Assembly: GCF_037201915.1 (NCBI RefSeq)
Contig: NZ_CP147505.1
Location: forward strand, 558,001-622,000
DNA: 64,000 nt
Direction of reading: 5' to 3'
Origin: Haloplanus sp. CK5-1
GTDB lineage: Archaea > Halobacteriota > Halobacteria > Halobacteriales > Haloferacaceae
Shown here: positions 1-64,000 of the stretch, one piece after another
Position numbering within the stretch: the stretch's first letter is position 1
How the letters are laid out: the number at the start of each line of letters is the position of its first letter
Notes under the pieces: model-generated
The model's input: the letters and a program-made list of their open reading frames with translations, nothing else
Databases searched by the model: none
What the model was told of the DNA's origin: nothing
Made by a program: the position numbers and the translations under genes

Positions 1-993
1 ATCTCGAAGGGCTGTGAACAGTGCGCCAAGGGCGGAAAGATGGTGCTGTTCGTCTATGGCTACTGCGACCAGCGCGACTGCTTCTACTGCCCGCTCGGGG
101 AGAATCGCAAGAACGTCGACACCGTCTACGCCAACGAACGCGAGGTGGAGTCGGACGAAGACGTTCTCACGGAGGCCCACCGGATGGACGCCCTCGGTAC
201 GTCGATCACGGGCGGGGAGCCACAGGAGGCGCTGGACCGTACCTGTCACTACCTCTCCCTGCTGAAAGACGAGTTCGGCGAGGACCACCACACCCACCTC
301 TACACCGGTATCACGGGCGGTCGCGAGAACATGCGCCGCCTCTCGGAGGCCGGACTCGACGAGATTCGGTTCCACCCGCCGCTGGACCTGTGGGGCGACC
401 TCCACGGCACCGAGTGGGAGGAGATCCTCTACGTCGCCCGCGAGGAGGGGCTCACCCCCGCGTTCGAGATCCCCGGCATCCGCGCCGAGACGGAGTTCCT
501 CGACTTCTTGGACGAGGGCGCGGCCGACTTCTGTAACGTCAACGAGTTCGAGATGTCCGACGGCAACTACCGCCGGATGCAGGAGGAAGGCTTCGAGCGC
601 AAGGAGGGCCACATGAGTGCCGTCGAGTCGCCGACCGAGGAGATCCTCGACGTGATGGGCGACCACGACAAGGTGTACTTCTGCACCTCGGTGTTCAAGG
701 ACGCCGCCCAGCACCGCCGCCGGCTGAAGCGGATGGCCCGGAAGATCCGCCGGGAGTTCGACGAAGTGACCGACGACGGGACGCTCGTCTACGGCAAGAC
801 GTGGGTGACCGAAGAGCGGTTGCAGGATCTGGGCGTCCCCGCTCAGTACTACACCGTCAAATCCGACCACGTCGAGCTCGCGTGGTGGCTGTTGGAGGAG
901 ATGGTCGACGAGGGCGACGTGGGCGAGGGCGAAATCGTCGAGCAGTATCCGACCGTCGACGGGACCGTGGTCGAGCGGACGCCGTTGGCGTGA
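1..993 (+). CDS. Radical SAM domain protein (5' end outside window)
   Basis: The open frame runs in from the left edge, so the true start lies just upstream; an internal ATG at 40 would cut off a Cys-x2-Cys pair (CEQC). The visible 330 residues carry the radical SAM cluster motif C-x4-C-x2-C (in GYCDQRDCFYCPL) followed by ITGGEP, the glycine-rich SAM-binding segment. This places it among iron-sulfur enzymes that cleave S-adenosylmethionine; the substrate cannot be told from the sequence. It reads toward the ATP synthase operon but is separated from it by 167 bp containing a TATA box, so it is probably a separate transcription unit. The last 31 bases recur shortly downstream (see findings). 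Confidence 0.85.
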   Translation: MSKGCEQCAKGGKMVLFVYGYCDQRDCFYCPLGENRKNVDTVYANEREVESDEDVLTEAHRMDALGTSITGGEPQEALDRTCHYLSLLKDEFGEDHHTHLYTGITGGRENMRRLSEAGLDEIRFHPPLDLWGDLHGTEWEEILYVAREEGLTPAFEIPGIRAETEFLDFLDEGAADFCNVNEFEMSDGNYRRMQEEGFERKEGHMSAVESPTEEILDVMGDHDKVYFCTSVFKDAAQHRRRLKRMARKIRREFDEVTDDGTLVYGKTWVTEERLQDLGVPAQYYTVKSDHVELAWWLLEEMVDEGDVGEGEIVEQYPTVDGTVVERTPLA

Positions 994-1079
994 GTTTTGA
1001 GTCGCAGTCGTTTTTGCCGCGCGAACGGAGCGAGTAACAGGGAGGACTGGGACCGTGGCCGAGCGGACGCCGTTGGCGT
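961..1079. repeat. 31-bp direct repeat pair
   Basis: Positions 961-991 (inside the end of the radical SAM gene) and 1049-1079 (intergenic) are identical over 31 bases except for one T/C difference. The second copy lies about 40 bp before the TATA box of the ATP synthase operon. It looks like a local duplication of the gene tail. Confidence 0.8.
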
Positions 1080-1121
1080 CGGGTGTCGCGGTCGATCCGG
1101 GCGGGTCCGTTCCGCAAACAC

Positions 1122-1128
1122 CTTATAT
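1122..1128 (+). promoter_or_regulatory. TATA box of the ATP synthase operon
   Basis: An A/T-rich CTTATAT in otherwise GC-rich sequence, centred about 36 nt before the atpH start codon. Transcription would start near 1150, leaving a leader of only about 10 nt. Confidence 0.6.
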
Positions 1129-1160
1129 GCCCGTTCCGCAACGTTCCAACGATCAGTAGT

Positions 1161-1493
1161 ATGCCGAGACCAGAGGTTCTCGAACGGATCAAGACGGCCG
1201 AGACCGAGGCCGAAGAGATCGTCGAGGAAGCCGAGGCCGATCGCGAGGAACGTATCGCCGAGGCGCGCGAACGGGCCGACGAGATCCGCGCCGAGGCCGA
1301 GACCGAAGCCGAGGAGATGGCCGACGAACGGCTGAGCGAGGCCGAGGCGGAGATCGAAGCCCGGGCCGAGGAGATTCGGGAGGAGGGGCAGGCGGCCCGG
1401 GAAGAACTCATCGCCCAAGCCGAGGAACGAATGGACGAGGTGGTCGAGTACGCCATCTCCCAGTTCGAGGAGGCGGTGCATGCTCAGACCTGA
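1161..1493 (+). CDS. atpH: A-type ATP synthase subunit H
   Basis: 110-residue protein, almost entirely charged heptads rich in Glu, Ala and Arg: a long coiled coil. Subunit H pairs with subunit E to form the peripheral stalks that hold the A1 head against subunit I. The start at 1161 was preferred to an in-frame ATG at 1083 because the protein then begins MPRPEVLERIK, as in other haloarchaeal H subunits, and lies just after the TATA box at 1122. It is the first gene of the operon and overlaps atpI by 14 nt, which suggests translational coupling. Confidence 0.9.
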   Translation: MPRPEVLERIKTAETEAEEIVEEAEADREERIAEARERADEIRAEAETEAEEMADERLSEAEAEIEARAEEIREEGQAAREELIAQAEERMDEVVEYAISQFEEAVHAQT

Positions 1494-3723
1494 ACGGATG
1501 AGCAAGGTTTCGGTGACGGGATCGAAGGGAGTCATGGACGACGTCGTCGAGGCGATCCACGACTGTAACCTGCTCCACGTCACCGAGTACGACGGCTCTT
1601 GGGAGGGGTTCGAACCGGGAACCCCGACCGAGGGCGCCGACGACACTTCCGAGAAACTCGTGACCGTTCGCTCCATCGAGAGCATCCTCGATGTGGACGG
1701 CGAGGACGCGGGTCCGACCCGCATCGTCACGGACGACGCACTCGACGAGGAACTCGAGGAGATCCGACAGCGCGTCAACGAACTGGAGGATCGACGCGAC
1801 GAGATCCGCGACGAACTCGGCAGTGTCGAGGAGCGGATCGCGGCCGTCGAACCGTTCGCCACGCTCGGAATCGACCTCGACTTGCTCTCGGGCTACGACA
1901 CGCTCGACGTGGTCGTCGGCAAGGGGAACGTCGACGAGGTCGAGCGTGCGGTGGCCGACGCCGACGGCATCGCCGCCGTCGAGGTCTTCTCCGAGGACGA
2001 CGTGGTGGCGATCTGTGCCCGTCCCGCCGACGGCGCCGACGAGGACACCCTCTCCGACGCGCTCGTCGGTGTGGACTTCACGGCGCTCGACGTGCCGGAC
2101 GCCGAGGGCTCCCCCGAGGAGTACGTCGCGGAACTCGAACACCGGGAACAGCAGCTGTCGTCGAAACTCGACACCGTCGAGGACGAACTCGACGAGGTGA
2201 AACTCGATGCCGCGGGATTCCTGCTGGCCGCCGAGGAGAAACTCTCCATCGACGTCCAGAAGCGCGAGGCTCCGCTCTCCTTCGCGACGACGGACAACGC
2301 CTTCGTCGCCGAGGGCTGGATCCCGGCCGCGGAGTATTCGACTCTCGTGGAAACCATCACCGACGCGGTCGGTGACCACGCGGAAGTCGAGGAACTCGAG
2401 CGGGCGTCGTTCGACGCGGACGGCTCCGAGGCGGTCCGCGAGGACGTCTCCGCTCCGGCCGACTCGGAGCCGGCGGCAGCCGACGGCGGCGAGGCGGTCC
2501 GCGCCGACGGCGGCGGTGGCGTCGTGATGCGCGACGACTCCCCGCCGGTCGTCCAGAACAACCCCGGGGTCGTCAAACCCTTCGAGGTACTCACGCAGGC
2601 AGTCAGTCGACCGAAGTACGACGAGTTCGACCCGACGGTCGTCCTCTTCCTGACGTTCCCGGCCTTCTTCGGGTTCATGATCGGCGACCTCGGTTACGGG
2701 GCGCTCTACACCCTGATCGGCTACTACCTCTACAGCAGTTTCGACAGTGACGCGTTCAAGAGCATGGGCGGTGTCACCATCTTCGCCGGCCTCTTTACGA
2801 TGCTCTTTGGCATCCTCTACGGCGAGATATTCGGGCTACACCTGATCGCGACGTACTTCTGGGAGGGTGTCGTCGGTCTCTCCCACGCCCCGATGGAGAA
2901 GGGACTCTCGCCGTCGGGCCAGTCCTACGCGCTGACGTGGCTCGTCGTGAGCATCCTGATGGGCATCGTCCACCTCAACGTGGGCTACGTCTTCGACTTC
3001 ATCGAGAACCTCGAACACCACGACGCGAAGCACGCGCTCTTGGAGAGCGGGTCGTGGATCCTCATGCTCAACGGGCTGTGGGTGTGGATCCTCTCGCGGA
3101 GCGCCGTGAGCTACAAGCCCAACTTCATATTCACCATCTTCGACGGGTCGGGCGCGGCTCCCGAGGCCGGCGAGGCGATCAGCGCCACCTACGCGCTGGG
3201 CTTCAACGGCTTCCCCGAACTCGTCGGGCTGGTCGGGTTCGCCGCGTTCGCCGTCGGTCTCGTCCTGCTCGCAGTCGGCGAACCGATCGAGATCATCGAG
3301 TTCCTGAACGTGCTGGTGAACGCGCTGTCGTACACCCGGATCGCCGCGGTGTTGCTCGCGAAGGCGGGGATGGCCTTCACGGTCAACCTCCTCTTTTTCG
3401 GCGTGTACGTCACCGGATCGGGCTCGGATGCGGCCTACCACTTCGGCCTCGGCCACATGCCCGAAGTGGGGAGCATGTACCACGGACACGAAGTCACCGA
3501 GATCATGTTCGGTGGCCTAGTCCACTCGGGACCGGCGATGCTCGTGGTCGGCTTGCTCGTCCTCGTGCTCGGCCACCTGCTCGTTCTCGCGCTGGGCGTG
3601 ACGAGCGCCGGCTTGCAGGCGGTGCGTCTCGAGTACGTCGAGTTCTTCGGCAAGTTCTACGGCGGCGGCGGCAAGGAGTACGAACCGTTCGGCTACGAGC
3701 GGACGTACACCACCGAGGACTGA
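1480..3723 (+). CDS. atpI: A-type ATP synthase subunit I (stator, a-type)
   Basis: 747 residues. The first ~370 form a soluble, coiled-coil-rich acidic domain that docks the peripheral stalks; the rest is a membrane domain of about eight helices starting near PTVVLFLTFPAFFGFMIGD. The segment ALSYTRIAAVLLAKAG contains the arginine expected to face the proton-carrying glutamate of the c ring. Start 1480 is supported by GAGGAGG six bases upstream; a second ATG at 1498 has no such site. An acidic, Ala/Gly-rich linker at about residues 325-355 joins the two halves. It forms the proton half-channels of the Ao motor. Confidence 0.95.
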   Translation: MLRPERMSKVSVTGSKGVMDDVVEAIHDCNLLHVTEYDGSWEGFEPGTPTEGADDTSEKLVTVRSIESILDVDGEDAGPTRIVTDDALDEELEEIRQRVNELEDRRDEIRDELGSVEERIAAVEPFATLGIDLDLLSGYDTLDVVVGKGNVDEVERAVADADGIAAVEVFSEDDVVAICARPADGADEDTLSDALVGVDFTALDVPDAEGSPEEYVAELEHREQQLSSKLDTVEDELDEVKLDAAGFLLAAEEKLSIDVQKREAPLSFATTDNAFVAEGWIPAAEYSTLVETITDAVGDHAEVEELERASFDADGSEAVREDVSAPADSEPAAADGGEAVRADGGGGVVMRDDSPPVVQNNPGVVKPFEVLTQAVSRPKYDEFDPTVVLFLTFPAFFGFMIGDLGYGALYTLIGYYLYSSFDSDAFKSMGGVTIFAGLFTMLFGILYGEIFGLHLIATYFWEGVVGLSHAPMEKGLSPSGQSYALTWLVVSILMGIVHLNVGYVFDFIENLEHHDAKHALLESGSWILMLNGLWVWILSRSAVSYKPNFIFTIFDGSGAAPEAGEAISATYALGFNGFPELVGLVGFAAFAVGLVLLAVGEPIEIIEFLNVLVNALSYTRIAAVLLAKAGMAFTVNLLFFGVYVTGSGSDAAYHFGLGHMPEVGSMYHGHEVTEIMFGGLVHSGPAMLVVGLLVLVLGHLLVLALGVTSAGLQAVRLEYVEFFGKFYGGGGKEYEPFGYERTYTTED

Positions 3724-3943
3724 CCGCTCCCGGTTTTCGCCCCCGCTCCCGTTCTGCCGTCGCGGATCACACCCTGCTCGGGGTCGACGGCGCACTCGGT
3801 GTGTGTCACGGTACCGGATGCCCCCGATAGACCGCTCTTTCGCTCTGTATTCGGCAATTTTCGCGAAGTCGTTTGGGAAGCTTTATGACGGTCGTGGAGG
3901 CAAGTACGCACTGTTCGGAGACAACTCCACACTACCATCCACA
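3724..3943 (+). promoter_or_regulatory. Intergenic gap with a candidate internal promoter for atpK
   Basis: 220 bp interrupt an otherwise tightly packed operon. A GCTTTATGA box at 3880-3888 lies about 60 nt before the atpK start and could give extra transcription of the proteolipid gene, whose product is needed in many copies per enzyme. No gene is seen in the gap. Confidence 0.45.
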
Positions 3944-4204
3944 ATGTACGAAATTGCAACGCAGTTGGCATCCGTCGCACTGCAGGCAGAAGGGGCAGCC
4001 GCACCGGCCATTCCGGCCTCGGCCGCCGCGGCACTGGCCGTCGGTCTGGCGGCCTTCGGCGCGGGCTACGCCGAGCGCGGCATCGGCGCCGCCGCCGTCG
4101 GCGCCGTCGCCGAGGATCAGGACCTCTTCGTGCAGGGCCTGATTTTCACCGTCCTGCCGGAGACCCTCGTGATCCTCGCGCTGGTCGTCGTGTTCCTGGT
4201 CTGA
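3944..4204 (+). CDS. atpK: A-type ATP synthase subunit K (c-ring proteolipid)
   Basis: 86-residue hairpin of two hydrophobic helices, the length of a single-hairpin archaeal c subunit. The second helix contains Glu73 in FTVLPETLVIL, the carboxylate that carries protons as the ring rotates. The frame is open further upstream, but the start at 3944 (MYEIATQLAS) matches the family and removes an implausible basic extension. It follows a 220-bp gap with its own TATA-like box, consistent with separate control of this multi-copy subunit. Confidence 0.95.
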   Translation: MYEIATQLASVALQAEGAAAPAIPASAAAALAVGLAAFGAGYAERGIGAAAVGAVAEDQDLFVQGLIFTVLPETLVILALVVVFLV

Positions 4205-4225
4205 ACACCTTCCTCCCGTTTCATC

Positions 4226-4807
4226 ATGAGTTTAGAAACAGTCGCCGAGGACATTCGAGACGAGGCACGCGCGCGTGCGGAGGAAATCCGCCAAGAGGGC
4301 GAGGACCGCGCCGCCGAGATCGTCGAGGACGCGGAGGCTGACGCCGCAGAGATCCTCGAGGATCGCGAGGCGGCCGTCGAGCGCGAGATCGAACAGCGCC
4401 GCGACCAAGCCGTCTCCAGCGCGAAACTCGAGGCCAAGCAGGCCCGCCTCGAGGCGCGACGCGACGCGCTCGCGGACGTCCGCGAGGCGGTCGAGAGCAC
4501 CGTCGTCGACATCGACGGCGAGCGCCGTCGGTCGCTGACGGAGACGCTTCTGGGCGCGGCCGCCGAGGAGTTCGACGAGGGCGAATCGGTGTCCGTCTAC
4601 GGTCGGGCGGACGACGAGGAACTGCTCGAAGATCTGCTCGAGGAGTACGACGGCTTCAGCGTCGCCGGAGAGTACGACTGTCTGGGCGGTGTGGTCGTCG
4701 AGAGCGAGGAGTCACGCGTTCGCGTGAACAACACCTTCGACTCGATCCTCGAGGCGGTCTGGGAGGACAACTTGAAGGAACTGAGCGACCGACTATTCGA
4801 GCGATGA
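4226..4807 (+). CDS. atpE: A-type ATP synthase subunit E
   Basis: 193 residues: an N-terminal ~100-residue charged coiled coil and a C-terminal globular domain that contacts the catalytic head. Partner of subunit H in the peripheral stalk. The C-terminal part includes YDCLGGVVVESEESRVRVNNTFDS, a typical E-subunit segment. It follows atpK by 21 nt and overlaps atpC by 4 nt (ATGA). Confidence 0.95.
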   Translation: MSLETVAEDIRDEARARAEEIRQEGEDRAAEIVEDAEADAAEILEDREAAVEREIEQRRDQAVSSAKLEAKQARLEARRDALADVREAVESTVVDIDGERRRSLTETLLGAAAEEFDEGESVSVYGRADDEELLEDLLEEYDGFSVAGEYDCLGGVVVESEESRVRVNNTFDSILEAVWEDNLKELSDRLFER

Positions 4808-5853
4808 GCGCGAGCCCCGGCAGTTCGAATCCGGAGTACGTCTCGGCACGCGTCCGGTCGCGGAAGGCGGCGCTGTTCAGCGACGACGACTACCGGAAGT
4901 TGGTCCGAATGGGCCCCTCCGAGATCGCGCGCTTCATGGAGGAGTCGGAGTACGAACGCGAGATCAACGCGCTCGGGGCGCGCCACTCGGGGGTCGACCT
5001 CATCGAGTACGCGCTCAACCGCAACCTCGCGAAGCACTTCAACGACCTGTTGTCGTGGGCCGACGGACGGCTCTACGACCTGATCGCCCGGTATCTCCGG
5101 AAGTTCGACGCTTGGAACGTGAAGACGGTGCTGCGTGGGATCTACTCCGACGCGGCCCGCGAGGAGGTAGAGACCGACCTCATCCGGGCCGGCGAACTCT
5201 CGGAGCGGCTCCTCGGTCGCCTGCTCGACGCCGGCTCGGTGGAGGAAGTCGTCGATCTGCTCGAGGGGACGATGTTCGGTGCTCCCCTCGCCGACGCCTT
5301 CGACGACTACGAGGACAGCGGCGTGTTGGTGCCGCTCGAGAACGCGGTCGACCGCTCCTTCTACGAGCAGCTGCTCGCGGACCTCGTCGTCGACGAGGCG
5401 ACGGAGACCTACCGCGAGTTCCTCGAGGCAGAGATCGACTTCCGGAACGCGCGCAACGCGCTCCGACTCGCGCGAAGTGGGGCCGACATCGACCCCTCGG
5501 CGTACTATATCGCGGGCGGAACGCTGTTTTCCGCCACCGAGTTGAACGCCCTGGCGTCGAACCTCGACGAACTCGTCGCGACGATCCGTGATGGCCCGTA
5601 CGGTGACAAGCTGTCCGACGCACTCGACGAGTTCGAGCGGGCCGACAGCCTCATCTCGTTCGAGCGGGCGCTCGACGCGGCGCTGTTGGAGTACTCCGAC
5701 AGGCTCGGCGTCGTCCACCCGCTGTCGGTCGCGCCGGTCCTCTCCTACATCCTCGCCAAGGAGCGCGAGGTCGACAACATCCGCGCCATCGCCCGCGGCC
5801 GCGAGGCGGGGCTCGACGAGGACGATATCGAAGGGGAGTTGGTGATCCTATGA
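4804..5853 (+). CDS. atpC: A-type ATP synthase subunit C
   Basis: 349 residues, the usual length for the funnel-shaped subunit C (V-ATPase d type), which joins the central stalk to the top of the c ring. Diagnostic segments are YVSARVRSRKAALF near the N terminus and YILAKEREVDNIRAIARG near the C terminus. Its ends overlap atpE and atpF by 4 nt each, the tight packing expected of coupled translation. Confidence 0.95.
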   Translation: MSASPGSSNPEYVSARVRSRKAALFSDDDYRKLVRMGPSEIARFMEESEYEREINALGARHSGVDLIEYALNRNLAKHFNDLLSWADGRLYDLIARYLRKFDAWNVKTVLRGIYSDAAREEVETDLIRAGELSERLLGRLLDAGSVEEVVDLLEGTMFGAPLADAFDDYEDSGVLVPLENAVDRSFYEQLLADLVVDEATETYREFLEAEIDFRNARNALRLARSGADIDPSAYYIAGGTLFSATELNALASNLDELVATIRDGPYGDKLSDALDEFERADSLISFERALDAALLEYSDRLGVVHPLSVAPVLSYILAKEREVDNIRAIARGREAGLDEDDIEGELVIL

Positions 5854-6173
5854 GTCAGGAGATCGCCGTCGTCGGGAGCCCCGAATTCACCACGGGGTTC
5901 CGACTCGCTGGCGTCCGGACGTTCGAGAACGTCCCCGAAGACGAGAAGGACGAGGCGCTCGACGAGGCCGTCATGCGGACGCTCGATGACGACGACGTCG
6001 GCATCGTCGTGATGCACGACGACGACATGGACTATCTCTCCCGGGAGGTCCGGGACGCCGTCGAGGGGAGCATCGAACCGGTGCTCGTCACCCTCGGGGG
6101 CGGGGCCGGTAGCGGCGGCCTGCGCGAGCAGATCAAGCGAGCCATCGGTATCGATCTGATGGAGGAAGACTAA
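5850..6173 (+). CDS. atpF: A-type ATP synthase subunit F
   Basis: 107 residues, a small Rossmann-like protein of the central stalk that binds subunit D and affects coupling. It begins [21 protein letters not shown], the conserved N-terminal strand-loop of F subunits, and includes [10 protein letters not shown]. It overlaps atpC by 4 nt and is separated from atpA by one base. Confidence 0.95.
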
Positions 6174-6174
6174 C

Positions 6175-7932
<1,758 letters not shown>

Positions 7933-7933
7933 G

Positions 7934-9343
7934 ATGAAAGAGTACAAGACGATCACCGAGATCAGCGGTCCGCTGGTGTTCGCCGAGGTCGATCAGCCGA
8001 TCGGCTACGACGAGATGGTCGAAATCGAGACCCAGGACGGCCAGATCCGACGCGGGCAGGTCCTCGAGTCCGAAGACGGCCTCGTCGCCATCCAGGTGTT
8101 CGAGGGAACCTCGGGCATCGACAAGAACGCGTTCGTCCGGTTCGAGGGCGAGACGCTGAAGATGGACCTGACCGAGGACCTCCTCGGGCGCGTGCTGTCG
8201 GGGTCGGGCGAACCCATCGACGGTGGCCCGGCGGTCGAAGCCGACGAGCGACGGGACATCGTCGGCGCGGCGATCAACCCCTACGCCCGGGAGTACCCCG
8301 AGGAGTTCATCCAGACCGGCGTCTCCGCCATCGACGGCATGAACACCCTCGTCCGCGGACAGAAGCTCCCGATCTTCTCCGGATCGGGGCTGCCACACAA
8401 CGAGCTCGCGCTCCAGATCGCGCGACAGGCGAGCGTGCCCGAGGAGGAGGAAGAGGGCGAGGACTCCGAGTTCGCCGTCATCTTCGGCGCGATGGGGATC
8501 ACCGCGGAGGAGGCCAACGAGTTCATGGACGACTTCGAGCGCACCGGTGCCCTGGAGCGGTCGGTCGTCTTCATGAACCTCGCGGACGACCCCGCCGTCG
8601 AGCGGACGGTCACGCCGCGGATGGCGCTGACGACCGCCGAGTACCTCGCGTTCGACAAGGATTACCACGTCTTGGTGATCCTGACGGACATGACCAACTA
8701 CTGCGAGGCGCTCCGAGAGATCGGCGCGGCCCGCGAGGAGGTGCCGGGACGCCGTGGCTACCCCGGCTACATGTACACCGACCTGGCCCAACTCTACGAG
8801 CGCGCCGGTCGGATCCAGGGTCGTGACGGCTCGGTCACGCAGATCCCGATCCTCACGATGCCCGGCGACGACGACACCCACCCGATCCCCGACCTGACGG
8901 GATACATCACCGAGGGACAGATCTACGTCGACCGCGACCTCAACAGCCAGGGCATCCAGCCCCCGGTCAACGTGCTCCCTTCGCTCTCGCGGCTGATGGA
9001 CGACGGCATCGGCGAGGGCCTCACCCGCGAGGACCACGCCGACGTCTCCGACCAGATGTACGCCGCGTACGCGGAGGGTGAGGACCTCCGCGACCTGGTG
9101 AACATCGTCGGTCGCGAGGCGCTGTCCGAGCGCGACAACAAGTATCTCGACTTCGCGGACGCCTTCGAGACGGAGTTCGTCGACCAAGGCTTCGACACGA
9201 ACCGCGAACTCGACGAGACCCTCGACATCGGTTGGGACCTCCTCTCGCAACTCCCCACGGAGGAACTCAACCGGATCGACGAGGAGTTCATCGAGACGTA
9301 CTACCGCGAGGACGCGGTCGAAGAGGAGGCGACGGCGGACTGA
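7934..9343 (+). CDS. atpB: A-type ATP synthase regulatory subunit B
   Basis: 469 residues. It has the overall fold of the A subunit but a degenerate nucleotide loop ([18 protein letters not shown] instead of GxxxxGKT), as expected for the non-catalytic B subunit. Other motifs are [13 protein letters not shown] and [21 protein letters not shown] (in part). In most haloarchaeal operons this gene is followed directly by atpD. Here 87 bp and then the bat regulator follow, and atpD appears only at 13890. Confidence 0.98.
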
Positions 9344-9413
9344 CCGCTTCCGACCACACGTCCTTTCGCCACCACGGTTCGTACTGACACCGACCAAACG
9401 CATTTGTTGCTCC

Positions 9414-9428
9414 GTTCCCGTGGGGAAC
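9414..9428 (+). promoter_or_regulatory. Perfect inverted repeat at the bat start codon
   Basis: GTTCCC-GTG-GGGAAC ends one base before the bat ATG at 9430. A protein bound here would cover the expected transcription and translation start, so it is a candidate autoregulatory site. Confidence 0.4.
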
Positions 9429-9429
9429 T

Positions 9430-11073
9430 ATGTCACGGGGGGTTGACGCCGAACCGGACGCCGAGGAGTCACACGCCGGAGTCACCGCCAGCGCGCCGGC
9501 CGTCGACGAGTCGCTGAAGACCCGGACGATGGACGAGGCACCGGTCGGGATCACGGTCGCCGACGCGACCGAACCGGACATGCCACTCGTGTACGTGAAC
9601 GCGGCGTTCGAGCGGATCACCGGCTACCCACCCGAGTACGCAGTCGGCCGCAACTGTCGGTTCCTCCAGGGTGAGGGGACCCGCAACGCGCCGGTCGCGG
9701 AGATGCGGGCAGCGATCGAGGCCGGCGAGGCGACGACGGTCGAACTCCGCAACTACCGGCGGGACGGCGAGTTGTTCTGGAACGAGGTGACCATCGCGCC
9801 CCTCTACGACGACGACGGGGCAGTGACACACTACGTCGGGTTCCAACAGGACGTGACCCGCCGCAAGCGGGCCGAGCGTGCGGCCGCCCGGCGCGCGTCG
9901 CGCCTCGACCGGGAACGGGACACACAGGAGCGCCTGCTGGACCGACTCGACGGCGTCGTCGTCGACGTGACCCGTGTGGTCGCGGAGGCGCGGTCACAGG
10001 CGTCGCTCGAACGCGACGTCGTCACGCGACTGTCGGAGACGTACGCGGGCGCGCGTATCGGTCGCTACGACCCGGCAGACGAGGCTATCGTCCCGCAGGC
10101 CGACGCCGGCTGGATGGCCGACGACGAGGGTCTCGATCGAATCCCGGTCGACGCCGGGTTCGACGACGACCCCTCCCCCGTCGCGGCGGCGGTGTCGACC
10201 GCCGTCGACGACCGCACCGTCCGCATCCGACCGCTCGCGGACGCGTCGACCGCCGTCGGTGTCGTTCCCCTCCACTACGGCGACGCCATCTACGGCGTCG
10301 TCTGCGTGTACGTTCGGAACAGCGCCGACTTCGACGACCACGAACGCGCCGTCCTGACGGCGCTCGGCCGGACGGTCGCCACGGGTATCAACGCACTGGA
10401 GAGCCACCGCACGCTCCGGGCCGACGAGCGGATTGAACTCCAGTTCTCGGTGGTCGGCGACCACCCGTTGCGCTCGGTGGCGGCGGCGGCCGACTGTCGC
10501 CTGGAGTACGCCGGGAGCGTCGGTGACAGGGACCATCCGGCCGACCTGTTCGAGGTCGACGGGGCGGACGCCGACGAGGCGCGGGCGGCGACCCGAACGG
10601 TCCCGGTCGACCTCCACGCCGCGCTCGTCGAGGGGGAGGACGACTGTCTCGTCGAACTGTCGGTCACTGCCCCGTCGATCCGGGACCTCCTCGTCGAGTA
10701 CGGGGCCGAACTGCACGCCGCGACGATCACCCCGTCGGTCGCCGAGTTCACCGTCGAGGTCGGGCGGGAGTCGATCGCTCGGTCGCTGGCTGCCGCCGTC
10801 ACCGACCGCTTCGAGGGTGCGGACCTGACCCGGTATCGCCAGCGGGAGCGACGCCCCGAGACCCACACGGAGTTCGTCGCGCGGTTGGAAGCCGACCTCA
10901 CCGACCGGCAGCGCGCGGCGCTGGTTCGGGCGTACGCCGGCGGCTTCTTCGAGTGGCCACACGAGGCGACCGGCGACGACATCGCCGAGGCGATGGGCGT
11001 CTGTCGGTCGACGTTCCACCAGCACTTGCGGGCCGCACAGCGGAAGGTCGTCGGTGCGATGTTCGACGGCTGA
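9430..11073 (+). CDS. bat: Bat-like bacterioopsin activator (PAS/LOV-GAF-HTH_10)
   Basis: 547 residues. About 35-150 is a PAS domain containing GRNCRFLQGEGT, the motif in which LOV photoreceptors carry the flavin-binding cysteine. About 160-320 resembles a GAF domain. The last ~60 residues (LTDRQRAALVRAYAGGFFEWP... STFHQHLRAAQRK) are the HTH_10 DNA-binding domain of Bat regulators. In Halobacterium, Bat activates bop and retinal genes in response to oxygen and light. Here it sits directly upstream of bop, whose promoter carries a Bat-type activating sequence. It is co-directional with atpB and starts 86 nt after it. Confidence 0.92.
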   Translation: MSRGVDAEPDAEESHAGVTASAPAVDESLKTRTMDEAPVGITVADATEPDMPLVYVNAAFERITGYPPEYAVGRNCRFLQGEGTRNAPVAEMRAAIEAGEATTVELRNYRRDGELFWNEVTIAPLYDDDGAVTHYVGFQQDVTRRKRAERAAARRASRLDRERDTQERLLDRLDGVVVDVTRVVAEARSQASLERDVVTRLSETYAGARIGRYDPADEAIVPQADAGWMADDEGLDRIPVDAGFDDDPSPVAAAVSTAVDDRTVRIRPLADASTAVGVVPLHYGDAIYGVVCVYVRNSADFDDHERAVLTALGRTVATGINALESHRTLRADERIELQFSVVGDHPLRSVAAAADCRLEYAGSVGDRDHPADLFEVDGADADEARAATRTVPVDLHAALVEGEDDCLVELSVTAPSIRDLLVEYGAELHAATITPSVAEFTVEVGRESIARSLAAAVTDRFEGADLTRYRQRERRPETHTEFVARLEADLTDRQRAALVRAYAGGFFEWPHEATGDDIAEAMGVCRSTFHQHLRAAQRKVVGAMFDG

Positions 11074-11094
11074 TCCTCGGCCGATCGCCCCGGA

Positions 11095-11109
11095 ACCCAA
11101 CTAGTTGTG
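11095..11109 (+). promoter_or_regulatory. Bat-type upstream activating sequence of bop
   Basis: ACCCAACTAGTTGTG matches the published bop UAS pattern (ACC..ACTAGTT.GG) except at the next-to-last base. It is placed immediately upstream of the bop TATA-like element, the same order as in Halobacterium salinarum. Confidence 0.75.
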
Positions 11110-11116
11110 TACGCCG

Positions 11117-11123
11117 CTTACAA
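11117..11123 (+). promoter_or_regulatory. bop TATA-like element
   Basis: CTTACAA lies about 33 nt before the bop start codon, resembling the weak TTTACA-type TATA element known for bop, which depends on Bat and the UAS. Transcription would begin within a few bases of the ATG. Confidence 0.55.
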
Positions 11124-11152
11124 CCGTTCCCCCCTATGTATCCAGTTGCATT

Positions 11153-11899
11153 ATGCCACAACCAGGCAGCGAGGGGATATGGCTCTGGATCGGCACGCTC
11201 GGCATGTTCCTGGGGATGCTGTACTTCATCGCCAGGGGCTGGGGAGAAACGAACGAACGGCGTCAGGAGTTCTACATCGTCACCATATTCATCACGGCCA
11301 TCGCGTTCACGAACTATCTCGCGATGGCGCTGGGGTTCGGGTTGACGATGGTGACGGTCGGTGGCGAGGAGCTACCGATCTACTGGGCGCGGTACACGGA
11401 CTGGTTCTTCACGACGCCGTTGCTGTTGCTCGACCTCGGCTTGCTCGCCGGGGCGAGCCGGAACCAGCTCTCCGCGCTGGTCGGTCTGGACATGTTGATG
11501 ATCGGTACCGGTGTCGTCGCGACGCTGTCGGCCGGCCCGGGCGCACTCGGTGAGGGGGCCCGCCGGCTGATCTGGTGGGGCGTCTCCACGGGCTTCCTGC
11601 TCGTGTTGCTGTACATGCTGTACGGCTCCCTCGGGAACAAGGCCAGCCGGCTCTCGGGTGACGCCGCGTCGACGTTCAGCACGCTCCGGACGCTGATCGT
11701 CGTCGTCTGGTTGATCTACCCCGTCTGGTGGATCGTCGGCACCGAGGGGCTCCAGATGGTGTCGCTGTACATCGAGACGGCCGGATTCATGGTGCTCGAT
11801 CTGGTCGCGAAGGTCGGCTTCGGGATCATCCTGCTGTCGAGCCGAGAAGTGCTCGACGCCGCGGGATCGAGCACCGCCGCCGCGGACGCAGCCGACTGA
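11153..11899 (+). CDS. bop: Bacteriorhodopsin (light-driven proton pump)
   Basis: 248 residues, seven helices. Helix C reads [20 protein letters not shown], with Arg80, Asp83, Thr87 and Asp94 at the places of Arg82, Asp85, Thr89 and Asp96 of Halobacterium bacteriorhodopsin. The counterion and the cytoplasmic proton donor are therefore both present, which marks an outward proton pump. Asp113 (Asp115), the release-group glutamates Glu198 and Glu208 (Glu194 and Glu204) and the retinal lysine Lys220 in [10 protein letters not shown] are also kept. Start 11153 fits the promoter spacing; an in-frame start at 11105 would lie inside the UAS. Neighbouring genes make its retinal. Confidence 0.96.
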
Positions 11900-11953
11900 C
11901 GACGGCGTCGACGGTCAGTCGGCGTTTCCGTTCGTGATACTTCGACCCGCGGA

Positions 11954-11960
11954 GTTATAC
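11954..11960 (+). promoter_or_regulatory. TATA-like box before crtY
   Basis: GTTATAC in a GC-rich spacer, about 50 nt before the lycopene cyclase start. It suggests the carotenoid genes can be transcribed separately from bop. Confidence 0.4.
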
Positions 11961-12009
11961 GCGCGGACGACCAACCGCCGCGCCACACCCAACCGACGGG
12001 AGACCCACG

Positions 12010-12816
12010 ATGACCGGCCCCACGTACCTCCAGTTCCACATCGCGTTTCTGGTCCCGGCAGTGATGCTGATGATCGCAACCGCGTTCGTGAGCCGGGCGC
12101 AACTGCCCGACGCCGTGCCACGGATCGGCGCGGGCCGGTGGTACTGGAGCGGGGTCGCCATCGTCACTCTCGTCGCGTTGGTGTACACGATTCCTTGGGA
12201 CAACTACCTGATCGCGAGGGGCGTCTGGTGGTACGGCGACGGGAGCACGCTCGCCACGGTCGGCCACGCGCCGGTCGAGGAGTACCTGTTCATCCTCGTT
12301 CAGCCGTGGCTGACGGCGCTGTGGCTCTCGCACCTCTCGCTCCCGGGGTCGTGGCCCGACGCCGGGCGAGCGCTCCGGTGGCGGCCGCGGCTGGCTGCCG
12401 TCGGCCTCGCCGCCTTCGTCGGCGTCGCCGGCTGGCGACTGCTCGGGACGGCGGCGACGTTCTACCTCGGGGCGATCCTCGCGTGGGCCGCCCCGGTGTT
12501 GGCGCTGCAGTGGGGGGTCGGTGCACCCCAGTTGTGGGCGCGCAAGCGACTCGTCGCCATCGGGGTGCTCGTCCCGACGGCGTATCTGTGTATCGTCGAT
12601 CGGATCGCCATCGAGTACGGCATCTGGATCCTCTCCGAGGAGTACACCACCGGCCTGACCGTCGCCGGCCTCCCCGTCGAGGAAGCGACCTTCTTCCTCG
12701 TGACGAACCTGTTCGTCGTCCAAGGACTCGTCCTCTACCGGTGGGTGCTCGACCGCCGGGCCGACGGCTCGGTGGCGACGCTCCGCGTCGGGGACGACGA
12801 CCCCCGCTACCCGTAG
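12010..12816 (+). CDS. crtY: Lycopene beta-cyclase, heterodimer-fusion (CrtYcd) type
   Basis: 268 residues with six or seven hydrophobic helices. The protein contains two similar halves, each with a conserved acidic motif: VEEYLFILVQPW in the first and VEEATFFLVTNLF in the second. PWDNYLIARGVWWYG is another signature of this membrane cyclase family. The enzyme closes both ends of lycopene to make beta-carotene, the precursor of retinal. It is followed three bases later by the dioxygenase gene, so the two form an operon for retinal supply to the opsin encoded upstream. Confidence 0.9.
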   Translation: MTGPTYLQFHIAFLVPAVMLMIATAFVSRAQLPDAVPRIGAGRWYWSGVAIVTLVALVYTIPWDNYLIARGVWWYGDGSTLATVGHAPVEEYLFILVQPWLTALWLSHLSLPGSWPDAGRALRWRPRLAAVGLAAFVGVAGWRLLGTAATFYLGAILAWAAPVLALQWGVGAPQLWARKRLVAIGVLVPTAYLCIVDRIAIEYGIWILSEEYTTGLTVAGLPVEEATFFLVTNLFVVQGLVLYRWVLDRRADGSVATLRVGDDDPRYP

Positions 12817-12819
12817 CCG

Positions 12820-13863
12820 ATGGCTGACCGTCAGGCGTCCGATCCCGAACTCGCGGCGATCATGCGCGCGGTCGGCTGTCGCCCGGCGTGGGCCGCCGTC
12901 GCCCTCGTCGCCCTCCTCGCCGTCGTCGCGGCGGCCCTGGACGTGGCGGCGACGCTCCCGCCCTGGGTTCGGTACCTGCCCCTCGCGGCGAGCCTGCTCC
13001 TCTTCGGGCTACCACACGGTGCGGTCGATCACCTCGCGCCGCCCCGTGCGGCCGGCCGACCGACGGCGCCGCGGTGGATGGCGCTCGTCGGCGTCGCGTA
13101 CCTCCTGCTCGGGGGCGGCTACGCCGTCCTGTGGACGGTCGCTCCGGTCGTCTCGGCCGCGCTGTTCGTCGCGCTGACGTGGTTCCACTGGGGGCAAGGC
13201 GACCTCTACGCGCTGGACGCCCTCGGCGCCGACCACCTCGACGGGCGCGGGGTCCGCGCCGGGACGCTCTTGGTTCGCGGTGGGCTGCCGATGCTCGTTC
13301 CGCTCCTCGCCCACCCGGAGCGGTACCGGCAGGTGGTCGACGCGTGGGTGTCGCTGTTCGGCCGCCATCTCGCGCTTTCCGTCACCGTCGACGCCCGTCT
13401 CGGCCTGGGTGTCGCGTTCGCGGCGGTAACCGCGGCGACGCTCCTCGCCGGCTACCGGCGGGCGGACGGCCCGGCATGGCGTCACGACGCCGTCGAGACG
13501 CTCTCGCTGTGGGTGTACTTCCTCGTCGTCCCGCCGCTCGTCGCCATCGGGGTGTACTTCTGTCTGTGGCACTCGCTCCGACACATCGCCCGACTGATCG
13601 GGATCGACCGCGACGGTGCGCGTGTCGCCTTCGTCGAGCGGGGGGCGGTCGCGGCGCTCCTCCGGACGGGTCGGGAGGCGGCTCCGCTGACCGGGCTGTC
13701 CGTCGTCCTGTTGGTCGGGGCGGGCGTCGTCGTCGGCATCGAGACGGTTCCCGGCCGCTTGGCCGCGCTGTATCTAGTCTTCATCGCAGTCCTGACGCTC
13801 CCACACGTCGCGGTCGTGACGTGGATGGACCGGGCCGAACGGGACGGAACAGTAAAAGGTTAA
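12820..13863 (+). CDS. blh: Brp/Blh-type beta-carotene 15,15'-dioxygenase
   Basis: 347 residues, a multi-helix membrane protein with the histidine motifs of the Brp/Blh family: [35 protein letters not shown] and [11 protein letters not shown]. The histidines hold the iron that cleaves beta-carotene in the middle into two retinals, the chromophore of both opsins in this window. It starts three bases after crtY. A possible TATA element for atpD (13852-13861) lies in its last codons. Confidence 0.92.
13852..13861 (+). promoter_or_regulatory. Possible TATA element for atpD
   Basis: GTAAAAGGTT overlaps the end of blh and is centred about 33 nt before the atpD start. It could let atpD be transcribed independently of the light-regulated genes. 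Confidence 0.35.
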
Positions 13864-13889
13864 CCGCCTCCGTCCACAACTGTACGGCA

Positions 13890-14600
13890 ATGGCCGAGGA
13901 CGTCAAACCCACTCGCAAGAACCTCATGGCGATCGAGGATCGGATCGAACTCTCCGAGCGGGGCCACGACACGCTCGAACAGAAGCGGGACGGCCTCATC
14001 ATGGAGTTCATGGACATCCTGGATCAGGCCCAGGATATCCGCGCGGACCTCGACGCGAACTACGAGACCGCCCAGCGCAAGATCAACATGGCGCGGGCGA
14101 TGGAGGGTGACGTGGCCGTCCGCGGCGCGGCCGCGGCGCTCAAGGAACACCCCGAGATCACGACCCAGTCGAAGAACATCATGGGCGTGGTCGTCCCGCA
14201 GATCGAGTCCTCGCGCGTGAAAAAGAGCCTCGATCAGCGGGGGTACGGCCTGCTCGGGTCCTCCGCCCGCATCGACGAGGCCGCGGACGCCTACGAGGAA
14301 CTCCTCGAATCCATCATCCTCGCCGCCGAGGTGGAGACGGCGATGAAGAAGATGCTGACCGAAATCGAGACCACCAAGCGCCGTGTCAACGCCCTGGAGT
14401 TCAAACTCCTGCCCGACCTCCACGAGAACAAGGAGTACATCGAGCAGAAGTTGGAGGAACAGGAGCGCGAGGAGATCTTCCGCCTGAAGAAGATCAAGGC
14501 CAAGAAGGAAGCCGAGGAGAAAGCCGAAGCCGAAGCCGAAGCGGAGGCGGAGGCGGAGGCCGAGGCCGCCGACTCCGACGTCGTCACGGCCGACGACTAG
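13890..14600 (+). CDS. atpD: A-type ATP synthase subunit D (central rotor shaft)
   Basis: 236 residues. [21 protein letters not shown] at the N terminus and the long N- and C-terminal helices (about 1-75 and 120-205) identify the rotor axle, which sits inside the A3B3 head and drives the catalytic cycle. [22 protein letters not shown] is a typical internal segment. The C terminus ends in an Ala-Glu repeat (coded at about 14519-14570) not needed for the axle. Only 26 nt separate it from blh. The next gene starts at the base after its stop codon. Confidence 0.97.
14519..14570 (+). repeat. Ala-Glu codon repeat in the atpD tail
   Basis: About eight near-identical six-base units (GCCGAA / GCGGAG) encode alternating Ala and Glu in the C-terminal tail of subunit D. 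Such a low-complexity tract can change length by slippage. Confidence 0.75.
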
Positions 14601-15002
14601 ATGTCGTGTCCGGCCTGCGGCGGCGACGCCGACGTCGTCTTCACCGTCCCGTCGGCGCTTCGCTCGCACGCCCCCGGGTCGGGCGAGACGGCCGCTATCT
14701 GTTCTTCCTGTCTTCGGACCCACGCCCCCACGACCGAGCGCAGCGTGTCGGCCGAGCCACCGTTCGCGTCGATCCACCCCGCCTTCCCGACGGGCGAGGC
14801 CGGGGCGGCACTCGCGCTTGCCCTCGGCCTCCTCGACTCCCTCGCGCTCCGCCGGGCCGACATCGACGACTGCTGTTCGCACGCCGAGCGCGCGGGCGCG
14901 GACGTACTGTTGACGCTCGACCGCCTGGCGACAGCCGAGGGGGTCGATCCCCACTTCGACGCCGACCGGCGACGGGTCCAGGTGGCCGAGATGCTAGCGT
15001 GA
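14601..15002 (+). CDS. Zinc-ribbon conserved haloarchaeal protein (DUF6276-like)
   Basis: 133 residues. An N-terminal pair of Cys-x2-Cys knuckles (CPAC at residues 3-6 and CSSC at about 34-37) suggests one bound zinc. The rest is a small helical domain with a DDCC pair. The start codon follows the atpD stop without a gap, so it is translated from the same transcript. The family name is from memory and its function is unknown to me. Confidence 0.7.
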   Translation: MSCPACGGDADVVFTVPSALRSHAPGSGETAAICSSCLRTHAPTTERSVSAEPPFASIHPAFPTGEAGAALALALGLLDSLALRRADIDDCCSHAERAGADVLLTLDRLATAEGVDPHFDADRRRVQVAEMLA

Positions 15003-16232
15003 TCACTCCCGGCCGGTCGTGACGGCCCTCCGGAGCGAGAGCGGGGATCCGGCCCCCGCTTGGGCGACCCGGAGGGCGGCCAGGCCGACGAGGAGGAGGT
15101 TCCCCCAGAGACCAGGTTGAAGCGGCCCCGCCGGCACCCACTCCGGTGCGAGTTTGACGGCGGTCCGCAGGCCGTAGGAGTGGGCGTGGAAGAGGAGGAG
15201 GCCGACGACCGGCAGGGTCGGCGAGCCCTCCGGCCGGTCGAGTTCCGCGGCCACCAGCAGGACCACCGCGGGGACGGCGGCGACGAAGTAGTACGCGTAG
15301 GCCAGCGGCGCGAGCAGGGGAACAGCGGCGAAGCCGAGGGCGGTCGTCTCGCGGACGGCGTCGCCGTCGTCGGCTGCCCGGAGCGCGAGCCCGACGACCG
15401 CGAGGCTGGCGAGCAGGCGGAGCGCCAGGCTGTACGGGACGCCGTACAGCGGCCGGTAGTACGGTGGGAGCCAGAGGCGCGGCGACCGGGCGTCGCTTCC
15501 CATCCGGACTCCCCACTCCAGCACCTCAAGGTAGGTCAGATGGGCCCCGATGCCGAAGACGAGGACGGAGCAGACGAGGAGGACGACGCCGCCGCCGACC
15601 GCGCCGGCGAACCGCCGTCGGTCCGCGAGGAGGTGTGTGCCGGCGGGTGCGTACGGGAGTTTGATCACGCCACAGACGCCGGTGAACACTCCACTGGCGT
15701 ACCCCCGGCCGCGGAGCGACGTCGCCGCCGCGAACGCGAGCAACGCACCGAGCAGTCCGGCGGTCTGTCCCATCTTCACCGACAGGAGAAGTGGCTGGAA
15801 GCCGGCGACGACGGGGAGCGAGAGGAGTCGCTCGACGGGGTGGAGCCGACAGCCGAGCGCCGAGGCGAGACGCTGGATCGCGACCCAGAGGACGAGGACG
15901 GTGCAGACGGCCCACGTCGGCGCGGCGGTGGCGAAGGGGAACGCGAGGACGAAGGGGGCGAACGCGAGGAGGACGACCGGCGGGTAGAGGTAGCTCCCGT
16001 GGTAGCCGCCGCCATCGGATTGGACGTAGAAACTCTCGCCGGCCCGCCAGCGCCCGACGGCGTTGCTGTAGGCGCCGAAGTCCCAGAAGCCAAAGCGCGG
16101 TGCGATCCCGGCCAGGCGGAGGTAGTGGTCGACGGCCGGGTGGACGAACAGGACGAGGGAGGCGAGGAGGGCGACGGCGACGAAGACTGGCCGGTCCCCG
16201 CGGCGCGCGAGGAGACGGCGGAGGACTGACAT
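15003..16232 (-). CDS. Multi-pass membrane protein, GT87/DUF2029-like
   Basis: 409 residues with about ten hydrophobic helices. After the first helix comes FWDFGAYSNAVGRWRAGESFY, which matches the D-x3-Y-x(n)-G-x3-Y pattern of GT87 (DUF2029) polyprenyl-phosphate-dependent sugar transferases, and then a segment SYLYPPVVLLAFAPF typical of that family. It would transfer a sugar from a lipid carrier outside the membrane; the acceptor is unknown. Convergent with the gene ending at 15002. Confidence 0.7.
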   Translation of the reverse strand: MSVLRRLLARRGDRPVFVAVALLASLVLFVHPAVDHYLRLAGIAPRFGFWDFGAYSNAVGRWRAGESFYVQSDGGGYHGSYLYPPVVLLAFAPFVLAFPFATAAPTWAVCTVLVLWVAIQRLASALGCRLHPVERLLSLPVVAGFQPLLLSVKMGQTAGLLGALLAFAAATSLRGRGYASGVFTGVCGVIKLPYAPAGTHLLADRRRFAGAVGGGVVLLVCSVLVFGIGAHLTYLEVLEWGVRMGSDARSPRLWLPPYYRPLYGVPYSLALRLLASLAVVGLALRAADDGDAVRETTALGFAAVPLLAPLAYAYYFVAAVPAVVLLVAAELDRPEGSPTLPVVGLLLFHAHSYGLRTAVKLAPEWVPAGPLQPGLWGNLLLVGLAALRVAQAGAGSPLSLRRAVTTGRE

Positions 16233-16271
16233 GGCGGGGGACCGTCGACCGGTACCGACAAAAAGCTGTGG

Positions 16272-17516
16272 TTAGATTCCGGTCGAGTACCGCAGGATGC
16301 CGGCGATGCCGCCGAAGGCGTCGTGGAGTTGCTCGCCCTTCTCGAAGTCGGTGCTGATGAACTTCGTCTCGGTCCCCCGCTGTTCGGCGATGGCCATCAG
16401 GTGTTCGATGACGTCCTCGCGTTCCTGTACCTCGGCGTCGCTCCCGTCCGAACAGTCGTGGTCCGGCGTCGAGTGTCGGCGGTCGATCACCTCGAACTCT
16501 TCTTGCCCGTTGCAGTCGTAGACCACCACGTCCTTGCGGAGGTCCTCGCTGATGAGGAGGCGGTCGACCGACCCCATCACGAGGTTGCGGCGGGTCTGCT
16601 CGAAGCCGTAGGTGGCGAGGTCGCCGGTGTTGAGGTTCTCGAAGAACTCCTCCATCTCCACCTTGTCTTTCATTATCTCCTGGTCCGCGAGGACGTCCTG
16701 TGCGGCGTCGACGAGGTCGTAGAGCCCGGACTCGTCGGTGTAGGAGACGTCGAACTTGCCGACCACCTTGTCCCGCAGTTCGTGGTGGAGGTAGTCGCCG
16801 TCGAGGAACTCGTCTTTGGTGGGTGAGGGGCCGCCGACGAGGATGCCGTCGAGTTCGTGGCGCTTGGGAACGAAGAGGTCGTCGGCCATCCCCGCGATCT
16901 CTTGGTAGAAGTTGTCGATGGCTTCGAGGCGGAGGCGGGCGAACCGCTGGGCGGACTGGCCACCTTTCCGCTGTTTGCCGGGAACGAGCGAGGAGGCGCT
17001 CTTGACGGGTTCGACGCGTTTCCCCTTGAGCCAGCCGACGTTCGCCTCCCGTCGGTCGAGGACGATCAGTCCGAACAGACCCTTATCGGAGAGCATCTCC
17101 TCCAAGGGTTCGGTGAGGAAGTCGGAGTCGCAGTGGTAGCGAAAGGACTGGATCGGATCGGGTGGGCTCTCCAGGACCTTCGTCACCATGTCGGTCTGCC
17201 CGCCGCCGGCGTCGACCGCGCCGCTGAAGATGACGATGCCGTTGTCGGGCGGGTAGGTGTCGTAGTAGCGGAGACGGTCCTTGATGCTCGTGAGCGCGTC
17301 TTGGACGTTCGTCCGCGTCTGCTTGGACTTGATGTTGCTCGCCTCGGAGTGTTCCTGCGTGACGTGAGCGACGACGGAGGAGATCTGTTTGTCCGGGGGG
17401 ATGTAGATGGTGACGAGTTGGGTCCCGGAGCCCTCGTACTCCTTCAGGTCCTCGATGACCTTCCGGAACTCGTACTTCCGACGGTCATCGTCGGCCTCTT
17501 GGGCGTCAGTACTCAT
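16272..17516 (-). CDS. prf1: Peptide chain release factor aRF1
   Basis: 414 residues, the normal length of archaeal release factor 1. Domain 1 carries NIKS (residues 61-64), which reads stop codons; domain 2 carries GGQ (185-187), which triggers peptidyl-tRNA hydrolysis; domain 3 follows with CNGQEEFEVIDRRH and a C-terminal STDFEKGEQL segment. The frame is open for a further 193 codons upstream, but that part is low-complexity. The start at 17516 gives the family N terminus. Divergent from the MinD-like gene. Confidence 0.97.
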   Translation of the reverse strand: MSTDAQEADDDRRKYEFRKVIEDLKEYEGSGTQLVTIYIPPDKQISSVVAHVTQEHSEASNIKSKQTRTNVQDALTSIKDRLRYYDTYPPDNGIVIFSGAVDAGGGQTDMVTKVLESPPDPIQSFRYHCDSDFLTEPLEEMLSDKGLFGLIVLDRREANVGWLKGKRVEPVKSASSLVPGKQRKGGQSAQRFARLRLEAIDNFYQEIAGMADDLFVPKRHELDGILVGGPSPTKDEFLDGDYLHHELRDKVVGKFDVSYTDESGLYDLVDAAQDVLADQEIMKDKVEMEEFFENLNTGDLATYGFEQTRRNLVMGSVDRLLISEDLRKDVVVYDCNGQEEFEVIDRRHSTPDHDCSDGSDAEVQEREDVIEHLMAIAEQRGTETKFISTDFEKGEQLHDAFGGIAGILRYSTGI

Positions 17517-17576
17517 TGTCGTCTCTAGTCCGGTCGGCGCTAAGTAATCTTTGACTGGGGGCGTAGGCCGACGGCC

Positions 17577-17654
17577 CGCGGGAAGTGCGCGAGGCGACGG
17601 CTCGCGGGAAGTGCGCGAGGCGACGGCTCGCGGGAAGGGCACGAGGCGACGGCT
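17577..17654. repeat. Three tandem 26-bp repeats
   Basis: Units start at 17577, 17603 and 17629. The first two are identical and the third differs at two positions. They occupy the 210-bp spacer between the divergent prf1 and MinD-like genes. Three units without spacers do not make a CRISPR array. Confidence 0.85.
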
Positions 17655-17691
17655 TCTGCACGCGGTCCGCCGCGACTGCTCGGGGAGTAGA

Positions 17692-17699
17692 GTTATATG
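17692..17699 (+). promoter_or_regulatory. TATA box of the MinD-like gene
   Basis: GTTATATG, about 31 nt before the ATG at 17727. Confidence 0.55.
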
Positions 17700-17726
17700 C
17701 CCGTCGGGGGAGGTTTCTGACGACCT

Positions 17727-18548
17727 ATGCGACGGGTGTACGCGGTCGCCAGTGGGAAGGGTGGTGTGGGGAAGACCACCACCGTGGCGAACCTCGGTGC
17801 GGTGCTCGCCGCCGCTGGCCACGAGACGGCGGTCGTCGACGCCGACCTCGGGATGGGGAACCTGGCCGGCGTCCTCGGTATCGACACCCACGCCGGACCG
17901 ACGGTCCACGACGTGCTCTCCGGGGCCGCCGGCGTCGACGACGCCGTCCACGAGGGGCCGGTGGGTCTGTCGGTGATTCCAGCGTCGGACGACTTGGACG
18001 ACTTCGGGGCGGCCGATCCCGCCAACCTGTCGGCCCTGCTCGACGTGATCGACGCCGAAACGATCCTGGTCGACACCTCCGCGGGGCTGAGTCACGACAG
18101 CGTCGAACCGCTCCGGATCGCCGACGAGGTGCTACTGGTGTCGACGCCGGAGCGGGGTGCACTCGGCGACACGGCGAAGACTCGCGACGTGGTCGGCCGC
18201 TTCGGGACGACCGTTGCGGGGGTGGTGCTCACGCGCACTACTGCCGACACCGACACCGCGACCGCCGGGGCGCGTCTCGACGCCCCGATCCGCGGCACGA
18301 TCCCCGACGACCCGGCGGTGTCGGCTGCCGCCGAGGCGGGCGAGCCCCTCGTCGTCGCCGCGCCCGACGCGCCGGCGACCGACGCGTACCGTCGACTCGG
18401 GGCCGATCTGACCGGCGACGACTCGCTCGCCCCGGCGACCGACGGGAGCGAGTCGACGACCGGTGTGGCCGACGACGGCGAGGCCGAGGCGTCGGAGGCG
18501 GCCGACGACGAGGAGCGAACGGGGTTCCTGCGCTGGCTCCTCCGCTGA
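17727..18548 (+). CDS. MinD/ParA-family P-loop ATPase
   Basis: 273 residues. The deviant Walker A motif KGGVGKTT stands at about residues 11-18, with VVDADLGMGNL following as the MinD switch region and ILVDTSAGLSHDS as Walker B. The last residues GFLRWLLR form a short amphipathic, basic stretch that could act like the membrane-targeting tail of MinD, after an acidic linker. Haloarchaea carry several MinD homologues, some of which place motility and chemosensory structures. Which of them this one matches cannot be decided here. Confidence 0.8.
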   Translation: MRRVYAVASGKGGVGKTTTVANLGAVLAAAGHETAVVDADLGMGNLAGVLGIDTHAGPTVHDVLSGAAGVDDAVHEGPVGLSVIPASDDLDDFGAADPANLSALLDVIDAETILVDTSAGLSHDSVEPLRIADEVLLVSTPERGALGDTAKTRDVVGRFGTTVAGVVLTRTTADTDTATAGARLDAPIRGTIPDDPAVSAAAEAGEPLVVAAPDAPATDAYRRLGADLTGDDSLAPATDGSESTTGVADDGEAEASEAADDEERTGFLRWLLR

Positions 18549-18587
18549 ACGGGAAGTTCTTTGGGGCCGCCACGAGGACGGGTGCGT

Positions 18588-18716
18588 ATGCAAGAGTCGA
18601 ACTCGATCCCGCTCTGGTGGATACTGCTGTTTCTGGTGCTCGCGCTCGGCATCGGTGCGTTCGCAGTGTCGGCCGTCGGTGGCTCACTGATCGCCAGCGT
18701 CCTCGTCCCGGCGTAG
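18588..18716 (+). CDS. Small single-helix membrane protein
   Basis: 42 residues beginning MQESNSIPLWWILLFLVLAL: a short polar N terminus, one hydrophobic helix rich in Leu and Ala, and a second weakly hydrophobic stretch. It lies 39 nt after the MinD-like gene on the same strand. Codon third positions are GC-rich as in its neighbours. No function is recognised. Confidence 0.55.
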   Translation: MQESNSIPLWWILLFLVLALGIGAFAVSAVGGSLIASVLVPA

Positions 18717-18784
18717 GTCGAACGCGCCGGCGAGTTCACTCCTGTCGGACGACTAGGTTCGCCTCCGTCCCCTCCTCTCCGTCC

Positions 18785-18798
18785 TAACGATATCGTTA
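18785..18798 (+). promoter_or_regulatory. Palindromic candidate operator of ribK
   Basis: TAACGATATCGTTA is a perfect 14-bp palindrome about 21 bp upstream of the ribK TATA box. The downstream protein carries an N-terminal HTH and may bind it. Confidence 0.5.
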
Positions 18799-18818
18799 TG
18801 CATTCCATATTCGATATG

Positions 18819-18826
18819 CTTATACC
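18819..18826 (+). promoter_or_regulatory. TATA box of ribK-ribB
   Basis: CTTATACC, about 27 nt before the ribK ATG, predicting a leaderless transcript. Confidence 0.55.
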
Positions 18827-18848
18827 GATCGGACGGTAACTCGCGCGT

Positions 18849-19559
18849 ATGGCAGAGACCGCAGCGGCGTCGACGGTCGGAAACGACGAACTCGCCGCGC
18901 TGAAGCAGGTCGCCCTGGACGGCGGCCTCTCCGCTCGAACGAAGGTGTCGTGTTCGGGGCTGGGCGACCGCCTCGATGCCTCGGCGCAGACGGCGTCCCG
19001 GCGCCTCCAGCGACTCGACGACGCGGGCTTGCTCGACCGCGAGGTGCTGTCGGACGGGCAACGCGTCGCCCTCACCGACGACGGCGCGGCGGCCCTCCAC
19101 CGGGAGTACGCCGACTACCGGCGGCTGTTCGAGGCGGACACCACCCTCACGCTCGACGGCACCGTCACGAGCGGGATGGGCGAGGGTCGCCACTACATCT
19201 CGCTGTCGGGCTACATGGCGCAGTTCCGCGACCGTCTCGGCTACGAGCCGTTCCCGGGGACGCTCAACGTCGACCTCACGGCCGAGAGCGTCCGCGCTCG
19301 CGGGGAGTTGGGCGCGCTGAAAGCCGACGCGACGCCCATCGACGGCTGGGAGGACGACGATCGGACGTTCGGGCCGGCGACGTGTTACGCGGCCCGCGCG
19401 GAGGCCGACGACGCTGCCTACGACGGCACCCACGTCATCGTCCCCGAACGGACCCACCACGACGCCACTCAACTCGAACTGATCGCCCCCGTGAAGCTCC
19501 GCGAGACCCTCAATGTCGACGACGGCGACACGCTGACCGTCCACCTGGGTGAGGCCTGA
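18849..19559 (+). CDS. ribK: HTH-fused CTP-dependent riboflavin kinase
   Basis: 236 residues. About 10-90 is a winged helix-turn-helix domain ([19 protein letters not shown]). About 100-232 is the archaeal riboflavin kinase domain (DUF120), with [16 protein letters not shown] as the nucleotide loop and [12 protein letters not shown] as a core motif. The enzyme makes FMN from riboflavin using CTP. In several archaea HTH-fused forms (RbkR) also control riboflavin genes, which fits the palindrome upstream. It overlaps ribB by one base (TGATG). Confidence 0.93.
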
Positions 19560-20230
19560 TGCACGGACACGGGGAGTCCACCGACTCGCTCGACCGTGCG
19601 GTGTCTTCGTTCCGGGCCGGTGGTCCGGTCCTCGTCCACGACGCCGACGACCGCGAGGGCGAGACCGACCTCCTCTACCCCGCCGCGGCGGTGACGCCCG
19701 CGGCCGTCACCCGCATGCGCAACGACGGCGGTGGACTGATCTTCGTCGCGTTCACCGCCGCCGTCGCCGACCGGTTCGACCTCCCCTTCCTCCACGAAGT
19801 GATCGACCACCCGGCCAACGACCACTCCGATCTGGGGTACGACGCCCACCCCTCGTTCTCGCTGACGGTCAACCACCGCGACGGCTTCACCGGCGTCACC
19901 GACGACGACCGGGCGCTGACGATCCGTCGCCTCGGTGAGGTGAGCGGCGACGAGAGTTACGACGTCGAGGCGTTCGCCCGGGAGTTCCGGACGCCCGGCC
20001 ACGTCCACCTCCTGCGGGCATCGCCCGGACTGCTCGCCGACCGTCGCGGCCACACGGAACTCGGCTTGGCGCTCGCTCGCGAAGCCGGCACCGTCACCGC
20101 CGTGGCCGGCTGTGAGATGCTCGACGACGAGACCGGCGGAGCGCTCTCGACAGCCGACGCGCGGACCTACGCCCGCCGGCACGACCTGCCGTTCGTCGAA
20201 GGGGCGACGCTGGTTCGGGCGCTGGGCTGA
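19559..20230 (+). CDS. ribB: 3,4-dihydroxy-2-butanone-4-phosphate synthase
   Basis: 223 residues. DADDREGETDLLYPA is the acidic metal and substrate loop of RibB, and FRTPGHVHLLRAS is the conserved histidine segment. The enzyme turns ribulose 5-phosphate into the four-carbon unit of riboflavin. Its start codon overlaps the ribK stop codon, so the first committed step and the FMN-forming step are co-translated. No fused GTP cyclohydrolase II domain is present. Confidence 0.93.
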   Translation: MHGHGESTDSLDRAVSSFRAGGPVLVHDADDREGETDLLYPAAAVTPAAVTRMRNDGGGLIFVAFTAAVADRFDLPFLHEVIDHPANDHSDLGYDAHPSFSLTVNHRDGFTGVTDDDRALTIRRLGEVSGDESYDVEAFAREFRTPGHVHLLRASPGLLADRRGHTELGLALAREAGTVTAVAGCEMLDDETGGALSTADARTYARRHDLPFVEGATLVRALG

Positions 20231-20331
20231 GGGGGGCGATCGGGTTCCGTTCGGCCCCGTCCGCTTCGGTTCACGAGGGGGCCAGTGATCGTCCACGTCC
20301 TTTTTATCGTGTGGCGAGAGTGGGGGGCACG

Positions 20332-20538
20332 ATGACCGACGACGACCCCACCGTCCCGATCGTCTGCTCGGCGTGCGAGACGACCACCCGCGTTCCCCTC
20401 CCGTCGGTCGCCGACGCGGTCGAACGCCACAACGAGTCCGTCCACGACGGCGAGTCGATCGCCGAGGTCGATCCCGCCGTCTCCGAACGCCTCGCCGACC
20501 TCGTGGCCGACGACATGGGCCTGCTCGACGACGGCTGA
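20332..20538 (+). CDS. Small Cys-x2-Cys protein
   Basis: 68 residues. One CSAC knuckle near the N terminus could bind metal in a dimer or with His residues (ERHNESVH). The rest is acidic and helical. A TTTTTAT box at 20301-20307 lies about 28 nt before the ATG at 20332, which favours this start over 20311. No function is recognised. Confidence 0.65.
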   Translation: MTDDDPTVPIVCSACETTTRVPLPSVADAVERHNESVHDGESIAEVDPAVSERLADLVADDMGLLDDG

Positions 20539-20597
20539 GGACGAACACGTTCGACGGAACCCTCGTTCCCGACTGGGCCCAGGATCCACGTGGGACG

Positions 20598-21113
20598 ATG
20601 GTCGAATCCGAATCCACGCGACGGTCGGTCGTAACGGCGACGGGAACGGTCGCTCTCGGCGGTCTCACCGCTCTCGCCGGGTGTAGCGGTGGTGGCAGTG
20701 GGAGCGACGGCGAAAGCGGAAGCGACGGCGGAGACGGAGGCAGCGGAGACGGTTCCGGCGGCGACCCCGCCAGTTTCGACGGCTGGATGGACGGCGTCGA
20801 CAACTACGACGGCGTCGACGACGAGACGGGGAGCAGCGAGGTGAGCGTCGCCGTCGGCGCGGCGGGCAACGGTGGCAACTTCGCGTTCGATCCGCCGGCG
20901 ATCCGTGTCTCGTCGGGCACGACCGTCGTCTGGGAGTGGACCGGACAGGGTGCCCAGCACAACGTGGCCGCCGAGGACGCCGACTTCGAGAGTGACCTCA
21001 CCCAGGAGGAGGGGTTCACGTTCGAGCACACGTTCGAGGAGTCGGGCACTGACCGGTACGTCTGCACGCCTCACCGCTCGATGGGAATGAAAGGCGCCGT
21101 CGTCGTCGAGTGA
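20598..21113 (+). CDS. Halocyanin (blue copper lipoprotein)
   Basis: 171 residues. Twin-arginine signal (TRRSVVTATG) followed by a lipobox ending at Cys29 (TALAGC), then a Gly/Ser/Asp-rich linker of about 30 residues, then a cupredoxin domain. Copper ligands are the His in GAQHN and the Cys, His and Met of VCTPHRSMGM near the C terminus. It would carry electrons on the outer face of the membrane, for example to a terminal oxidase such as the ba3 enzyme encoded further along. Start 20598 gives a proper Tat signal. Confidence 0.92.
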   Translation: MVESESTRRSVVTATGTVALGGLTALAGCSGGGSGSDGESGSDGGDGGSGDGSGGDPASFDGWMDGVDNYDGVDDETGSSEVSVAVGAAGNGGNFAFDPPAIRVSSGTTVVWEWTGQGAQHNVAAEDADFESDLTQEEGFTFEHTFEESGTDRYVCTPHRSMGMKGAVVVE

Positions 21114-21195
21114 GTCGTCGACCGCGGTCGTCCTCGCCGTGCGCACGGCCGCACCCAGCCGCGTTCTTTTACCGTCCACGCCGCCAACGACACCC

Positions 21196-21831
21196 ATGAC
21201 CGACACACGAGCGCCCGAACGGATCACGATCTACTCCGACTACGTCTGTCCCTTCTGTTACCTGGGTCGACAGTCGCTGTCCGAGTACCAGGACGACCGC
21301 GACGAGGCGCTAGAGATCGACTGGCGACCGTTCGACCTCCGTGCCGGCAAGCGCGGCCCGGACGGCGAGATCGACCCCGACGCCGACGACGGGAAGGGCG
21401 ACGACTACTACGATCAGGCTCGCGAGAACGTCCGCCGTCTCGCCGACGAGTACGACGCCGACATGGCACAGGAGATCGCCACCGACGTCGACTCCCGGCC
21501 CGCACAGATCGTCTCCTACCACGTCGGCGAGACCGAACCCTACGGGACCTGGCTGACGTTCGACGAGGCCGTCTTCGAGGCGTTGTGGCTCGACGGGCGG
21601 GACATCGGCGACCGGGACGTCCTCGTCGACTGCGCGACCGAGGCGGGGCTCGACGCGTCGGTCGTCGACGACGCCCTCGCGGACGACGACCTCCACGCGC
21701 GGATCGACGAACTGTTCGAGGAGGCCCAAACACAGGGCGTCACCGGCGTCCCGACGTTCGCGTACGACGGCCACGCCGCCCGCGGAGCCGTCCCGCCCGC
21801 GCAGCTGTCGCGGCTGGTCGACGGGGCCTGA
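21196..21831 (+). CDS. DsbA-family FrnE-like thioredoxin-fold protein
   Basis: 211 residues. SDYVCPFCYLG near the N terminus is the CxxC active site of DsbA/FrnE proteins, and GVTGVPTFAYDG near the C terminus holds the cis-proline. The helical insert between them is typical of the 2-hydroxychromene-carboxylate isomerase/FrnE branch. There is no signal peptide, so it is probably cytoplasmic. Start 21196 follows a TTCTTTTA box at about 21164-21171. Confidence 0.85.
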   Translation: MTDTRAPERITIYSDYVCPFCYLGRQSLSEYQDDRDEALEIDWRPFDLRAGKRGPDGEIDPDADDGKGDDYYDQARENVRRLADEYDADMAQEIATDVDSRPAQIVSYHVGETEPYGTWLTFDEAVFEALWLDGRDIGDRDVLVDCATEAGLDASVVDDALADDDLHARIDELFEEAQTQGVTGVPTFAYDGHAARGAVPPAQLSRLVDGA

Positions 21832-21876
21832 GGCCGACCCCACACCCTCTTGTCGATCGTTTCCTTAGACCGGGTG

Positions 21877-22926
21877 ATGGCCGATTCACGCGCGAGCAGA
21901 CGGCAGTTTCTCGGACTGAGTGGCCTGGCGCTGACCGCGGGGCTCGCCGGCTGTAACCCGTCGCCGCCGACGGCAGACGACGGTGAAGCGAGCGACACGA
22001 GCCCGTACACCCGGGTCTACCGCGACACCATCGACTCGGTGCTGTTGATCCGGACGGGCGAGGGGAGCGGGACCGGATGGGTCTACGACGACGACCACGT
22101 CGTCACGAACGCCCACGTCGTCGGCGAGGCGACGGGAGTCGACCTCCGGACCGGCGACGGCAGCTGGCTGGACGGCGAGGTGGTCGGCACCGACGCGAAC
22201 AGCGATCTGGCGGTCGTCGAGACGGGATCGCTCCCCGAGGCGGCGACGCCTCTCGCCCTCGCCGAGGAGCCCGCGACCGTCGGACAGGAGGTGGTCGCCA
22301 TCGGCAACCCCTTCGACCTGAACGGCTCGGTCACGACGGGTATCGTCAGCGGCACCGACCGCTCGATCCCCGCGCCGACCGGCTACCGCATCCCCGACGC
22401 AATCCAGACCGACGCGGCCGCCAACCCCGGCAACAGCGGCGGACCGCTGGTGGCCCTCGACGGCCGCGTGGTCGCCGTCGTCAACTCCGGCGGCGGCGAC
22501 AACATCGCCTTCGGCGTCTCCGCCGCGCTCGCCCGACGAGTGCTTCCGGAACTCGTCGAAACAGGGTCGTTCGACCACTCCTTCCTCGGGGTGTCGCTGA
22601 CGTCCGTCACCCCGTCGGTCGCCGAGGCGAACGACCTCGACCAGCCACGCGGCCTGCTCGTGGTGTCGGTTCTGTCCGACGGCCCGGCCGCGGGCACGCT
22701 GCGCCCGAGCGACGACGAGGCGGTCGTCGACGGCGAGTCGATACCGGTCGGCGGCGACGTGATGCTGTCCATCGACGGGACGACCACGGACACGGCCGAG
22801 GCCCTCGGCAGTCACCTCGCCCTGGAGACGGATCCCGGAGACACCGTCTCGCTCACCGTCCTGCGCGACGGGAGCGAGCGGCGCGTCGAGGTGGAACTCG
22901 GGACGCGCCCGGAGCGGCCGTCGTGA
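21877..22926 (+). CDS. Tat-exported HtrA-like serine protease with PDZ domain
   Basis: 349 residues. Tat signal SRRQFLGLSG with lipobox LAGLAGC, then a trypsin-like domain with the triad His (VVTNAHVVGE), Asp (ANSDLAVVE) and Ser (NPGNSGGPLV). The C-terminal third is a PDZ domain with GDVMLSIDGT. It would degrade or hold damaged proteins outside the membrane. Start 21877 was chosen over 21850 because a CCTTAGA box at 21863 would place transcription start close to it and the signal peptide then sits at the N terminus. Confidence 0.9.
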   Translation: MADSRASRRQFLGLSGLALTAGLAGCNPSPPTADDGEASDTSPYTRVYRDTIDSVLLIRTGEGSGTGWVYDDDHVVTNAHVVGEATGVDLRTGDGSWLDGEVVGTDANSDLAVVETGSLPEAATPLALAEEPATVGQEVVAIGNPFDLNGSVTTGIVSGTDRSIPAPTGYRIPDAIQTDAAANPGNSGGPLVALDGRVVAVVNSGGGDNIAFGVSAALARRVLPELVETGSFDHSFLGVSLTSVTPSVAEANDLDQPRGLLVVSVLSDGPAAGTLRPSDDEAVVDGESIPVGGDVMLSIDGTTTDTAEALGSHLALETDPGDTVSLTVLRDGSERRVEVELGTRPERPS

Positions 22927-23007
22927 CCCCGCGTTTCCGCCGCTGATAATCGGGGCGGGTCACTGATAAGCCACCCCACCCTCGTCTCCGGTCGAGGACG
23001 GTTTCCC

Positions 23008-24792
23008 ATGCAACACCGCGCAGTCGTCGCCGTGTTGGTACTCGTCGCGCTCGGCGCCGTGGCGGCGGGGGCGCCCGCGGCGGCCCAGTCCGGCGACGGC
23101 GGCTCGCCGACCGTTTCGGTCGACGTCGGCGGGGTGCCACTCGACGAGGGCGAGGCGTACCACACCGCCAACGATCCGTGGCTTCGGGTGACCGCGTCGG
23201 CGGACGCACCCGTCTCGCTGGTCGAGGTGCGGGTCGACGGGACGACCCGGCACAGTTTCGAACCGGCGAGCGAGTCGGTCGACCGAAGCCTCCCCCTCGA
23301 TCTGGCGACGGGCGACCACCGGGTGACCGTCGTCGCCAGAGCCGACGGTGTCACCGTCCACGAGGCGACCGTCGTGAAAGACGACGTCGACCCGCGGGTC
23401 ACCTACGACGACCCGCTCGAGGCCGCACCGCTCGGCGACGACCCGCCGACCGTGACCGTCGAGAACTCGACGCTCACCGTCGCCGGCACGGTCGACGATG
23501 CGTCGCCGATCGAGTACGTCCGCATCGACCACGCCTACGAGTACGAACGTGCCGCCTCCCGCGACGGCGACGACGACGATGGGGACTTCGCCTACGACAT
23601 CGAGAATCAGGCGCCGTTCTCCGCCGACGAACAGTTGCCGGTCGACACGAGTCACGGCGACACCAGCGACGACGGCGACGCCGACGACCTGGAGCGGCGC
23701 GACCAGTATCTCGTCGCCTCGCCGGGCACTCGGTTCGAGGAGTCGCTGACGCTCGCGCTCGGCACCAACTACTTCCGGATCGTGGTCGAGGACGCGGCCG
23801 GTAACACGGAAGCCGCCCACCTCGCGGTCACCGTCACCGACGACACGCGCCCGACGCTGAACGTGACGCACATCGAGTACGTGTCGCCGACGCGACTCCG
23901 CATCAGTGGCTGGGCGACCGACGAGGTGCAGGTGAACGACGTCTGGCTACAGGAGTACCGGAACACGAGCGACGAGGACGAACTGGGCGAGACCGAGACC
24001 GAGGCCGAGGCCGAGCGTGGGAGCGACGCGGACGACGACCCCGACGAAACCCAGAACGTGACGGTCCGCCACCGACTGGTGTTCCGTCAGACGACGATCC
24101 CGAACCGGAGTCGGGGGAACGTCAGTTTCGACACCACCGTCTACCACCCGCCGGGCGACGACACCGTCGTGATCGGCGTGAACGACACAGCCAGAAACGA
24201 CCGGGTCCGCAACTACTCGCTGTCGACCTTCCTCGCGCCGACGATCACCGTCGACGACGAGCGGACGGGCTATGTCGACGACGACGTCGCGATCGGTGGC
24301 CGCGTCGTCGACGGACAGATCGACGACGTCAGCGTCGAGGCGGTCGATCCGTCGACCGGCCGGACCGTCGACATCCGGTCGGTCGAACTCGGACGAAACG
24401 GGACCTTCGGGACGCGACTCGACGGCCTCGCGGACGCGACGCGGCTCCGAATCCGGGTGCGCGACGTGAGCGGAGCCGAACACGTCGAGTCGGTGACCGT
24501 CGACGCACCGGCCGAGGCGCCCGCGACTCCGTCCGGGTCCGGGTCCGACGGCGGCGACGGGACCGACGGAACCGGGGCGGACGACGCCGATACCGCCGCC
24601 GGGGACGGCCCAGCCACGTTCGAAATCCCCGTCGTCGGCGTCGAGGTTCCGATCCCGTCCGTCGGCGTTCCCGCACCGCTCGCCGCGTCGCTGTCGGTTC
24701 CGATCCCCCTCGTCGGACCCATCGACCTGCCGCTCGCTCCGGTCGGCCTCGTCGTCCTCGCACTCGTCGCCGTGGCGGTTCGCGCTCGGTGA
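23008..24792 (+). CDS. Secreted surface protein with Ig-like repeats and C-terminal membrane anchor
   Basis: 594 residues. Sec signal peptide ending near AAAQSGDGG, several beta-sandwich-like segments (VSLVEVRVDGTT, VENSTLTVAGTVDD, LRISGWATDEVQVNDVWLQE), N-glycosylation sequons, then a Gly/Asp-rich linker from about residue 505 and a hydrophobic C-terminal helix followed by RAR. The architecture is that of a membrane-anchored cell-surface protein. No catalytic motif is seen and the function is unknown. Confidence 0.75.
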   Translation: MQHRAVVAVLVLVALGAVAAGAPAAAQSGDGGSPTVSVDVGGVPLDEGEAYHTANDPWLRVTASADAPVSLVEVRVDGTTRHSFEPASESVDRSLPLDLATGDHRVTVVARADGVTVHEATVVKDDVDPRVTYDDPLEAAPLGDDPPTVTVENSTLTVAGTVDDASPIEYVRIDHAYEYERAASRDGDDDDGDFAYDIENQAPFSADEQLPVDTSHGDTSDDGDADDLERRDQYLVASPGTRFEESLTLALGTNYFRIVVEDAAGNTEAAHLAVTVTDDTRPTLNVTHIEYVSPTRLRISGWATDEVQVNDVWLQEYRNTSDEDELGETETEAEAERGSDADDDPDETQNVTVRHRLVFRQTTIPNRSRGNVSFDTTVYHPPGDDTVVIGVNDTARNDRVRNYSLSTFLAPTITVDDERTGYVDDDVAIGGRVVDGQIDDVSVEAVDPSTGRTVDIRSVELGRNGTFGTRLDGLADATRLRIRVRDVSGAEHVESVTVDAPAEAPATPSGSGSDGGDGTDGTGADDADTAAGDGPATFEIPVVGVEVPIPSVGVPAPLAASLSVPIPLVGPIDLPLAPVGLVVLALVAVAVRAR

Positions 24793-25006
24793 TCTCCCGG
24801 GGCCGCGACCCGGCGCCACGGCGAGTGGACACCCCGTGGATCCGCCGCCGGCCGGCGTCGGCGCGGAACGCCGGCTACGACGTCGACGGCCACGCGACCG
24901 GAGAGGACACGCTCCGTCGTCACCGGTGGGCGGCCGACCCCCCGACGTACCGTTCGCCGCCGACGGGACCGACACGCACTTGCTCGCGTCGCCGCAACCG
25001 GCGCGC

Positions 25007-25258
25007 ATGGTCGGATCGCGGACCGTAACGGCGGCCGTCGGCCTGATCGCGAGCGTCGCCGTGAGCGTCGCGGCGTGGTACTACTTCGACACGCTGGTCG
25101 CGTTCCTCCTCCTGCCGTTCGTCCCCGTGCTGTTCGGGCGGGGCAACGACGCGCCGTCGCGCCGGGCGTGCCCGGCGTGTGGGTTCACCAGCCGCGACCC
25201 CTCGGTCGAGTACTGTCCCCGCGACGGGACGCGACTCGACGGCGGCGACGAGGACTGA
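25007..25258 (+). CDS. Small membrane protein with C-terminal zinc ribbon
   Basis: 83 residues. Two hydrophobic helices (about 5-40) are followed by CPACGFTSRDPSVEYCPRDGTRL, in which two CxxC-like pairs (CPAC and CPRDG) form a probable zinc ribbon on the cytoplasmic side. Start 25007 was chosen because upstream codons in the open frame are Arg/Pro-rich noise. The preceding 214 bp contain nothing I can recognise. Confidence 0.65.
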   Translation: MVGSRTVTAAVGLIASVAVSVAAWYYFDTLVAFLLLPFVPVLFGRGNDAPSRRACPACGFTSRDPSVEYCPRDGTRLDGGDED

Positions 25259-25307
25259 GTACTGCGGGAAGTTTTAATTCGCGGGCGACCGTAGTCGCTG
25301 TCGACCG

Positions 25308-25850
25308 ATGGCCATCGACCCGCGCAACTACGACCTCGACGAACTTCGGGCGGCCAGCGGCGCACCGCGGACGGCCGACCCGGAGACCGAGGCGAGTGCG
25401 GACGCGGACGTGGCCGACGACGGCTGGCCGGGCGACTGGCACGACGGCTTTCGTGACCGCCGGTCGACGTCCCACGAGACGGAGCGACCGGCGGCCGACG
25501 CGGCGTTCGAGGCGTCGGTGACCCGGGATCTGGTCACGCTGGACCGGGGAACCGACGCCCTCGACCGGCCGTACCTCCCCGCGCTGCCGGCGACCTTGCC
25601 CGCCGAACTCCTGATCTTCGACTGGCTGGAGTTCCTGCTTCTGCAGGCGGGCCGCGAGTCGGTGGCCGACGCCATCGCGTTCTACGAGTCGGTCGGCTGG
25701 ATCGGCACGGACGCCGCCGACGCCCTCGAGGCGTACCTCTCGGGGCTGGACGGCCACCGGGCCAACGCCGCCAACGACCTCGACGCCGACGACCACCGCG
25801 TGAGTCTCCACTACGTCGCACGCTTGGCGTCGGTCGCCAGTCGGGAGTGA
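25308..25850 (+). CDS. FlaD/FlaE-domain protein (archaellum accessory type)
   Basis: 180 residues. An acidic, disordered N-terminal half is followed by RPYLPALPATLPAELLIFDW, LEFLLLQAGRESVADAIAFY and ESVGWIGTDAADALEAYLSGL, which match the conserved C-terminal domain of FlaD/E (ArlD/E) archaellum accessory proteins. The gene stands alone, away from any archaellum operon, next to an actin homologue. It may help position or couple a polar structure; that is inference. A TTTTAATT box at 25271-25278 precedes it. Confidence 0.72.
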   Translation: MAIDPRNYDLDELRAASGAPRTADPETEASADADVADDGWPGDWHDGFRDRRSTSHETERPAADAAFEASVTRDLVTLDRGTDALDRPYLPALPATLPAELLIFDWLEFLLLQAGRESVADAIAFYESVGWIGTDAADALEAYLSGLDGHRANAANDLDADDHRVSLHYVARLASVASRE

Positions 25851-25883
25851 TTATTTACCATCCCCCCGTGTAGCGCCGGGCAC

Positions 25884-26975
25884 ATGAGCGACTCCGACGA
25901 CTCCGACGACTCCGCCGCGGAGAGCGAGGACGCCGACGCCGAAACCGGCACGCCGACCCCCATCGGTGTGAAGTTGGGCAGCACCCGGACGGTCATCGCC
26001 ATCCCCGACGGCGACGGCCTGCGGACGGTGAAGACACTCACCTGCCTCGCCACGTACGAGGACGTGATCACCGGCGAGGAGCGCGTCCTCTACGGCGACG
26101 AGGCGGCGACCGAGTACCCCGACCGGGTCCAGTACACCCTCCGGTCCGGCCTCCCGGAGGACGAGGATGGCGCCGACCTGACCGCCACGTTCTTCGAGGA
26201 GGTCATCGAGGCCAACGACGTGCCCGCGGACAGCGCCGTCGTTTACGCTATCCCGACCATCGACAACGAGCAGGGACTGGCGAACCTCCAGTCGGTCATC
26301 GAGGGGAGCACCATCGGCGAGGCGCTGATCCGGAGCTATCCCGAGTCGCTGTGTGGTTCGGTGCCCGCGCTGGGCGAGGGGCTGGAGGCGGTCGACGACA
26401 TCTTCGTCACGGTCAACCTGGGCTCGACCAACCTCGAAGCCTCGGCCTACCGTCGGGGCGAACAACTCGTCCCCTTCACGACGGGCGCGGTGACGGGCAA
26501 CGAAGTGGACCGCATGATCGCCAACTACGTCGAGGAGGAGACACAGGGCCGAGTGAACATCGACAACACGACCGCCCGGGAGTACAAGGAGGAGCACGCG
26601 GATTTCGTCGACTTCGAACCCTTCACCGACGTGATCCAACAGCCGGGCGGGGGGTCCCACGAGTTCACCATCGAGCGCAGCGTGATGGACGCCGTCGACG
26701 AGTACGTCGACGACGCCGTCGAGGAGGTGGCCAACGCATTCCTGCCCGAACTCGCCAACGACCACATCAAGGTGTACCAACTGGCGCTCGACCGCCCCAT
26801 CGTCCTCACGGGCGGGATGGCCTGTATCCCGGGCATCGTCGACGAGTTCGAGGAGCGCCTGACCGAGGAACTCGACCGCGAGGTGTCCGCCGTCGCCCCG
26901 GACGAACCGGCACTGTCGGCCGCCGTGGGTGCCCAGCGCATCGCGGAGCGGCTGGTCGACGCCGACGCGTACTGA
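25884..26975 (+). CDS. Haloarchaeal actin homologue (salactin/volactin type)
   Basis: 363 residues with an acidic N-terminal extension of about 25. The actin/Hsp70 ATPase motifs are in order: phosphate 1 GVKLGSTRTVIAI, connect/phosphate 2 FVTVNLGSTNLEASAY, and adenosine IVLTGGMACIPG near the C terminus. In Halobacterium and Haloferax such proteins (salactin, volactin) form dynamic filaments that affect cell shape or chromosome distribution. Which subgroup this belongs to needs a tree. It lies 33 nt after the FlaD/E-domain gene and could be transcribed with it. Confidence 0.78.
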   Translation: MSDSDDSDDSAAESEDADAETGTPTPIGVKLGSTRTVIAIPDGDGLRTVKTLTCLATYEDVITGEERVLYGDEAATEYPDRVQYTLRSGLPEDEDGADLTATFFEEVIEANDVPADSAVVYAIPTIDNEQGLANLQSVIEGSTIGEALIRSYPESLCGSVPALGEGLEAVDDIFVTVNLGSTNLEASAYRRGEQLVPFTTGAVTGNEVDRMIANYVEEETQGRVNIDNTTAREYKEEHADFVDFEPFTDVIQQPGGGSHEFTIERSVMDAVDEYVDDAVEEVANAFLPELANDHIKVYQLALDRPIVLTGGMACIPGIVDEFEERLTEELDREVSAVAPDEPALSAAVGAQRIAERLVDADAY

Positions 26976-26993
26976 TCCGGCGGCGCGGTCCCG

Positions 26994-27748
26994 TCACTCC
27001 TCGTCGCCGAGTCCCGAGTCGTCCAGCTCCGAGACGGCGATGAGGAGTCGCCCGTCGTCGAGTGCGGTGACCAGTTTCGACTCGGTGAACGTGCTCCCGT
27101 CCGACCGGAGGCCCTCGCTCCGCCCCCGCCACTCCCCGCCGTTCCTGACGACCGGAGGACGTGCGTGCGGATGTGTTCGACCGCCTCCTCGGGGTGGAGG
27201 TCGGTCCAGTGTTTCCCGGCCACGTCCTCCGGATCGTAGCCGTAGGCCGAGGCGTACGTCTCGTCCGCGCGGTCGAACCGTTCGTCGACGCCGACGACGC
27301 CGACGCCGTCGAGTTGGGTCCCGGTTTCCGCGTCGAACTCCCCGTCAGACCCCACCGCGTGTTCGACGCGCCGGATGAGCATCGTGTACTGTTCGGCCCC
27401 GCCTTTCCGGAGGTAGTCCGTGAGGCCCGCACCGATCACTTCGGCGGCCACGTCGTCGGGTTCCTCGCCGGAGAACAGCAACACGGGCAGTTCGGGGTGT
27501 GACTGGCGAACGCGTTCGAGGAACTCGACGCCGTTCATCTTCGGCATGTTGTAGTCGCTGATCACGCAGTCGAACGCCGCGTCGTCGTCCCGGAGCCGTT
27601 CGAGTGCGTCCGCCGGGTCGGTGGTGGTCGTCACCTCGCAGTCCAGGTCGCTCTCACCGCGTTCCAAGTAGCGCTGGAGGAGGTCACCCAGCGCCGCGGA
27701 GTCGTCCACGTGGAGGACGCGGATGGGTGTCGTAAGCGGCTGCTCCAT
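26994..27748 (-). pseudogene. Response regulator (REC-PAS), frameshifted
   Basis: Starts MEQPLTTPIRVLHVDDSAAL; the receiver domain contains the phosphorylation site in CVISDYNMPKMNGVEF. A PAS domain follows (VGVVGVDERFDRADETYASAYG). After THVL at about 27155 the frame breaks. Adding one base there restores PVVRNGGEWRGRSEGLRSDG and continues through VTALDDGRLLIAVSELDDS to a stop at 26994, exactly the expected rest of the PAS domain. Either the gene lost one base and is inactive in its C-terminal part, or the base is a sequencing error. No output domain is coded, so it may act by protein contact. Confidence 0.8.
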
Positions 27749-27903
27749 CGAAGACGGTTTGGACACGACCGAGATAACCGTTGCTTTGAGGAGTATTCGA
27801 GTGACGACGTCGGCCACCGCCGACGGCCACTCCCTCCGACGGATCGGCCGCTCTCGGGGGTCGAGACCGACGACGCTTTGTCCCGCGCCCCGCACCCATA
27901 CCC

Positions 27904-28242
27904 ATGAAACAGGCCATCGTCGCCCGCACCGACCTCGGGATGGGGCAGGGAAAGCTGGCCGCACAGGTCGCACACGCGGCGCTGTCGGCCTACGAGGACG
28001 CCGACGACCGCACTCGCCGGGCGTGGAAGGGCGAGGGACAGAAGAAGGTGGTGCTGAAAGGTTCCGGCGAGCGCGAACTGTTCGAACTGGCCGACGCCGC
28101 CGAGCGGGCGGGACTCCCCCACGCCATCGTCCGCGACGCCGGGCACACGCAACTGGAACCCGGGACGGTGACGACGCTCGCCGTCGGGCCGGCCGACGAC
28201 GACGAGGTGGACCGAGTGACCGGCGACCTGTCGCTGTACTAG
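27904..28242 (+). CDS. pth2: Peptidyl-tRNA hydrolase Pth2
   Basis: 112 residues, the usual Pth2 length. [21 protein letters not shown] and VAHAALSAY near the N terminus and [19 protein letters not shown] are the conserved substrate-binding segments. It frees tRNA from stalled peptidyl-tRNA. The gene starts near a divergent response-regulator gene. The pseudouridine synthase gene truD follows two genes later on the same strand. Confidence 0.96.
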
Positions 28243-28290
28243 CGGCGTCGAACCGCAACCCATAGGTTGTCGGTGGGCGACGAGGGGTGT

Positions 28291-28995
28291 ATGTCACTGG
28301 TCGCCGCGTTCGTCGCGGGCGGTGCGCTCGGCGCTCGGCACGCCCTCGAGACCGACCACCTCGCCGCGGTGACGACGCTGGTCGAGGGCGACACGGTCGA
28401 GTCCGGGTCGTCGTCCGACGGCGCGAACAGCGAGAGCGACGCCCACGCTCACCCGGGCCTCGTCGGGGCGTCGTGGGGAATCGGTCACACGGTCCCCATC
28501 GCGGCGCTCGGCGTCGCCTTCCTCCTCCTCGGGATCCGCCTCCCCGAATCGGTCACGCGCCTGTTCGAGGTCGGTGTCGGTATCGTCCTCGTCTACCTCG
28601 GGGCACGGATGCTCGCCGACGTGGTGGGGCTACAGGAACACACCCACGGCACGCGGTCGATCCACACGCACGTCCGGATCGGCCGCTTCTCCGTCGGCGG
28701 CGGCCACGCCCACCTGAGCGGCGACTCGTTGGTCGTCGGCGCGCTCCACGGCGTCGCGGGGAGCGGTGCGCTGGTGATCGCACTCGTCTCGACCGCACCT
28801 GACCTCCCGACCGCCGCCGCCTTCCTGACCGCCTTCGGGCTCTGTTCGGTCGTGACGATGGCCGCGGTGTCGGCGCTGTGGGGGCGGACGCTCTCGACCG
28901 GATTCGACCGCGCGCTCCGCGGCGTCGCCGGCGTCGTCGGCGTCGCCGCCGGACTCCTCCTGGTGGTCGAACAGGTCGGAGCGGTCCCGTTCTGA
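28291..28995 (+). CDS. NicO/UreH-like membrane transporter
   Basis: 234 residues, about six helices. [15 protein letters not shown] at the N terminus corresponds to the HX4DH nickel-binding signature of NiCoT transporters. [15 protein letters not shown] is the second conserved segment. Two His-rich loops (DAHAHPG and [12 protein letters not shown]... GGGHAHL) support metal binding. Nickel or cobalt import is the best guess; the substrate is not provable from sequence. Start 28291 places the signature near the N terminus. Confidence 0.75.
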
Positions 28996-29047
28996 TCGCG
29001 ACCGACAACGACTCCCCTCGGCGGCCCGAACCGCCGACCACGATTCG

Positions 29048-30388
29048 ATGCGCGAGGCACACCCACTGGAACGGCAGGTCGGCATCGACCACTACGTGAG
29101 CGACGGGCCGGGCGTCGGCGGGCGACTCCGGGACGACCCCTCGGAGTTCCGGGTTCGAGAGATCGAGAGCGGGGCGATCAACCCCGAACCCCTCGACGCC
29201 GACCCGTCGTCGTATCCCCACCTGCTGGTCCGGGCGACGCTCACCGACTGGGACACCAACGACTTCGTCGGCGCGCTCTCGGACGCCGTCGGGATCAGCC
29301 GCGAGCGGGTGTCGTGGGCCGGCACGAAGGACAAGCGCGCGGTCACGACACAACTGATCTCGATTCGCGGGGTCGCGCCGGCCGACCTGCCAGACCTCTC
29401 CGGGACGACCCTCGACCCGGTCGGTCGGATCGGCCGCAACCTGGAGTTCGGCGACCTCGCGGGCAACGCCTTCGAGATCACGATCCGCGATCCCGAGTCT
29501 CCGGAGGCGGTCGACGCCGTCACCGACGACCTCGCCGCGTTCGGCGGCGACCGGGTCGCCGTCCCGAACGTCTTCGGCCACCAGCGCTTCGGCAGCAAAC
29601 GCCCCGTCACCCACGAGGTCGGCCTCCACGTCGTCCGCGGCCAGTGGCGCGAGGCGGTCCTGACCTACGTCGGCAACCCCGCCGAGACCGAACCCGAGCG
29701 CACCCGGGCGGCGCGGACGACGGTCGAGGCGGTCGCGTCCGGCCCCGATCCGGACTGGCACGAGGCGCTCTCGGCGACTCCGGGTCACCTCGGCTACGAG
29801 CGGTCGATGCTCCACACGCTCGTCGAGAACGGGGGGACCGAGCTGTCCGACTTCCGGGAGGCCCTCGAAGCGGTGCCGTGGAACCTCCAGCGTCTGTTCG
29901 TCCACGCGGCGCAGTCCTACGTCTTCAACCGCATCCTCTCTACGCGCCTGCGGCGGGGGCTCCCCTTCGACCGCCCCGTCGCCGGCGACGTGGTGTGTTT
30001 CGCGGACGCCGACGCCCCCGATGACCTCCCCCTTCCCGACACCGACCGCCTCCAGCGGGTGACCGAGTCGCGGGTCGACGTGGTGGCCCGTCACTGCGAA
30101 CGCGGCCGTGCCTTCGTCACCGCGCCGCTCGTCGGTACCGAGACGGAACTGGGCGAGGGCGACCCCGGCGAGATCGAGCGTGCGGTGCTCGAGGACCTCG
30201 ACCTCGCGCCCGCCGACTTCGACCTGCCGGGCAACTTCGACTCGACGGGGACGCGGCGGGCGATCCTCGTCGGGGCGACGCCGACGGTCGACCGCGACCC
30301 CCTCACGCTCTCCTTCTCGCTCCCGCGGGGGGCGTACGCGACGGCGGTTCTCCGGGAGTATCTGAAAGTCGATCCGCGGGACCTGTAG
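29048..30388 (+). CDS. truD: tRNA pseudouridine(13) synthase TruD
   Basis: 446 residues. [19 protein letters not shown] contains the catalytic aspartate of TruD, and [21 protein letters not shown] and [14 protein letters not shown] are further family motifs. It isomerises uridine 13 in tRNA. The start ATG at 29048 follows the NicO-like gene by 52 nt. Confidence 0.97.
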
Positions 30389-30474
30389 CGGGGACTCCGA
30401 TCCGATCCCCACGATCGGCGCCCCACGCGGCGTCGTGACGGCGGATTTATCCGACGCGACCGCCTGCGACGCGT

Positions 30475-31200
30475 ATGGAGTGTCGGCGGTGTGGGTCCCC
30501 GCTGGATCGCCCGGGCGACTACTGTCTGGTCTGTCACACCGCCAACTGCGACGCCGTCGTCCTCGACGTCGACGCCGACCGCGCCCACCTGACGATGCTC
30601 GACGAGGAGACGAGGGTCGGCGAGACGACGATCACGACCCACCCGGAACCGGAGGGGAAGCCCCGTGTCGTGGAGCGACGCAACTTCGCCGGGCGGATCG
30701 CCGACGAACTCCGGCGCAAGCGCCCGGAGACGGTGTTCGCGGCCGGCGACCGCGAGATCATCCGGGCGACCCGCGCCGAGACCCGCTACGACTTCTTCCG
30801 CGTCGCGGGCGAGGACCCAGTGACCGCGGTACTGGAGCGACGCGGCGACCGCGCCCTGGAGGTGGTGGAGACGCCGCCCAAGGAGAAACTCGGCGGTCGA
30901 CACACGACGCTGATCGGCGACCGCGAGGGCCGTCGCGCCATCTCGACGGTGGCGGACCACCCACACGTCAAGAAGATCGTTCCCGGACCGATCGACGCTA
31001 GCGGGACGGGATCGCAGTCCGGCCTGCGGGCGAAGGTGACCCGGGCCGACGGCAACGGCAACGTTCGCCTCCTCCTGCGGGATGGATCGAGCGTTCAGGA
31101 GAACCGCATCGTGACGACGGCGATGGATCGCGAGACGGGCGAACGCGTCCGGGACGACCTGAACGAGGAACTCGCGGCCGCCGACCTGCAGTCGCCGTAG
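30475..31200 (+). CDS. DUF2103 predicted metal-binding protein
   Basis: 241 residues. An N-terminal zinc knuckle pair (CRRCGSPL... CLVCHTANC) is followed by a conserved domain with [19 protein letters not shown] and [13 protein letters not shown]. The family is widespread in archaea and its role is not known. The C-terminal domain [20 protein letters not shown] could be a small nucleic-acid-binding fold. TATA-like GATTTATC lies about 30 nt upstream. Confidence 0.8.
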
Positions 31201-31248
31201 CCCGGACTCGCAGGGTTTATCCGTTCGCTCCCGGTATTCCGCGGTACT

Positions 31249-31518
31249 ATGGCCGAGAACAAGGCACGCAGTACCGGGAGCGCGGGCCGATTCGGCGCCC
31301 GCTACGGGCGCGTCGCCCGCCGACGAGTCAAGGAGATCGAGAGCGACATGCAGAACGCCACCCTCGACGGCGACGACGTCACCCGAATCGGGACGGGTAT
31401 CTGGAAGAACGAAGAGACGGGCGAGACGTTCACCGGTGGCGCGTACCGGCCGGAGACGCCCGGCGGCCGAACCGTCAAACGGTCGATCCGCGCGGCACTC
31501 TCGACCGACGACGAGTAA
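31249..31518 (+). CDS. rpl37ae: 50S ribosomal protein L37ae (eL43), cysteine-free form
   Basis: 89 residues. [22 protein letters not shown] and the C-terminal [22 protein letters not shown] are clear L37ae sequence. The four cysteines that hold zinc in most homologues are all absent; the region reads [24 protein letters not shown]. It starts the group eL43-rpoP-pcc1-pfdB-DUF3194, common in archaea, and overlaps rpoP by one base (TAATG). Confidence 0.93.
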
Positions 31519-31652
31519 TGAGTTACAAATGTTCCCGGTGTAAGCGCGACGTCGAACTCGACGAGTACGGCGGGGTCCGGTGTCCGTACTGCGGCCACCG
31601 GGTGCTCCTGAAGGAGCGCGCCCCGACGATCAAGGAAGTCGACGTCGAGTAA
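31518..31652 (+). CDS. rpoP: DNA-directed RNA polymerase subunit P (Rpo12)
   Basis: 44 residues, the normal size for this tiny subunit. Two zinc-binding pairs, YKCSRC at the N terminus and [17 protein letters not shown], match Rpb12/RpoP. It helps hold the RpoD-L platform of archaeal RNA polymerase. Its ATG overlaps the eL43 stop codon, so the two are co-translated. Confidence 0.96.
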
Positions 31653-31658
31653 CTGGCC

Positions 31659-31955
31659 GTGGTCGACGAGTCGGACGTCGACGACGCGCCACACCGCCTC
31701 TCGCTTCGCTTCGCGTACGACACCGCCCGGCGCGCACGAACCGTCGAGCGGAGCGTCCGCGTCGAGGTCGGCGAGATCGACGACGCGCGGTCGGCGGCGC
31801 GCGTCGATCGGGTTCGATCGGACGGTTCGTCGGCCCACGACACCGTCCGCGTGCGGATCGGCGCGGCCGACCTCGTCGCCCTGCGGGCCGGCGCGAACAC
31901 CTGGCGCCGCCTGCTGTCGGTCGCCGAATCCGTCGCGTCGGCGGCCAACCGGTAG
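31659..31955 (+). CDS. pcc1: KEOPS complex subunit Pcc1
   Basis: 98 residues starting at a GTG codon. It is a small alpha/beta protein with HRLSLRFAYDTARRARTVERS and LRAGANTWRRLLSVAESV, matching the Pcc1 dimer fold that scaffolds the KEOPS complex for t6A modification of tRNA. It sits 6 nt after rpoP and ahead of prefoldin beta. Confidence 0.85.
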   Translation: MVDESDVDDAPHRLSLRFAYDTARRARTVERSVRVEVGEIDDARSAARVDRVRSDGSSAHDTVRVRIGAADLVALRAGANTWRRLLSVAESVASAANR

Positions 31956-32003
31956 CGTCGCGGAATACGGGGCTTTTTCACTCCGGGTCACCACCGTTCG
32001 TCC

Positions 32004-32393
32004 ATGCAAGGAAATATGCCGCCGGAAGCCCAGGAGAAACTCGAGGAACTGCAGGACCTGCAGGAGACGGCCCAGCAGGTTGCCGCCCAGAAACAGCAGG
32101 CCGAGACGACGCTCAACGAGTCCCAGACGGCACTCGACGCCCTCGGCGACATCGACGAGGACACCCCGATGTACCGCGAGGTCGGCGAACTCCTCGTCGA
32201 GACGGAGTACGCCGACGCCCACGAGGACCTCGAAGAGAAAGTCGAGAACCTCGAGGTCCGCGTCGAACAGCTGGGCAAGCAGGAAGAGCGCGTTCGCGAG
32301 CAGTTCGAGTCGCTCCAGCAGGAACTCCAGCAGATGCTACAGGGCGGTGCCGGCGGCGGTCCGATGGGACCTGGCGGCGCCGGCGGCGCGTAA
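32004..32393 (+). CDS. pfdB: Prefoldin subunit beta
   Basis: 129 residues. Two long coiled-coil helices flank a short beta hairpin ([19 protein letters not shown]), and the protein starts [20 protein letters not shown] as in archaeal beta prefoldins. The hexamer with alpha subunits passes unfolded proteins to the thermosome. A Gly/Pro-rich tail ends the protein. CTTTTTC at 31974-31980 is a possible promoter element. Confidence 0.96.
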
Positions 32394-32397
32394 GGTC

Positions 32398-32670
32398 GTG
32401 TCGGACAGCGACGAACCGGACGACGAGACGGTCGTGCGGACGGCGGCCGAAGCGGCCGAGGGCGTCGTCTTTGCACACTACCGCCAGTCCTCCGTCCGCG
32501 ACCTGGACGTGACGGTGACGTTCGAGGAGGGCGTCCTCGAGGTCGACGTGTACCTGAACGTCCCCGACGACGTGGCTTCGGGCGCCGCCGACGACGCGGA
32601 CCCCGAGACGGTGGCCGACGAGGCCGCCCGGACGGCCCGCGACGCCGTCGACGACCTCTTCGACGAATAG
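32398..32670 (+). CDS. DUF3194 family protein
   Basis: 90 residues from a GTG start five bases after the pfdB stop. The core DLDVTVTFEEGVLEVDVYLNVP is a beta-rich segment, and an acidic helix ends the protein. The family (DUF3194) is usually next to prefoldin beta in archaea, which is the main support for the call. Function unknown. Confidence 0.75.
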   Translation: MSDSDEPDDETVVRTAAEAAEGVVFAHYRQSSVRDLDVTVTFEEGVLEVDVYLNVPDDVASGAADDADPETVADEAARTARDAVDDLFDE

Positions 32671-32869
32671 CGGCCGAACCGGGCCGATCACCGTCGACGC
32701 GATCACACGATGGGGAGTGCCGCGGGCGCGATGTACCGACAGCGTCGGGATCGACGCCGCGGTCGCGTTTGCCGTCGGCGCGAGCGCGACCGCTCTCGAT
32801 CGGCGTGCCCCGCCGTCCCCCGTCCGCGGTCCGGGCAAGGTACTTCCGTTCCGCTTCCTAACGGGGGGT

Positions 32870-34492
32870 ATGCGAAAGCGGGTATCCGTCGGTCTCGCGG
32901 TACTGATCGTCCTCGCGTCGGTCGTTCCTGCGGTCGCCGTCGGCGAACGCCCGGCGGCCGTCGGTGACGGGGAGACAACACCCCAGCGCGCCGATCCCAG
33001 CGAAGACGTGGTCGGCTGGGAAGGCGGGTACTGGCACAACGAATCCATCGACGTCGATCAGTCCGACGGGCTGACCGACGAGGAGATCGACGCCTACGTC
33101 AGTCGCGCGATGGCGCGCGTGGAGTACGTCCGGCAAAAGGAGTTCGACTCCGACGTGCCCGTGGAGATCATCTCCCGCGACGAGTTCCAGCAACGCCAGT
33201 CCGACAACGCGTCGAGCAACGCCTCCTTCGACGCCTGGAACGACCAGGTGTGGGAGGCGCTGTTCATCGTCGGCGAGGACAGGGAGGCAAACGAGGCCCT
33301 CCAGAGTGCCTCCGGGCAGTCGACCGCCGGTTTCTACGCCCCGGCGGACGACCGCATCCGAATCATCACCGACTCGCCCGACAGTCCGACCATCGACAAC
33401 GCCACCCTGGTCCACGAACTCGTCCACGCTCTTCAGGACCAGAACGGGGCGCTCGGCGAGCGGATCGCTGATACGGAGACACAAGACGCCGACCTCGCGG
33501 TCGACGGCGTCGTCGAAGGCGAGGCCAACTACATCGAACAGCGCTACACCGAACGGTGTGGCGCCGAGTGGGAGTGTGTGGGGACGCCGAGCGACGACTC
33601 CTCGCCCGGTCAGCCGCCGAACCTCGGCATCCTGCTGACGCTTCTCCACCCCTACTCCGACGGCCCGGTGTACATCGACTGGCTCCGCGAGGAGGGTGGC
33701 TGGAGCGCCGTCGACGCGGCGTTCGAGGCTCCGCCCGAATCGAGCGAACAGATCATCCACCGGACCGACGAGGAGCCGGTCCCCATCGAGTACGAGGACC
33801 GCGCCCGCAACGGCTGGGAGACGTTCCCGAACCAGGGTGAAAGAGGCTCCGACACCGTCGGCGAGGCGTCGATGTACGTGATGTTCTGGTACCAGGCGCG
33901 GACGGCCAGGGCCGACACTGTCCCGGTGCGGTCCATCACCCAGACCAGCGGGCCCCTCGACATGTACAACTACGACGCCGAACCCTCGGCCGGGTGGGGG
34001 AACGACCGGGTGTTCCCCTACCAGAAGGGGAGCAGTGACGACGCCCGGAACGGCTACGTCTGGGTGACGGAGTGGGACACCGAAGAGGACGCCGACGAGT
34101 TCGTCGAGGCGTACGGAGCCATCCTCGAAGCGCAGGGCGTCTCGGACGTCGACGGCGAAGGCGTGTACGTCGTCCCCGACGGCGAGTTCGAGGACGCCTT
34201 CCGCATCGACCGCGACGGCACCCGCGTCACCATCGTCAACGGGCCGACGACCGACGCGGTGTCCGACATCCGGCCCGTTGACGGATCGAACGGCGGCGAC
34301 GGGGCCGACGCCGGTGCCGGTGACGGGGCCGACGCCGGTGCCGGTGACGGGACCGACACCGGTGACGGGACCGACGCCAGTGACGGCGACGACGCGGGAT
34401 CGACCGGTCTCGAAGCACCCGGATTCGGCGCGCTGACGGCCATCATCGCGCTCGTCGCCGCGGGATTCGTGGCGCTCCGCCGACGCGACTGA
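32870..34492 (+). CDS. Surface protein, Hvo_1808-like, HELVH motif and PGF-CTERM-like anchor
   Basis: 540 residues. Sec signal peptide at the N terminus (MRKRVSVGLAVLIVLASVVP). The central LVHELVHALQDQ contains HExxH, the zinc site of metallopeptidases, with VVEGEANYIEQRY about 35 residues later as a possible third-ligand glutamate. A Gly/Asp/Ala linker with four repeated units precedes APGFGALTAIIALVAAGF, an archaeosortase-type (PGF-CTERM) anchor. The next gene is a paralogue. Proteolytic activity is inferred only. An upstream frame extension to 32717 was rejected because the signal peptide would be internal. Confidence 0.8.
   Translation: MRKRVSVGLAVLIVLASVVPAVAVGERPAAVGDGETTPQRADPSEDVVGWEGGYWHNESIDVDQSDGLTDEEIDAYVSRAMARVEYVRQKEFDSDVPVEIISRDEFQQRQSDNASSNASFDAWNDQVWEALFIVGEDREANEALQSASGQSTAGFYAPADDRIRIITDSPDSPTIDNATLVHELVHALQDQNGALGERIADTETQDADLAVDGVVEGEANYIEQRYTERCGAEWECVGTPSDDSSPGQPPNLGILLTLLHPYSDGPVYIDWLREEGGWSAVDAAFEAPPESSEQIIHRTDEEPVPIEYEDRARNGWETFPNQGERGSDTVGEASMYVMFWYQARTARADTVPVRSITQTSGPLDMYNYDAEPSAGWGNDRVFPYQKGSSDDARNGYVWVTEWDTEEDADEFVEAYGAILEAQGVSDVDGEGVYVVPDGEFEDAFRIDRDGTRVTIVNGPTTDAVSDIRPVDGSNGGDGADAGAGDGADAGAGDGTDTGDGTDASDGDDAGSTGLEAPGFGALTAIIALVAAGFVALRRRD
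34295..34390 (+). repeat. Gly-Asp-Ala codon repeats in a surface-protein linker
   Basis: Units coding DGADAGAG / DGTDTG / DGTDASDG recur in the linker before the membrane anchor of the HELVH surface protein, with two nearly identical 24-bp copies at about 34305-34352. Confidence 0.7.
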
Positions 34493-34551
34493 GGGCTGGC
34501 GACCGCCGACCGACGGCACCCTTTTCACGCCGCGACGCCGACCACCGGAGC

Positions 34552-35970
34552 GTGCGCTCCGCTCGTCTCACCCTCCTGGTGACGGTTCTCGTCGTTCTCG
34601 CCGGCTGTGGTGGGGGGCCGTCGTCTGGCGGTGACGCAACTCCCGAACCGACGCCGACGGGGACCGGGACGCCCGCACCCACCACCGCCGAGGCGACGCC
34701 GACGCCCACGCCGGACCGCGACGGCTTCGCCGACCCCGAGACGGACCGACTGGGTTGGGAGGCGGGCTACTGGTACGACGAACCGCTCGAGGTGAACGCG
34801 AGCGACGGCCTGAACCAAAGCGAGCGGGCGGCGGTCGTCGCGCGGACGATGGCTCGGATCGAGCGGATTCGGAATCTGGAGTTCGAGTCGGCCGTTCCGG
34901 TCGACGTGGTCGACCGCGAAGCGTACCGCGCCCGCGAGAACGTGACCGCGACGGCGTTCGACGAGCAGGTGTGGGAGGCGCTCCTGTTGGTCGGCGAGGA
35001 CCGGTCCGTAGAGGCGGTCTTCGAGTCGTTCTACGGCGCGTCGGTGCAGGGGTCGTACGTACCGAGCGAGGACCGCATCGTGGTGGTGAGCGACGCCGAC
35101 CGTCCCACCATCGACCGCCGGACGCTGACCCACGAACTCGTCCACGCTCTGCAGGACCAACACTTCGGATTCGACCGGAACGCGAGCGAGCCCCGCGACG
35201 CGCGGTTGGCACGGCAGGCGCTGACCGAGGGCGACGCGGGCTACGTGGCGGACCTGTACGAGGAGCGCTGCGGGACGACGTGGTCGTGTCTGCCCCGGCC
35301 CGACGGCGGTCCGGTCGCCGGTCTCGACGGCGACATGGGCGTCTACGTCGCGGCCTACCAGCCCTACAGTGACGGCCCCGCGTTCGTCCACCATCTCCGG
35401 GAGCGGGGTGGTTGGAGCGCCGTCGACGCCGCCTACGACGCCCCGCCCACGAGTGCGTCGCAGGTGATTCACCCCGACCGCTACTCCGAGTGGTCGCCCG
35501 AACGGGTCCGCATCGAGGACCGGTCGGCCGGGAACTGGAGTCGGTTCGACCGCGCGCCGCCGGGGACGACCGTCGGCGAGGCGTCGGTGTTCGCGACCCT
35601 CCACGCCAACGGCGGGGTGGAGCCGTTCCACCTCCAGCGACCCACCCGTTCCCACCGCCGCTACAACTACACCCACCCCACGTCGACGGGGTGGGTCGGC
35701 GACAGACTCGTCCCCTACCGGAGCGTAGAGGGGGAGTACGGCTACGTCTTCCGGACCGAGTGGGAGACGACGGGCGACGCCGCCGCCTTCGCCATCGCCT
35801 ATCGCGGACTTTTGGGGGAGCGTTGGGGTGCCGAACGGCGCGACGGCGATGTACTGGTGGTCCCCTCCGGGCCGTACGCCGACGCCTTCCGTGTCGAGCG
35901 GTCGGGAACGACGGTGACGGTGACGAACGCGCCGACGGTCGCCGACCTCGACGCGGTCCACGCGGGCTGA
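34552..35970 (+). CDS. Lipoprotein paralogue of the upstream HELVH surface protein
   Basis: 472 residues from a GTG start. Lipobox VLAGC at about residue 18, Thr/Pro-rich linker, then a domain co-linear with the protein encoded upstream: GWEAGYWYDEPLEVNASDGL, FDEQVWEALLLVGEDRS, LTHELVHALQDQHFGF, QPYSDGPAFVHHLRERGGWS. It lacks the C-terminal PGF-CTERM anchor and is held by lipid instead. The two genes are 59 nt apart and look like a tandem duplication whose members took different anchors. Shared function is likely but unknown. Confidence 0.8.
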   Translation: MRSARLTLLVTVLVVLAGCGGGPSSGGDATPEPTPTGTGTPAPTTAEATPTPTPDRDGFADPETDRLGWEAGYWYDEPLEVNASDGLNQSERAAVVARTMARIERIRNLEFESAVPVDVVDREAYRARENVTATAFDEQVWEALLLVGEDRSVEAVFESFYGASVQGSYVPSEDRIVVVSDADRPTIDRRTLTHELVHALQDQHFGFDRNASEPRDARLARQALTEGDAGYVADLYEERCGTTWSCLPRPDGGPVAGLDGDMGVYVAAYQPYSDGPAFVHHLRERGGWSAVDAAYDAPPTSASQVIHPDRYSEWSPERVRIEDRSAGNWSRFDRAPPGTTVGEASVFATLHANGGVEPFHLQRPTRSHRRYNYTHPTSTGWVGDRLVPYRSVEGEYGYVFRTEWETTGDAAAFAIAYRGLLGERWGAERRDGDVLVVPSGPYADAFRVERSGTTVTVTNAPTVADLDAVHAG

Positions 35971-36039
35971 AGAGGAATCCTCTTCGACAGTGTCGACCGA
36001 ACAGACGGATTTTTCACTCGCCGGGGCGAAGCTGTGACG

Positions 36040-37188
36040 ATGCCACCGTTCGACATCGTCGGCCCCGAGGCGATCCGCACGGGGACGGCGACCGACGCGT
36101 ACTTTCTCCGGACGGAGACGACTCTCCGGCACGCCGACCGGAACCCACGGGTCGTCGCCGAAGTGACGGCCGATCAGTTCCCCGACGGCGACTTCGAACT
36201 GTTCGCGGGTGTGAAAGACGCCGCCACTCTCCTCTCCGGTCGCGACGTCGACGTCGACGCGATGTGCGAGGGGCAGTTGTTCGACGGCGGCCCGGTGCTC
36301 CGGATCGAGGGGTCGTACCTGGAGTTCGCCCGATTCGAGACGTCGCTGCTCGGCTTCCTCTCGCACGCCAGCGGCATGGCGACGGCCGCGATGGAAGCCC
36401 GGCGGGCCGCCCCCGAGTCGACGGTGCTCTCCTTCGGCGCGCGCCACGTCCACCCCTCCATCGCGGCCGTCGTCGAACGGAGCGCACTCCTCGCCGGCCT
36501 CGACGGGTTCTCCCACGTCGCGGCGGGTGAGGTGCTCGGCCGCGAGGCCGGGGGGACGATGCCCCACGCACTGGTGATCTGTTTCGGGCGCGGGAACCAG
36601 GAGGCGGCGTGGCGGTCGTTCGACGAGGCGGTCGGTCCCGAGGTACCCCGCGTGGCGCTGTGTGACACCTACGGCGACGAGGTCGACGAGGTGTTGCGCG
36701 CTGTCGAGACGTTGGGCGACGACCTCGACAGCGTCCGCATCGACACCACGGGGTCCCGCCGGGGTGACTTCCGACATATCATCCGGGAGATCCGGTGGGA
36801 ACTCGACGCCCGCGGCTACGGCGACGTGGACGTGTTCGCGAGCGGCGGCCTCGGTCCGGAGGCCCTGCGCTCGCTCCGGGACGTGGCCGACGGCTTCGGC
36901 GTTGGCGGTCACGTCTCCAACGCCGATCCGGTGGACTTCGCGCTCGACATCGTCGAAATCGAGGGAGAGCCGGCGGCCAAGCGGGGGAAGCTCTCGGGGG
37001 CGAAACAGGCCTACCGGACGCCGGACGGCGGCCACCACGTCGGTCTGGCCGCCCGCGAGGGGCCGTCCGGTGGAGAGCCGCTGCTCGAACCCCTGATCCG
37101 GGACGGAGAAGTCGTTCGTGAGTTCGACCTGGACGCCGCGACGGAGCGGGCGCTGGCCGACGCGTCGGCCACGGGATTCGGGTCCTAG
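36040..37188 (+). CDS. pncB: Nicotinate phosphoribosyltransferase
   Basis: 382 residues. ARFETSLLGFLSHASGMAT and VLSFGARHVHP are family segments, and DTTGSRRGDFRHIIREIRW with VFASGGLGPEALRSL forms the phosphate-binding barrel end. It joins nicotinate to PRPP to make nicotinate mononucleotide for NAD. Start 36040 (ATG) was preferred to the in-frame GTG at 36034; GATTTTTC at 36008-36015 is a plausible TATA element. Confidence 0.9.
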   Translation: MPPFDIVGPEAIRTGTATDAYFLRTETTLRHADRNPRVVAEVTADQFPDGDFELFAGVKDAATLLSGRDVDVDAMCEGQLFDGGPVLRIEGSYLEFARFETSLLGFLSHASGMATAAMEARRAAPESTVLSFGARHVHPSIAAVVERSALLAGLDGFSHVAAGEVLGREAGGTMPHALVICFGRGNQEAAWRSFDEAVGPEVPRVALCDTYGDEVDEVLRAVETLGDDLDSVRIDTTGSRRGDFRHIIREIRWELDARGYGDVDVFASGGLGPEALRSLRDVADGFGVGGHVSNADPVDFALDIVEIEGEPAAKRGKLSGAKQAYRTPDGGHHVGLAAREGPSGGEPLLEPLIRDGEVVREFDLDAATERALADASATGFGS

Positions 37189-37787
37189 AGCTGTTCGACG
37201 CTACCGCCACCGGGACGCTCGCGGAATACCTGCCCGTCGAACAGGGTGATCATGGTGTCGTCGTCCTGCCAGGCGAGGGGGGCGACCCCGGCTTTCCGGC
37301 AGGCGTGGGTGAGGAACTGTTCTTCGTTCCAGTCGTTCTCGACGGGAAGCGTGGGGTACATCCAGGCGTGTTGCCCGTCGGCGTCGACGGCGATGCCGTG
37401 TGTACCGAGTTCGAGGTCGGCCGCCGGATCGTTGGTGAGGACGTGGTTGCCGACGACACAGACGGAGATGTTGAGGCTCTCTAGCTCCGGGGGCTCGACT
37501 TCCGAGCCACAGGAGTCGTCGGAGGCGGCCGTGATTGCGGCGTCGACGATAGCGTGTCCGAGTTGGTCGGTGCCGCGATAGGCCCCGGAACAGCCTCGGA
37601 GTCGTCCCCGCCCTCGTGTCGAGGTGATCCGGACGAACGCTCCAGTTCGCGCGTAGAACGCGTCGCGCATACTCCCCGGCTGTTCTCGCTGGCCCTGAAG
37701 CACGTACGCTTCCACTGCTTCACGAGCCAGTTCGACCGCCCGGGCCCCATCGTCGTAAGAAAGGTGTACCGTCTGCGCCTCGGACAT
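37185..37787 (-). CDS. AMMECR1-domain protein
   Basis: 200 residues covering one AMMECR1 domain: AVELAREAVEAYVLQ, then [22 protein letters not shown], the conserved LRGCxG core, and WNEEQFLTHACRKAGVAPLAW near the C terminus. The family occurs in all domains; its chemistry is unproved. The start at 37787 removes a basic N-terminal extension. It overlaps the end of pncB by 4 bp (convergent) and faces the RNase P RNA gene. Confidence 0.88.
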   Translation of the reverse strand: MSEAQTVHLSYDDGARAVELAREAVEAYVLQGQREQPGSMRDAFYARTGAFVRITSTRGRGRLRGCSGAYRGTDQLGHAIVDAAITAASDDSCGSEVEPPELESLNISVCVVGNHVLTNDPAADLELGTHGIAVDADGQHAWMYPTLPVENDWNEEQFLTHACRKAGVAPLAWQDDDTMITLFDGQVFRERPGGGSVEQL

Positions 37788-37891
37788 ACCGCGTACGATG
37801 CCCCGAACTGACTTGAACCCTTCCTTTCCGTAAAAAGAATCGTGATGTATTATACACAACCTATTCGCGGCGTCGGGTTCCCGACCGAACG

Positions 37892-37898
37892 CCTTATT
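37892..37898 (+). promoter_or_regulatory. TATA element of the RNase P RNA gene
   Basis: CCTTATT about 25 nt before the probable 5' end of the RNA near 37919. Confidence 0.45.
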
Positions 37899-37918
37899 CC
37901 TCGATCAGGCGTAACCTA

Positions 37919-38366
37919 ACCCGGCAGAGAGAGCCCGGCCCCCGTGCCTTCGGGCACGAGGAAAGTCCCCCCACTGTCCGGACAGGTGACCGGGCGCAAG
38001 CCCGGAGTCGGAGACGGCTGGCTCTGGAACAGAGACGAGACCACTCGGCCCGACCGATGAGGTGTGCGAACCCGAGCGCGAGCGAGGGGAGTTAACCCAC
38101 CGAGGATAGGGAGACGCCACGCGTCTCCGGAAGGTGAACGGCGCAAGCCGTGAACCGCGTGATCGCGCAGCGATCACGGGATATGCGAGCGGCGTCAGCC
38201 GCGAGCAGGGAGACGCCACGCGTCTTCCGCGACGACCGAGAACGGATGGAACGGCGAATCCCCACCGGTGCAAGTCCGCCTCGTCAAGGTAGTCCGGACG
38301 CGGAGGCGGACGCTCAGCCGAATGCCGGGTCGAACAGAAGGGGGCTTACTCCTCTCAGCCACTCAC
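37919..38366 (+). ncRNA. rnpB: RNase P RNA (archaeal type A)
   Basis: The catalytic RNA that removes 5' leaders from pre-tRNA. The conserved GAGGAAAGTCCCCCC (37958-37972) and ACAGAAGGGGGCTTACT (38334-38350) pair to form helix P4 and are diagnostic. Between them lie CCGGTGCAAGTCC and other type A elements. Ends are approximate: GCAGAGAGAG near the 5' end can pair with CTCCTCTC after the second conserved region. The centre (38108-38228) contains five consecutive hairpins that make it longer than many archaeal homologues. Confidence 0.92.
38108..38225 (+). repeat. Repeated hairpin element inside RNase P RNA
   Basis: The 19-base sequence AGGGAGACGCCACGCGTCT occurs at 38108-38126 and again at 38207-38225. 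Each forms a stem of about seven base pairs. Three other short hairpins lie between them. Confidence 0.8.
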
Positions 38367-38411
38367 CCGCCCAGCGACCGCGCCGCCGGCCGTAGCCCGT
38401 CCTCACCCGCC

Positions 38412-39143
38412 TCACGCCCGCGACGCGAGCCCCGGATAGTCCGCGATCAGTCCGTCCGCACCCGCCGTCCCCGCGGCGACGGCCTCCTGCCAGGTCCGGA
38501 CGGTCCAGACGTTGACCGTGCGGTCGACGGCCGAGAGGTCGGCGTCCCGGACGGCCGACAGCGACGCGTGGATCGCCTCGGCGTCGTACCGGTCGGCGAG
38601 GGTTCGACCGGTCGGTAGGTCCCGACAGAGCGCCGCGAGGCGGGCGTCGGGACCTTCCGCTCGGACCGCCGCGAGCGCACCCTCGTAGAACGACGAGATG
38701 CGTACGTCGCGGTCACCGACTGCCCCGCGGACCCGGTCGACGAACGGTGCCCATCGCTCGCGGGCGGCGTCGCGGTCGGCTGGGGGGAGCGATCCCCGGT
38801 GTCTCGTTCCCGCTCCGGGGTGTTTGAGCTCCACGTCCAGCGGGACCGCCGTGGCCTCACACAGGTCGGAGAGCGTCGGCACCTGCTCGTCGCTCGGGCA
38901 GACCGTGGCGGCCGTCACCGTCTCGGGCGGCAGCTCCCGGACCGCACCCGTTCCGTCGGTGATCCCGCGGCTCTCTCCACGGTCGTCGAGGCGGGAGTCG
39001 TGGAAGACGACCGGCGTGCCGTCGGCGCAGGCGGTCACGTCCACCTCGACACGGTCGGCGTGGGCGGCGGCCGAGCGGACGGCCGCGACGGTGTTCTCCG
39101 GGTTGGCGCCCGCGAAGCCGCGGTGGGCGACGACGGTCGTCAC
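38412..39143 (-). CDS. Glycerophosphodiester phosphodiesterase
   Basis: 243 residues from a GTG start that overlaps the upstream stop codon by 4 nt (GTGA). VVAHRGFAGANPENTVAAV contains the catalytic His-Arg, and VEVDVTACADGTPVVFHD the metal-binding Glu-x-Asp with the second histidine. VNVWTVRTWQEAV and GADGLIADYPG close the TIM barrel. It hydrolyses glycerophosphodiesters from lipid turnover. It is translated with the aminopeptidase gene upstream. Confidence 0.92.
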   Translation of the reverse strand: MTTVVAHRGFAGANPENTVAAVRSAAAHADRVEVDVTACADGTPVVFHDSRLDDRGESRGITDGTGAVRELPPETVTAATVCPSDEQVPTLSDLCEATAVPLDVELKHPGAGTRHRGSLPPADRDAARERWAPFVDRVRGAVGDRDVRISSFYEGALAAVRAEGPDARLAALCRDLPTGRTLADRYDAEAIHASLSAVRDADLSAVDRTVNVWTVRTWQEAVAAGTAGADGLIADYPGLASRA

Positions 39144-40237
39144 GCTCCCTCGAACCCCTCCTCCCACCGGAAGAGGCCGTCCCGCTGGATCGTCTCGCCG
39201 TCGACGACCAGCCGCGATCCGTCGTCCATCCGGCTGATGAGGTCGACGTGGATCGCGCTGTCGTTACCCGCCGCCCCGTCGGGCAGGCAGGCGTCGTAGG
39301 CGCGGCCGAGCGCGAGGTGGACCGTCCCAGCCATCTTCTCGTCGAAGAGGACGGTGTCGGTCGGTCGGGTGATGCCGCGGTTCATGCCGACGCCGAGTTC
39401 GCCCGCCCGCCGCGCGCCCTCGTCCGTGTCGAGCAGTTCCCCGAGCGCCGCCTCGCCTTCCGCGGCGGCATAATCGACGACCGTGCCGTCCTCGAAGACG
39501 AGGCGGGCGTCCCGGAGCCGACGGCCACGGACGGTGATGGGCACGTCGAACTCTATTTCGCCCTCCACCCCGGCCGGCGCGGTGAACACCTCGCCACTCG
39601 GGAGGTTGTGGGAGTCGTACTCGACACTCGCGGCGCTGTTGACCGCCGTCCGTCCCCCGATGTCGAGCGAGAGGTCCGTCCCCTCGGCGACGAGTCGGAC
39701 CTCGCTGCCGGCGTCGAGGACGTCTTTCAGTCGGGCCATCTCCGCGGCGAGGGCCTCCCAATCCCGGAGGACGGCGTCGTAGACGAAGTCGCGGTAGGCC
39801 TCGTAGGACATGTCCGCGGCCTGCGCGAGCGAACGGGTGGGGTGGACCGTCGACACCCAGTCGGTCGCCATTCGCGCCTCGCGGGCGTCCGACCGGGCGC
39901 GGTCGTACGCGCCCCGCGTCCCGCCGGGCACGTCGGCCGTCGCCGCGGTGTTGCGGCCACCGCCCAGCGAGAGGACCACGTCCGCGCTCTCGTACAGCGC
40001 CCGTTCGGCGTCGGCCGGGGCGAAGTCGCCGTCGTGGGCGCGGAGGTACGCCCGACTGACTTCGTCGGAACCGTAGGTGGCGAGCAGGTTCGCCCCCCGG
40101 TCGCCGAGGGCGGCGGCGACGGCGACGGCGAGGTCGTGTGCGCCCTCGGCGACCCGGACCACCACGTCGTCGCCGGGGCCGACGCGGGCGCTCCAGTCGA
40201 CGAGCGTCTCGGCGTGGGCGCGGATGCGGTCGTCCAT
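39140..40237 (-). CDS. M29-family (thermophilic type) aminopeptidase
   Basis: 365 residues. GEVFTAPAGVEGEIEFD and DEKMAGTVHLALGRAY with an HVDLISRMDDGS end correspond to the metal-binding region of M29 aminopeptidases (Glu, Glu, His, His, Asp ligands). The N-terminal domain begins HAETLVDWSARVGPGDDVVV. It removes N-terminal residues from peptides in the cytoplasm. It is the first gene of a two-gene unit with the phosphodiesterase. Confidence 0.88.
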   Translation of the reverse strand: MDDRIRAHAETLVDWSARVGPGDDVVVRVAEGAHDLAVAVAAALGDRGANLLATYGSDEVSRAYLRAHDGDFAPADAERALYESADVVLSLGGGRNTAATADVPGGTRGAYDRARSDAREARMATDWVSTVHPTRSLAQAADMSYEAYRDFVYDAVLRDWEALAAEMARLKDVLDAGSEVRLVAEGTDLSLDIGGRTAVNSAASVEYDSHNLPSGEVFTAPAGVEGEIEFDVPITVRGRRLRDARLVFEDGTVVDYAAAEGEAALGELLDTDEGARRAGELGVGMNRGITRPTDTVLFDEKMAGTVHLALGRAYDACLPDGAAGNDSAIHVDLISRMDDGSRLVVDGETIQRDGLFRWEEGFEGA

Positions 40238-40326
40238 GCGGGGGGATGGTCGGCGGGGTGCAAAACCCCGGCGGTCGGGGAAACCGAACCGGAACCACTA
40301 CCTCCCGCCACGCGGGACGAAACGGT

Positions 40327-41226
40327 ATGCAACTCGGAGTCGTCGGACTCGGACGGATGGGGCGCATCGTCGTCGACCGCGTACTCGACGCCGGCCACGA
40401 CGTGGTGGCGTTCGACATCGACGAGGCGGCGGTGGCGTCGGCCGCCGAGGCCGGGGCGGAGCCGGCGGACTCGCTGTCCGACCTCGCCGACCGCCTCGGC
40501 GAGGCGAAGCGGATATGGCTGATGGTGCCCGCGGGTGACGCAGTCGACGCCGCACTCGACGACCTCGACCCACACCTCTCCGCCGAAGACGTCGTCGTCG
40601 ACGGCGGCAACTCCCACTTCGAGGATTCGGTCCGGCGGGCCGAGTCGACGGACGCGGCGTATCTCGACTGCGGGACCAGCGGTGGTCCCGCCGGGGCGGA
40701 ACTGGGCTTCTCGCTCATGGTCGGCGGGCCCGAGGACGCGTACGAGACGATGCGGCCGGCGTTCGACGCCGTCGCCACCGGTCCCGACGGCCACGCTCGC
40801 ATGGGCCCGGCGGGGTCGGGCCACTACGTGAAGATGGTCCACAACGGCGTCGAGTACGCGCTGATGCAGGCCTACGGCGAGGGGTTCGAACTGCTCCACG
40901 AGGGTCGGTACGACCTCGACCTCGAAGCGGTCGCGCGGACGTGGAACAACGGGGCCGTGATCCGGTCGTGGCTGCTGGAACTCTGCGAGGAAGCGTTCCG
41001 CGAGGAGGGGACCGATCTGGGCGACGTGGCCGACCACGTCGCCGGCGGGTCGACGGGGACGTGGACGGTCCAGGAGGCCCTCGAACGCGAGGTGCCGGTG
41101 CCGCTGATTCACCAAGCGCTCGCCGAGCGGTTCGCCTCACGACGGGACCGGTTCTCGCGTCGCCTCGCCAATCGCCTGCGCTACGGGTTCGGCCGGCACG
41201 ATGTCGCCCGCCGAGACGGGGCGTAA
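40327..41226 (+). CDS. gnd: 6-phosphogluconate dehydrogenase, decarboxylating
   Basis: 299 residues, the short form found in archaea and some bacteria. The NAD(P)-binding GLGRMG is at the N terminus. VVDGGNSHFEDSVRR and YLDCGTSGGPAGAELGF are substrate-site motifs, and GHYVKMVHNGVEYALMQAYGE carries the catalytic Lys and His/Asn. It oxidises 6-phosphogluconate to ribulose 5-phosphate, the substrate of RibB in this window. Confidence 0.95.
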   Translation: MQLGVVGLGRMGRIVVDRVLDAGHDVVAFDIDEAAVASAAEAGAEPADSLSDLADRLGEAKRIWLMVPAGDAVDAALDDLDPHLSAEDVVVDGGNSHFEDSVRRAESTDAAYLDCGTSGGPAGAELGFSLMVGGPEDAYETMRPAFDAVATGPDGHARMGPAGSGHYVKMVHNGVEYALMQAYGEGFELLHEGRYDLDLEAVARTWNNGAVIRSWLLELCEEAFREEGTDLGDVADHVAGGSTGTWTVQEALEREVPVPLIHQALAERFASRRDRFSRRLANRLRYGFGRHDVARRDGA

Positions 41227-41316
41227 ACCCCGCCGGTCACGGCGTTCCGGTCGGGGTCGTCCGCCGACGCCGCGCGGATCACAATCCCCTTAACCCCCGA
41301 CTCCGTAGCGCCGCGC

Positions 41317-41913
41317 ATGGTCGAGGTAAATCTGATCGGGCTGAGTGTCGGTGCGATGCTGACGCTCACCGCCGTCGCCCTTCATCTCTCGAAGGGCACG
41401 GGCTGGACCCCCACCACCGACATCTCGGGGGAGGTGCTCGAACGCCGGGCCGAGTCGGTCCCGGAGACGGAGTTCCCCGAACCGATGAACCGCGCAATCG
41501 GCGGCGGTGGCGGCGGGGCGGTCGCGGCCGGCGCCGTCGCCGGCGACGAGGGGGCCGAGCTCGAAGGCGACGCCGGGGCCGCCGAAGAATCCGGGCCGTG
41601 GGACCTCTCCGACGACGAGGCCGAGGTGTTCGAAATCGAGTTTGCCAAGGAGGGAGACACCATCGAGGTGGCCGAAAACGAGACCGTCCTCGAAGCCGGC
41701 GAGGACGAGGGGTGGGACATGCCCTACGCCTGTCGGCAGGGCCAGTGTGTCTCCTGTGCCGGACAGATCACCGCCGGCGGCAACAGCGAGGAGTACGTCG
41801 TCCACGACGACCAGCAGATGCTCGACGACGGCGAACTCGACGACGGCTACACGCTGACCTGCGTGGCCTACCCGAAGGCGGACTTCACGATCGAGACCGG
41901 CGAGGCACCCTGA
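41317..41913 (+). CDS. Membrane-anchored plant-type 2Fe-2S ferredoxin
   Basis: 198 residues. One N-terminal hydrophobic helix (about 5-23), an acidic Gly/Ala-rich linker, then a plant-type ferredoxin domain with Cys139, Cys144, Cys147 and Cys182 (C-x4-C-x2-C-x34-C). It differs from the soluble haloarchaeal ferredoxin by the membrane tether and suggests electron transfer at the inner face of the membrane. Its partner is not evident from the neighbours. Confidence 0.88.
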   Translation: MVEVNLIGLSVGAMLTLTAVALHLSKGTGWTPTTDISGEVLERRAESVPETEFPEPMNRAIGGGGGGAVAAGAVAGDEGAELEGDAGAAEESGPWDLSDDEAEVFEIEFAKEGDTIEVAENETVLEAGEDEGWDMPYACRQGQCVSCAGQITAGGNSEEYVVHDDQQMLDDGELDDGYTLTCVAYPKADFTIETGEAP

Positions 41914-42280
41914 GTCCCGTCGGTCGGCCCACGCCGTTTCCGTTCTCTCGCCGCGCTACGTCCACGAGCCACGCTCCTGCCGAGGCGACACTGTTCAGTG
42001 CTTCCGGCGAAGGAACCTCGAAAGCCCCTGGGCTCATCGGAATGTTTCACGTTCTGACCCGCCCACGAGAGCGACGCTCTCGTGAACGTCCGGGTTCGCC
42101 AGCCCCTTTCGAGGGTCGTCCACTGCCGATGGCTTCTCTGAACACTACCTCGACGCGGTCGACACTCGTGTCTCCCTCGCTTCGACACGCCATCGGTCAA
42201 GAATTCCGTCACAGCCCCGTGACCGGTCCGGTCGCACTCGACGTGTCGGCTCGGGACCGGCGGGCGTCGGCGTCTGCCGA
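41914..42280. other. Gene-free stretch with a strong hairpin
   Basis: 367 bp between the convergent ferredoxin and sopII genes. A ten-base-pair perfect stem (42064-42073 with 42075-42084, one-base loop) is the only clear structure. No ORF with convincing composition was found. A worn-out insertion sequence is possible, but no recognisable transposase residue pattern remains. Confidence 0.5.
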
Positions 42281-42997
42281 TCAGTCTGCGGTCGACGTTC
42301 CGGCCGTGGCGTCGGTCGACGCTGTCCCTGCCTCGTCGGCCAGGGCGCCCAAGCCGTCGACCGCCAGGGCGACGAACGCGGCCTTGCTGATCAGGTCGAG
42401 GTAGGCGATCACCAGCATCGCCATGTCCCGGGTGAGCAGGCCGATACCCGAGGGTGCCAACACCCAGACGATCGGATACAGCGTCCACAGCACGATGGTC
42501 AGGTTCCGGAGCGTGACGAACAGCGTCCGCGCTCGCTCGCTCTCGAACGCCGCCCGCGCGGGGATATGGTAGTAGAGATCGTACACCAGCACTCCGAACG
42601 CCGCGACGCCGCCGGCGAAGGCCAGCCAGCGGATTGGCCCGGGGACGACGACGGCGACGCCACCGAGGACGAGCAAGACCACGTCGGCGACGATCAGGCG
42701 GACGAGCGGCTCGCGGCCGGTCCCCCCGAGCATCGTGAGGAAGAGTAGGATGAGCGGCGTGGTGATCAGCCAGTCGACGTAGCGAGCGATCGAGACGCTC
42801 CGGCCGGAGACCGACACCGTCCCCACGCCGACGGCCATGAGCGCGTACGCCACGGCCGCGACGCCGGTCACCCCCGCCAAGACGAGATAGTGCTCGCGCC
42901 GGTCGGGATCGGTCCGCAATCCCCACAGCGGCGGCAACGTTCCGAGGCCCATACCGATCGCGCCGAGCGCCGCCCACGTCGTTGCCGTTCCGATCAT
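42281..42997 (-). CDS. sopII: Sensory rhodopsin II
   Basis: 238 residues, seven helices. Helix C reads IARYVDWLITTPLILLFLTM: Arg72 and counterion Asp75 are kept, but the proton donor position is Phe86, as in sensory rhodopsin II and not in pumps. The retinal lysine is Lys205 in LDLISKAAF, and Tyr174 in WTLYPIVW is kept. Numbering coincides with Natronomonas SRII, except that residue 204 is Ser instead of Thr. It follows htrII with a 4-nt overlap and has a GGAGGTGA site (43004-43011) six bases before its ATG. It is a blue-light receptor for photophobic swimming. Confidence 0.93.
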   Translation of the reverse strand: MIGTATTWAALGAIGMGLGTLPPLWGLRTDPDRREHYLVLAGVTGVAAVAYALMAVGVGTVSVSGRSVSIARYVDWLITTPLILLFLTMLGGTGREPLVRLIVADVVLLVLGGVAVVVPGPIRWLAFAGGVAAFGVLVYDLYYHIPARAAFESERARTLFVTLRNLTIVLWTLYPIVWVLAPSGIGLLTRDMAMLVIAYLDLISKAAFVALAVDGLGALADEAGTASTDATAGTSTAD

Positions 42998-45312
42998 GAT
43001 GAGTCACCTCCGGTCTGCCGCCCGCCGTCGCCGAGCGCGCTCGCTCGGCCGTCCTCCGTCGTCGTCGCCGTCTCGCCGACGTCGAAGTCGGCGAGCTGTT
43101 CGCGCAGGCGGGCGGCCCGCCGCGTCAGATCGTCGGCCGCGTCGTCGACCTCCGCGATGGTCCGCTCCTGCTCGCTCGCCGTCTCCGTCACGTCGGTCGC
43201 ACGCTCCGCCGTGTCCTTGCTGATCGACGCCACCTCGTCCAAGCTCTCGACGACCCGCTCCGTGGAGTCCGCCTGGCCGTCGGTGGCGTCGGCGATGCCC
43301 TGGATGCTGGTGTCGATCTCCTCGACGTAGTCGGCGATCCGTTCCAGCGCCTCGATCGCTCCCTCGATCGTCTCGACGCCCTCGCTGACGCGCTGGCCCG
43401 TCTCCTGGGTGCCCGAGACGACCTGGTTCGTCCGCTCGCGGACCGACTCGATGCGCGCCTCGATCTCGCCCGCGGACTCTTTGGTCTCCTCGGCGAGGTT
43501 CTTCACCTCGTCGGCGACGACGGCGAACCCGTCGGTGTCGGCACCGTCGCCGTTGGCGTGTGCCGCCTCGATCGACGCGTTGAGCGCCAGCAGGTTCGTC
43601 TGCTCGGCGATGTCGGAGATCACGTCGACGATCTCGCCGATCTCCGCCATCTCCGCTTGCAACGCCTCGACTTCCTCCTGGGTGTCGGTCGTCGTCGCCT
43701 CGATGCCGTCCAGTTCCTCGACGGCCGCCTCCGCGGCCGATCGGCCGTCCACGCCCGCCTCGGCCGCGCGCTTCGAGGTGTCCGCCACCGTGTCGACGGT
43801 CGCGGCGATCTCCTCGGCGCTGGCCGAGAGATCGTTCACGTCGCCGGTCATGTCCTGGAGGCTCTCGGTCTGGTTGCGTGCGCCGTCGGCGATGTCCGTG
43901 ACCGCGTCGTTCATCTCCTCGCTCGCCGCCTTCACCGTCGCCGCGTTGTGGTCGACGGCCTCGGCGGCGTTGGCCACGTCGGTGCCGAACGCCTGGACCT
44001 CGCGAACGGTCGACTCGATCGACGACACCATCTCGTTGAACGCGGTGCCGATGGTGGCCATCGCGTCGTTCTCCTCGTTCACGTCGATGCGGCGGGTCAG
44101 ATCGCCGTCTGCCACGTCCTGCATCACGTCGCCGTACGACTCCGCGGTGCGTTCGAGGCGCTCGTTGGTCCGCGTCGCCTCGGCACGGGCCGCCTCCGCC
44201 TCCGCACGGGCGGTCTCGGCCTCTTCGAGCGCCTCTTCGGCCTCGGTGATTCGTTCCCGGAGCGAGTCGCGCATCTGCCCGAACGACCAGTAGAGCTGTC
44301 CGATCTCGTCGGAGCGACCGGTCGTCAGGTCGACGTCCAGATCCCCGGTCGCCATCGCCTCGGCCTTCCCGGCGAGACGACGGAGCGACAGCGTCGTCCG
44401 GCTGCCGACCGTGACGCCGATCAGCGCGAGGCTGACGACCGCCACGAGGATGAGCCCGACGATCCCCGAGACGACCTGTCGTTGGACGGCGAACGCCGTC
44501 GAGAGGGGCTGTGACGTCACGACCGTCCACCCCGTCGTCGTGATCGGGGCGGCGGCGACCGCCTCCCCGTCCCGCCGTTCGAAGGTGCCGCCGTCGAACG
44601 CCGCCTCGGGGACGGTGACCGACGCCTCGGCCGCGTCGCTTCCGATCAGCGTCTCGTCGGGGTGTGCGACGATCGTTCCGCCGTCGCTCACGACCGCCGT
44701 CTCGGTCTCGCCGCTCGCCCCGCTGAACGCGCCGACCTGCCGGTCGAAGTTGACCATGTAGACCAGCAGGCGGTCCTCACGGCCGTCGACCGGCGTGGCG
44801 ATCGCAACCGTGGTGAAGTCGACTACGTCCGGTCGGAACGGCTCAGTGACGAGGACGTCCTCCGAACCGTCGAAGGTGACGCCCTCCTGTGCGAAGGGTG
44901 CGCCCTGTGCTCGTGCGTCGACTCCCGCCATCTCGTCGGTGGAACTCGTCACGATTTCGCCCGTCTCCGCGTCGACCGAGTGGACGGCCACGACGCCAGG
45001 AGGTGCCCGCTCGTCGCTCGCGAGTCCGTCGAGATACGACTTCACCGTCGCCGGGTCGTCGCTCCGGATCGCCGGGTGGTCCGAGGCCGTCCGGGCCTGT
45101 GTCGTCACGCCGGTGAGCCAGGCGTCGAGGCGCTCGGCACGCTGCTCGGTCGTCCCGACCATGTCGTCCTCGACGTCCGACTGCAACTGGGACGACGCGT
45201 CGGCGCTCACGACCGCCCCGACAGATACCGTCACGAGAAGCACGGCGACGAACGCCACCGCCAGCTTGCGTCCGTACCGCTCGCGCATGCTCTCTACGAG
45301 TGGAACGCCCAT
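42994..45312 (-). CDS. htrII: Sensory rhodopsin II transducer HtrII
   Basis: 772 residues. One N-terminal membrane helix (RKLAVAFVAVLLVTVSVGAV), an extracellular Cache-type domain of about 240 residues, a second helix (VSGIVGLILVAVVSLALIG), HAMP domains, and a methyl-accepting signalling domain with IAEQTNLLALNASIEAAHANG. It passes the signal from SRII to the Che system; in Halobacterium the Cache-bearing HtrII also senses serine. Start 45312 was chosen from a TATTAAA box at about 45337-45344; a GTG at 45330 and ATG at 45288 are alternatives. Confidence 0.93.
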   Translation of the reverse strand: MGVPLVESMRERYGRKLAVAFVAVLLVTVSVGAVVSADASSQLQSDVEDDMVGTTEQRAERLDAWLTGVTTQARTASDHPAIRSDDPATVKSYLDGLASDERAPPGVVAVHSVDAETGEIVTSSTDEMAGVDARAQGAPFAQEGVTFDGSEDVLVTEPFRPDVVDFTTVAIATPVDGREDRLLVYMVNFDRQVGAFSGASGETETAVVSDGGTIVAHPDETLIGSDAAEASVTVPEAAFDGGTFERRDGEAVAAAPITTTGWTVVTSQPLSTAFAVQRQVVSGIVGLILVAVVSLALIGVTVGSRTTLSLRRLAGKAEAMATGDLDVDLTTGRSDEIGQLYWSFGQMRDSLRERITEAEEALEEAETARAEAEAARAEATRTNERLERTAESYGDVMQDVADGDLTRRIDVNEENDAMATIGTAFNEMVSSIESTVREVQAFGTDVANAAEAVDHNAATVKAASEEMNDAVTDIADGARNQTESLQDMTGDVNDLSASAEEIAATVDTVADTSKRAAEAGVDGRSAAEAAVEELDGIEATTTDTQEEVEALQAEMAEIGEIVDVISDIAEQTNLLALNASIEAAHANGDGADTDGFAVVADEVKNLAEETKESAGEIEARIESVRERTNQVVSGTQETGQRVSEGVETIEGAIEALERIADYVEEIDTSIQGIADATDGQADSTERVVESLDEVASISKDTAERATDVTETASEQERTIAEVDDAADDLTRRAARLREQLADFDVGETATTTEDGRASALGDGGRQTGGDSS

Positions 45313-45336
45313 GCTTGGGCCGTCTTTCACGCCGTG

Positions 45337-45344
45337 TTTAATAA
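45337..45344 (-). promoter_or_regulatory. TATA box of htrII-sopII
   Basis: TTATTAAA on the minus strand, about 28 nt before the ATG at 45312, giving a leaderless transcript. Confidence 0.55.
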
Positions 45345-45384
45345 CCGCACCCCTCCGAATACAGAATCTGATAACGGCGTGGGC

Positions 45385-46485
45385 TCAGTCGGTCGGCGTA
45401 GCCGCGGCGTCGACGTGGCCCGCGGTGCTGAACCGCGCACGGAGGGCGGGGATCACCGATCGGTCGATAGCGAGGGGCCCACTTCCCGTGATCAACAGGG
45501 CCGAGGTGAGTCCGAACAGGGTGACGTGGGCGAGCACCGGGTCGTCCGGAAGCCCGAAGAGCGTGGTGGTGAGGATGAGAAAGCCGGCGCCGGCGGCGCT
45601 CCGGGTGAAGGTGCCGGTCAGGATGCAAAGTCCCACGACGAGTTCGCCCAGACCAGCCCCGAACACCCACATCTCCGGGGCGACCGGGAGGACGGCCGTG
45701 AGGCCGTACTTCTCGACGACTTGGAGCGACTGTCCGGGGTTGAGCCACTTCTGGGTCACGCCGAGGTAGGCGAAGTTGAACCCGAGAAAGACGCGGATGA
45801 GCAGGGGTGCGACGCCCTTCTCGACACCGGCTTTCGAGAGGAGGCCCGGGACGGTCGGGGCGTCTCGGAACCGGCTCATGATCGTCCCGTCGGTGAGGAC
45901 CAGCCGACGCAGGAGGAGGTCGGCGCTCGGCTGTCCCGGTCCGACGACGAGGATGCCGAGGAAGCCGGCGACGTACTCGGAGGCGAGCAGGAGCGTCGGG
46001 AACTGCGTCGCCAACCCGACGGCGTAGACGACGAGTCCCGCCCCCGCCGCCAGTCGCGTCGCCAACCCGAACAGCAGGAGGAAGGCGAGGGTGATCTGGA
46101 CGAGACGCGCCTCGACCGGCACGCTCGGGGTGAAGAAGTACCCCCCGAAGCCGGCCCCCATGAGCGGGAGTCCGGTGGCGAGTCGCAACAGCCAGCCGAG
46201 ATACGGCTGGTAGGACCGGAGCGTCCGCCGGATCACCGTCACGTCCCGGAGGTGGTCGCCGTAGCGGAGCCACCCGGCCGTCGCGACGCCCACACCGACG
46301 CCGCCGGCGACGAGGAGCGCGACGTTCAGCGGCTCCGAAAGGACGGCCAGCAGGAACTCGACGACGTCCACCGGATCACCCGACCCCTCGGTGACGTAGT
46401 CGACGTGTGCGGCCACCGGTCGCGAGGCGACCAGTGTGAGGGCGAGTACACCTGTCGCGACGCGACGAAACCAGTCGGTCTTCAC
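45385..46485 (-). CDS. DoxX-family membrane protein, double domain
   Basis: 366 residues with about ten hydrophobic helices. Two DoxX-like units are visible: LRLATGLPLMGAGFGGYFF in the first half and LLIRVFLGFNFAYLGVTQKWL in the second. An N-terminal signal-like helix precedes them. DoxX proteins relate to quinone and thiosulfate redox chemistry in some archaea, but the role here is unproved. TTTTTAAC at about 46511-46518 (minus strand) predicts a leaderless start at 46485. Confidence 0.8.
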   Translation of the reverse strand: MKTDWFRRVATGVLALTLVASRPVAAHVDYVTEGSGDPVDVVEFLLAVLSEPLNVALLVAGGVGVGVATAGWLRYGDHLRDVTVIRRTLRSYQPYLGWLLRLATGLPLMGAGFGGYFFTPSVPVEARLVQITLAFLLLFGLATRLAAGAGLVVYAVGLATQFPTLLLASEYVAGFLGILVVGPGQPSADLLLRRLVLTDGTIMSRFRDAPTVPGLLSKAGVEKGVAPLLIRVFLGFNFAYLGVTQKWLNPGQSLQVVEKYGLTAVLPVAPEMWVFGAGLGELVVGLCILTGTFTRSAAGAGFLILTTTLFGLPDDPVLAHVTLFGLTSALLITGSGPLAIDRSVIPALRARFSTAGHVDAAATPTD

Positions 46486-46543
46486 GGTCGCTCTACGGGG
46501 ACACCGCGGTTAAAAATTCGGCTCCGCGCAGTTTCGGCCGTCG

Positions 46544-46960
46544 CTACAGACCGACGTTCGCCGCCAGCGGCCACGTCTCGCTCGCGAGAACGAGGAAGGC
46601 GAGCGAGCCACCGAGCAGTGCGACGTTCTTCAGGAAGTTGTTGAACTCGTTTTGGTACTGCTCTTCGGGTGCGTTCCAGAAGTCGTGCATCGTCGGCGTG
46701 GCGACGACGAAGAAGACCGCGAGTGCGCCGGCCGCGATCGTCGGGTAGACGCCGAGGACGATGCCGAGACCGCCGAACAGCAAGAGCCCCCCCGACATGG
46801 GGATGCCGAGCGACGCGGCGGGGATACCCTTGGCCTCCGCGTAGCCGATCATCGCCTCCGCGTCCGCGAAGTGGTTCAGCCCGGTGAAGGCGAGCACCGC
46901 CCCGAAGAGGACGCGAGCCAACAGGAAGACGACGCCGCCGCCCGCGGTGTCGAAGACCAT
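46544..46960 (-). CDS. DoxX-family membrane protein
   Basis: 138 residues, four helices. LLARVLFGAVLAFTGLNHFAD at the N terminus is the DoxX signature, and TPTMHDFWNAPEEQYQNEF is a conserved loop. Its ATG overlaps the stop of a 21-codon ORF (TGATG). Divergent from an HxlR-type regulator with which it shares a 200-bp spacer full of inverted repeats, so it is probably controlled by it. Confidence 0.85.
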   Translation of the reverse strand: MVFDTAGGGVVFLLARVLFGAVLAFTGLNHFADAEAMIGYAEAKGIPAASLGIPMSGGLLLFGGLGIVLGVYPTIAAGALAVFFVVATPTMHDFWNAPEEQYQNEFNNFLKNVALLGGSLAFLVLASETWPLAANVGL

Positions 46961-47025
46961 CAGGCGACCTCCGTCGTCGGTGGGGTCGGTCGAAGCGATC
47001 CGTCGTCGTGGTGATCGTCCGTCAT
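46960..47025 (-). CDS. 21-residue mini-ORF coupled to doxX
   Basis: MTDDHHDDGSLRPTPPTTEVA starts 25 nt after a TATATC box (about 47050-47056, minus strand), the spacing of a leaderless start, and its stop overlaps the doxX ATG. It may be a leader peptide or simply the way ribosomes reach doxX. Confidence 0.4.
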   Translation of the reverse strand: MTDDHHDDGSLRPTPPTTEVA

Positions 47026-47069
47026 CGACTGCCGCTACGCCGCGCGACGATATATGTGTTATCTGACAT

Positions 47070-47090
47070 CCGCGTCACCGGGTGACGCGG
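47070..47090. promoter_or_regulatory. Perfect 21-bp inverted repeat between doxX and hxlR
   Basis: CCGCGTCACC-G-GGTGACGCGG. Ten-base arms around one central base, lying about 13 bp upstream of the doxX TATA box. A candidate operator for the HxlR-type regulator. Confidence 0.65.
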
Positions 47091-47103
47091 GTGTTACCGG
47101 TGC

Positions 47104-47120
47104 GGTAGCGTTTCGTTACC
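47104..47120. promoter_or_regulatory. Second inverted repeat before hxlR
   Basis: GGTAGCGTTTCGTTACC, an imperfect palindrome 14 bp from the first inverted repeat and about 46 bp before the hxlR start. Confidence 0.4.
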
Positions 47121-47166
47121 TGGTTCGTATCGAAATCCCTAACCTCCCGGCAGTCGTCGTCCGGGT

Positions 47167-47526
47167 ATGTCGAATCAGACCGGCGGCAACGCCGACGCCG
47201 ACACGTGTTACGTCATCGATTCGCTCGAACAGATCGGCTCGCAGTGGCGACTGGCCGTCCTGCACGACCTGCAGGACGGGGAGAAGCGGTTCAACGAACT
47301 CAAGCGCTCGACCGGTGCGAGTTCGCGGACGCTCTCCCGAGTCGTCGACGACCTCCAGGAGATGGGTTTCGTCGACCGCCGCCTCGAGGAGGACGCGCCG
47401 GTCGCGACGTACTACTCGCTCACCGAGAAGGGGCGGTCGCTCTGTCCGGTGTTCGACGCCATCGGCGACTGGGCACGCGAGTGGGTCGCCGACCCCGAGG
47501 CGGAGTTCGACGAACAGCCAGCCTGA
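47167..47526 (+). CDS. HxlR-family winged-helix regulator
   Basis: 119 residues. QIGSQWRLAVLHDLQDGEKRF and NELKRSTGASSRTLSRVVDDL form the DNA-binding winged helix of the HxlR/MarR-like group, ending with YYSLTEKGRSL. A cysteine (DTCYVIDSL) before the first helix is in the position used by redox- or quinone-sensing HxlR proteins. It is divergent from doxX and probably controls it. Confidence 0.9.
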   Translation: MSNQTGGNADADTCYVIDSLEQIGSQWRLAVLHDLQDGEKRFNELKRSTGASSRTLSRVVDDLQEMGFVDRRLEEDAPVATYYSLTEKGRSLCPVFDAIGDWAREWVADPEAEFDEQPA

Positions 47527-47578
47527 CACCCTCGCTTCGATGCGACATACTTAGCCGGCCTCGGTCCAACCCTTGCCC

Positions 47579-48586
47579 ATGACGCACCTCCTCGTCCGCG
47601 CCGCCCGGGGCGAACGGACCGAGCGCCCGCCCGTGTGGTTGATGCGACAGGCCGGCCGCCACATCCCCGAATACCGGGAGATCCGCTCGGAGTACAGTTT
47701 CCGCGAGGCCATCGAGACGCCCGAGGTTGCCAAACGCATCACGCTCCTCCCGTGGGACCTGTACGAACCGGACGGCCTGGTCATGTTCTCCGATATCCTG
47801 ACCGTCCTCGAACCCCTCGGCTTCGACTATCACGTCGAGAGCGGCGTCGGTCCGGTCGTCGAGAACCCGGTCGAGGGGCCCGGAGACGCGGAGCGCCCCC
47901 GTGGATCGGTCGAGACCGACCTCGACTTCGTCGGCTCCCTCTTGGACGAACTCGTCGCGGACGTCGGCGACGAGACGGCCATCGTCGGCTTCGCGGGTGG
48001 CCCCTTCACGCTCGCTTCCTACGCCGTCGCGGGCGGTGCGTCGCGGAACCACGGACCGGTACGGCGGTTCCGCGCCCGCCATCCCGAGGCGTTCCGGACG
48101 CTCCTCGCCGCGTTCGCCGACGTCGTCCGGGAGTATCTGGAGTATCAGGCCGACCACGGCGCGGACGTCGTCCAACTGTTCGATACGTACGCGGGCGTGC
48201 TCTCGCCGGCCGACTACCGCGAGTTCGTCCTTCCCCTCCACCGGGAGATCCTCGCCGACCTCTCGGTCCCCTCCATCGTCTTCGTTCGCAACATGGCCGG
48301 CCGCCTCGACAGCCTCGAACGCACCGGCGCGGACGTGGTCGGTCTCGACTGGACCGTCGACATGGCCGACGCGCGGGCCGAACTCGGCGACCGACCGGTG
48401 CAGGGGAACCTCGATCCGCAGTATCTCTTCGGCTCGCCGGAGTTCGTCCGCGAACGGACGGGCGAGGTGATCGACGCCGCCGGGCCGCGTGGACACATCC
48501 TCAACCTCGGCCACGGCGTCCACCGCGACACGCCGGTAGAGTCCGTGCGGGCCTTCGTCGAGACGGCGAAGTCGATCAGCCGGTAG
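47579..48586 (+). CDS. hemE: Uroporphyrinogen decarboxylase
   Basis: 335 residues. PVWLMRQAGRHIPEYREIR is the N-terminal signature of HemE with the catalytic arginines. GFAGGPFTLASY, VVQLFDTYAG and LNLGHGVHRDTPVESV follow in family order. It removes four carboxyl groups from uroporphyrinogen III to give coproporphyrinogen III. It converges on, and overlaps by 11 bp, the oxidase gene. TACTTAG at about 47548-47554 is a TATA candidate that fits start 47579. Confidence 0.96.
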   Translation: MTHLLVRAARGERTERPPVWLMRQAGRHIPEYREIRSEYSFREAIETPEVAKRITLLPWDLYEPDGLVMFSDILTVLEPLGFDYHVESGVGPVVENPVEGPGDAERPRGSVETDLDFVGSLLDELVADVGDETAIVGFAGGPFTLASYAVAGGASRNHGPVRRFRARHPEAFRTLLAAFADVVREYLEYQADHGADVVQLFDTYAGVLSPADYREFVLPLHREILADLSVPSIVFVRNMAGRLDSLERTGADVVGLDWTVDMADARAELGDRPVQGNLDPQYLFGSPEFVRERTGEVIDAAGPRGHILNLGHGVHRDTPVESVRAFVETAKSISR

Positions 48587-49874
48587 CCTCTGCGACGGCC
48601 CGGCCGGTCCCCGACTCGGACGCGAACCGCTCGGCGAGGCGCTTCCCCTCCCTGACTCGTGCCGGGACGCCCATCCGTCCGGCGTAGTTCGACGCGAGCG
48701 TGATTCCTTCGGGAAGGTCGACCGCCTCCATCGCCGTCCACGACCCGTCGTAGGCGGGGATCCCCCGCCGATGTCGGGTGACGTTTATCACCTCGGCCGG
48801 CGCGCCCAGCACCGACTCGAACTCCTCGCGGGCGATACGGCCGATCTCCGTCTCGGAGCGATCCACCAGCCCCGGGTCGCTCATCCCGCCGAGGAAGCAG
48901 GTGTAGACGCCGTCGCGGTCGAACAGGCTGGCGTTCCACGTCACGCCGAGGGTCCGCAGCGACTCGTCGTGACGAACTTGGTAGCCGTAGCCCGCGGGGT
49001 CGGCGTCGGAGACGAGGTGGACGTACGCCAGCGGGTTGTAGTAGAGTCGCCGGAGCGCGCGGGCGCTCTCGGGGTCGACCTCGGACAGCAGGCCGGCGGT
49101 CACGTCCGCCCGCGCGGTGAGGACCACGCGGTCGACGGCGTGGCTCCCGCCGGCGGTGTCGAGTCGGTAGCCGTCGCCGGCGGCCGCGATCCCGTCGACC
49201 GGCGTCTCCAACTCCACCCGTTCGGCGTTGTGGTCGTAGAGCGCACGGGGGAGTTGGGCCATCCCGTCGTCGAACGACACCGGCGGCTGGCGCTCTTTCC
49301 CGTCGAGTCGACGGCGAACGGCCGCGCGGACGAGACTCCCCGACCGCTCCATCCGACTGACCGTCCGCAGCGCGTACTTCCCCGGCATCTCGGCCGGGTC
49401 GGAACCGTAGATGCCGCCGAACAGGGGTTCGATCACGTTGTGGTACGCCTCCCGGCCGAACTTCCGGACGAAGTAGTCGGCGGCCGTCTCGTCGTCGCGG
49501 GCCCCGTCGGTCAGCGGTTCGGCGAGCATCCGGAGTTTCCCGCGGGCCGAGAGGAGGTCCGTCGACAGGAACTCCCGGGGTGAGAACGGCACCTGCCGGA
49601 GCCGACCGTCGGCGTACACGTACAGCGGGAGGTCGGTGTCGGCGGTTCGGACGTCGTCTTCGATCCCGCAGGCCTCGATCAGCGACTCTATCTCCGGCGT
49701 CAACCGCGTGCGCTGTGGCCCGTGTTCGAGCACCCGGCCGTCGACCGTCGTCGACCGGATGACGCCACCGGGCTCCGCCGACGCCTCGAACGCGACGGCG
49801 TCGACGCCGCGCTCCCGGAGGTGGTGTGTGAGCGCGAGCCCCGTGATCCCCGCGCCGACGACGCCGACGGTCAT
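48576..49874 (-). CDS. hemY: FAD-dependent protoporphyrinogen/coproporphyrinogen oxidase (HemY/CgoX type)
   Basis: 432 residues. The FAD-binding VGVVGAGITGLALTHHL opens the protein; EHGPQRTRLTPE, FGGIYGSDPAEM and the C-terminal GITLASNYAGRMGVPARV match HemY-type oxidases. It oxidises protoporphyrinogen IX or coproporphyrinogen III; sequence alone does not separate the two. The start at 49874 overlaps the hemH stop by 4 nt, so hemH and hemY are co-translated. Confidence 0.92.
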   Translation of the reverse strand: MTVGVVGAGITGLALTHHLRERGVDAVAFEASAEPGGVIRSTTVDGRVLEHGPQRTRLTPEIESLIEACGIEDDVRTADTDLPLYVYADGRLRQVPFSPREFLSTDLLSARGKLRMLAEPLTDGARDDETAADYFVRKFGREAYHNVIEPLFGGIYGSDPAEMPGKYALRTVSRMERSGSLVRAAVRRRLDGKERQPPVSFDDGMAQLPRALYDHNAERVELETPVDGIAAAGDGYRLDTAGGSHAVDRVVLTARADVTAGLLSEVDPESARALRRLYYNPLAYVHLVSDADPAGYGYQVRHDESLRTLGVTWNASLFDRDGVYTCFLGGMSDPGLVDRSETEIGRIAREEFESVLGAPAEVINVTRHRRGIPAYDGSWTAMEAVDLPEGITLASNYAGRMGVPARVREGKRLAERFASESGTGRAVAEATG

Positions 49875-50917
49875 GTCTCGTGGGGGGCGTTCAGGCACAC
49901 CGTTCCGGGCTCGTCGCGGCACTCACACTGGTGGAGACCGGCGTACTCCGGATCGTACCCCGCCACGAGCGGTTCGACCAGGTCCGCGAGCGCGCCGACG
50001 AACCGCTCGTCGTCGTACGGGACGGGGACGCGGTGGAACTCCAGGCCGCGCTCCTCGGCCTCCTCCCGGAGCTCGACGTCGAGTTCCGACAGCGTCTCGC
50101 TCTGTTCGTGCATGAAGCTCACCGGTTCGACGACGACGCGGTCGGCCTCGACCGCCTCGATAACCTCCTCCACGTCGGGGTCGGTCCACTCCACGTCGCG
50201 GTTCTCGTGGTTCTGGTAGCCGAGTTCGTAGTCGTCGACGTCGAGCGCCGTCGCCACCACGTCACAGAACTCCTCGACGTACTCCACGTACCGGCTCCCC
50301 TCGTCGAGGTAGTACTGGGGCGTGCCGTGTGCGGAGAAGACGAGTCGGGTGCCGTCCCCGAGCGAGAGGTCGTTGTCGTCGAGATAGTTGCGGATGTTGT
50401 CGATGCGGACCCGGTTGTACGCAGGATGCTTGTGCCAGCCGGTCACGGCCTCGACGGGGACGTCCCACGCCGCCTCGTCGAGGGCCTCGTCGAGTTCGTC
50501 CAGCGACTGGACGGTGGTCGACGGACCACACAGCGGGTAGATCGGCAGGCCGATCAGCCGGTCGACGCCGTCCTCGCGGGCGGCCTCGATTGCGTCCGTG
50601 ATGAACGGGTCGGTGTACTGCATCCCGTAGTACGTCTCGACGTCGTACCCCCGCCCCTCGACCTCCTCGGCGAGCATCGTCGCCTGCGTCGTCGCGTGGT
50701 CGATCAGTGGGGAGCCGCCGATCTCGTCGTACTCCTCCATGAGGCCGGGCGCGCGGCGCTTGGCCAGTTCCCGTGCCCGCTCCCGGGCCGCCTCCTCGCT
50801 CGTCTCGCCCTCGATGGACATGTTCGCCATGAAGATGCGCTCCAGATAGTCGAGGACGACGTCTCTTCGACCCTCCGACGGCTCACCGAAGTTGAGCAGG
50901 ACGATTCCGGTTGTCAT
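49871..50917 (-). CDS. hemH: Ferrochelatase
   Basis: 348 residues. VLLNFGEPS at the N terminus, GLPIYPLCGPST, LVFSAHGTPQYYLDEGSRY with the catalytic histidine and PVSFMHEQSETLSEL with the catalytic glutamate identify HemH. It inserts iron into the porphyrin. The C-terminal extension CECRDEPGTVC contains three cysteines, which may bind a metal or cluster; a fourth is not seen. First gene of hemH-hemY, reading toward hemE. Confidence 0.93.
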   Translation of the reverse strand: MTTGIVLLNFGEPSEGRRDVVLDYLERIFMANMSIEGETSEEAARERARELAKRRAPGLMEEYDEIGGSPLIDHATTQATMLAEEVEGRGYDVETYYGMQYTDPFITDAIEAAREDGVDRLIGLPIYPLCGPSTTVQSLDELDEALDEAAWDVPVEAVTGWHKHPAYNRVRIDNIRNYLDDNDLSLGDGTRLVFSAHGTPQYYLDEGSRYVEYVEEFCDVVATALDVDDYELGYQNHENRDVEWTDPDVEEVIEAVEADRVVVEPVSFMHEQSETLSELDVELREEAEERGLEFHRVPVPYDDERFVGALADLVEPLVAGYDPEYAGLHQCECRDEPGTVCLNAPHET

Positions 50918-50999
50918 ACGCTTCGCCTAGGGGGAGGTCGATACAAAACCTGTCGGTCGTCACGACGATCCGAAGTTCGACCCCACGATTTATCAACGG

Positions 51000-52364
51000 T
51001 CACCCGCCGAGTCGGTGGAGCGCGCCGGTCGTCCCAGTCGGCTCCGACCGTTCGCTCGACAGGACGTAGAGGCGGCCGTCCGGGTCCCGACCGAACCCGC
51101 GGACGATTCGCCCGACGTCCCGGACGGCGACCGTCGAGAGTGGCCAGCGGCCGTCCGCCGTCGGGTCGGCCACGAACAGGCGACCGTCGGCCCGTCGGTC
51201 GGCGAAGACGTACCGTCCGTCCAGCGGGTCGATCGACCCGCGATACCGGTAGCCGCCGACGACGGCGACGCCGGTCGGCGTGTCGGTCGCCGCTCTCCCC
51301 GGATGCGGATACTCCACGACCGGATCACGGAGGCGCTCGCCCGAGAGCGTGTGACTCGGACAGCCGGTCGGTTCATCGGTCGGTGCCGAGGGATCGAAAC
51401 AGTGTGTCGCCTCGTGAACGTTCCAGCCGTAGTTCCCGCCCCGTGTCACGCGGTTCACCTCCTCGTAGCGACTCCCGCCCGCGTCCGCGACGAGGAGGAC
51501 CTCGCCGTCGACCGAGAGGTCCCGCGGGTCGCGAAACCCCCACGCCCACTGCTCGTCGAAGCCGCGCCGACCGACCAGCGGGTTGTCCGCCGGGACGGCG
51601 TAGCCGTCGCCCCACTCGCTCACCGTCCCAGCCGTCGCCGACGGGTCGGCGTCGACGTCGACCCGGAGGACGCTCCCGAGGAGGTTGGTCGTCAGGTCCT
51701 GTCCGTTGCCACCGCGGGTCCGCTCGTACCAGTCCTCGGCGTGGCCCCGTCCCACGTCGCCACCGCCACCACCGTCCCCGATGCCGACGTAGAGGCGGTC
51801 GTCCGGCCCGAATCCGAGTGCGCCACCGTTGTGGTTCGACTGTGGCTGTGGGACCGCCAGCAGCAAGCGCTCCTCGCCGACCTCGTCGGTCTCCGGATCG
51901 AGACGGACCTCGGACAGGACGGACGTGTGGGAGTATCCCGCCGGCGTCGACTCGCCGGCCGGTCCGCTGTACCGGACGAACAGCCGTCCGGTGGCCGCGA
52001 ACTCGGGGTGGGTCGCCATTCCGAGGAGGCCCCGTGTCTCCCCTTCCTCTTCGAGGGCGACGATCCGATCCGAGAGGTCGAGAACCGGGCGCTCGCGGTC
52101 GCCTCGGTACACTTGCCCCGGCTGATCGGCGACGTACCGTCGGTCGATCCCCGCCGGCATCGCCACGTCCGTCGGTGCGGTAAACCCCGTCGCGACCGGG
52201 GTGGTTCCGACCCCTGCCGAATCGGGCGACCTCACCGGCGTGTCCGTCGGCCCGTCGTCGGTCGCGGTGGGCGTCGTCCCGCCGTCGCTCCCGCACCCGG
52301 CGAGGGCAGTCAGGAGGATACCCCCCGCTCGACGCAGGAACCGGCGACGGCCCTGCCCCGTCAT
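51000..52364 (-). CDS. PQQ-type sugar dehydrogenase (GSDH family) lipoprotein
   Basis: 454 residues. Tat signal GRRRFLRRAGG and lipobox LTALAGC (cysteine near 24), then a six-bladed propeller of the glucose/sorbosone dehydrogenase family: RGLLGMATHPEFAATGRLFV, SNHNGGALGFGPDDRLYVGI, GFRDPRDLSVDG and GGNYGWNV. It would oxidise sugars outside the membrane and pass electrons on. The cofactor cannot be verified from the sequence. Start 52364 sets the signal peptide at the N terminus. Confidence 0.9.
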   Translation of the reverse strand: MTGQGRRRFLRRAGGILLTALAGCGSDGGTTPTATDDGPTDTPVRSPDSAGVGTTPVATGFTAPTDVAMPAGIDRRYVADQPGQVYRGDRERPVLDLSDRIVALEEEGETRGLLGMATHPEFAATGRLFVRYSGPAGESTPAGYSHTSVLSEVRLDPETDEVGEERLLLAVPQPQSNHNGGALGFGPDDRLYVGIGDGGGGGDVGRGHAEDWYERTRGGNGQDLTTNLLGSVLRVDVDADPSATAGTVSEWGDGYAVPADNPLVGRRGFDEQWAWGFRDPRDLSVDGEVLLVADAGGSRYEEVNRVTRGGNYGWNVHEATHCFDPSAPTDEPTGCPSHTLSGERLRDPVVEYPHPGRAATDTPTGVAVVGGYRYRGSIDPLDGRYVFADRRADGRLFVADPTADGRWPLSTVAVRDVGRIVRGFGRDPDGRLYVLSSERSEPTGTTGALHRLGG

Positions 52365-52549
52365 TCCCCGGTCGAACCGCCGTTCGGTCGGGGTCGTGTC
52401 GCTCGGTGCACGATCGTACGTGCGTCGCGACCGGTGTAGTCCCTTCGGCGGTCGGGATCGACCGCCGGCCGGGTCGACGCCAGAACGTCTCGGGGCGGCA
52501 CCCCGACGGGTCGGCCGTTCTCGCGTGGCTCCCTCGGTATGCTCCGGAT

Positions 52550-52557
52550 ACCTATAT
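52550..52557 (+). promoter_or_regulatory. TATA box of the 57-aa gene
   Basis: ACCTATAT, about 27 nt before the GTG at 52581. Confidence 0.5.
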
Positions 52558-52580
52558 CCGATGGGGGACGAGGAGGCCGT

Positions 52581-52754
52581 GTGTCTTCCGAGTCGACGAC
52601 CGACGCGCGGGACGGTGAATCGGAGCGGATGGGGACCGCGGCCGCCATCGAGACCCAACTGATCGCGGCGCTCGAGGGGGCGGAGGATCGGGAGATTCGC
52701 TATCACCTCCGCCAGGCACTCCAACTCGTCGAGGCGCTCGACGACCCCGAGTGA
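52581..52754 (+). CDS. 57-aa acidic conserved-looking protein
   Basis: Starts at a GTG placed where a leaderless transcript from the TATA box would begin. After a Ser/Thr/Asp-rich N terminus come two helices, IETQLIAALEGAEDREIRYH and LRQALQLVEAL, likely a small helical hairpin. It does not fall in the shadow of a gene on the other strand. No function recognised. Confidence 0.6.
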   Translation: MSSESTTDARDGESERMGTAAAIETQLIAALEGAEDREIRYHLRQALQLVEALDDPE

Positions 52755-52858
52755 TGCCGTCGGTCACCCCCCGATTCGAGGGCCGACTCACGGCAGACGG
52801 CGCGAGTCGCCGTCGACAGTTAGTAATCGTTATACGCGGGGTGAACTAGGCCCCACGT

Positions 52859-53698
52859 ATGCAACGACGCGCTGTAGCGATCTACGTCGCGTTATTCGTG
52901 GTTCTCGGCGCGGCGTCGTACTCGCTTATCGCGACGGCCAGTGCGCCGACGGTCACGTTCGAAAACCCCGATCACAGCCTCTCCGAGGGCGACCGGATCA
53001 CGGTCGACGACCGCCAGTACACCGTCTCGTCGATCACGGCGGAGACGTCCGAGGGAGAGGTCACCCGCTCGGGTGAACTGAGTTGGACCAACGACTCCGC
53101 GCGCTACACCCAGACGTGGGAGCACAACGCCACCGTCACGTACCAAGACGAGGAGTACCGCGTCCTCGTCGCCGAGGGCGACGACCCCTCGACGTTCCGA
53201 CTGCAGGAGGAGCTCAATCGCACCGCCATCTTACAGGAAGACGACACCGTGAACGACGAGACGGTCACCGTGAACGGCACGGAGTACGTCGTCCGTGAGG
53301 AGGGCGACAGCCGGACGCTGATCCCGTCGAGCGAGTACTTCCCCGAACCGTCCTCGACCGAGTACGGCGAGGGCGATACCATCCAGTACCAGGGCAACGC
53401 AACGACGGTCAGTAGCGTCACCGGCGACGGCGCGACGCTCGCGTGGACCGGATCGAAGACCAACACCGTCGGTGTCGACCACAACGCGAACGTCACCGTG
53501 AACGGGCAGACGTACTTCGCCCACTTCCCCGACAATAGCACGCTCGTCCTCGAAGCCGACTACGGCGCCTACGAGCGCCAGACTCAGGAGATCGACCGAT
53601 ACGAGAACCACGTCAACGGGCTCTGGGGTGTCTCGATCGTGAGCTTCGCCACGGCCGTCATGCTGCTCGGCATGGCGTACATGCCCTCGCGGTACTGA
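52859..53698 (+). CDS. Membrane protein with four short beta repeats
   Basis: 279 residues with one helix at each end (about 5-27 and 250-275), so both termini sit in or at the membrane and the middle is outside. The middle holds related segments: EGDRITVDDRQYTVSSI, NDETVTVNGTEYVV, EGDTIQYQGNATTVSSV and NANVTVNGQTYFAHF. N-glycosylation sequons are frequent. GTTATACG at about 52828-52835 is a TATA candidate. Function unknown; its closeness to the ba3 oxidase genes may mean a role there. Confidence 0.75.
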   Translation: MQRRAVAIYVALFVVLGAASYSLIATASAPTVTFENPDHSLSEGDRITVDDRQYTVSSITAETSEGEVTRSGELSWTNDSARYTQTWEHNATVTYQDEEYRVLVAEGDDPSTFRLQEELNRTAILQEDDTVNDETVTVNGTEYVVREEGDSRTLIPSSEYFPEPSSTEYGEGDTIQYQGNATTVSSVTGDGATLAWTGSKTNTVGVDHNANVTVNGQTYFAHFPDNSTLVLEADYGAYERQTQEIDRYENHVNGLWGVSIVSFATAVMLLGMAYMPSRY

Positions 53699-53924
53699 CG
53701 ACGCGGCGTCCCTTTCTCCGTACCCTCTCGCTACGACGGCTTCGTCTCGGCGGGACCGTCGGCCAACCGGCGTCTTTCCGTCCCCGGAGTGGGCGCTCCG
53801 TCGCGGGTGCCTATCGCTCGACCGACCACGAGGAGAGTGACGACGGGCGTGCGAAGCCGACAGGCGGGAGGAAGAACGGCATCAGTCGGACGACGGACGT
53901 CCCGCAACGCCGCTCGCGCGAGGG

Positions 53925-54521
53925 CTATCCGCCCTGTACCGGGATCTTCGCCAGTTCGACGAGCCGTTCGATCGTCTCGACCGAGCCATCGTCCTCCGGG
54001 TAGACGAGTGCCACCACCTCGACGGCGTCGGGCGTCGACCCGGCGGGGATCGACCACTCGCCGGTGACGGTTCGGCTCTCTTCCGGCGGCACTCGATCGG
54101 TGCTCGTCCGGCCGCTGATCGATCGCCCGTCGCGGAGGACGACGCTGAGCAACTGGAACTCGTAGTCCGTCTCCCCGCCGTTGGTCACGTCGACGGTGAG
54201 CGAGAGCGACCACCGGTCGCCCTCGGCCTCCCGCAGGGTCGCCTCGGTGAGCGTCTCGGTGCGGTCCGTCGTCGGGAGGAGGTCGTCGCCGACGCCGACC
54301 GCGTCCGACTCCGGCGTGGGCGTCCCCGTGTCGGTCGTGTCCTCGGGATTGTCGTCGCCGGCGAACTGCTGCCGGAAGAGTTCGAAAAACGTCGCCCCTT
54401 CGATGACGAGTGGGACGCCGATGGCGAACCCGACCAAGAGACGGATCAGTGTCCGCTTCGAGATGGCTCCGTCCTCGGTGTCGGTGTCGGTGGTCGGCGT
54501 GTCGTCGGTGTCGTCGGTCAC
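53925..54521 (-). CDS. Membrane-anchored protein with extracellular beta domain
   Basis: 198 residues. Acidic Thr/Asp-rich N terminus, one hydrophobic helix (LIRLLVGFAIGVPLVIEGATFF), a linker, then a beta-rich domain with WSLSLTVDVTNGGETDYEFQ, resembling the DUF4352-like fold seen outside many cells. It is the last gene of the minus-strand group that encodes the ba3 oxidase, 31 nt after cbaA, so it may assist that enzyme. No known family is claimed. Confidence 0.65.
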   Translation of the reverse strand: MTDDTDDTPTTDTDTEDGAISKRTLIRLLVGFAIGVPLVIEGATFFELFRQQFAGDDNPEDTTDTGTPTPESDAVGVGDDLLPTTDRTETLTEATLREAEGDRWSLSLTVDVTNGGETDYEFQLLSVVLRDGRSISGRTSTDRVPPEESRTVTGEWSIPAGSTPDAVEVVALVYPEDDGSVETIERLVELAKIPVQGG

Positions 54522-54552
54522 GAGTGAGTGGTGTCGCGTGTGTTCGGACGTG

Positions 54553-56232
54553 TCAGACCGGGATCGGTGGGCTCCCCGGAGTCAGGAGACCGTCACCGAC
54601 CAGCGCCCAGAGCGGCAGGCCGTACGCGAGGACGATCAGCAGGATGGCGACGGCGGTCCACAGTTTCAGGTTGTCGAGGATGCGGGGACTGTGCTCCGGT
54701 CCGGACAGCGGTGTGGGGATGGCGCTGTTGACTCGGATGGTGTCGGTGCCGTCGCCGCCGAACCACGTCCCGACGATGACGATCAGGAAGAGGACGAGCG
54801 CGACGAACAGCAGCGTCCCCCCGACGGCGATCTGGATACGCATCTCGCTGACGCCGCCGACGACTCCTTGGAACGTCACGCTATCGTACTGTGGTTCGGC
54901 GGTCCGGCGCGGCACGCCGGCGAGGCCGGCGCGGTGCATCGCGTTCGACATCAGGGTCATACCGACGAACCACAGGTACGGCTGGACTGTCGCGAGCGAC
55001 CGGAACCGCAGGCGGTTGCCGGTGATCTGGGGGAACAGCCAGTAGCCCGCCGCCATGAACGTGAGCGCCGACGCGGTGCCGACGGTGAGGTGGAAGTGCC
55101 CCGGCACCCACAGCGTGTTGTGGATGAGGTAGTTGATGTTCATGCCCGCGTTGATCATGCCGGAGAAGCCGCCGGCGGCGAACATGAGACCGGCGAGCGC
55201 GCAGCCGGCGAACGCGGGTTCGTCCCACGGGAGTTTCCGCAGCCAGCCGAGCCGCCCCTCACCACCGCGCTGTCGCGCGCCGTGTTCCATGCTGGCGACG
55301 ACGGTGAAGGCAGTGAGCAGGCTCGGCAACAGCAGGAACATGGTGTTCGTCATCGCGATGAACTTGAACCCCTCCGGGATGCCGGGGTCGGTGTACTGGT
55401 GGTGGAAGCCGACCGGCGTCGAGAGGAGGAGAAAGAGGACGAACACCACGCGTGCGAGCGGGTCGCTGAACAGCCGACCGCCCGAGAGTTTCGGCAGGAC
55501 GGTGTACCAGATGAAGTAGGCCGGCATGAGCCAGAAGTAGACGACCGGGTGGCCGAAGTACCAGAACAGCGTCCGCGTGAGCAGGGGGTCGACCTGTTCG
55601 ATGAGGCCGAGCGACCACGGCAGGAGGAAGAAGATGACCTCGACGGCGACGCCGGCCGAGGAGATGTACCACATCAGCATCGTCGTCAGCACCATGAACG
55701 TCTGGAGCGGGATGCGCTCGTCGGGGTTGTCGCCCCGCCACCGCCAGTAGGTGCGGAACCAGTCGAGGCCGGCGAGCCACGACCCGACGATGAACAGCGT
55801 GAGGCCCGTGTAGAAGGCCGGGTGTGCCTGCATCGGGGCGTAGAACGTGTAGAGCACGTCTGCGTTCATCGGTATCGACGGCACTACGCCGCCCAGGATG
55901 GCCGCCGCAGCCATCACGGCCCCGACGAGCATCAGCCCGAACCACGTCATCGCGAACCGTGCGCTCGGCAGGGAGCGGTCGAGGCTCCGTGTGACGCCCC
56001 AAGTGAACATTCCACAGAGCGCAAACGTCGTGAATACGAGCGCCAGGAGGACGCCGTGGCCGGTCAGCACCGTGTAGTAGTCCGCGGAACTGACGAACCC
56101 ACGGAAGACGTCCGTTCGATGGAGCGCCTGTATCATGCCGAACAGGCCGCCGACCCCGAGTGCGGCGAAGGCGACGGCCATGTTCCAGCGAACGATGCGT
56201 GCGTCGGTCGGGAAGTCGTCGACGTATGCCAT
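54553..56232 (-). CDS. cbaA: ba3-type terminal oxidase subunit I
   Basis: 559 residues, about 13 helices. Low-spin heme histidine in YYTVLTGHGVLLALVF; the CuB histidine and Tyr in FWYFGHPVVYFWLMPAY; the CuB pair in GFHHQYTDPG; heme ligands in WVPGHFHLTVG. The spacing and GHPVVYF variant fit the B-type (ba3) heme-copper oxidases of Natronomonas and Thermus. It reduces oxygen and pumps protons with electrons from halocyanin. It begins one base after the end of cbaB. Confidence 0.94.
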   Translation of the reverse strand: MAYVDDFPTDARIVRWNMAVAFAALGVGGLFGMIQALHRTDVFRGFVSSADYYTVLTGHGVLLALVFTTFALCGMFTWGVTRSLDRSLPSARFAMTWFGLMLVGAVMAAAAILGGVVPSIPMNADVLYTFYAPMQAHPAFYTGLTLFIVGSWLAGLDWFRTYWRWRGDNPDERIPLQTFMVLTTMLMWYISSAGVAVEVIFFLLPWSLGLIEQVDPLLTRTLFWYFGHPVVYFWLMPAYFIWYTVLPKLSGGRLFSDPLARVVFVLFLLLSTPVGFHHQYTDPGIPEGFKFIAMTNTMFLLLPSLLTAFTVVASMEHGARQRGGEGRLGWLRKLPWDEPAFAGCALAGLMFAAGGFSGMINAGMNINYLIHNTLWVPGHFHLTVGTASALTFMAAGYWLFPQITGNRLRFRSLATVQPYLWFVGMTLMSNAMHRAGLAGVPRRTAEPQYDSVTFQGVVGGVSEMRIQIAVGGTLLFVALVLFLIVIVGTWFGGDGTDTIRVNSAIPTPLSGPEHSPRILDNLKLWTAVAILLIVLAYGLPLWALVGDGLLTPGSPPIPV

Positions 56233-56739
56233 TTAGCTACCCTCCGTGTCGTATTCGTCCTCGGGCACGACCACGAGTTGGCCGGCCATGGTGTGGTGGG
56301 CGGCCCCACAGTACTCGTGACAGACGATGCCGTACTCCGCCGGCTCGTCGAACCTGACGGTGACCTCGGCGACCTGCCCCGGGATCACCATCACGTTGAC
56401 GTTGGTACCGGCCACCTCGAAGCCGTGTGTCACGTCGGCGCTGGTGACGTAGAACGTCACTTCGGAGTTGGCCGGCACCCGGATCGGCTCCGAGGTTCCC
56501 GGTTCGAACAGGAACTGTCGAGCGACGACGTGCACCTCGTACTCATTCTCACCGACACGCTCGACACCGGGGTCGGCGAACTCCGTCTCGTCGAGCGATC
56601 CGGCGTCGATCGTTCCGCCGGAGTCGTCGACCATCTTCACGCCCGGGCCAACCGCCCCGTACGTAACCGTCGCGATAAGCCCGACGATCAACAGTAGTGC
56701 GGCTGCGGTCCATATCTTCTCGTAGCGATGGATTTCCAT
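56233..56739 (-). CDS. cbaB: ba3-type terminal oxidase subunit II (CuA)
   Basis: 168 residues. One N-terminal helix, then a cupredoxin domain with the CuA site: His in VTHGFEVAG and the cluster VCHEYCGAAHHTMAG (Cys, Glu, Cys, His, Met). It takes electrons from halocyanin. A perfect GGAGGTGA at 56746-56753 stands six bases before its ATG. Confidence 0.95.
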   Translation of the reverse strand: MEIHRYEKIWTAAALLLIVGLIATVTYGAVGPGVKMVDDSGGTIDAGSLDETEFADPGVERVGENEYEVHVVARQFLFEPGTSEPIRVPANSEVTFYVTSADVTHGFEVAGTNVNVMVIPGQVAEVTVRFDEPAEYGIVCHEYCGAAHHTMAGQLVVVPEDEYDTEGS

Positions 56740-56745
56740 ATCTCG

Positions 56746-56753
56746 TCACCTCC
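56746..56753 (-). promoter_or_regulatory. Shine-Dalgarno site of cbaB
   Basis: GGAGGTGA on the minus strand, between the stop of the halocyanin fusion gene and the cbaB ATG. Full complementarity to the 16S tail suggests strong internal re-initiation. Confidence 0.6.
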
Positions 56754-56755
56754 AG

Positions 56756-57835
56756 TTAGCCGATCACCGTCGGTCCGCCGCCGAGGAACTCGACGAAGTA
56801 CATGAACACCCACAGCAGGCTGATGATCGCGACGTAGATCACGATCAGGGTCGCCGTGCCGGTCGGATCGAACTCGTCGTGGCCGAGTTCCCGGATCACG
56901 GCCGACTCGAACACCGACTCCGACGGGGTGCGTTCGGCCGCCGTCGGCGTCGTCGCGGAGTCGCCCGTGGTCGTGAACTGGTCGTAGTTCGCGAACACCC
57001 ACGCGGTGACGCCGAGGACGGCAACCAGCGCGGCGACGACGGCACCGCCGACGAGTCGGAAGGCGAACGTGAGCGCCGGCGACGTACCGCCGCTGCCCGC
57101 GGAGTCACCTCCGCCCCCGCTGCCACTGCCGCTGCCGCTGTCGCTTCCGCCCCCGCTGCCGCCGCCACCACCGCCACCCTCGCCACCGACGACGACCGCC
57201 CCCTTCATGCCGAGGGCGAGGTGGGGCTGGCAGTAGTATTTGTACACCCCCTCGGTCTCGAAGGTGCGCTCGTGGGTGAACCCGCTGTTCTCGATCGCCT
57301 CGACGCCGCTCCAGTCTGATTCCGACGGTCCCTCCTCGATAAGCACGTTGTGGGTGTCGGAGACCCACTCGAACGTGATGGTCGTTCCGGGGTCGACCCT
57401 GACCGCGGCCGGCGCGAAGGCGTACGGTCCCCCGTTGCCATCGGCTCCGACCTCGACCGTCACCGCGTCCTGTCCGGTCCGGTCGACGGTCCCGTCGAAG
57501 TTTTGCGTTTCCCCGCCCGACTCGCTGCCGAACCAGCCGCCGTAGTCGACGCCGTTCTGTGCGGCGGCGGTGTTCGCGCTGGCGCCGACACCGACGGCGG
57601 CGGCCGCGCTCCCGACCGCCGTCCGGAGCGCCCCGCGGCGCGTCATCGTTCCGTCGTCGGGGTCGGTGTCCGATCGCGCCGGACTCGTCCCCGTCTCCCG
57701 TCGTCGCTCGGTTCGCGCGTGGTCGGATGGCGGCGGACCGTCCGTCGCTGGCACGTCCGGGTCGCTCGGTCGTCCCCCGACGTCACCCCCGCGTGACGAG
57801 TCAGCTTGCCGTTCGTTCCCGTCGACTGACGCCAT
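56756..57835 (-). CDS. Halocyanin fused to C-terminal membrane helices (CbaD-like)
   Basis: 359 residues. About 62-95 is a twin-arginine signal (TRRGALRTAVGSAAAAVGVG), then a cupredoxin domain with His in SDTHNVLIEE and Cys, His, Met in YYCQPHLALGMKGA. A Gly/Ser linker follows, then two helices: FRLVGGAVVAALVAVLGVTAW and TATLIVIYVAIISLLWVFMY. The last resembles small oxidase subunits. The start at 57835 fits a TATTATATG box 25 nt upstream, giving a 62-residue N-terminal extension; 57646 is the alternative that puts the Tat signal first. Fusion would tether the electron donor to the oxidase. Confidence 0.85.
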   Translation of the reverse strand: MASVDGNERQADSSRGGDVGGRPSDPDVPATDGPPPSDHARTERRRETGTSPARSDTDPDDGTMTRRGALRTAVGSAAAAVGVGASANTAAAQNGVDYGGWFGSESGGETQNFDGTVDRTGQDAVTVEVGADGNGGPYAFAPAAVRVDPGTTITFEWVSDTHNVLIEEGPSESDWSGVEAIENSGFTHERTFETEGVYKYYCQPHLALGMKGAVVVGGEGGGGGGGSGGGSDSGSGSGSGGGGDSAGSGGTSPALTFAFRLVGGAVVAALVAVLGVTAWVFANYDQFTTTGDSATTPTAAERTPSESVFESAVIRELGHDEFDPTGTATLIVIYVAIISLLWVFMYFVEFLGGGPTVIG

Positions 57836-57859
57836 ACGTCCGACGACGCCACGGTGTCC

Positions 57860-57869
57860 ATATAATACG
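57860..57869 (-). promoter_or_regulatory. TATA box of the halocyanin-cbaBA group
   Basis: CGTATTATATG (minus strand) centred about 29 nt before the start codon at 57835. Divergent transcription toward 57937 begins on the other side. Confidence 0.55.
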
Positions 57870-57936
57870 CCGGACCGATTTTCACGCCGCTGGAATAACG
57901 GTGACACCTATTAGGACGCCGACCGGCCCATGCAGT

Positions 57937-58116
57937 ATGGTTTCGGTTCAGCACGTGCCGATCGTCGGGTTGCTCGCACTGCTCCCCGTCGCAGTGTACG
58001 CACTCTCGGTCGAGGCGATCGTGGTGGTGGCGCTCCTCAACGTCGTCCTCATCTCCGCGAGCGTGTACACGATGTTCCTCCCCAGCGAGGCGACCGTCAA
58101 GGCCACGTCCGCGTAA
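57937..58116 (+). CDS. Small two-helix membrane protein next to the ba3 operon
   Basis: 59 residues starting MVSVQHVPIVGLLALLPVAV, with two hydrophobic helices and a short polar tail. Divergent from the oxidase genes and three bases before the SafE-type gene. Its size and place suggest a small oxidase subunit or assembly factor (CbaE-like); this is inference. Confidence 0.6.
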   Translation: MVSVQHVPIVGLLALLPVAVYALSVEAIVVVALLNVVLISASVYTMFLPSEATVKATSA

Positions 58117-58119
58117 GCG

Positions 58120-58914
58120 ATGATTCCGCTTTCCGGTCCGGGTACCGGTGCAGCGGCGGCGGCAGCGAGCGATCCCGGGCTGCTGGTGTTTCTGGCCATC
58201 GGTGTGTTGGGCGGCGCGCACTGCCTCGGGATGTGTGGACCGCTCGTCACGCTGTACGCGGATCGACTGGGTTCGGAGGCCGACCGTGTCAGCCCCGTCG
58301 ACGTCCGTCAACATCTGCTGTTCAACGCCGGCCGAACCCTCAGCTACGCCGCCATCGGCGCGCTCATGGGGGCGCTCGGGGCGGTCCTCTTCGACGTCGC
58401 CGCCGTCGCCACTCTCGCGACCGACGTCCGGGGCATTACGGGCATCCTCGCCGGCGGCTTCATCGTGTTCACCGGCGCGGGCTATCTCCTCCGTGGCACC
58501 GTCGGACACGGCGTCTCGATTCCCCTCGTCGGTGACGCGTTCCCCCGGGTGTACGCCGCCGTGACGACCCGCGTCGACACGTGGGTCGGCGGCCCTCGAA
58601 TCCTCGCTCTCGGTGCGCTCCACGGATTCCTCCCCTGTCCCCTGCTCTATCCCGCCTTCCTCTACGCCTTCGCGGTCGGGTCACCGATCCGCGGGGCCGT
58701 CTCGCTCGCCGTCCTCGGCGTCGGAACCGTCCCGACGCTGCTCGCCTACGGGACCGTCTTCCAGTCGCTCGGAACGGGGAGTCGGGTGAGCCTCCACCGC
58801 GCCCTCGGCATCGCCTTCGTGGTGCTCGGGTACCTGCCGCTGGCACACGGGTTGATGCTCCTCGGGATTCACATCCCACACCCCCCGATCCCCGTCTACC
58901 AACCCCTCGGCTGA
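58120..58914 (+). CDS. SafE/DsbD_2-type membrane protein, probable copper handling
   Basis: 264 residues, about six helices. GGAHCLGMCGPLVTLY near the N terminus is the conserved HCxGMCG motif of this family, repeated in shape by ALHGFLPCPLLYPAFLYAF. In bacteria such proteins accompany cytochrome oxidase assembly and copper-transporting ATPases; here the P-type ATPase follows after 7 nt. Cu transport or insertion is likely but unproved. Confidence 0.8.
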   Translation: MIPLSGPGTGAAAAAASDPGLLVFLAIGVLGGAHCLGMCGPLVTLYADRLGSEADRVSPVDVRQHLLFNAGRTLSYAAIGALMGALGAVLFDVAAVATLATDVRGITGILAGGFIVFTGAGYLLRGTVGHGVSIPLVGDAFPRVYAAVTTRVDTWVGGPRILALGALHGFLPCPLLYPAFLYAFAVGSPIRGAVSLAVLGVGTVPTLLAYGTVFQSLGTGSRVSLHRALGIAFVVLGYLPLAHGLMLLGIHIPHPPIPVYQPLG

Positions 58915-58921
58915 CCCAACC

Positions 58922-61432
58922 ATGCCCTGTCACCTCTGTGATCTGCCGACGCCGGACCCGCCCGTCACCGACGAGGACGTCGAGGGGACGTTCTGCTGTC
59001 GTGGCTGTCTGGAGGTGACGCGGGCGCTCGACGCGGACGACGTCGACGTCGACCCGGATCGGGTGCAGGCGTCGCTGGACGCGGACACGACCGACGATAC
59101 TCCGACCGTCGACGACGTGGCCGCCGCCGAGGACGCGGACACCGCCTTCCTCGCCGTCGACGGGATGCACTGTTCGACCTGCGAGGCGTTTCTGGAGGCT
59201 CGGGCGACCGACCACGAGGGGGTCCTCGCGGCGTCGGCGTCGTACCCTTCGAACCTCATGCGGGTCGCCTACGATCCGGACCGTGTCGCCGCGACCGACC
59301 TCCCGGAGCTGATCGAGGGTGCGGGCTATCGCGCCCGCCGCGCCGAGGACGCGGCGGCTGCCGACGATCCGACCGCAGACCGGGAGGACGACACCACCGA
59401 GACGATCGGTCGCCTGATCATCGGTGGCTTCTTCGGCATGATGACGATGGCGTGGTACGCCCTCTTTCTCTACCCCGTCTACCTCGGTGTCGACCCCGAC
59501 GCACTCCTGTTCGACGTCCACGGTCCGGCCGGGCGATACCTCCTCTGGAACGTGTGGGTGATGACGAGCGTCGTCCTCGGCTACACGGGGTTCCCGATCC
59601 TTCGGGGAGCGTACGTCAGCCTGCTGGCCCGGCGACCGAACATGGACCTGTTGGTCGCACTCGCGGCCGGGACCGCGTACGTCTACAGTACGCTGACGCT
59701 CCTCCTCGGGGGGACGGAGGTGTACTTCGACATCACGACGGTCGTCGTGCTGGTGGTGACGGTCGGGGGGTACTACGAGACACGACTGAAGTCGCGGGCC
59801 GCCGGCCAGTTGACGGAACTCACGGAGAACCGGGTCGACGAGGCGACCCGGCGCACCCCGGACGGCGAGGAGACGGTCCCCCTAGACGCGGTGTCGGCGG
59901 GCGACGAGCTCGTCGTCGGGACGGGGGATCGGGTGCCGGTCGACGGTCGCGTGGTCGAGGGGACCGCGGCGGTCGACGAGTCGCTCGTCACCGGCGAGTC
60001 GATCCCCGTCCGTCGGTCGCCGGGTGACGACGTGATCGGTGGCGGCCTGCTCACCGAGGGCGGTATCGTCGTCGAGGCGGCGGCCGAGGCGACGAGCACG
60101 CTCGACCGACTGGTGGCCCACCTCTGGCGCGTCCGCAGTTCGCAGTCGGGCGTCCAGCGACTCGCCGACCGCCTCGCGGCCGTCTTCGTCCCCGTCGTCG
60201 TCCTCCTGGCCGCCGCCGCAGTCGTCGCCCACCTCGCTCTCGGAGCGACGCCGACCGCCGCCCTCCTGACCGGACTGGCCGTCCTCGTCGTCTCTTGCCC
60301 CTGCGCGCTCGGTCTGGCGACGCCTCTCGCCGTCGCCGCGGGCGTCCGGGAGGCCCTCGACGCGGGCGTCGTCATCACCGACGGCGACGTGTTCGAGCGA
60401 GCGACCGACGCCGACGTGGTCGCGTTCGACAAGACGGGGACGCTGACCACCGGCGAGATGCGCCTCCACGACGCCCGCGGCGACGAGGAAGCCATCGCCC
60501 GCGCCGCGGCCGTCGAGACGTTCGCCGACCACCCGATGGGTCGGGCCATCGTCGAGGCGGTCGACCCCCCGGACCTGCCCGTCTCGGCGTTCGAGCGCCA
60601 CCCGGGTCGAGGGGTGAGTGGGGTGGTTGGCGAGGAGCCACGGTCCTCGGGCACAGGCGAGGAGCCACGGTCCTCGGACACGGGCGACCGGGTGACCGTC
60701 GGCCGCGCCGACCTGTTCGAGGACTGTACGGTCCCCGACCGCTACCGCGAGCGGTACGAACGCGCAGTCGAGGCGGGACGCGTCGCGGCGTACGTCGGCT
60801 GGGACGGGGCGGTGCGGGGCATCCTCGTCGCCGGCGACCGACCGCGGCCGGAGTGGGAGTCGGTCGTCTCGGCCGTCGGTCGTGAGGTCGACCGGGTAGT
60901 CGTCCTCACGGGCGACGGCGAAGCGGCGGCGGCGCGGTTCCGTGACCACCCTGCGGTCGACGACGTCTTCGCCGAACTGCCGCCGGCGGCGAAGGCGACG
61001 ACCGTCGACCGACTCCGGGCCGACGGGACGACGGTGATGATCGGTGACGGGAGCAACGACGCCCCGGCGCTCGCGGCCGCCGATCTGGGCATCTCGCTGG
61101 AGAGTGGCACTCGACTCGCAGCCGACGCCGCCGACGCCGTCGTCACGACCGACGATCTGACGACCGTCCCCGAGGTGTTCGACCTGACCGCGGCGACGAA
61201 ACGACGCATCCGGCAGAACCTGGGGTGGGCGTTCGTCTACAACGCCGTCGCGATTCCGGTCGCGCTGATCGGCGCGCTCAACCCCCTCGTCGCGGCCGTC
61301 GCGATGGCCGCGAGCAGCCTGCTCGTCGTGGCGAACTCGTCTCGGGGGTTCGGGTCGAGCGAGTCCGCTCCCGACGTGTCGGGCGACGACCCCATCGAGT
61401 CCCCCGCGGTCGCCGCCGACGGCGGGGCGTGA
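58922..61432 (+). CDS. Copper-type P1B ATPase (CcoI/CopA-like)
   Basis: 836 residues. N-terminal metal-binding part with CHLC and CCRGC, then an HMA domain with DGMHCSTCEAF. Membrane motif SCPCALGLATPLA (CPC), phosphorylation site AFDKTGTLTTGE, hinge MIGDGSNDAPAL and ETFADHPMGRAI for nucleotide binding. The combination of an N-terminal Cys-rich domain and its partner SafE-type protein resembles CcoI, which supplies copper to oxidases, and the genes lie beside the ba3 oxidase. A 27-bp tandem duplication in the cytoplasmic domain (about 60631-60684) encodes EEPRSSGTG twice with one change. Confidence 0.92.
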   Translation: MPCHLCDLPTPDPPVTDEDVEGTFCCRGCLEVTRALDADDVDVDPDRVQASLDADTTDDTPTVDDVAAAEDADTAFLAVDGMHCSTCEAFLEARATDHEGVLAASASYPSNLMRVAYDPDRVAATDLPELIEGAGYRARRAEDAAAADDPTADREDDTTETIGRLIIGGFFGMMTMAWYALFLYPVYLGVDPDALLFDVHGPAGRYLLWNVWVMTSVVLGYTGFPILRGAYVSLLARRPNMDLLVALAAGTAYVYSTLTLLLGGTEVYFDITTVVVLVVTVGGYYETRLKSRAAGQLTELTENRVDEATRRTPDGEETVPLDAVSAGDELVVGTGDRVPVDGRVVEGTAAVDESLVTGESIPVRRSPGDDVIGGGLLTEGGIVVEAAAEATSTLDRLVAHLWRVRSSQSGVQRLADRLAAVFVPVVVLLAAAAVVAHLALGATPTAALLTGLAVLVVSCPCALGLATPLAVAAGVREALDAGVVITDGDVFERATDADVVAFDKTGTLTTGEMRLHDARGDEEAIARAAAVETFADHPMGRAIVEAVDPPDLPVSAFERHPGRGVSGVVGEEPRSSGTGEEPRSSDTGDRVTVGRADLFEDCTVPDRYRERYERAVEAGRVAAYVGWDGAVRGILVAGDRPRPEWESVVSAVGREVDRVVVLTGDGEAAAARFRDHPAVDDVFAELPPAAKATTVDRLRADGTTVMIGDGSNDAPALAAADLGISLESGTRLAADAADAVVTTDDLTTVPEVFDLTAATKRRIRQNLGWAFVYNAVAIPVALIGALNPLVAAVAMAASSLLVVANSSRGFGSSESAPDVSGDDPIESPAVAADGGA
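60631..60684 (+). repeat. 27-bp in-frame tandem duplication in the P-type ATPase
   Basis: Two 27-bp units encode EEPRSSGTG and EEPRSSDTG in the nucleotide-binding domain. This loop is outside the catalytic motifs, so an extra unit is likely tolerated. Confidence 0.75.
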
Positions 61433-61507
61433 CGGCTCGTCGGATCACTCAAACCGTCGCTTGTGCTTTGCCCGGGCTTTTGTGTCCGGCGACCGAACGC
61501 TGGAGTG

Positions 61508-61726
61508 ATGCCCTCCGTCCGTTCCGCGTCGCTCGCCGCCCGCGCCGGGACTGCGACCCGTGCGCTCGCCTTCTGGGCCGCCGTCGCGCTCCCCGTCCCG
61601 GCTCTCGGCCTCATCGCCGTCGGTGCCGACCTGTGGGTCGTCTTCGCCCTCCTCGCGTGTAACGCCGTGGCGCTGGTCGTCGGCCACGACTACCGCTCTC
61701 GCCCCCGCCCGAACCGCGACCACTAA
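61508..61726 (+). CDS. Small two-helix membrane protein
   Basis: 72 residues. ALAFWAAVALPVPALGLIAVG and VVFALLACNAVALVVGHDY are the two helices, with basic residues at the end (YRSRPRPNRDH). Start 61508 follows a CTTTTGTG box at about 61474-61481. No function recognised; the next gene is 26 nt away. Confidence 0.6.
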   Translation: MPSVRSASLAARAGTATRALAFWAAVALPVPALGLIAVGADLWVVFALLACNAVALVVGHDYRSRPRPNRDH

Positions 61727-61752
61727 GACCGACGGGCGGCAATCCCGACCGA

Positions 61753-62577
61753 ATGCGCGTCACGCTACTCGGAACGGGGGACACGACGGGGACGCCGACC
61801 GTCGGCTGTGACTGTGCCACCTGTCGACGGGCCCGCGACCGCGGCGTCGAGCGCTCCCGGTTCTCCGTCCACGTGACCAACGAGCGGACCGGCGAGTCGC
61901 TACTGGTGGACTGCAGTCCCGACTTCCGCCACCAGTTTCTCACTCACGACGTACCGCTTCCGGACGCCGCGCTGGTGACACACATCCACTTCGACCACCT
62001 CGACGGTCTGGGCAACGCCTACCGCGTGTTCGACGACCTGCCCGTCCACGCCGCGAACGAGGTCGATCCGGTCACCGGGGAGAGTGTCGCCGACACGATC
62101 CGCCGGAAGTACGACTACCTCGACCGGGTGCGCGTCCACGACCACGTCCCGACCGAGCCCTTCCGCGTCTGCGGGCTCGACGTGCGCTTCGTCCCGGTCG
62201 ATCACCCACCGCTCCTGTGTTACGGCGTCGTGATCGAGGATCCCGAGACGGGTGCGAGGTGTTCGCTCACGGGCGACACCAGTTACGCCGTTCCCGACGC
62301 GTCGCGGGCGGCGCTGTCCGACGCCGACCTCCTGCTGGCCGACGCCATCGTTCCTGCGTCGTCCTGCGAGCACCACCCGCTCGGCGGGAGCCACCACGAC
62401 GCCGACGGCGTCCCCCGCACCTTCGGGTCGAAACACATGACCCGCGAGGGGGCACTCGACCTGGCGGCGGACCTCGACGCCGGCCGGACGCGGCTGGTCC
62501 ACCTCGCGCACTTCTACCCCGCCGACGAGGCGTTCGACGACCCGCTGGCGGTCGACGGCGAGCAGTACGAACTTTAA
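61753..62577 (+). CDS. PhnP-like metallo-beta-lactamase-fold hydrolase
   Basis: 274 residues. LLGTGDTTGTPTVGCDCATCRRA at the N terminus is the PhnP-type opening with a Cys-rich zinc site. THIHFDHLDGLGNAY is the HxHxDH metal centre, and LTGDTSYAVPD and LVHLAHFYPAD hold the further ligands. Likely a cyclic phosphodiesterase; the substrate is not identified. Downstream is a small membrane protein gene. Confidence 0.85.
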   Translation: MRVTLLGTGDTTGTPTVGCDCATCRRARDRGVERSRFSVHVTNERTGESLLVDCSPDFRHQFLTHDVPLPDAALVTHIHFDHLDGLGNAYRVFDDLPVHAANEVDPVTGESVADTIRRKYDYLDRVRVHDHVPTEPFRVCGLDVRFVPVDHPPLLCYGVVIEDPETGARCSLTGDTSYAVPDASRAALSDADLLLADAIVPASSCEHHPLGGSHHDADGVPRTFGSKHMTREGALDLAADLDAGRTRLVHLAHFYPADEAFDDPLAVDGEQYEL

Positions 62578-62599
62578 GCCTCGCTGCCCACCCGCCCGT

Positions 62600-62776
62600 A
62601 TGACGCACGTCTCCGCGCTCGGCCGCGGCGCGGCGAGCGGTTTCGCCGGCATTCTCGTCTGGGCCGCCGTCTCCTTGCTCTTCCTCGGCGTCCCGGACCC
62701 CCGTCGCGCCGCGGTCGCCGGCCTCGCCGTGGCCGTCGCCGTGGCCGTCGCGACCGAACTCGCCAGCCTCAGGTGA
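62600..62776 (+). CDS. Small two-helix membrane protein
   Basis: 58 residues: GAASGFAGILVWAAVSLLFL and AAVAGLAVAVAVAVATELA form the helices. CTTTAAG at 62572-62578 lies about 25 nt upstream, so the transcript is probably leaderless. It overlaps the convergent DUF5787 gene by 8 bp. The second helix is coded by a repetitive GCCGTGGCCGTC tract. Confidence 0.6.
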   Translation: MTHVSALGRGAASGFAGILVWAAVSLLFLGVPDPRRAAVAGLAVAVAVAVATELASLR

Positions 62777-63749
62777 ACCGGTCCAGCCCGGCCTGTCGGC
62801 GCGCCACGCCCGCCGGGTCCGCCACCCACGGCGTCCGCGCGTCCCGCAGTCCCTCGGGGTCCACCGTCGGCGCGCCGCCGGGTTCGTAGGCCGGACAGTC
62901 CTCGCTGCAGTCGCTCGCCGGGTCGACGGTTCGGTCGAAGGTAGTGCAGTAGGGTCGGCCGTCGTCGGTCGGCCGCATCGACGCACACGCCGGGTAGTCG
63001 TCTGCGCTGGGCCGCCACCCCTTGCCGTAGGCGCGTTCGGCGATCGCGCGCCGTTTTCGCGCCTTCGCCTCGGGGGACGCGAAGGCGACGTCCGTCCGGA
63101 GGGGTCGCTCGTCGACGCGTTCGACGCCCGTCCCACCGGGATCGATCGGCGTCGGGTCGCGGACGACCGTCAGTCGGCGATCCGTGGATCGATCTTCTCC
63201 CGCCACGAACCGCCAGACCCCCACGTGGTCGGGGATGCGGTTCAGGTGTGCGCCGGTGACGTAGCTCTCCGTCGCGAGGATCACGGCGTCGAAGAGGCCG
63301 AGCGACACGTCGCGGCGCAACTGCCGCTGGAGGTCACCCGGCCGCCCGAGATCGGGTTTGTTCTCGATGCCGATCAGACGGTCGAACCAGTCGGGATACC
63401 GGGTCGTCGCGCGGACGTGACGGCGACTCCCGCGGCGTTCCGCCTCGAAGAAGCCGACGTCGACGGCGCGGTCGGTGACCCGCCGGGCGACGGCGGGCGG
63501 GAAGTCGAGGGCGTCGACGGGATCGACCGCACGGCCGGGTCCCACGTCGCCCTCGACGGCACGGGGTGGGATGGTCTCGCTCGTGATCGCCGCCCGGCGG
63601 TCGAACTCGTCGCCGGGGACCACCCCGCAGACGTCGACGACGCGCGATCCGGGGTCGGCGACCGAAGCGCCGAGTTGCCGACCCAGTACCCAGTCGCGAC
63701 TGCGTTCGAGGTGAGAACACAGCGCCAGTTCGAACGCGTACTCCGACAC
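62769..63749 (-). CDS. DUF5787 family protein
   Basis: 326 residues, a haloarchaeal family named from memory. The N terminus MSEYAFELALCSHLERSRDW and RRAAITSETIPPRAVEGDVG are its typical parts. The segment LIGIENKPDLGRPGDLQRQL resembles the E-x-K core of PD-(D/E)xK nucleases, and four cysteines near the C terminus (CASMRP... CTTFDR... CSEDCPAYE) may bind a metal. Nuclease activity is only a possibility. Confidence 0.72.
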   Translation of the reverse strand: MSEYAFELALCSHLERSRDWVLGRQLGASVADPGSRVVDVCGVVPGDEFDRRAAITSETIPPRAVEGDVGPGRAVDPVDALDFPPAVARRVTDRAVDVGFFEAERRGSRRHVRATTRYPDWFDRLIGIENKPDLGRPGDLQRQLRRDVSLGLFDAVILATESYVTGAHLNRIPDHVGVWRFVAGEDRSTDRRLTVVRDPTPIDPGGTGVERVDERPLRTDVAFASPEAKARKRRAIAERAYGKGWRPSADDYPACASMRPTDDGRPYCTTFDRTVDPASDCSEDCPAYEPGGAPTVDPEGLRDARTPWVADPAGVARRQAGLDRFT

Positions 63750-63752
63750 CGC

Positions 63753-64000
63753 TCAGTCGTCGACGACGACTTCCACCGGTTCGTCGTCGTCGACCGTCTC
63801 GATGCCGCCGTCGTCGCCCTCCTGCCAGAGCAGGACACCCGCCACGAGGACGACGATCCAGGACCGCCAGTTCGCCAGGTTCAGCGTGTAGCCGATGCCG
63901 AAGGGCTTCTCGACGACCATCCCCTCGCCGGGCTTCCAGTGGGCGGAGAGCAGTCGTCCGAGGCTCGGCCGTTCGAAGTTGTACGGGATTCCGAGGATCG
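63753..64000 (-). CDS. DUF5808 family protein (5' end outside window)
   Basis: Minus-strand frame open to the right edge, 81 residues seen. LGIPYNFERPSLGRLLSAHW and EKPFGIGYTLNLANW match the DUF5808 pattern, followed by one membrane helix (IVVLVAGVLLWQ) and an acidic tail. It ends 3 bp before the start of the DUF5787 gene, so the two are probably one operon. Function unknown. Confidence 0.7.
   Translation of the reverse strand, partial: ILGIPYNFERPSLGRLLSAHWKPGEGMVVEKPFGIGYTLNLANWRSWIVVLVAGVLLWQEGDDGGIETVDDDEPVEVVVDD

Follow-up and report, generated by a model that had tools for sequence, protein, structure and literature searches.

A halocyanin–CbaD fusion protein of Haloplanus sp. CK5-1 as a probable leashed electron donor to CuA of a ba3-type oxidase

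Introduction

The electron route to the terminal oxidase in haloarchaea, in which halocyanin replaces cytochrome c, is described as only partly resolved in the excerpts consulted of PMC8305020. Halocyanin was earlier proposed as the oxidase donor (excerpts of PMC8305020, PMC3128077 and PMC2674319). The closest described systems are proteins in which halocyanin and CbaD (subunit IIa) form a single chain. This fusion has been published for Halobacterium salinarum (PMC2674319, PMC8305020), where HcpB/CbaD (OE_4073R) carries the halocyanin N-terminal to CbaD and is encoded directly before subunit II, and for Haloarcula (PMC3128077, PMC3403918), where the halocyanin upstream of subunit II in Haloarcula marismortui is likewise in one chain with CbaD. 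As far as the excerpts of these papers go, the P-x-G-T motif and the Trp are conserved between the published HcpB/CbaD fusions and the protein described here (PMC3128077, PMC8305020, PMC3403918, PMC2674319); the same excerpts make no mention of an extra helix or of the number of halocyanin domains.

Stand-alone CbaD of Natronomonas pharaonis and Haloferax volcanii (HVO_0943), as read from other Haloferax species, shares the CbaD sequence and the place before cbaB and cbaA. It has one helix and neither signal peptide nor copper domain, and its CbaA partners fall in a separate clade. Subunit IIa of the Thermus thermophilus ba3 oxidase (1EHK/1XME chain C) and of Aquifex aeolicus shows P-x-G-[TA] and a Trp-bearing membrane helix, as here, but consists of ~34-41 residues with one helix and no fused carrier, and its sequence match to the fusion is weak. 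In caa3-type oxidases, a cytochrome c is fused to subunit II and the donor is covalently tethered to the oxidase. In the present protein the carrier is instead a blue copper protein, and its fusion partner is subunit IIa rather than subunit II.

The locus lies in a window of 64,000 nucleotides (contig NZ_CP147505.1, positions 558,001 to 622,000). The gene very probably codes for a ba3-type oxidase subunit IIa (CbaD) with a covalently attached halocyanin, which would act as a leashed donor to CuA.

Gene and operon

The fusion gene and its parts are as follows.

56756..57835, minus strand: halocyanin–CbaD fusion gene as given; stop-free frame of 359 aa from ATG 57835
56756..57646, minus strand: probable coding region; 296 aa with M64 as start, beginning MTRRGALRTAVG
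57557..57646, minus strand: predicted Tat-type signal peptide, MTRRGALRTAVGSAAAAVGVGASANTAAAQ, from sequence; RR motif retained in relatives
57188..57511, minus strand: halocyanin (type-1 copper) domain, residues 109-216; TIGR03102, PF00127
57080..57187, minus strand: Gly/Ser linker, residues 217-252, from sequence and low pLDDT
56990..57079, minus strand: transmembrane helix 1, from hydropathy; helix 190-219 of the model, counted from M64
56759..56884, minus strand: CbaD (subunit IIa) part; HDEFDPxGT and transmembrane helix 2 with WVFMYFVEFLG

The chain thus runs from a Tat signal through one halocyanin domain and the linker to two hydrophobic helices, with the CbaD part at the C-terminus. 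The architecture is seen again in ~60 loci, every time ahead of cbaB and cbaA, and is therefore not due to chance. The GC content at third codon positions is 0.73 in codons 1-63 and 0.94 and 0.89 in the parts downstream, and congeners start a few to ~20 residues ahead of the RR motif. For both reasons the start is probably ATG 57646, and the start at 57835 was judged less likely.

The genes around the fusion gene are listed below.

56233..56739, minus strand: cbaB, subunit II with CuA site; COX2 match 1.2e-9, CuA motif CHEYCGAAHHTM at residue 140
54553..56232, minus strand: cbaA, subunit I; COX1 match 9.1e-91, GH, HPVVY, HH and HFH motifs
53925..54521, minus strand: gene after cbaA; N-terminal membrane helix and beta-sandwich domain, no Pfam family
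57937..58116, plus strand: small hydrophobic (membrane) protein, divergent; found beside many cba operons
58120..58914, plus strand: DsbD_2-type membrane protein; PF13386 match 2e-46, conserved beside cba operons
58922..61432, plus strand: heavy-metal P-type ATPase with HMA domain, from domain match

cbaB starts 16 bases past the stop of the fusion gene, and CbaD is directly ahead of cbaB and cbaA in every tabulated CbaD locus. By its motifs the oxidase is assigned to the ba3 type (B family), with a predicted content of haem b and a3: CbaA has the haem and CuB histidines together with HxxxY, and CbaB has the CuA motif. Since this motif is complete, a one-electron carrier is expected as the partner of CbaB. 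We also note that CbaB of three Natrialbaceae loci (L035, L038, L074) is ~100 residues longer at its C-terminus than elsewhere, and the extension past the CuA domain resembles another beta domain.

The product of 53925-54521 gave weak best fold matches in the PDB (arrestin, ApaG-like). Its homologues were present in 21/22 fused loci and in 0/39 solo loci at first count, and haloarchaeal solo operons hold at most short ORFs that match it weakly. Homologues are also found in solo operons of Balneolota, and the idea that the gene is specific to the fusion was dropped.

Copper domain and linker

The copper domain matches TIGR03102 with 1.6e-34 and 118.4 bits, against a curated cut-off of 93.8, and Copper-bind (PF00127) with 9.5e-17. 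The type-1 ligands are H162, C202, H205 and M210 in the numbering of the 359-aa frame, and the same H, C, H and M are invariant among 32 fused proteins (alignment A2). The domain is a halocyanin with a complete type-1 ligand set, for which copper binding and redox activity are predicted. An AlphaFold2 model built with the 32 aligned fusions gives the domain with high confidence, and its fold matches plastocyanins and pseudoazurins.

A tethered copper domain at the oxidase could also be a copper store or chaperone, which loads CuA (or CuB) at assembly and is not a donor. Copper supply does appear in the neighbourhood, as P-type ATPase and DsbD_2-type genes adjoin most cba operons, and the ATPase at 58922-61432 possibly supplies copper for oxidase assembly; the copper domain is, in addition, absent altogether from some lineages. 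The DsbD_2-type neighbour is present in 18/22 fused and 25/39 solo loci. The ATPase match, however, is found in 21/22 fused loci and is just as frequent at solo operons (39/39), and so has no link to the fusion. The invariance of the full ligand set in the 32 proteins also speaks against a store, as does membership of the halocyanin family, which has a redox carrier as its characterised member according to the excerpts of PMC8305020. We consider the store or chaperone very unlikely, and the domain is treated below as a donor.

The linker is disordered in the AlphaFold2 model, where residues 157-186 (from M64) have mostly pLDDT <50, and its length varies from 19 to 48 residues among relatives. 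The mean pairwise identity among fusions is 0.61 in the copper domain and 0.69 at the CbaD end, and falls to 0.37 in the linker, 0.30 in helix 1 and 0.26 in the loop. Conserved ends joined by a variable linker, helix and loop are the pattern expected of a tether. The length and high Gly content of the linker would also suit a chain that is cut after synthesis into free halocyanin and a two-helix CbaD. Surface proteases do occur in haloarchaea. Yet a single stop-free frame is kept in ~60 loci of many genera, which is unexpected if the parts separate in function, and such cleavage appears extremely unlikely beside an intact, leashed protein.

The CbaD part and the two helices

The last ~42 residues of the fusion protein are CbaD (subunit IIa), as judged from homology and gene order. 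This part is 49-88% identical to that of other fused forms and, where the two align, ~50-73% identical to stand-alone CbaD. The P-x-G-T motif and the Trp, the signature of subunit IIa, are invariant in the 22-row alignment A1 and appear in this protein as DPTGT and LLWVFMYF; P-x-G-T and WVFMYFVE are common to fused and solo CbaD. A CbaD profile run against 177,635 PDB sequences placed subunit IIa of T. thermophilus ba3 on top, with a weak match (E 0.42). The Pfam family CoxIIa (PF08113) gave 13.8 bits (E 0.053), below the cut-off of 20.7, and was set aside as proof; the assignment to CbaD therefore draws on homologues and synteny.

Solo forms of CbaD contain a single helix and lack a signal peptide; in L059, a possible exception, a further hydrophobic stretch, perhaps non-coding, comes from the frame upstream. 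Two C-terminal helices occur in nearly all fused proteins, with L147 falling below the hydropathy threshold at helix 1. In the model, helix 2 spans residues 261-288 counted from M64. As two helices are present in the chain and one in the CbaD part alone, the protein is classed as a CbaD-containing fusion and not as plain CbaD.

The sequence-only reading had described a Tat signal, a blue-copper domain, a Gly/Ser linker and two membrane helices in one protein coded directly before cbaB and cbaA. All of these parts were recovered by TIGR03102, sequence and AlphaFold2, and the gene order holds by the COX2 and COX1 matches. The same reading joined a putative donor and the small subunit in one chain, which agrees with the C-terminal CbaD. 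The comparison of the last 60 residues with CbaD that it proposed returned ~60 loci, three of them from Balneolota and the rest haloarchaeal, which share P-x-G-T and the Trp and each have cbaB then cbaA directly after. It had further called both helices oxidase-like; this stands for the second, which is that of CbaD, but not for the first, which is unconserved.

CbaD might serve as a mere membrane anchor for a general-purpose halocyanin that serves its own oxidase and other oxidases or enzymes alike. Two further COX1-type genes lie above the family cut-off in the genome, and the linker is long and flexible. Against this, the CbaD part is equally conserved in fusions and solo forms (alignment A1), and is therefore probably still an oxidase subunit; the fusion gene also remains in the cba operon. 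The bc-complex operon of the same genome (G000:C1:1163500-1172500, L160) is a further argument, as it encodes a halocyanin with a signal, a Gly linker and one C-terminal helix, which is anchored by that single helix and has no oxidase subunit. An anchor role alone is unlikely, and CbaD is taken here as a subunit of its own oxidase.

The halocyanin of the bc operon sits between the DUF7319 and DUF7318 genes and adjoins cytochrome b. From this arrangement, a tethered copper carrier may belong to complex III itself. The genome encodes about ten other domains of copper-binding or halocyanin type, and these proteins could be the real oxidase donors. Another halocyanin domain is found inside the window (20778-21110, plus strand), and a two-domain halocyanin is encoded just upstream of the window (G000:C1:555870-556577).

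Distribution and domain number

The fusion itself is published and common. By open-frame length, ~81/187 CbaD-bearing genomes of three families (roughly 40%) are fused, namely ~31/100 in the own family, 9/9 in the Halobacterium family and 41/78 in the Haloarcula family. The sequence-only reading fails here in two respects: the fusion was implied to be novel, and the excerpts of PMC2674319, PMC3128077, PMC3403918 and PMC8305020 already report it; the reading had also named a fusion common in the family as a refutation, and this is what the counts show.

A long open frame is an unsafe proof of fusion. Among ~34 long-frame loci inspected, all are fusions except G185:C14, whose frame of 438 aa lacks a copper domain. 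Frames of 221-288 aa in G031, G045, G232, G268 and G366 turned out to be solo genes. Within the genus Haloplanus, the fused form is present in 10/10 CbaD-bearing genomes; a CbaD match was not found in two Haloplanus genomes, G334 (95% complete) and G415 (79% complete).

Most fusions contain two tandem halocyanin domains. The Haloarcula and Halobacterium-family fusions read for this comparison have two, in contrast to the one of the present protein, and within Haloplanus one domain is present in eight genomes and two in two. In a domain tree of few columns, the tandem domains of one protein mostly cluster according to lineage, a pattern suggestive of repeated duplication or conversion.

Phylogeny of CbaA and the copper-less clade

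In the first CbaA tree, fused and solo forms fall on opposite sides (UFBoot 97, SH-aLRT 92). Haloferacaceae and Haloarculaceae are both divided by this split, which suggests an ancient paralogy or transfer. When more rows are included, a copper-less clade nests among the fused forms and the split of solo forms plus Balneolota has support of 62/96; a fused-only CbaA clade is not rejected (p-AU 0.22). A direction of evolution taken from the first tree was dropped, as the larger tree and the p-AU value fix no number of gains or losses. The Balneolota sequences come from ba3 operons of Aliifodinibius (L067, L070, L073), whose CbaD shares 56-61% identity with haloarchaeal CbaD across the conserved part; this likeness is suggestive of a transfer between bacterial and archaeal halophiles.

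The copper-less clade comprises nine Haloarculaceae loci (L130, L134, L148-L154; 100/100 for CbaA), in which CbaD has both helices and no copper domain. Some of them retain a Tat-like signal and a Gly/Ser remnant, and in five of the genomes another copy lies elsewhere, with a frame as long as fusions typically have. The simplest reading would be halocyanin loss from a fused ancestor. No halocyanin gene was found within 19 kb of the four copper-less loci inspected for it (L156-L159), nor in the flanks (~1.5-5 kb) of 80 loci without fusion, and the neighbourhoods of solo operons consequently lend the donor role no support. Together with the copper-less clade, the lack of a flanking halocyanin in the 80 loci indicates that some lineages can do without the tethered domain.

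Proposed topology and electron path

In the proposed arrangement, the folded copper domain would be exported by Tat and sit outside the membrane, and the disordered Gly/Ser tether of ~40 residues would let it swing. Helix 1 would carry the chain back to the cytoplasm as a topological adaptor. Helix 2, the true CbaD, would cross outward and pack by CbaA and CbaB at the position of the Thermus subunit IIa. The polarity of subunit IIa is opposite to that of helix 1 of A-type subunit II in the excerpt of PMC3128077, and we read it as N-in, C-out. Because a Tat-exported donor leaves the chain outside, one more crossing is needed ahead of CbaD, which helix 1 would provide. In every case the loop that follows helix 1 carries a net negative charge. 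It has 1-5 R/K in other genera and none near the membrane in Haloplanus, so that the positive-inside rule gives the topology no support there.

The leashed halocyanin would take electrons from complex III (bc complex) or from other halocyanins, and the tethered copper would hand them on to CuA of CbaB. On the sequence evidence, it is plausible that the domain feeds CuA of its own complex, and a kinetic benefit of the tether may be envisaged. A more speculative, rather doubtful extension is that the chain ends without an obligatory free carrier, with electrons passing from a bc-anchored copper to the oxidase-leashed copper, and that lineages adjust the leash through gain, doubling or loss of copper domains, with helix 1 retained as the adaptor.

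Implications

The excerpts of the papers on the fusion make no mention of tandem domains, of copy-number variation within a genus, of the split between fused and solo CbaA, of copper-less relics or of the halocyanin of the bc operon. One clade has apparently lost the copper domain and many others have solo CbaD, which indicates that tethering is optional and not necessary. Otherwise similar oxidases that naturally bear zero, one or two copper domains, some of them within one genus, form a ready series, which would be useful for testing the effect of donor tethering on electron transfer.
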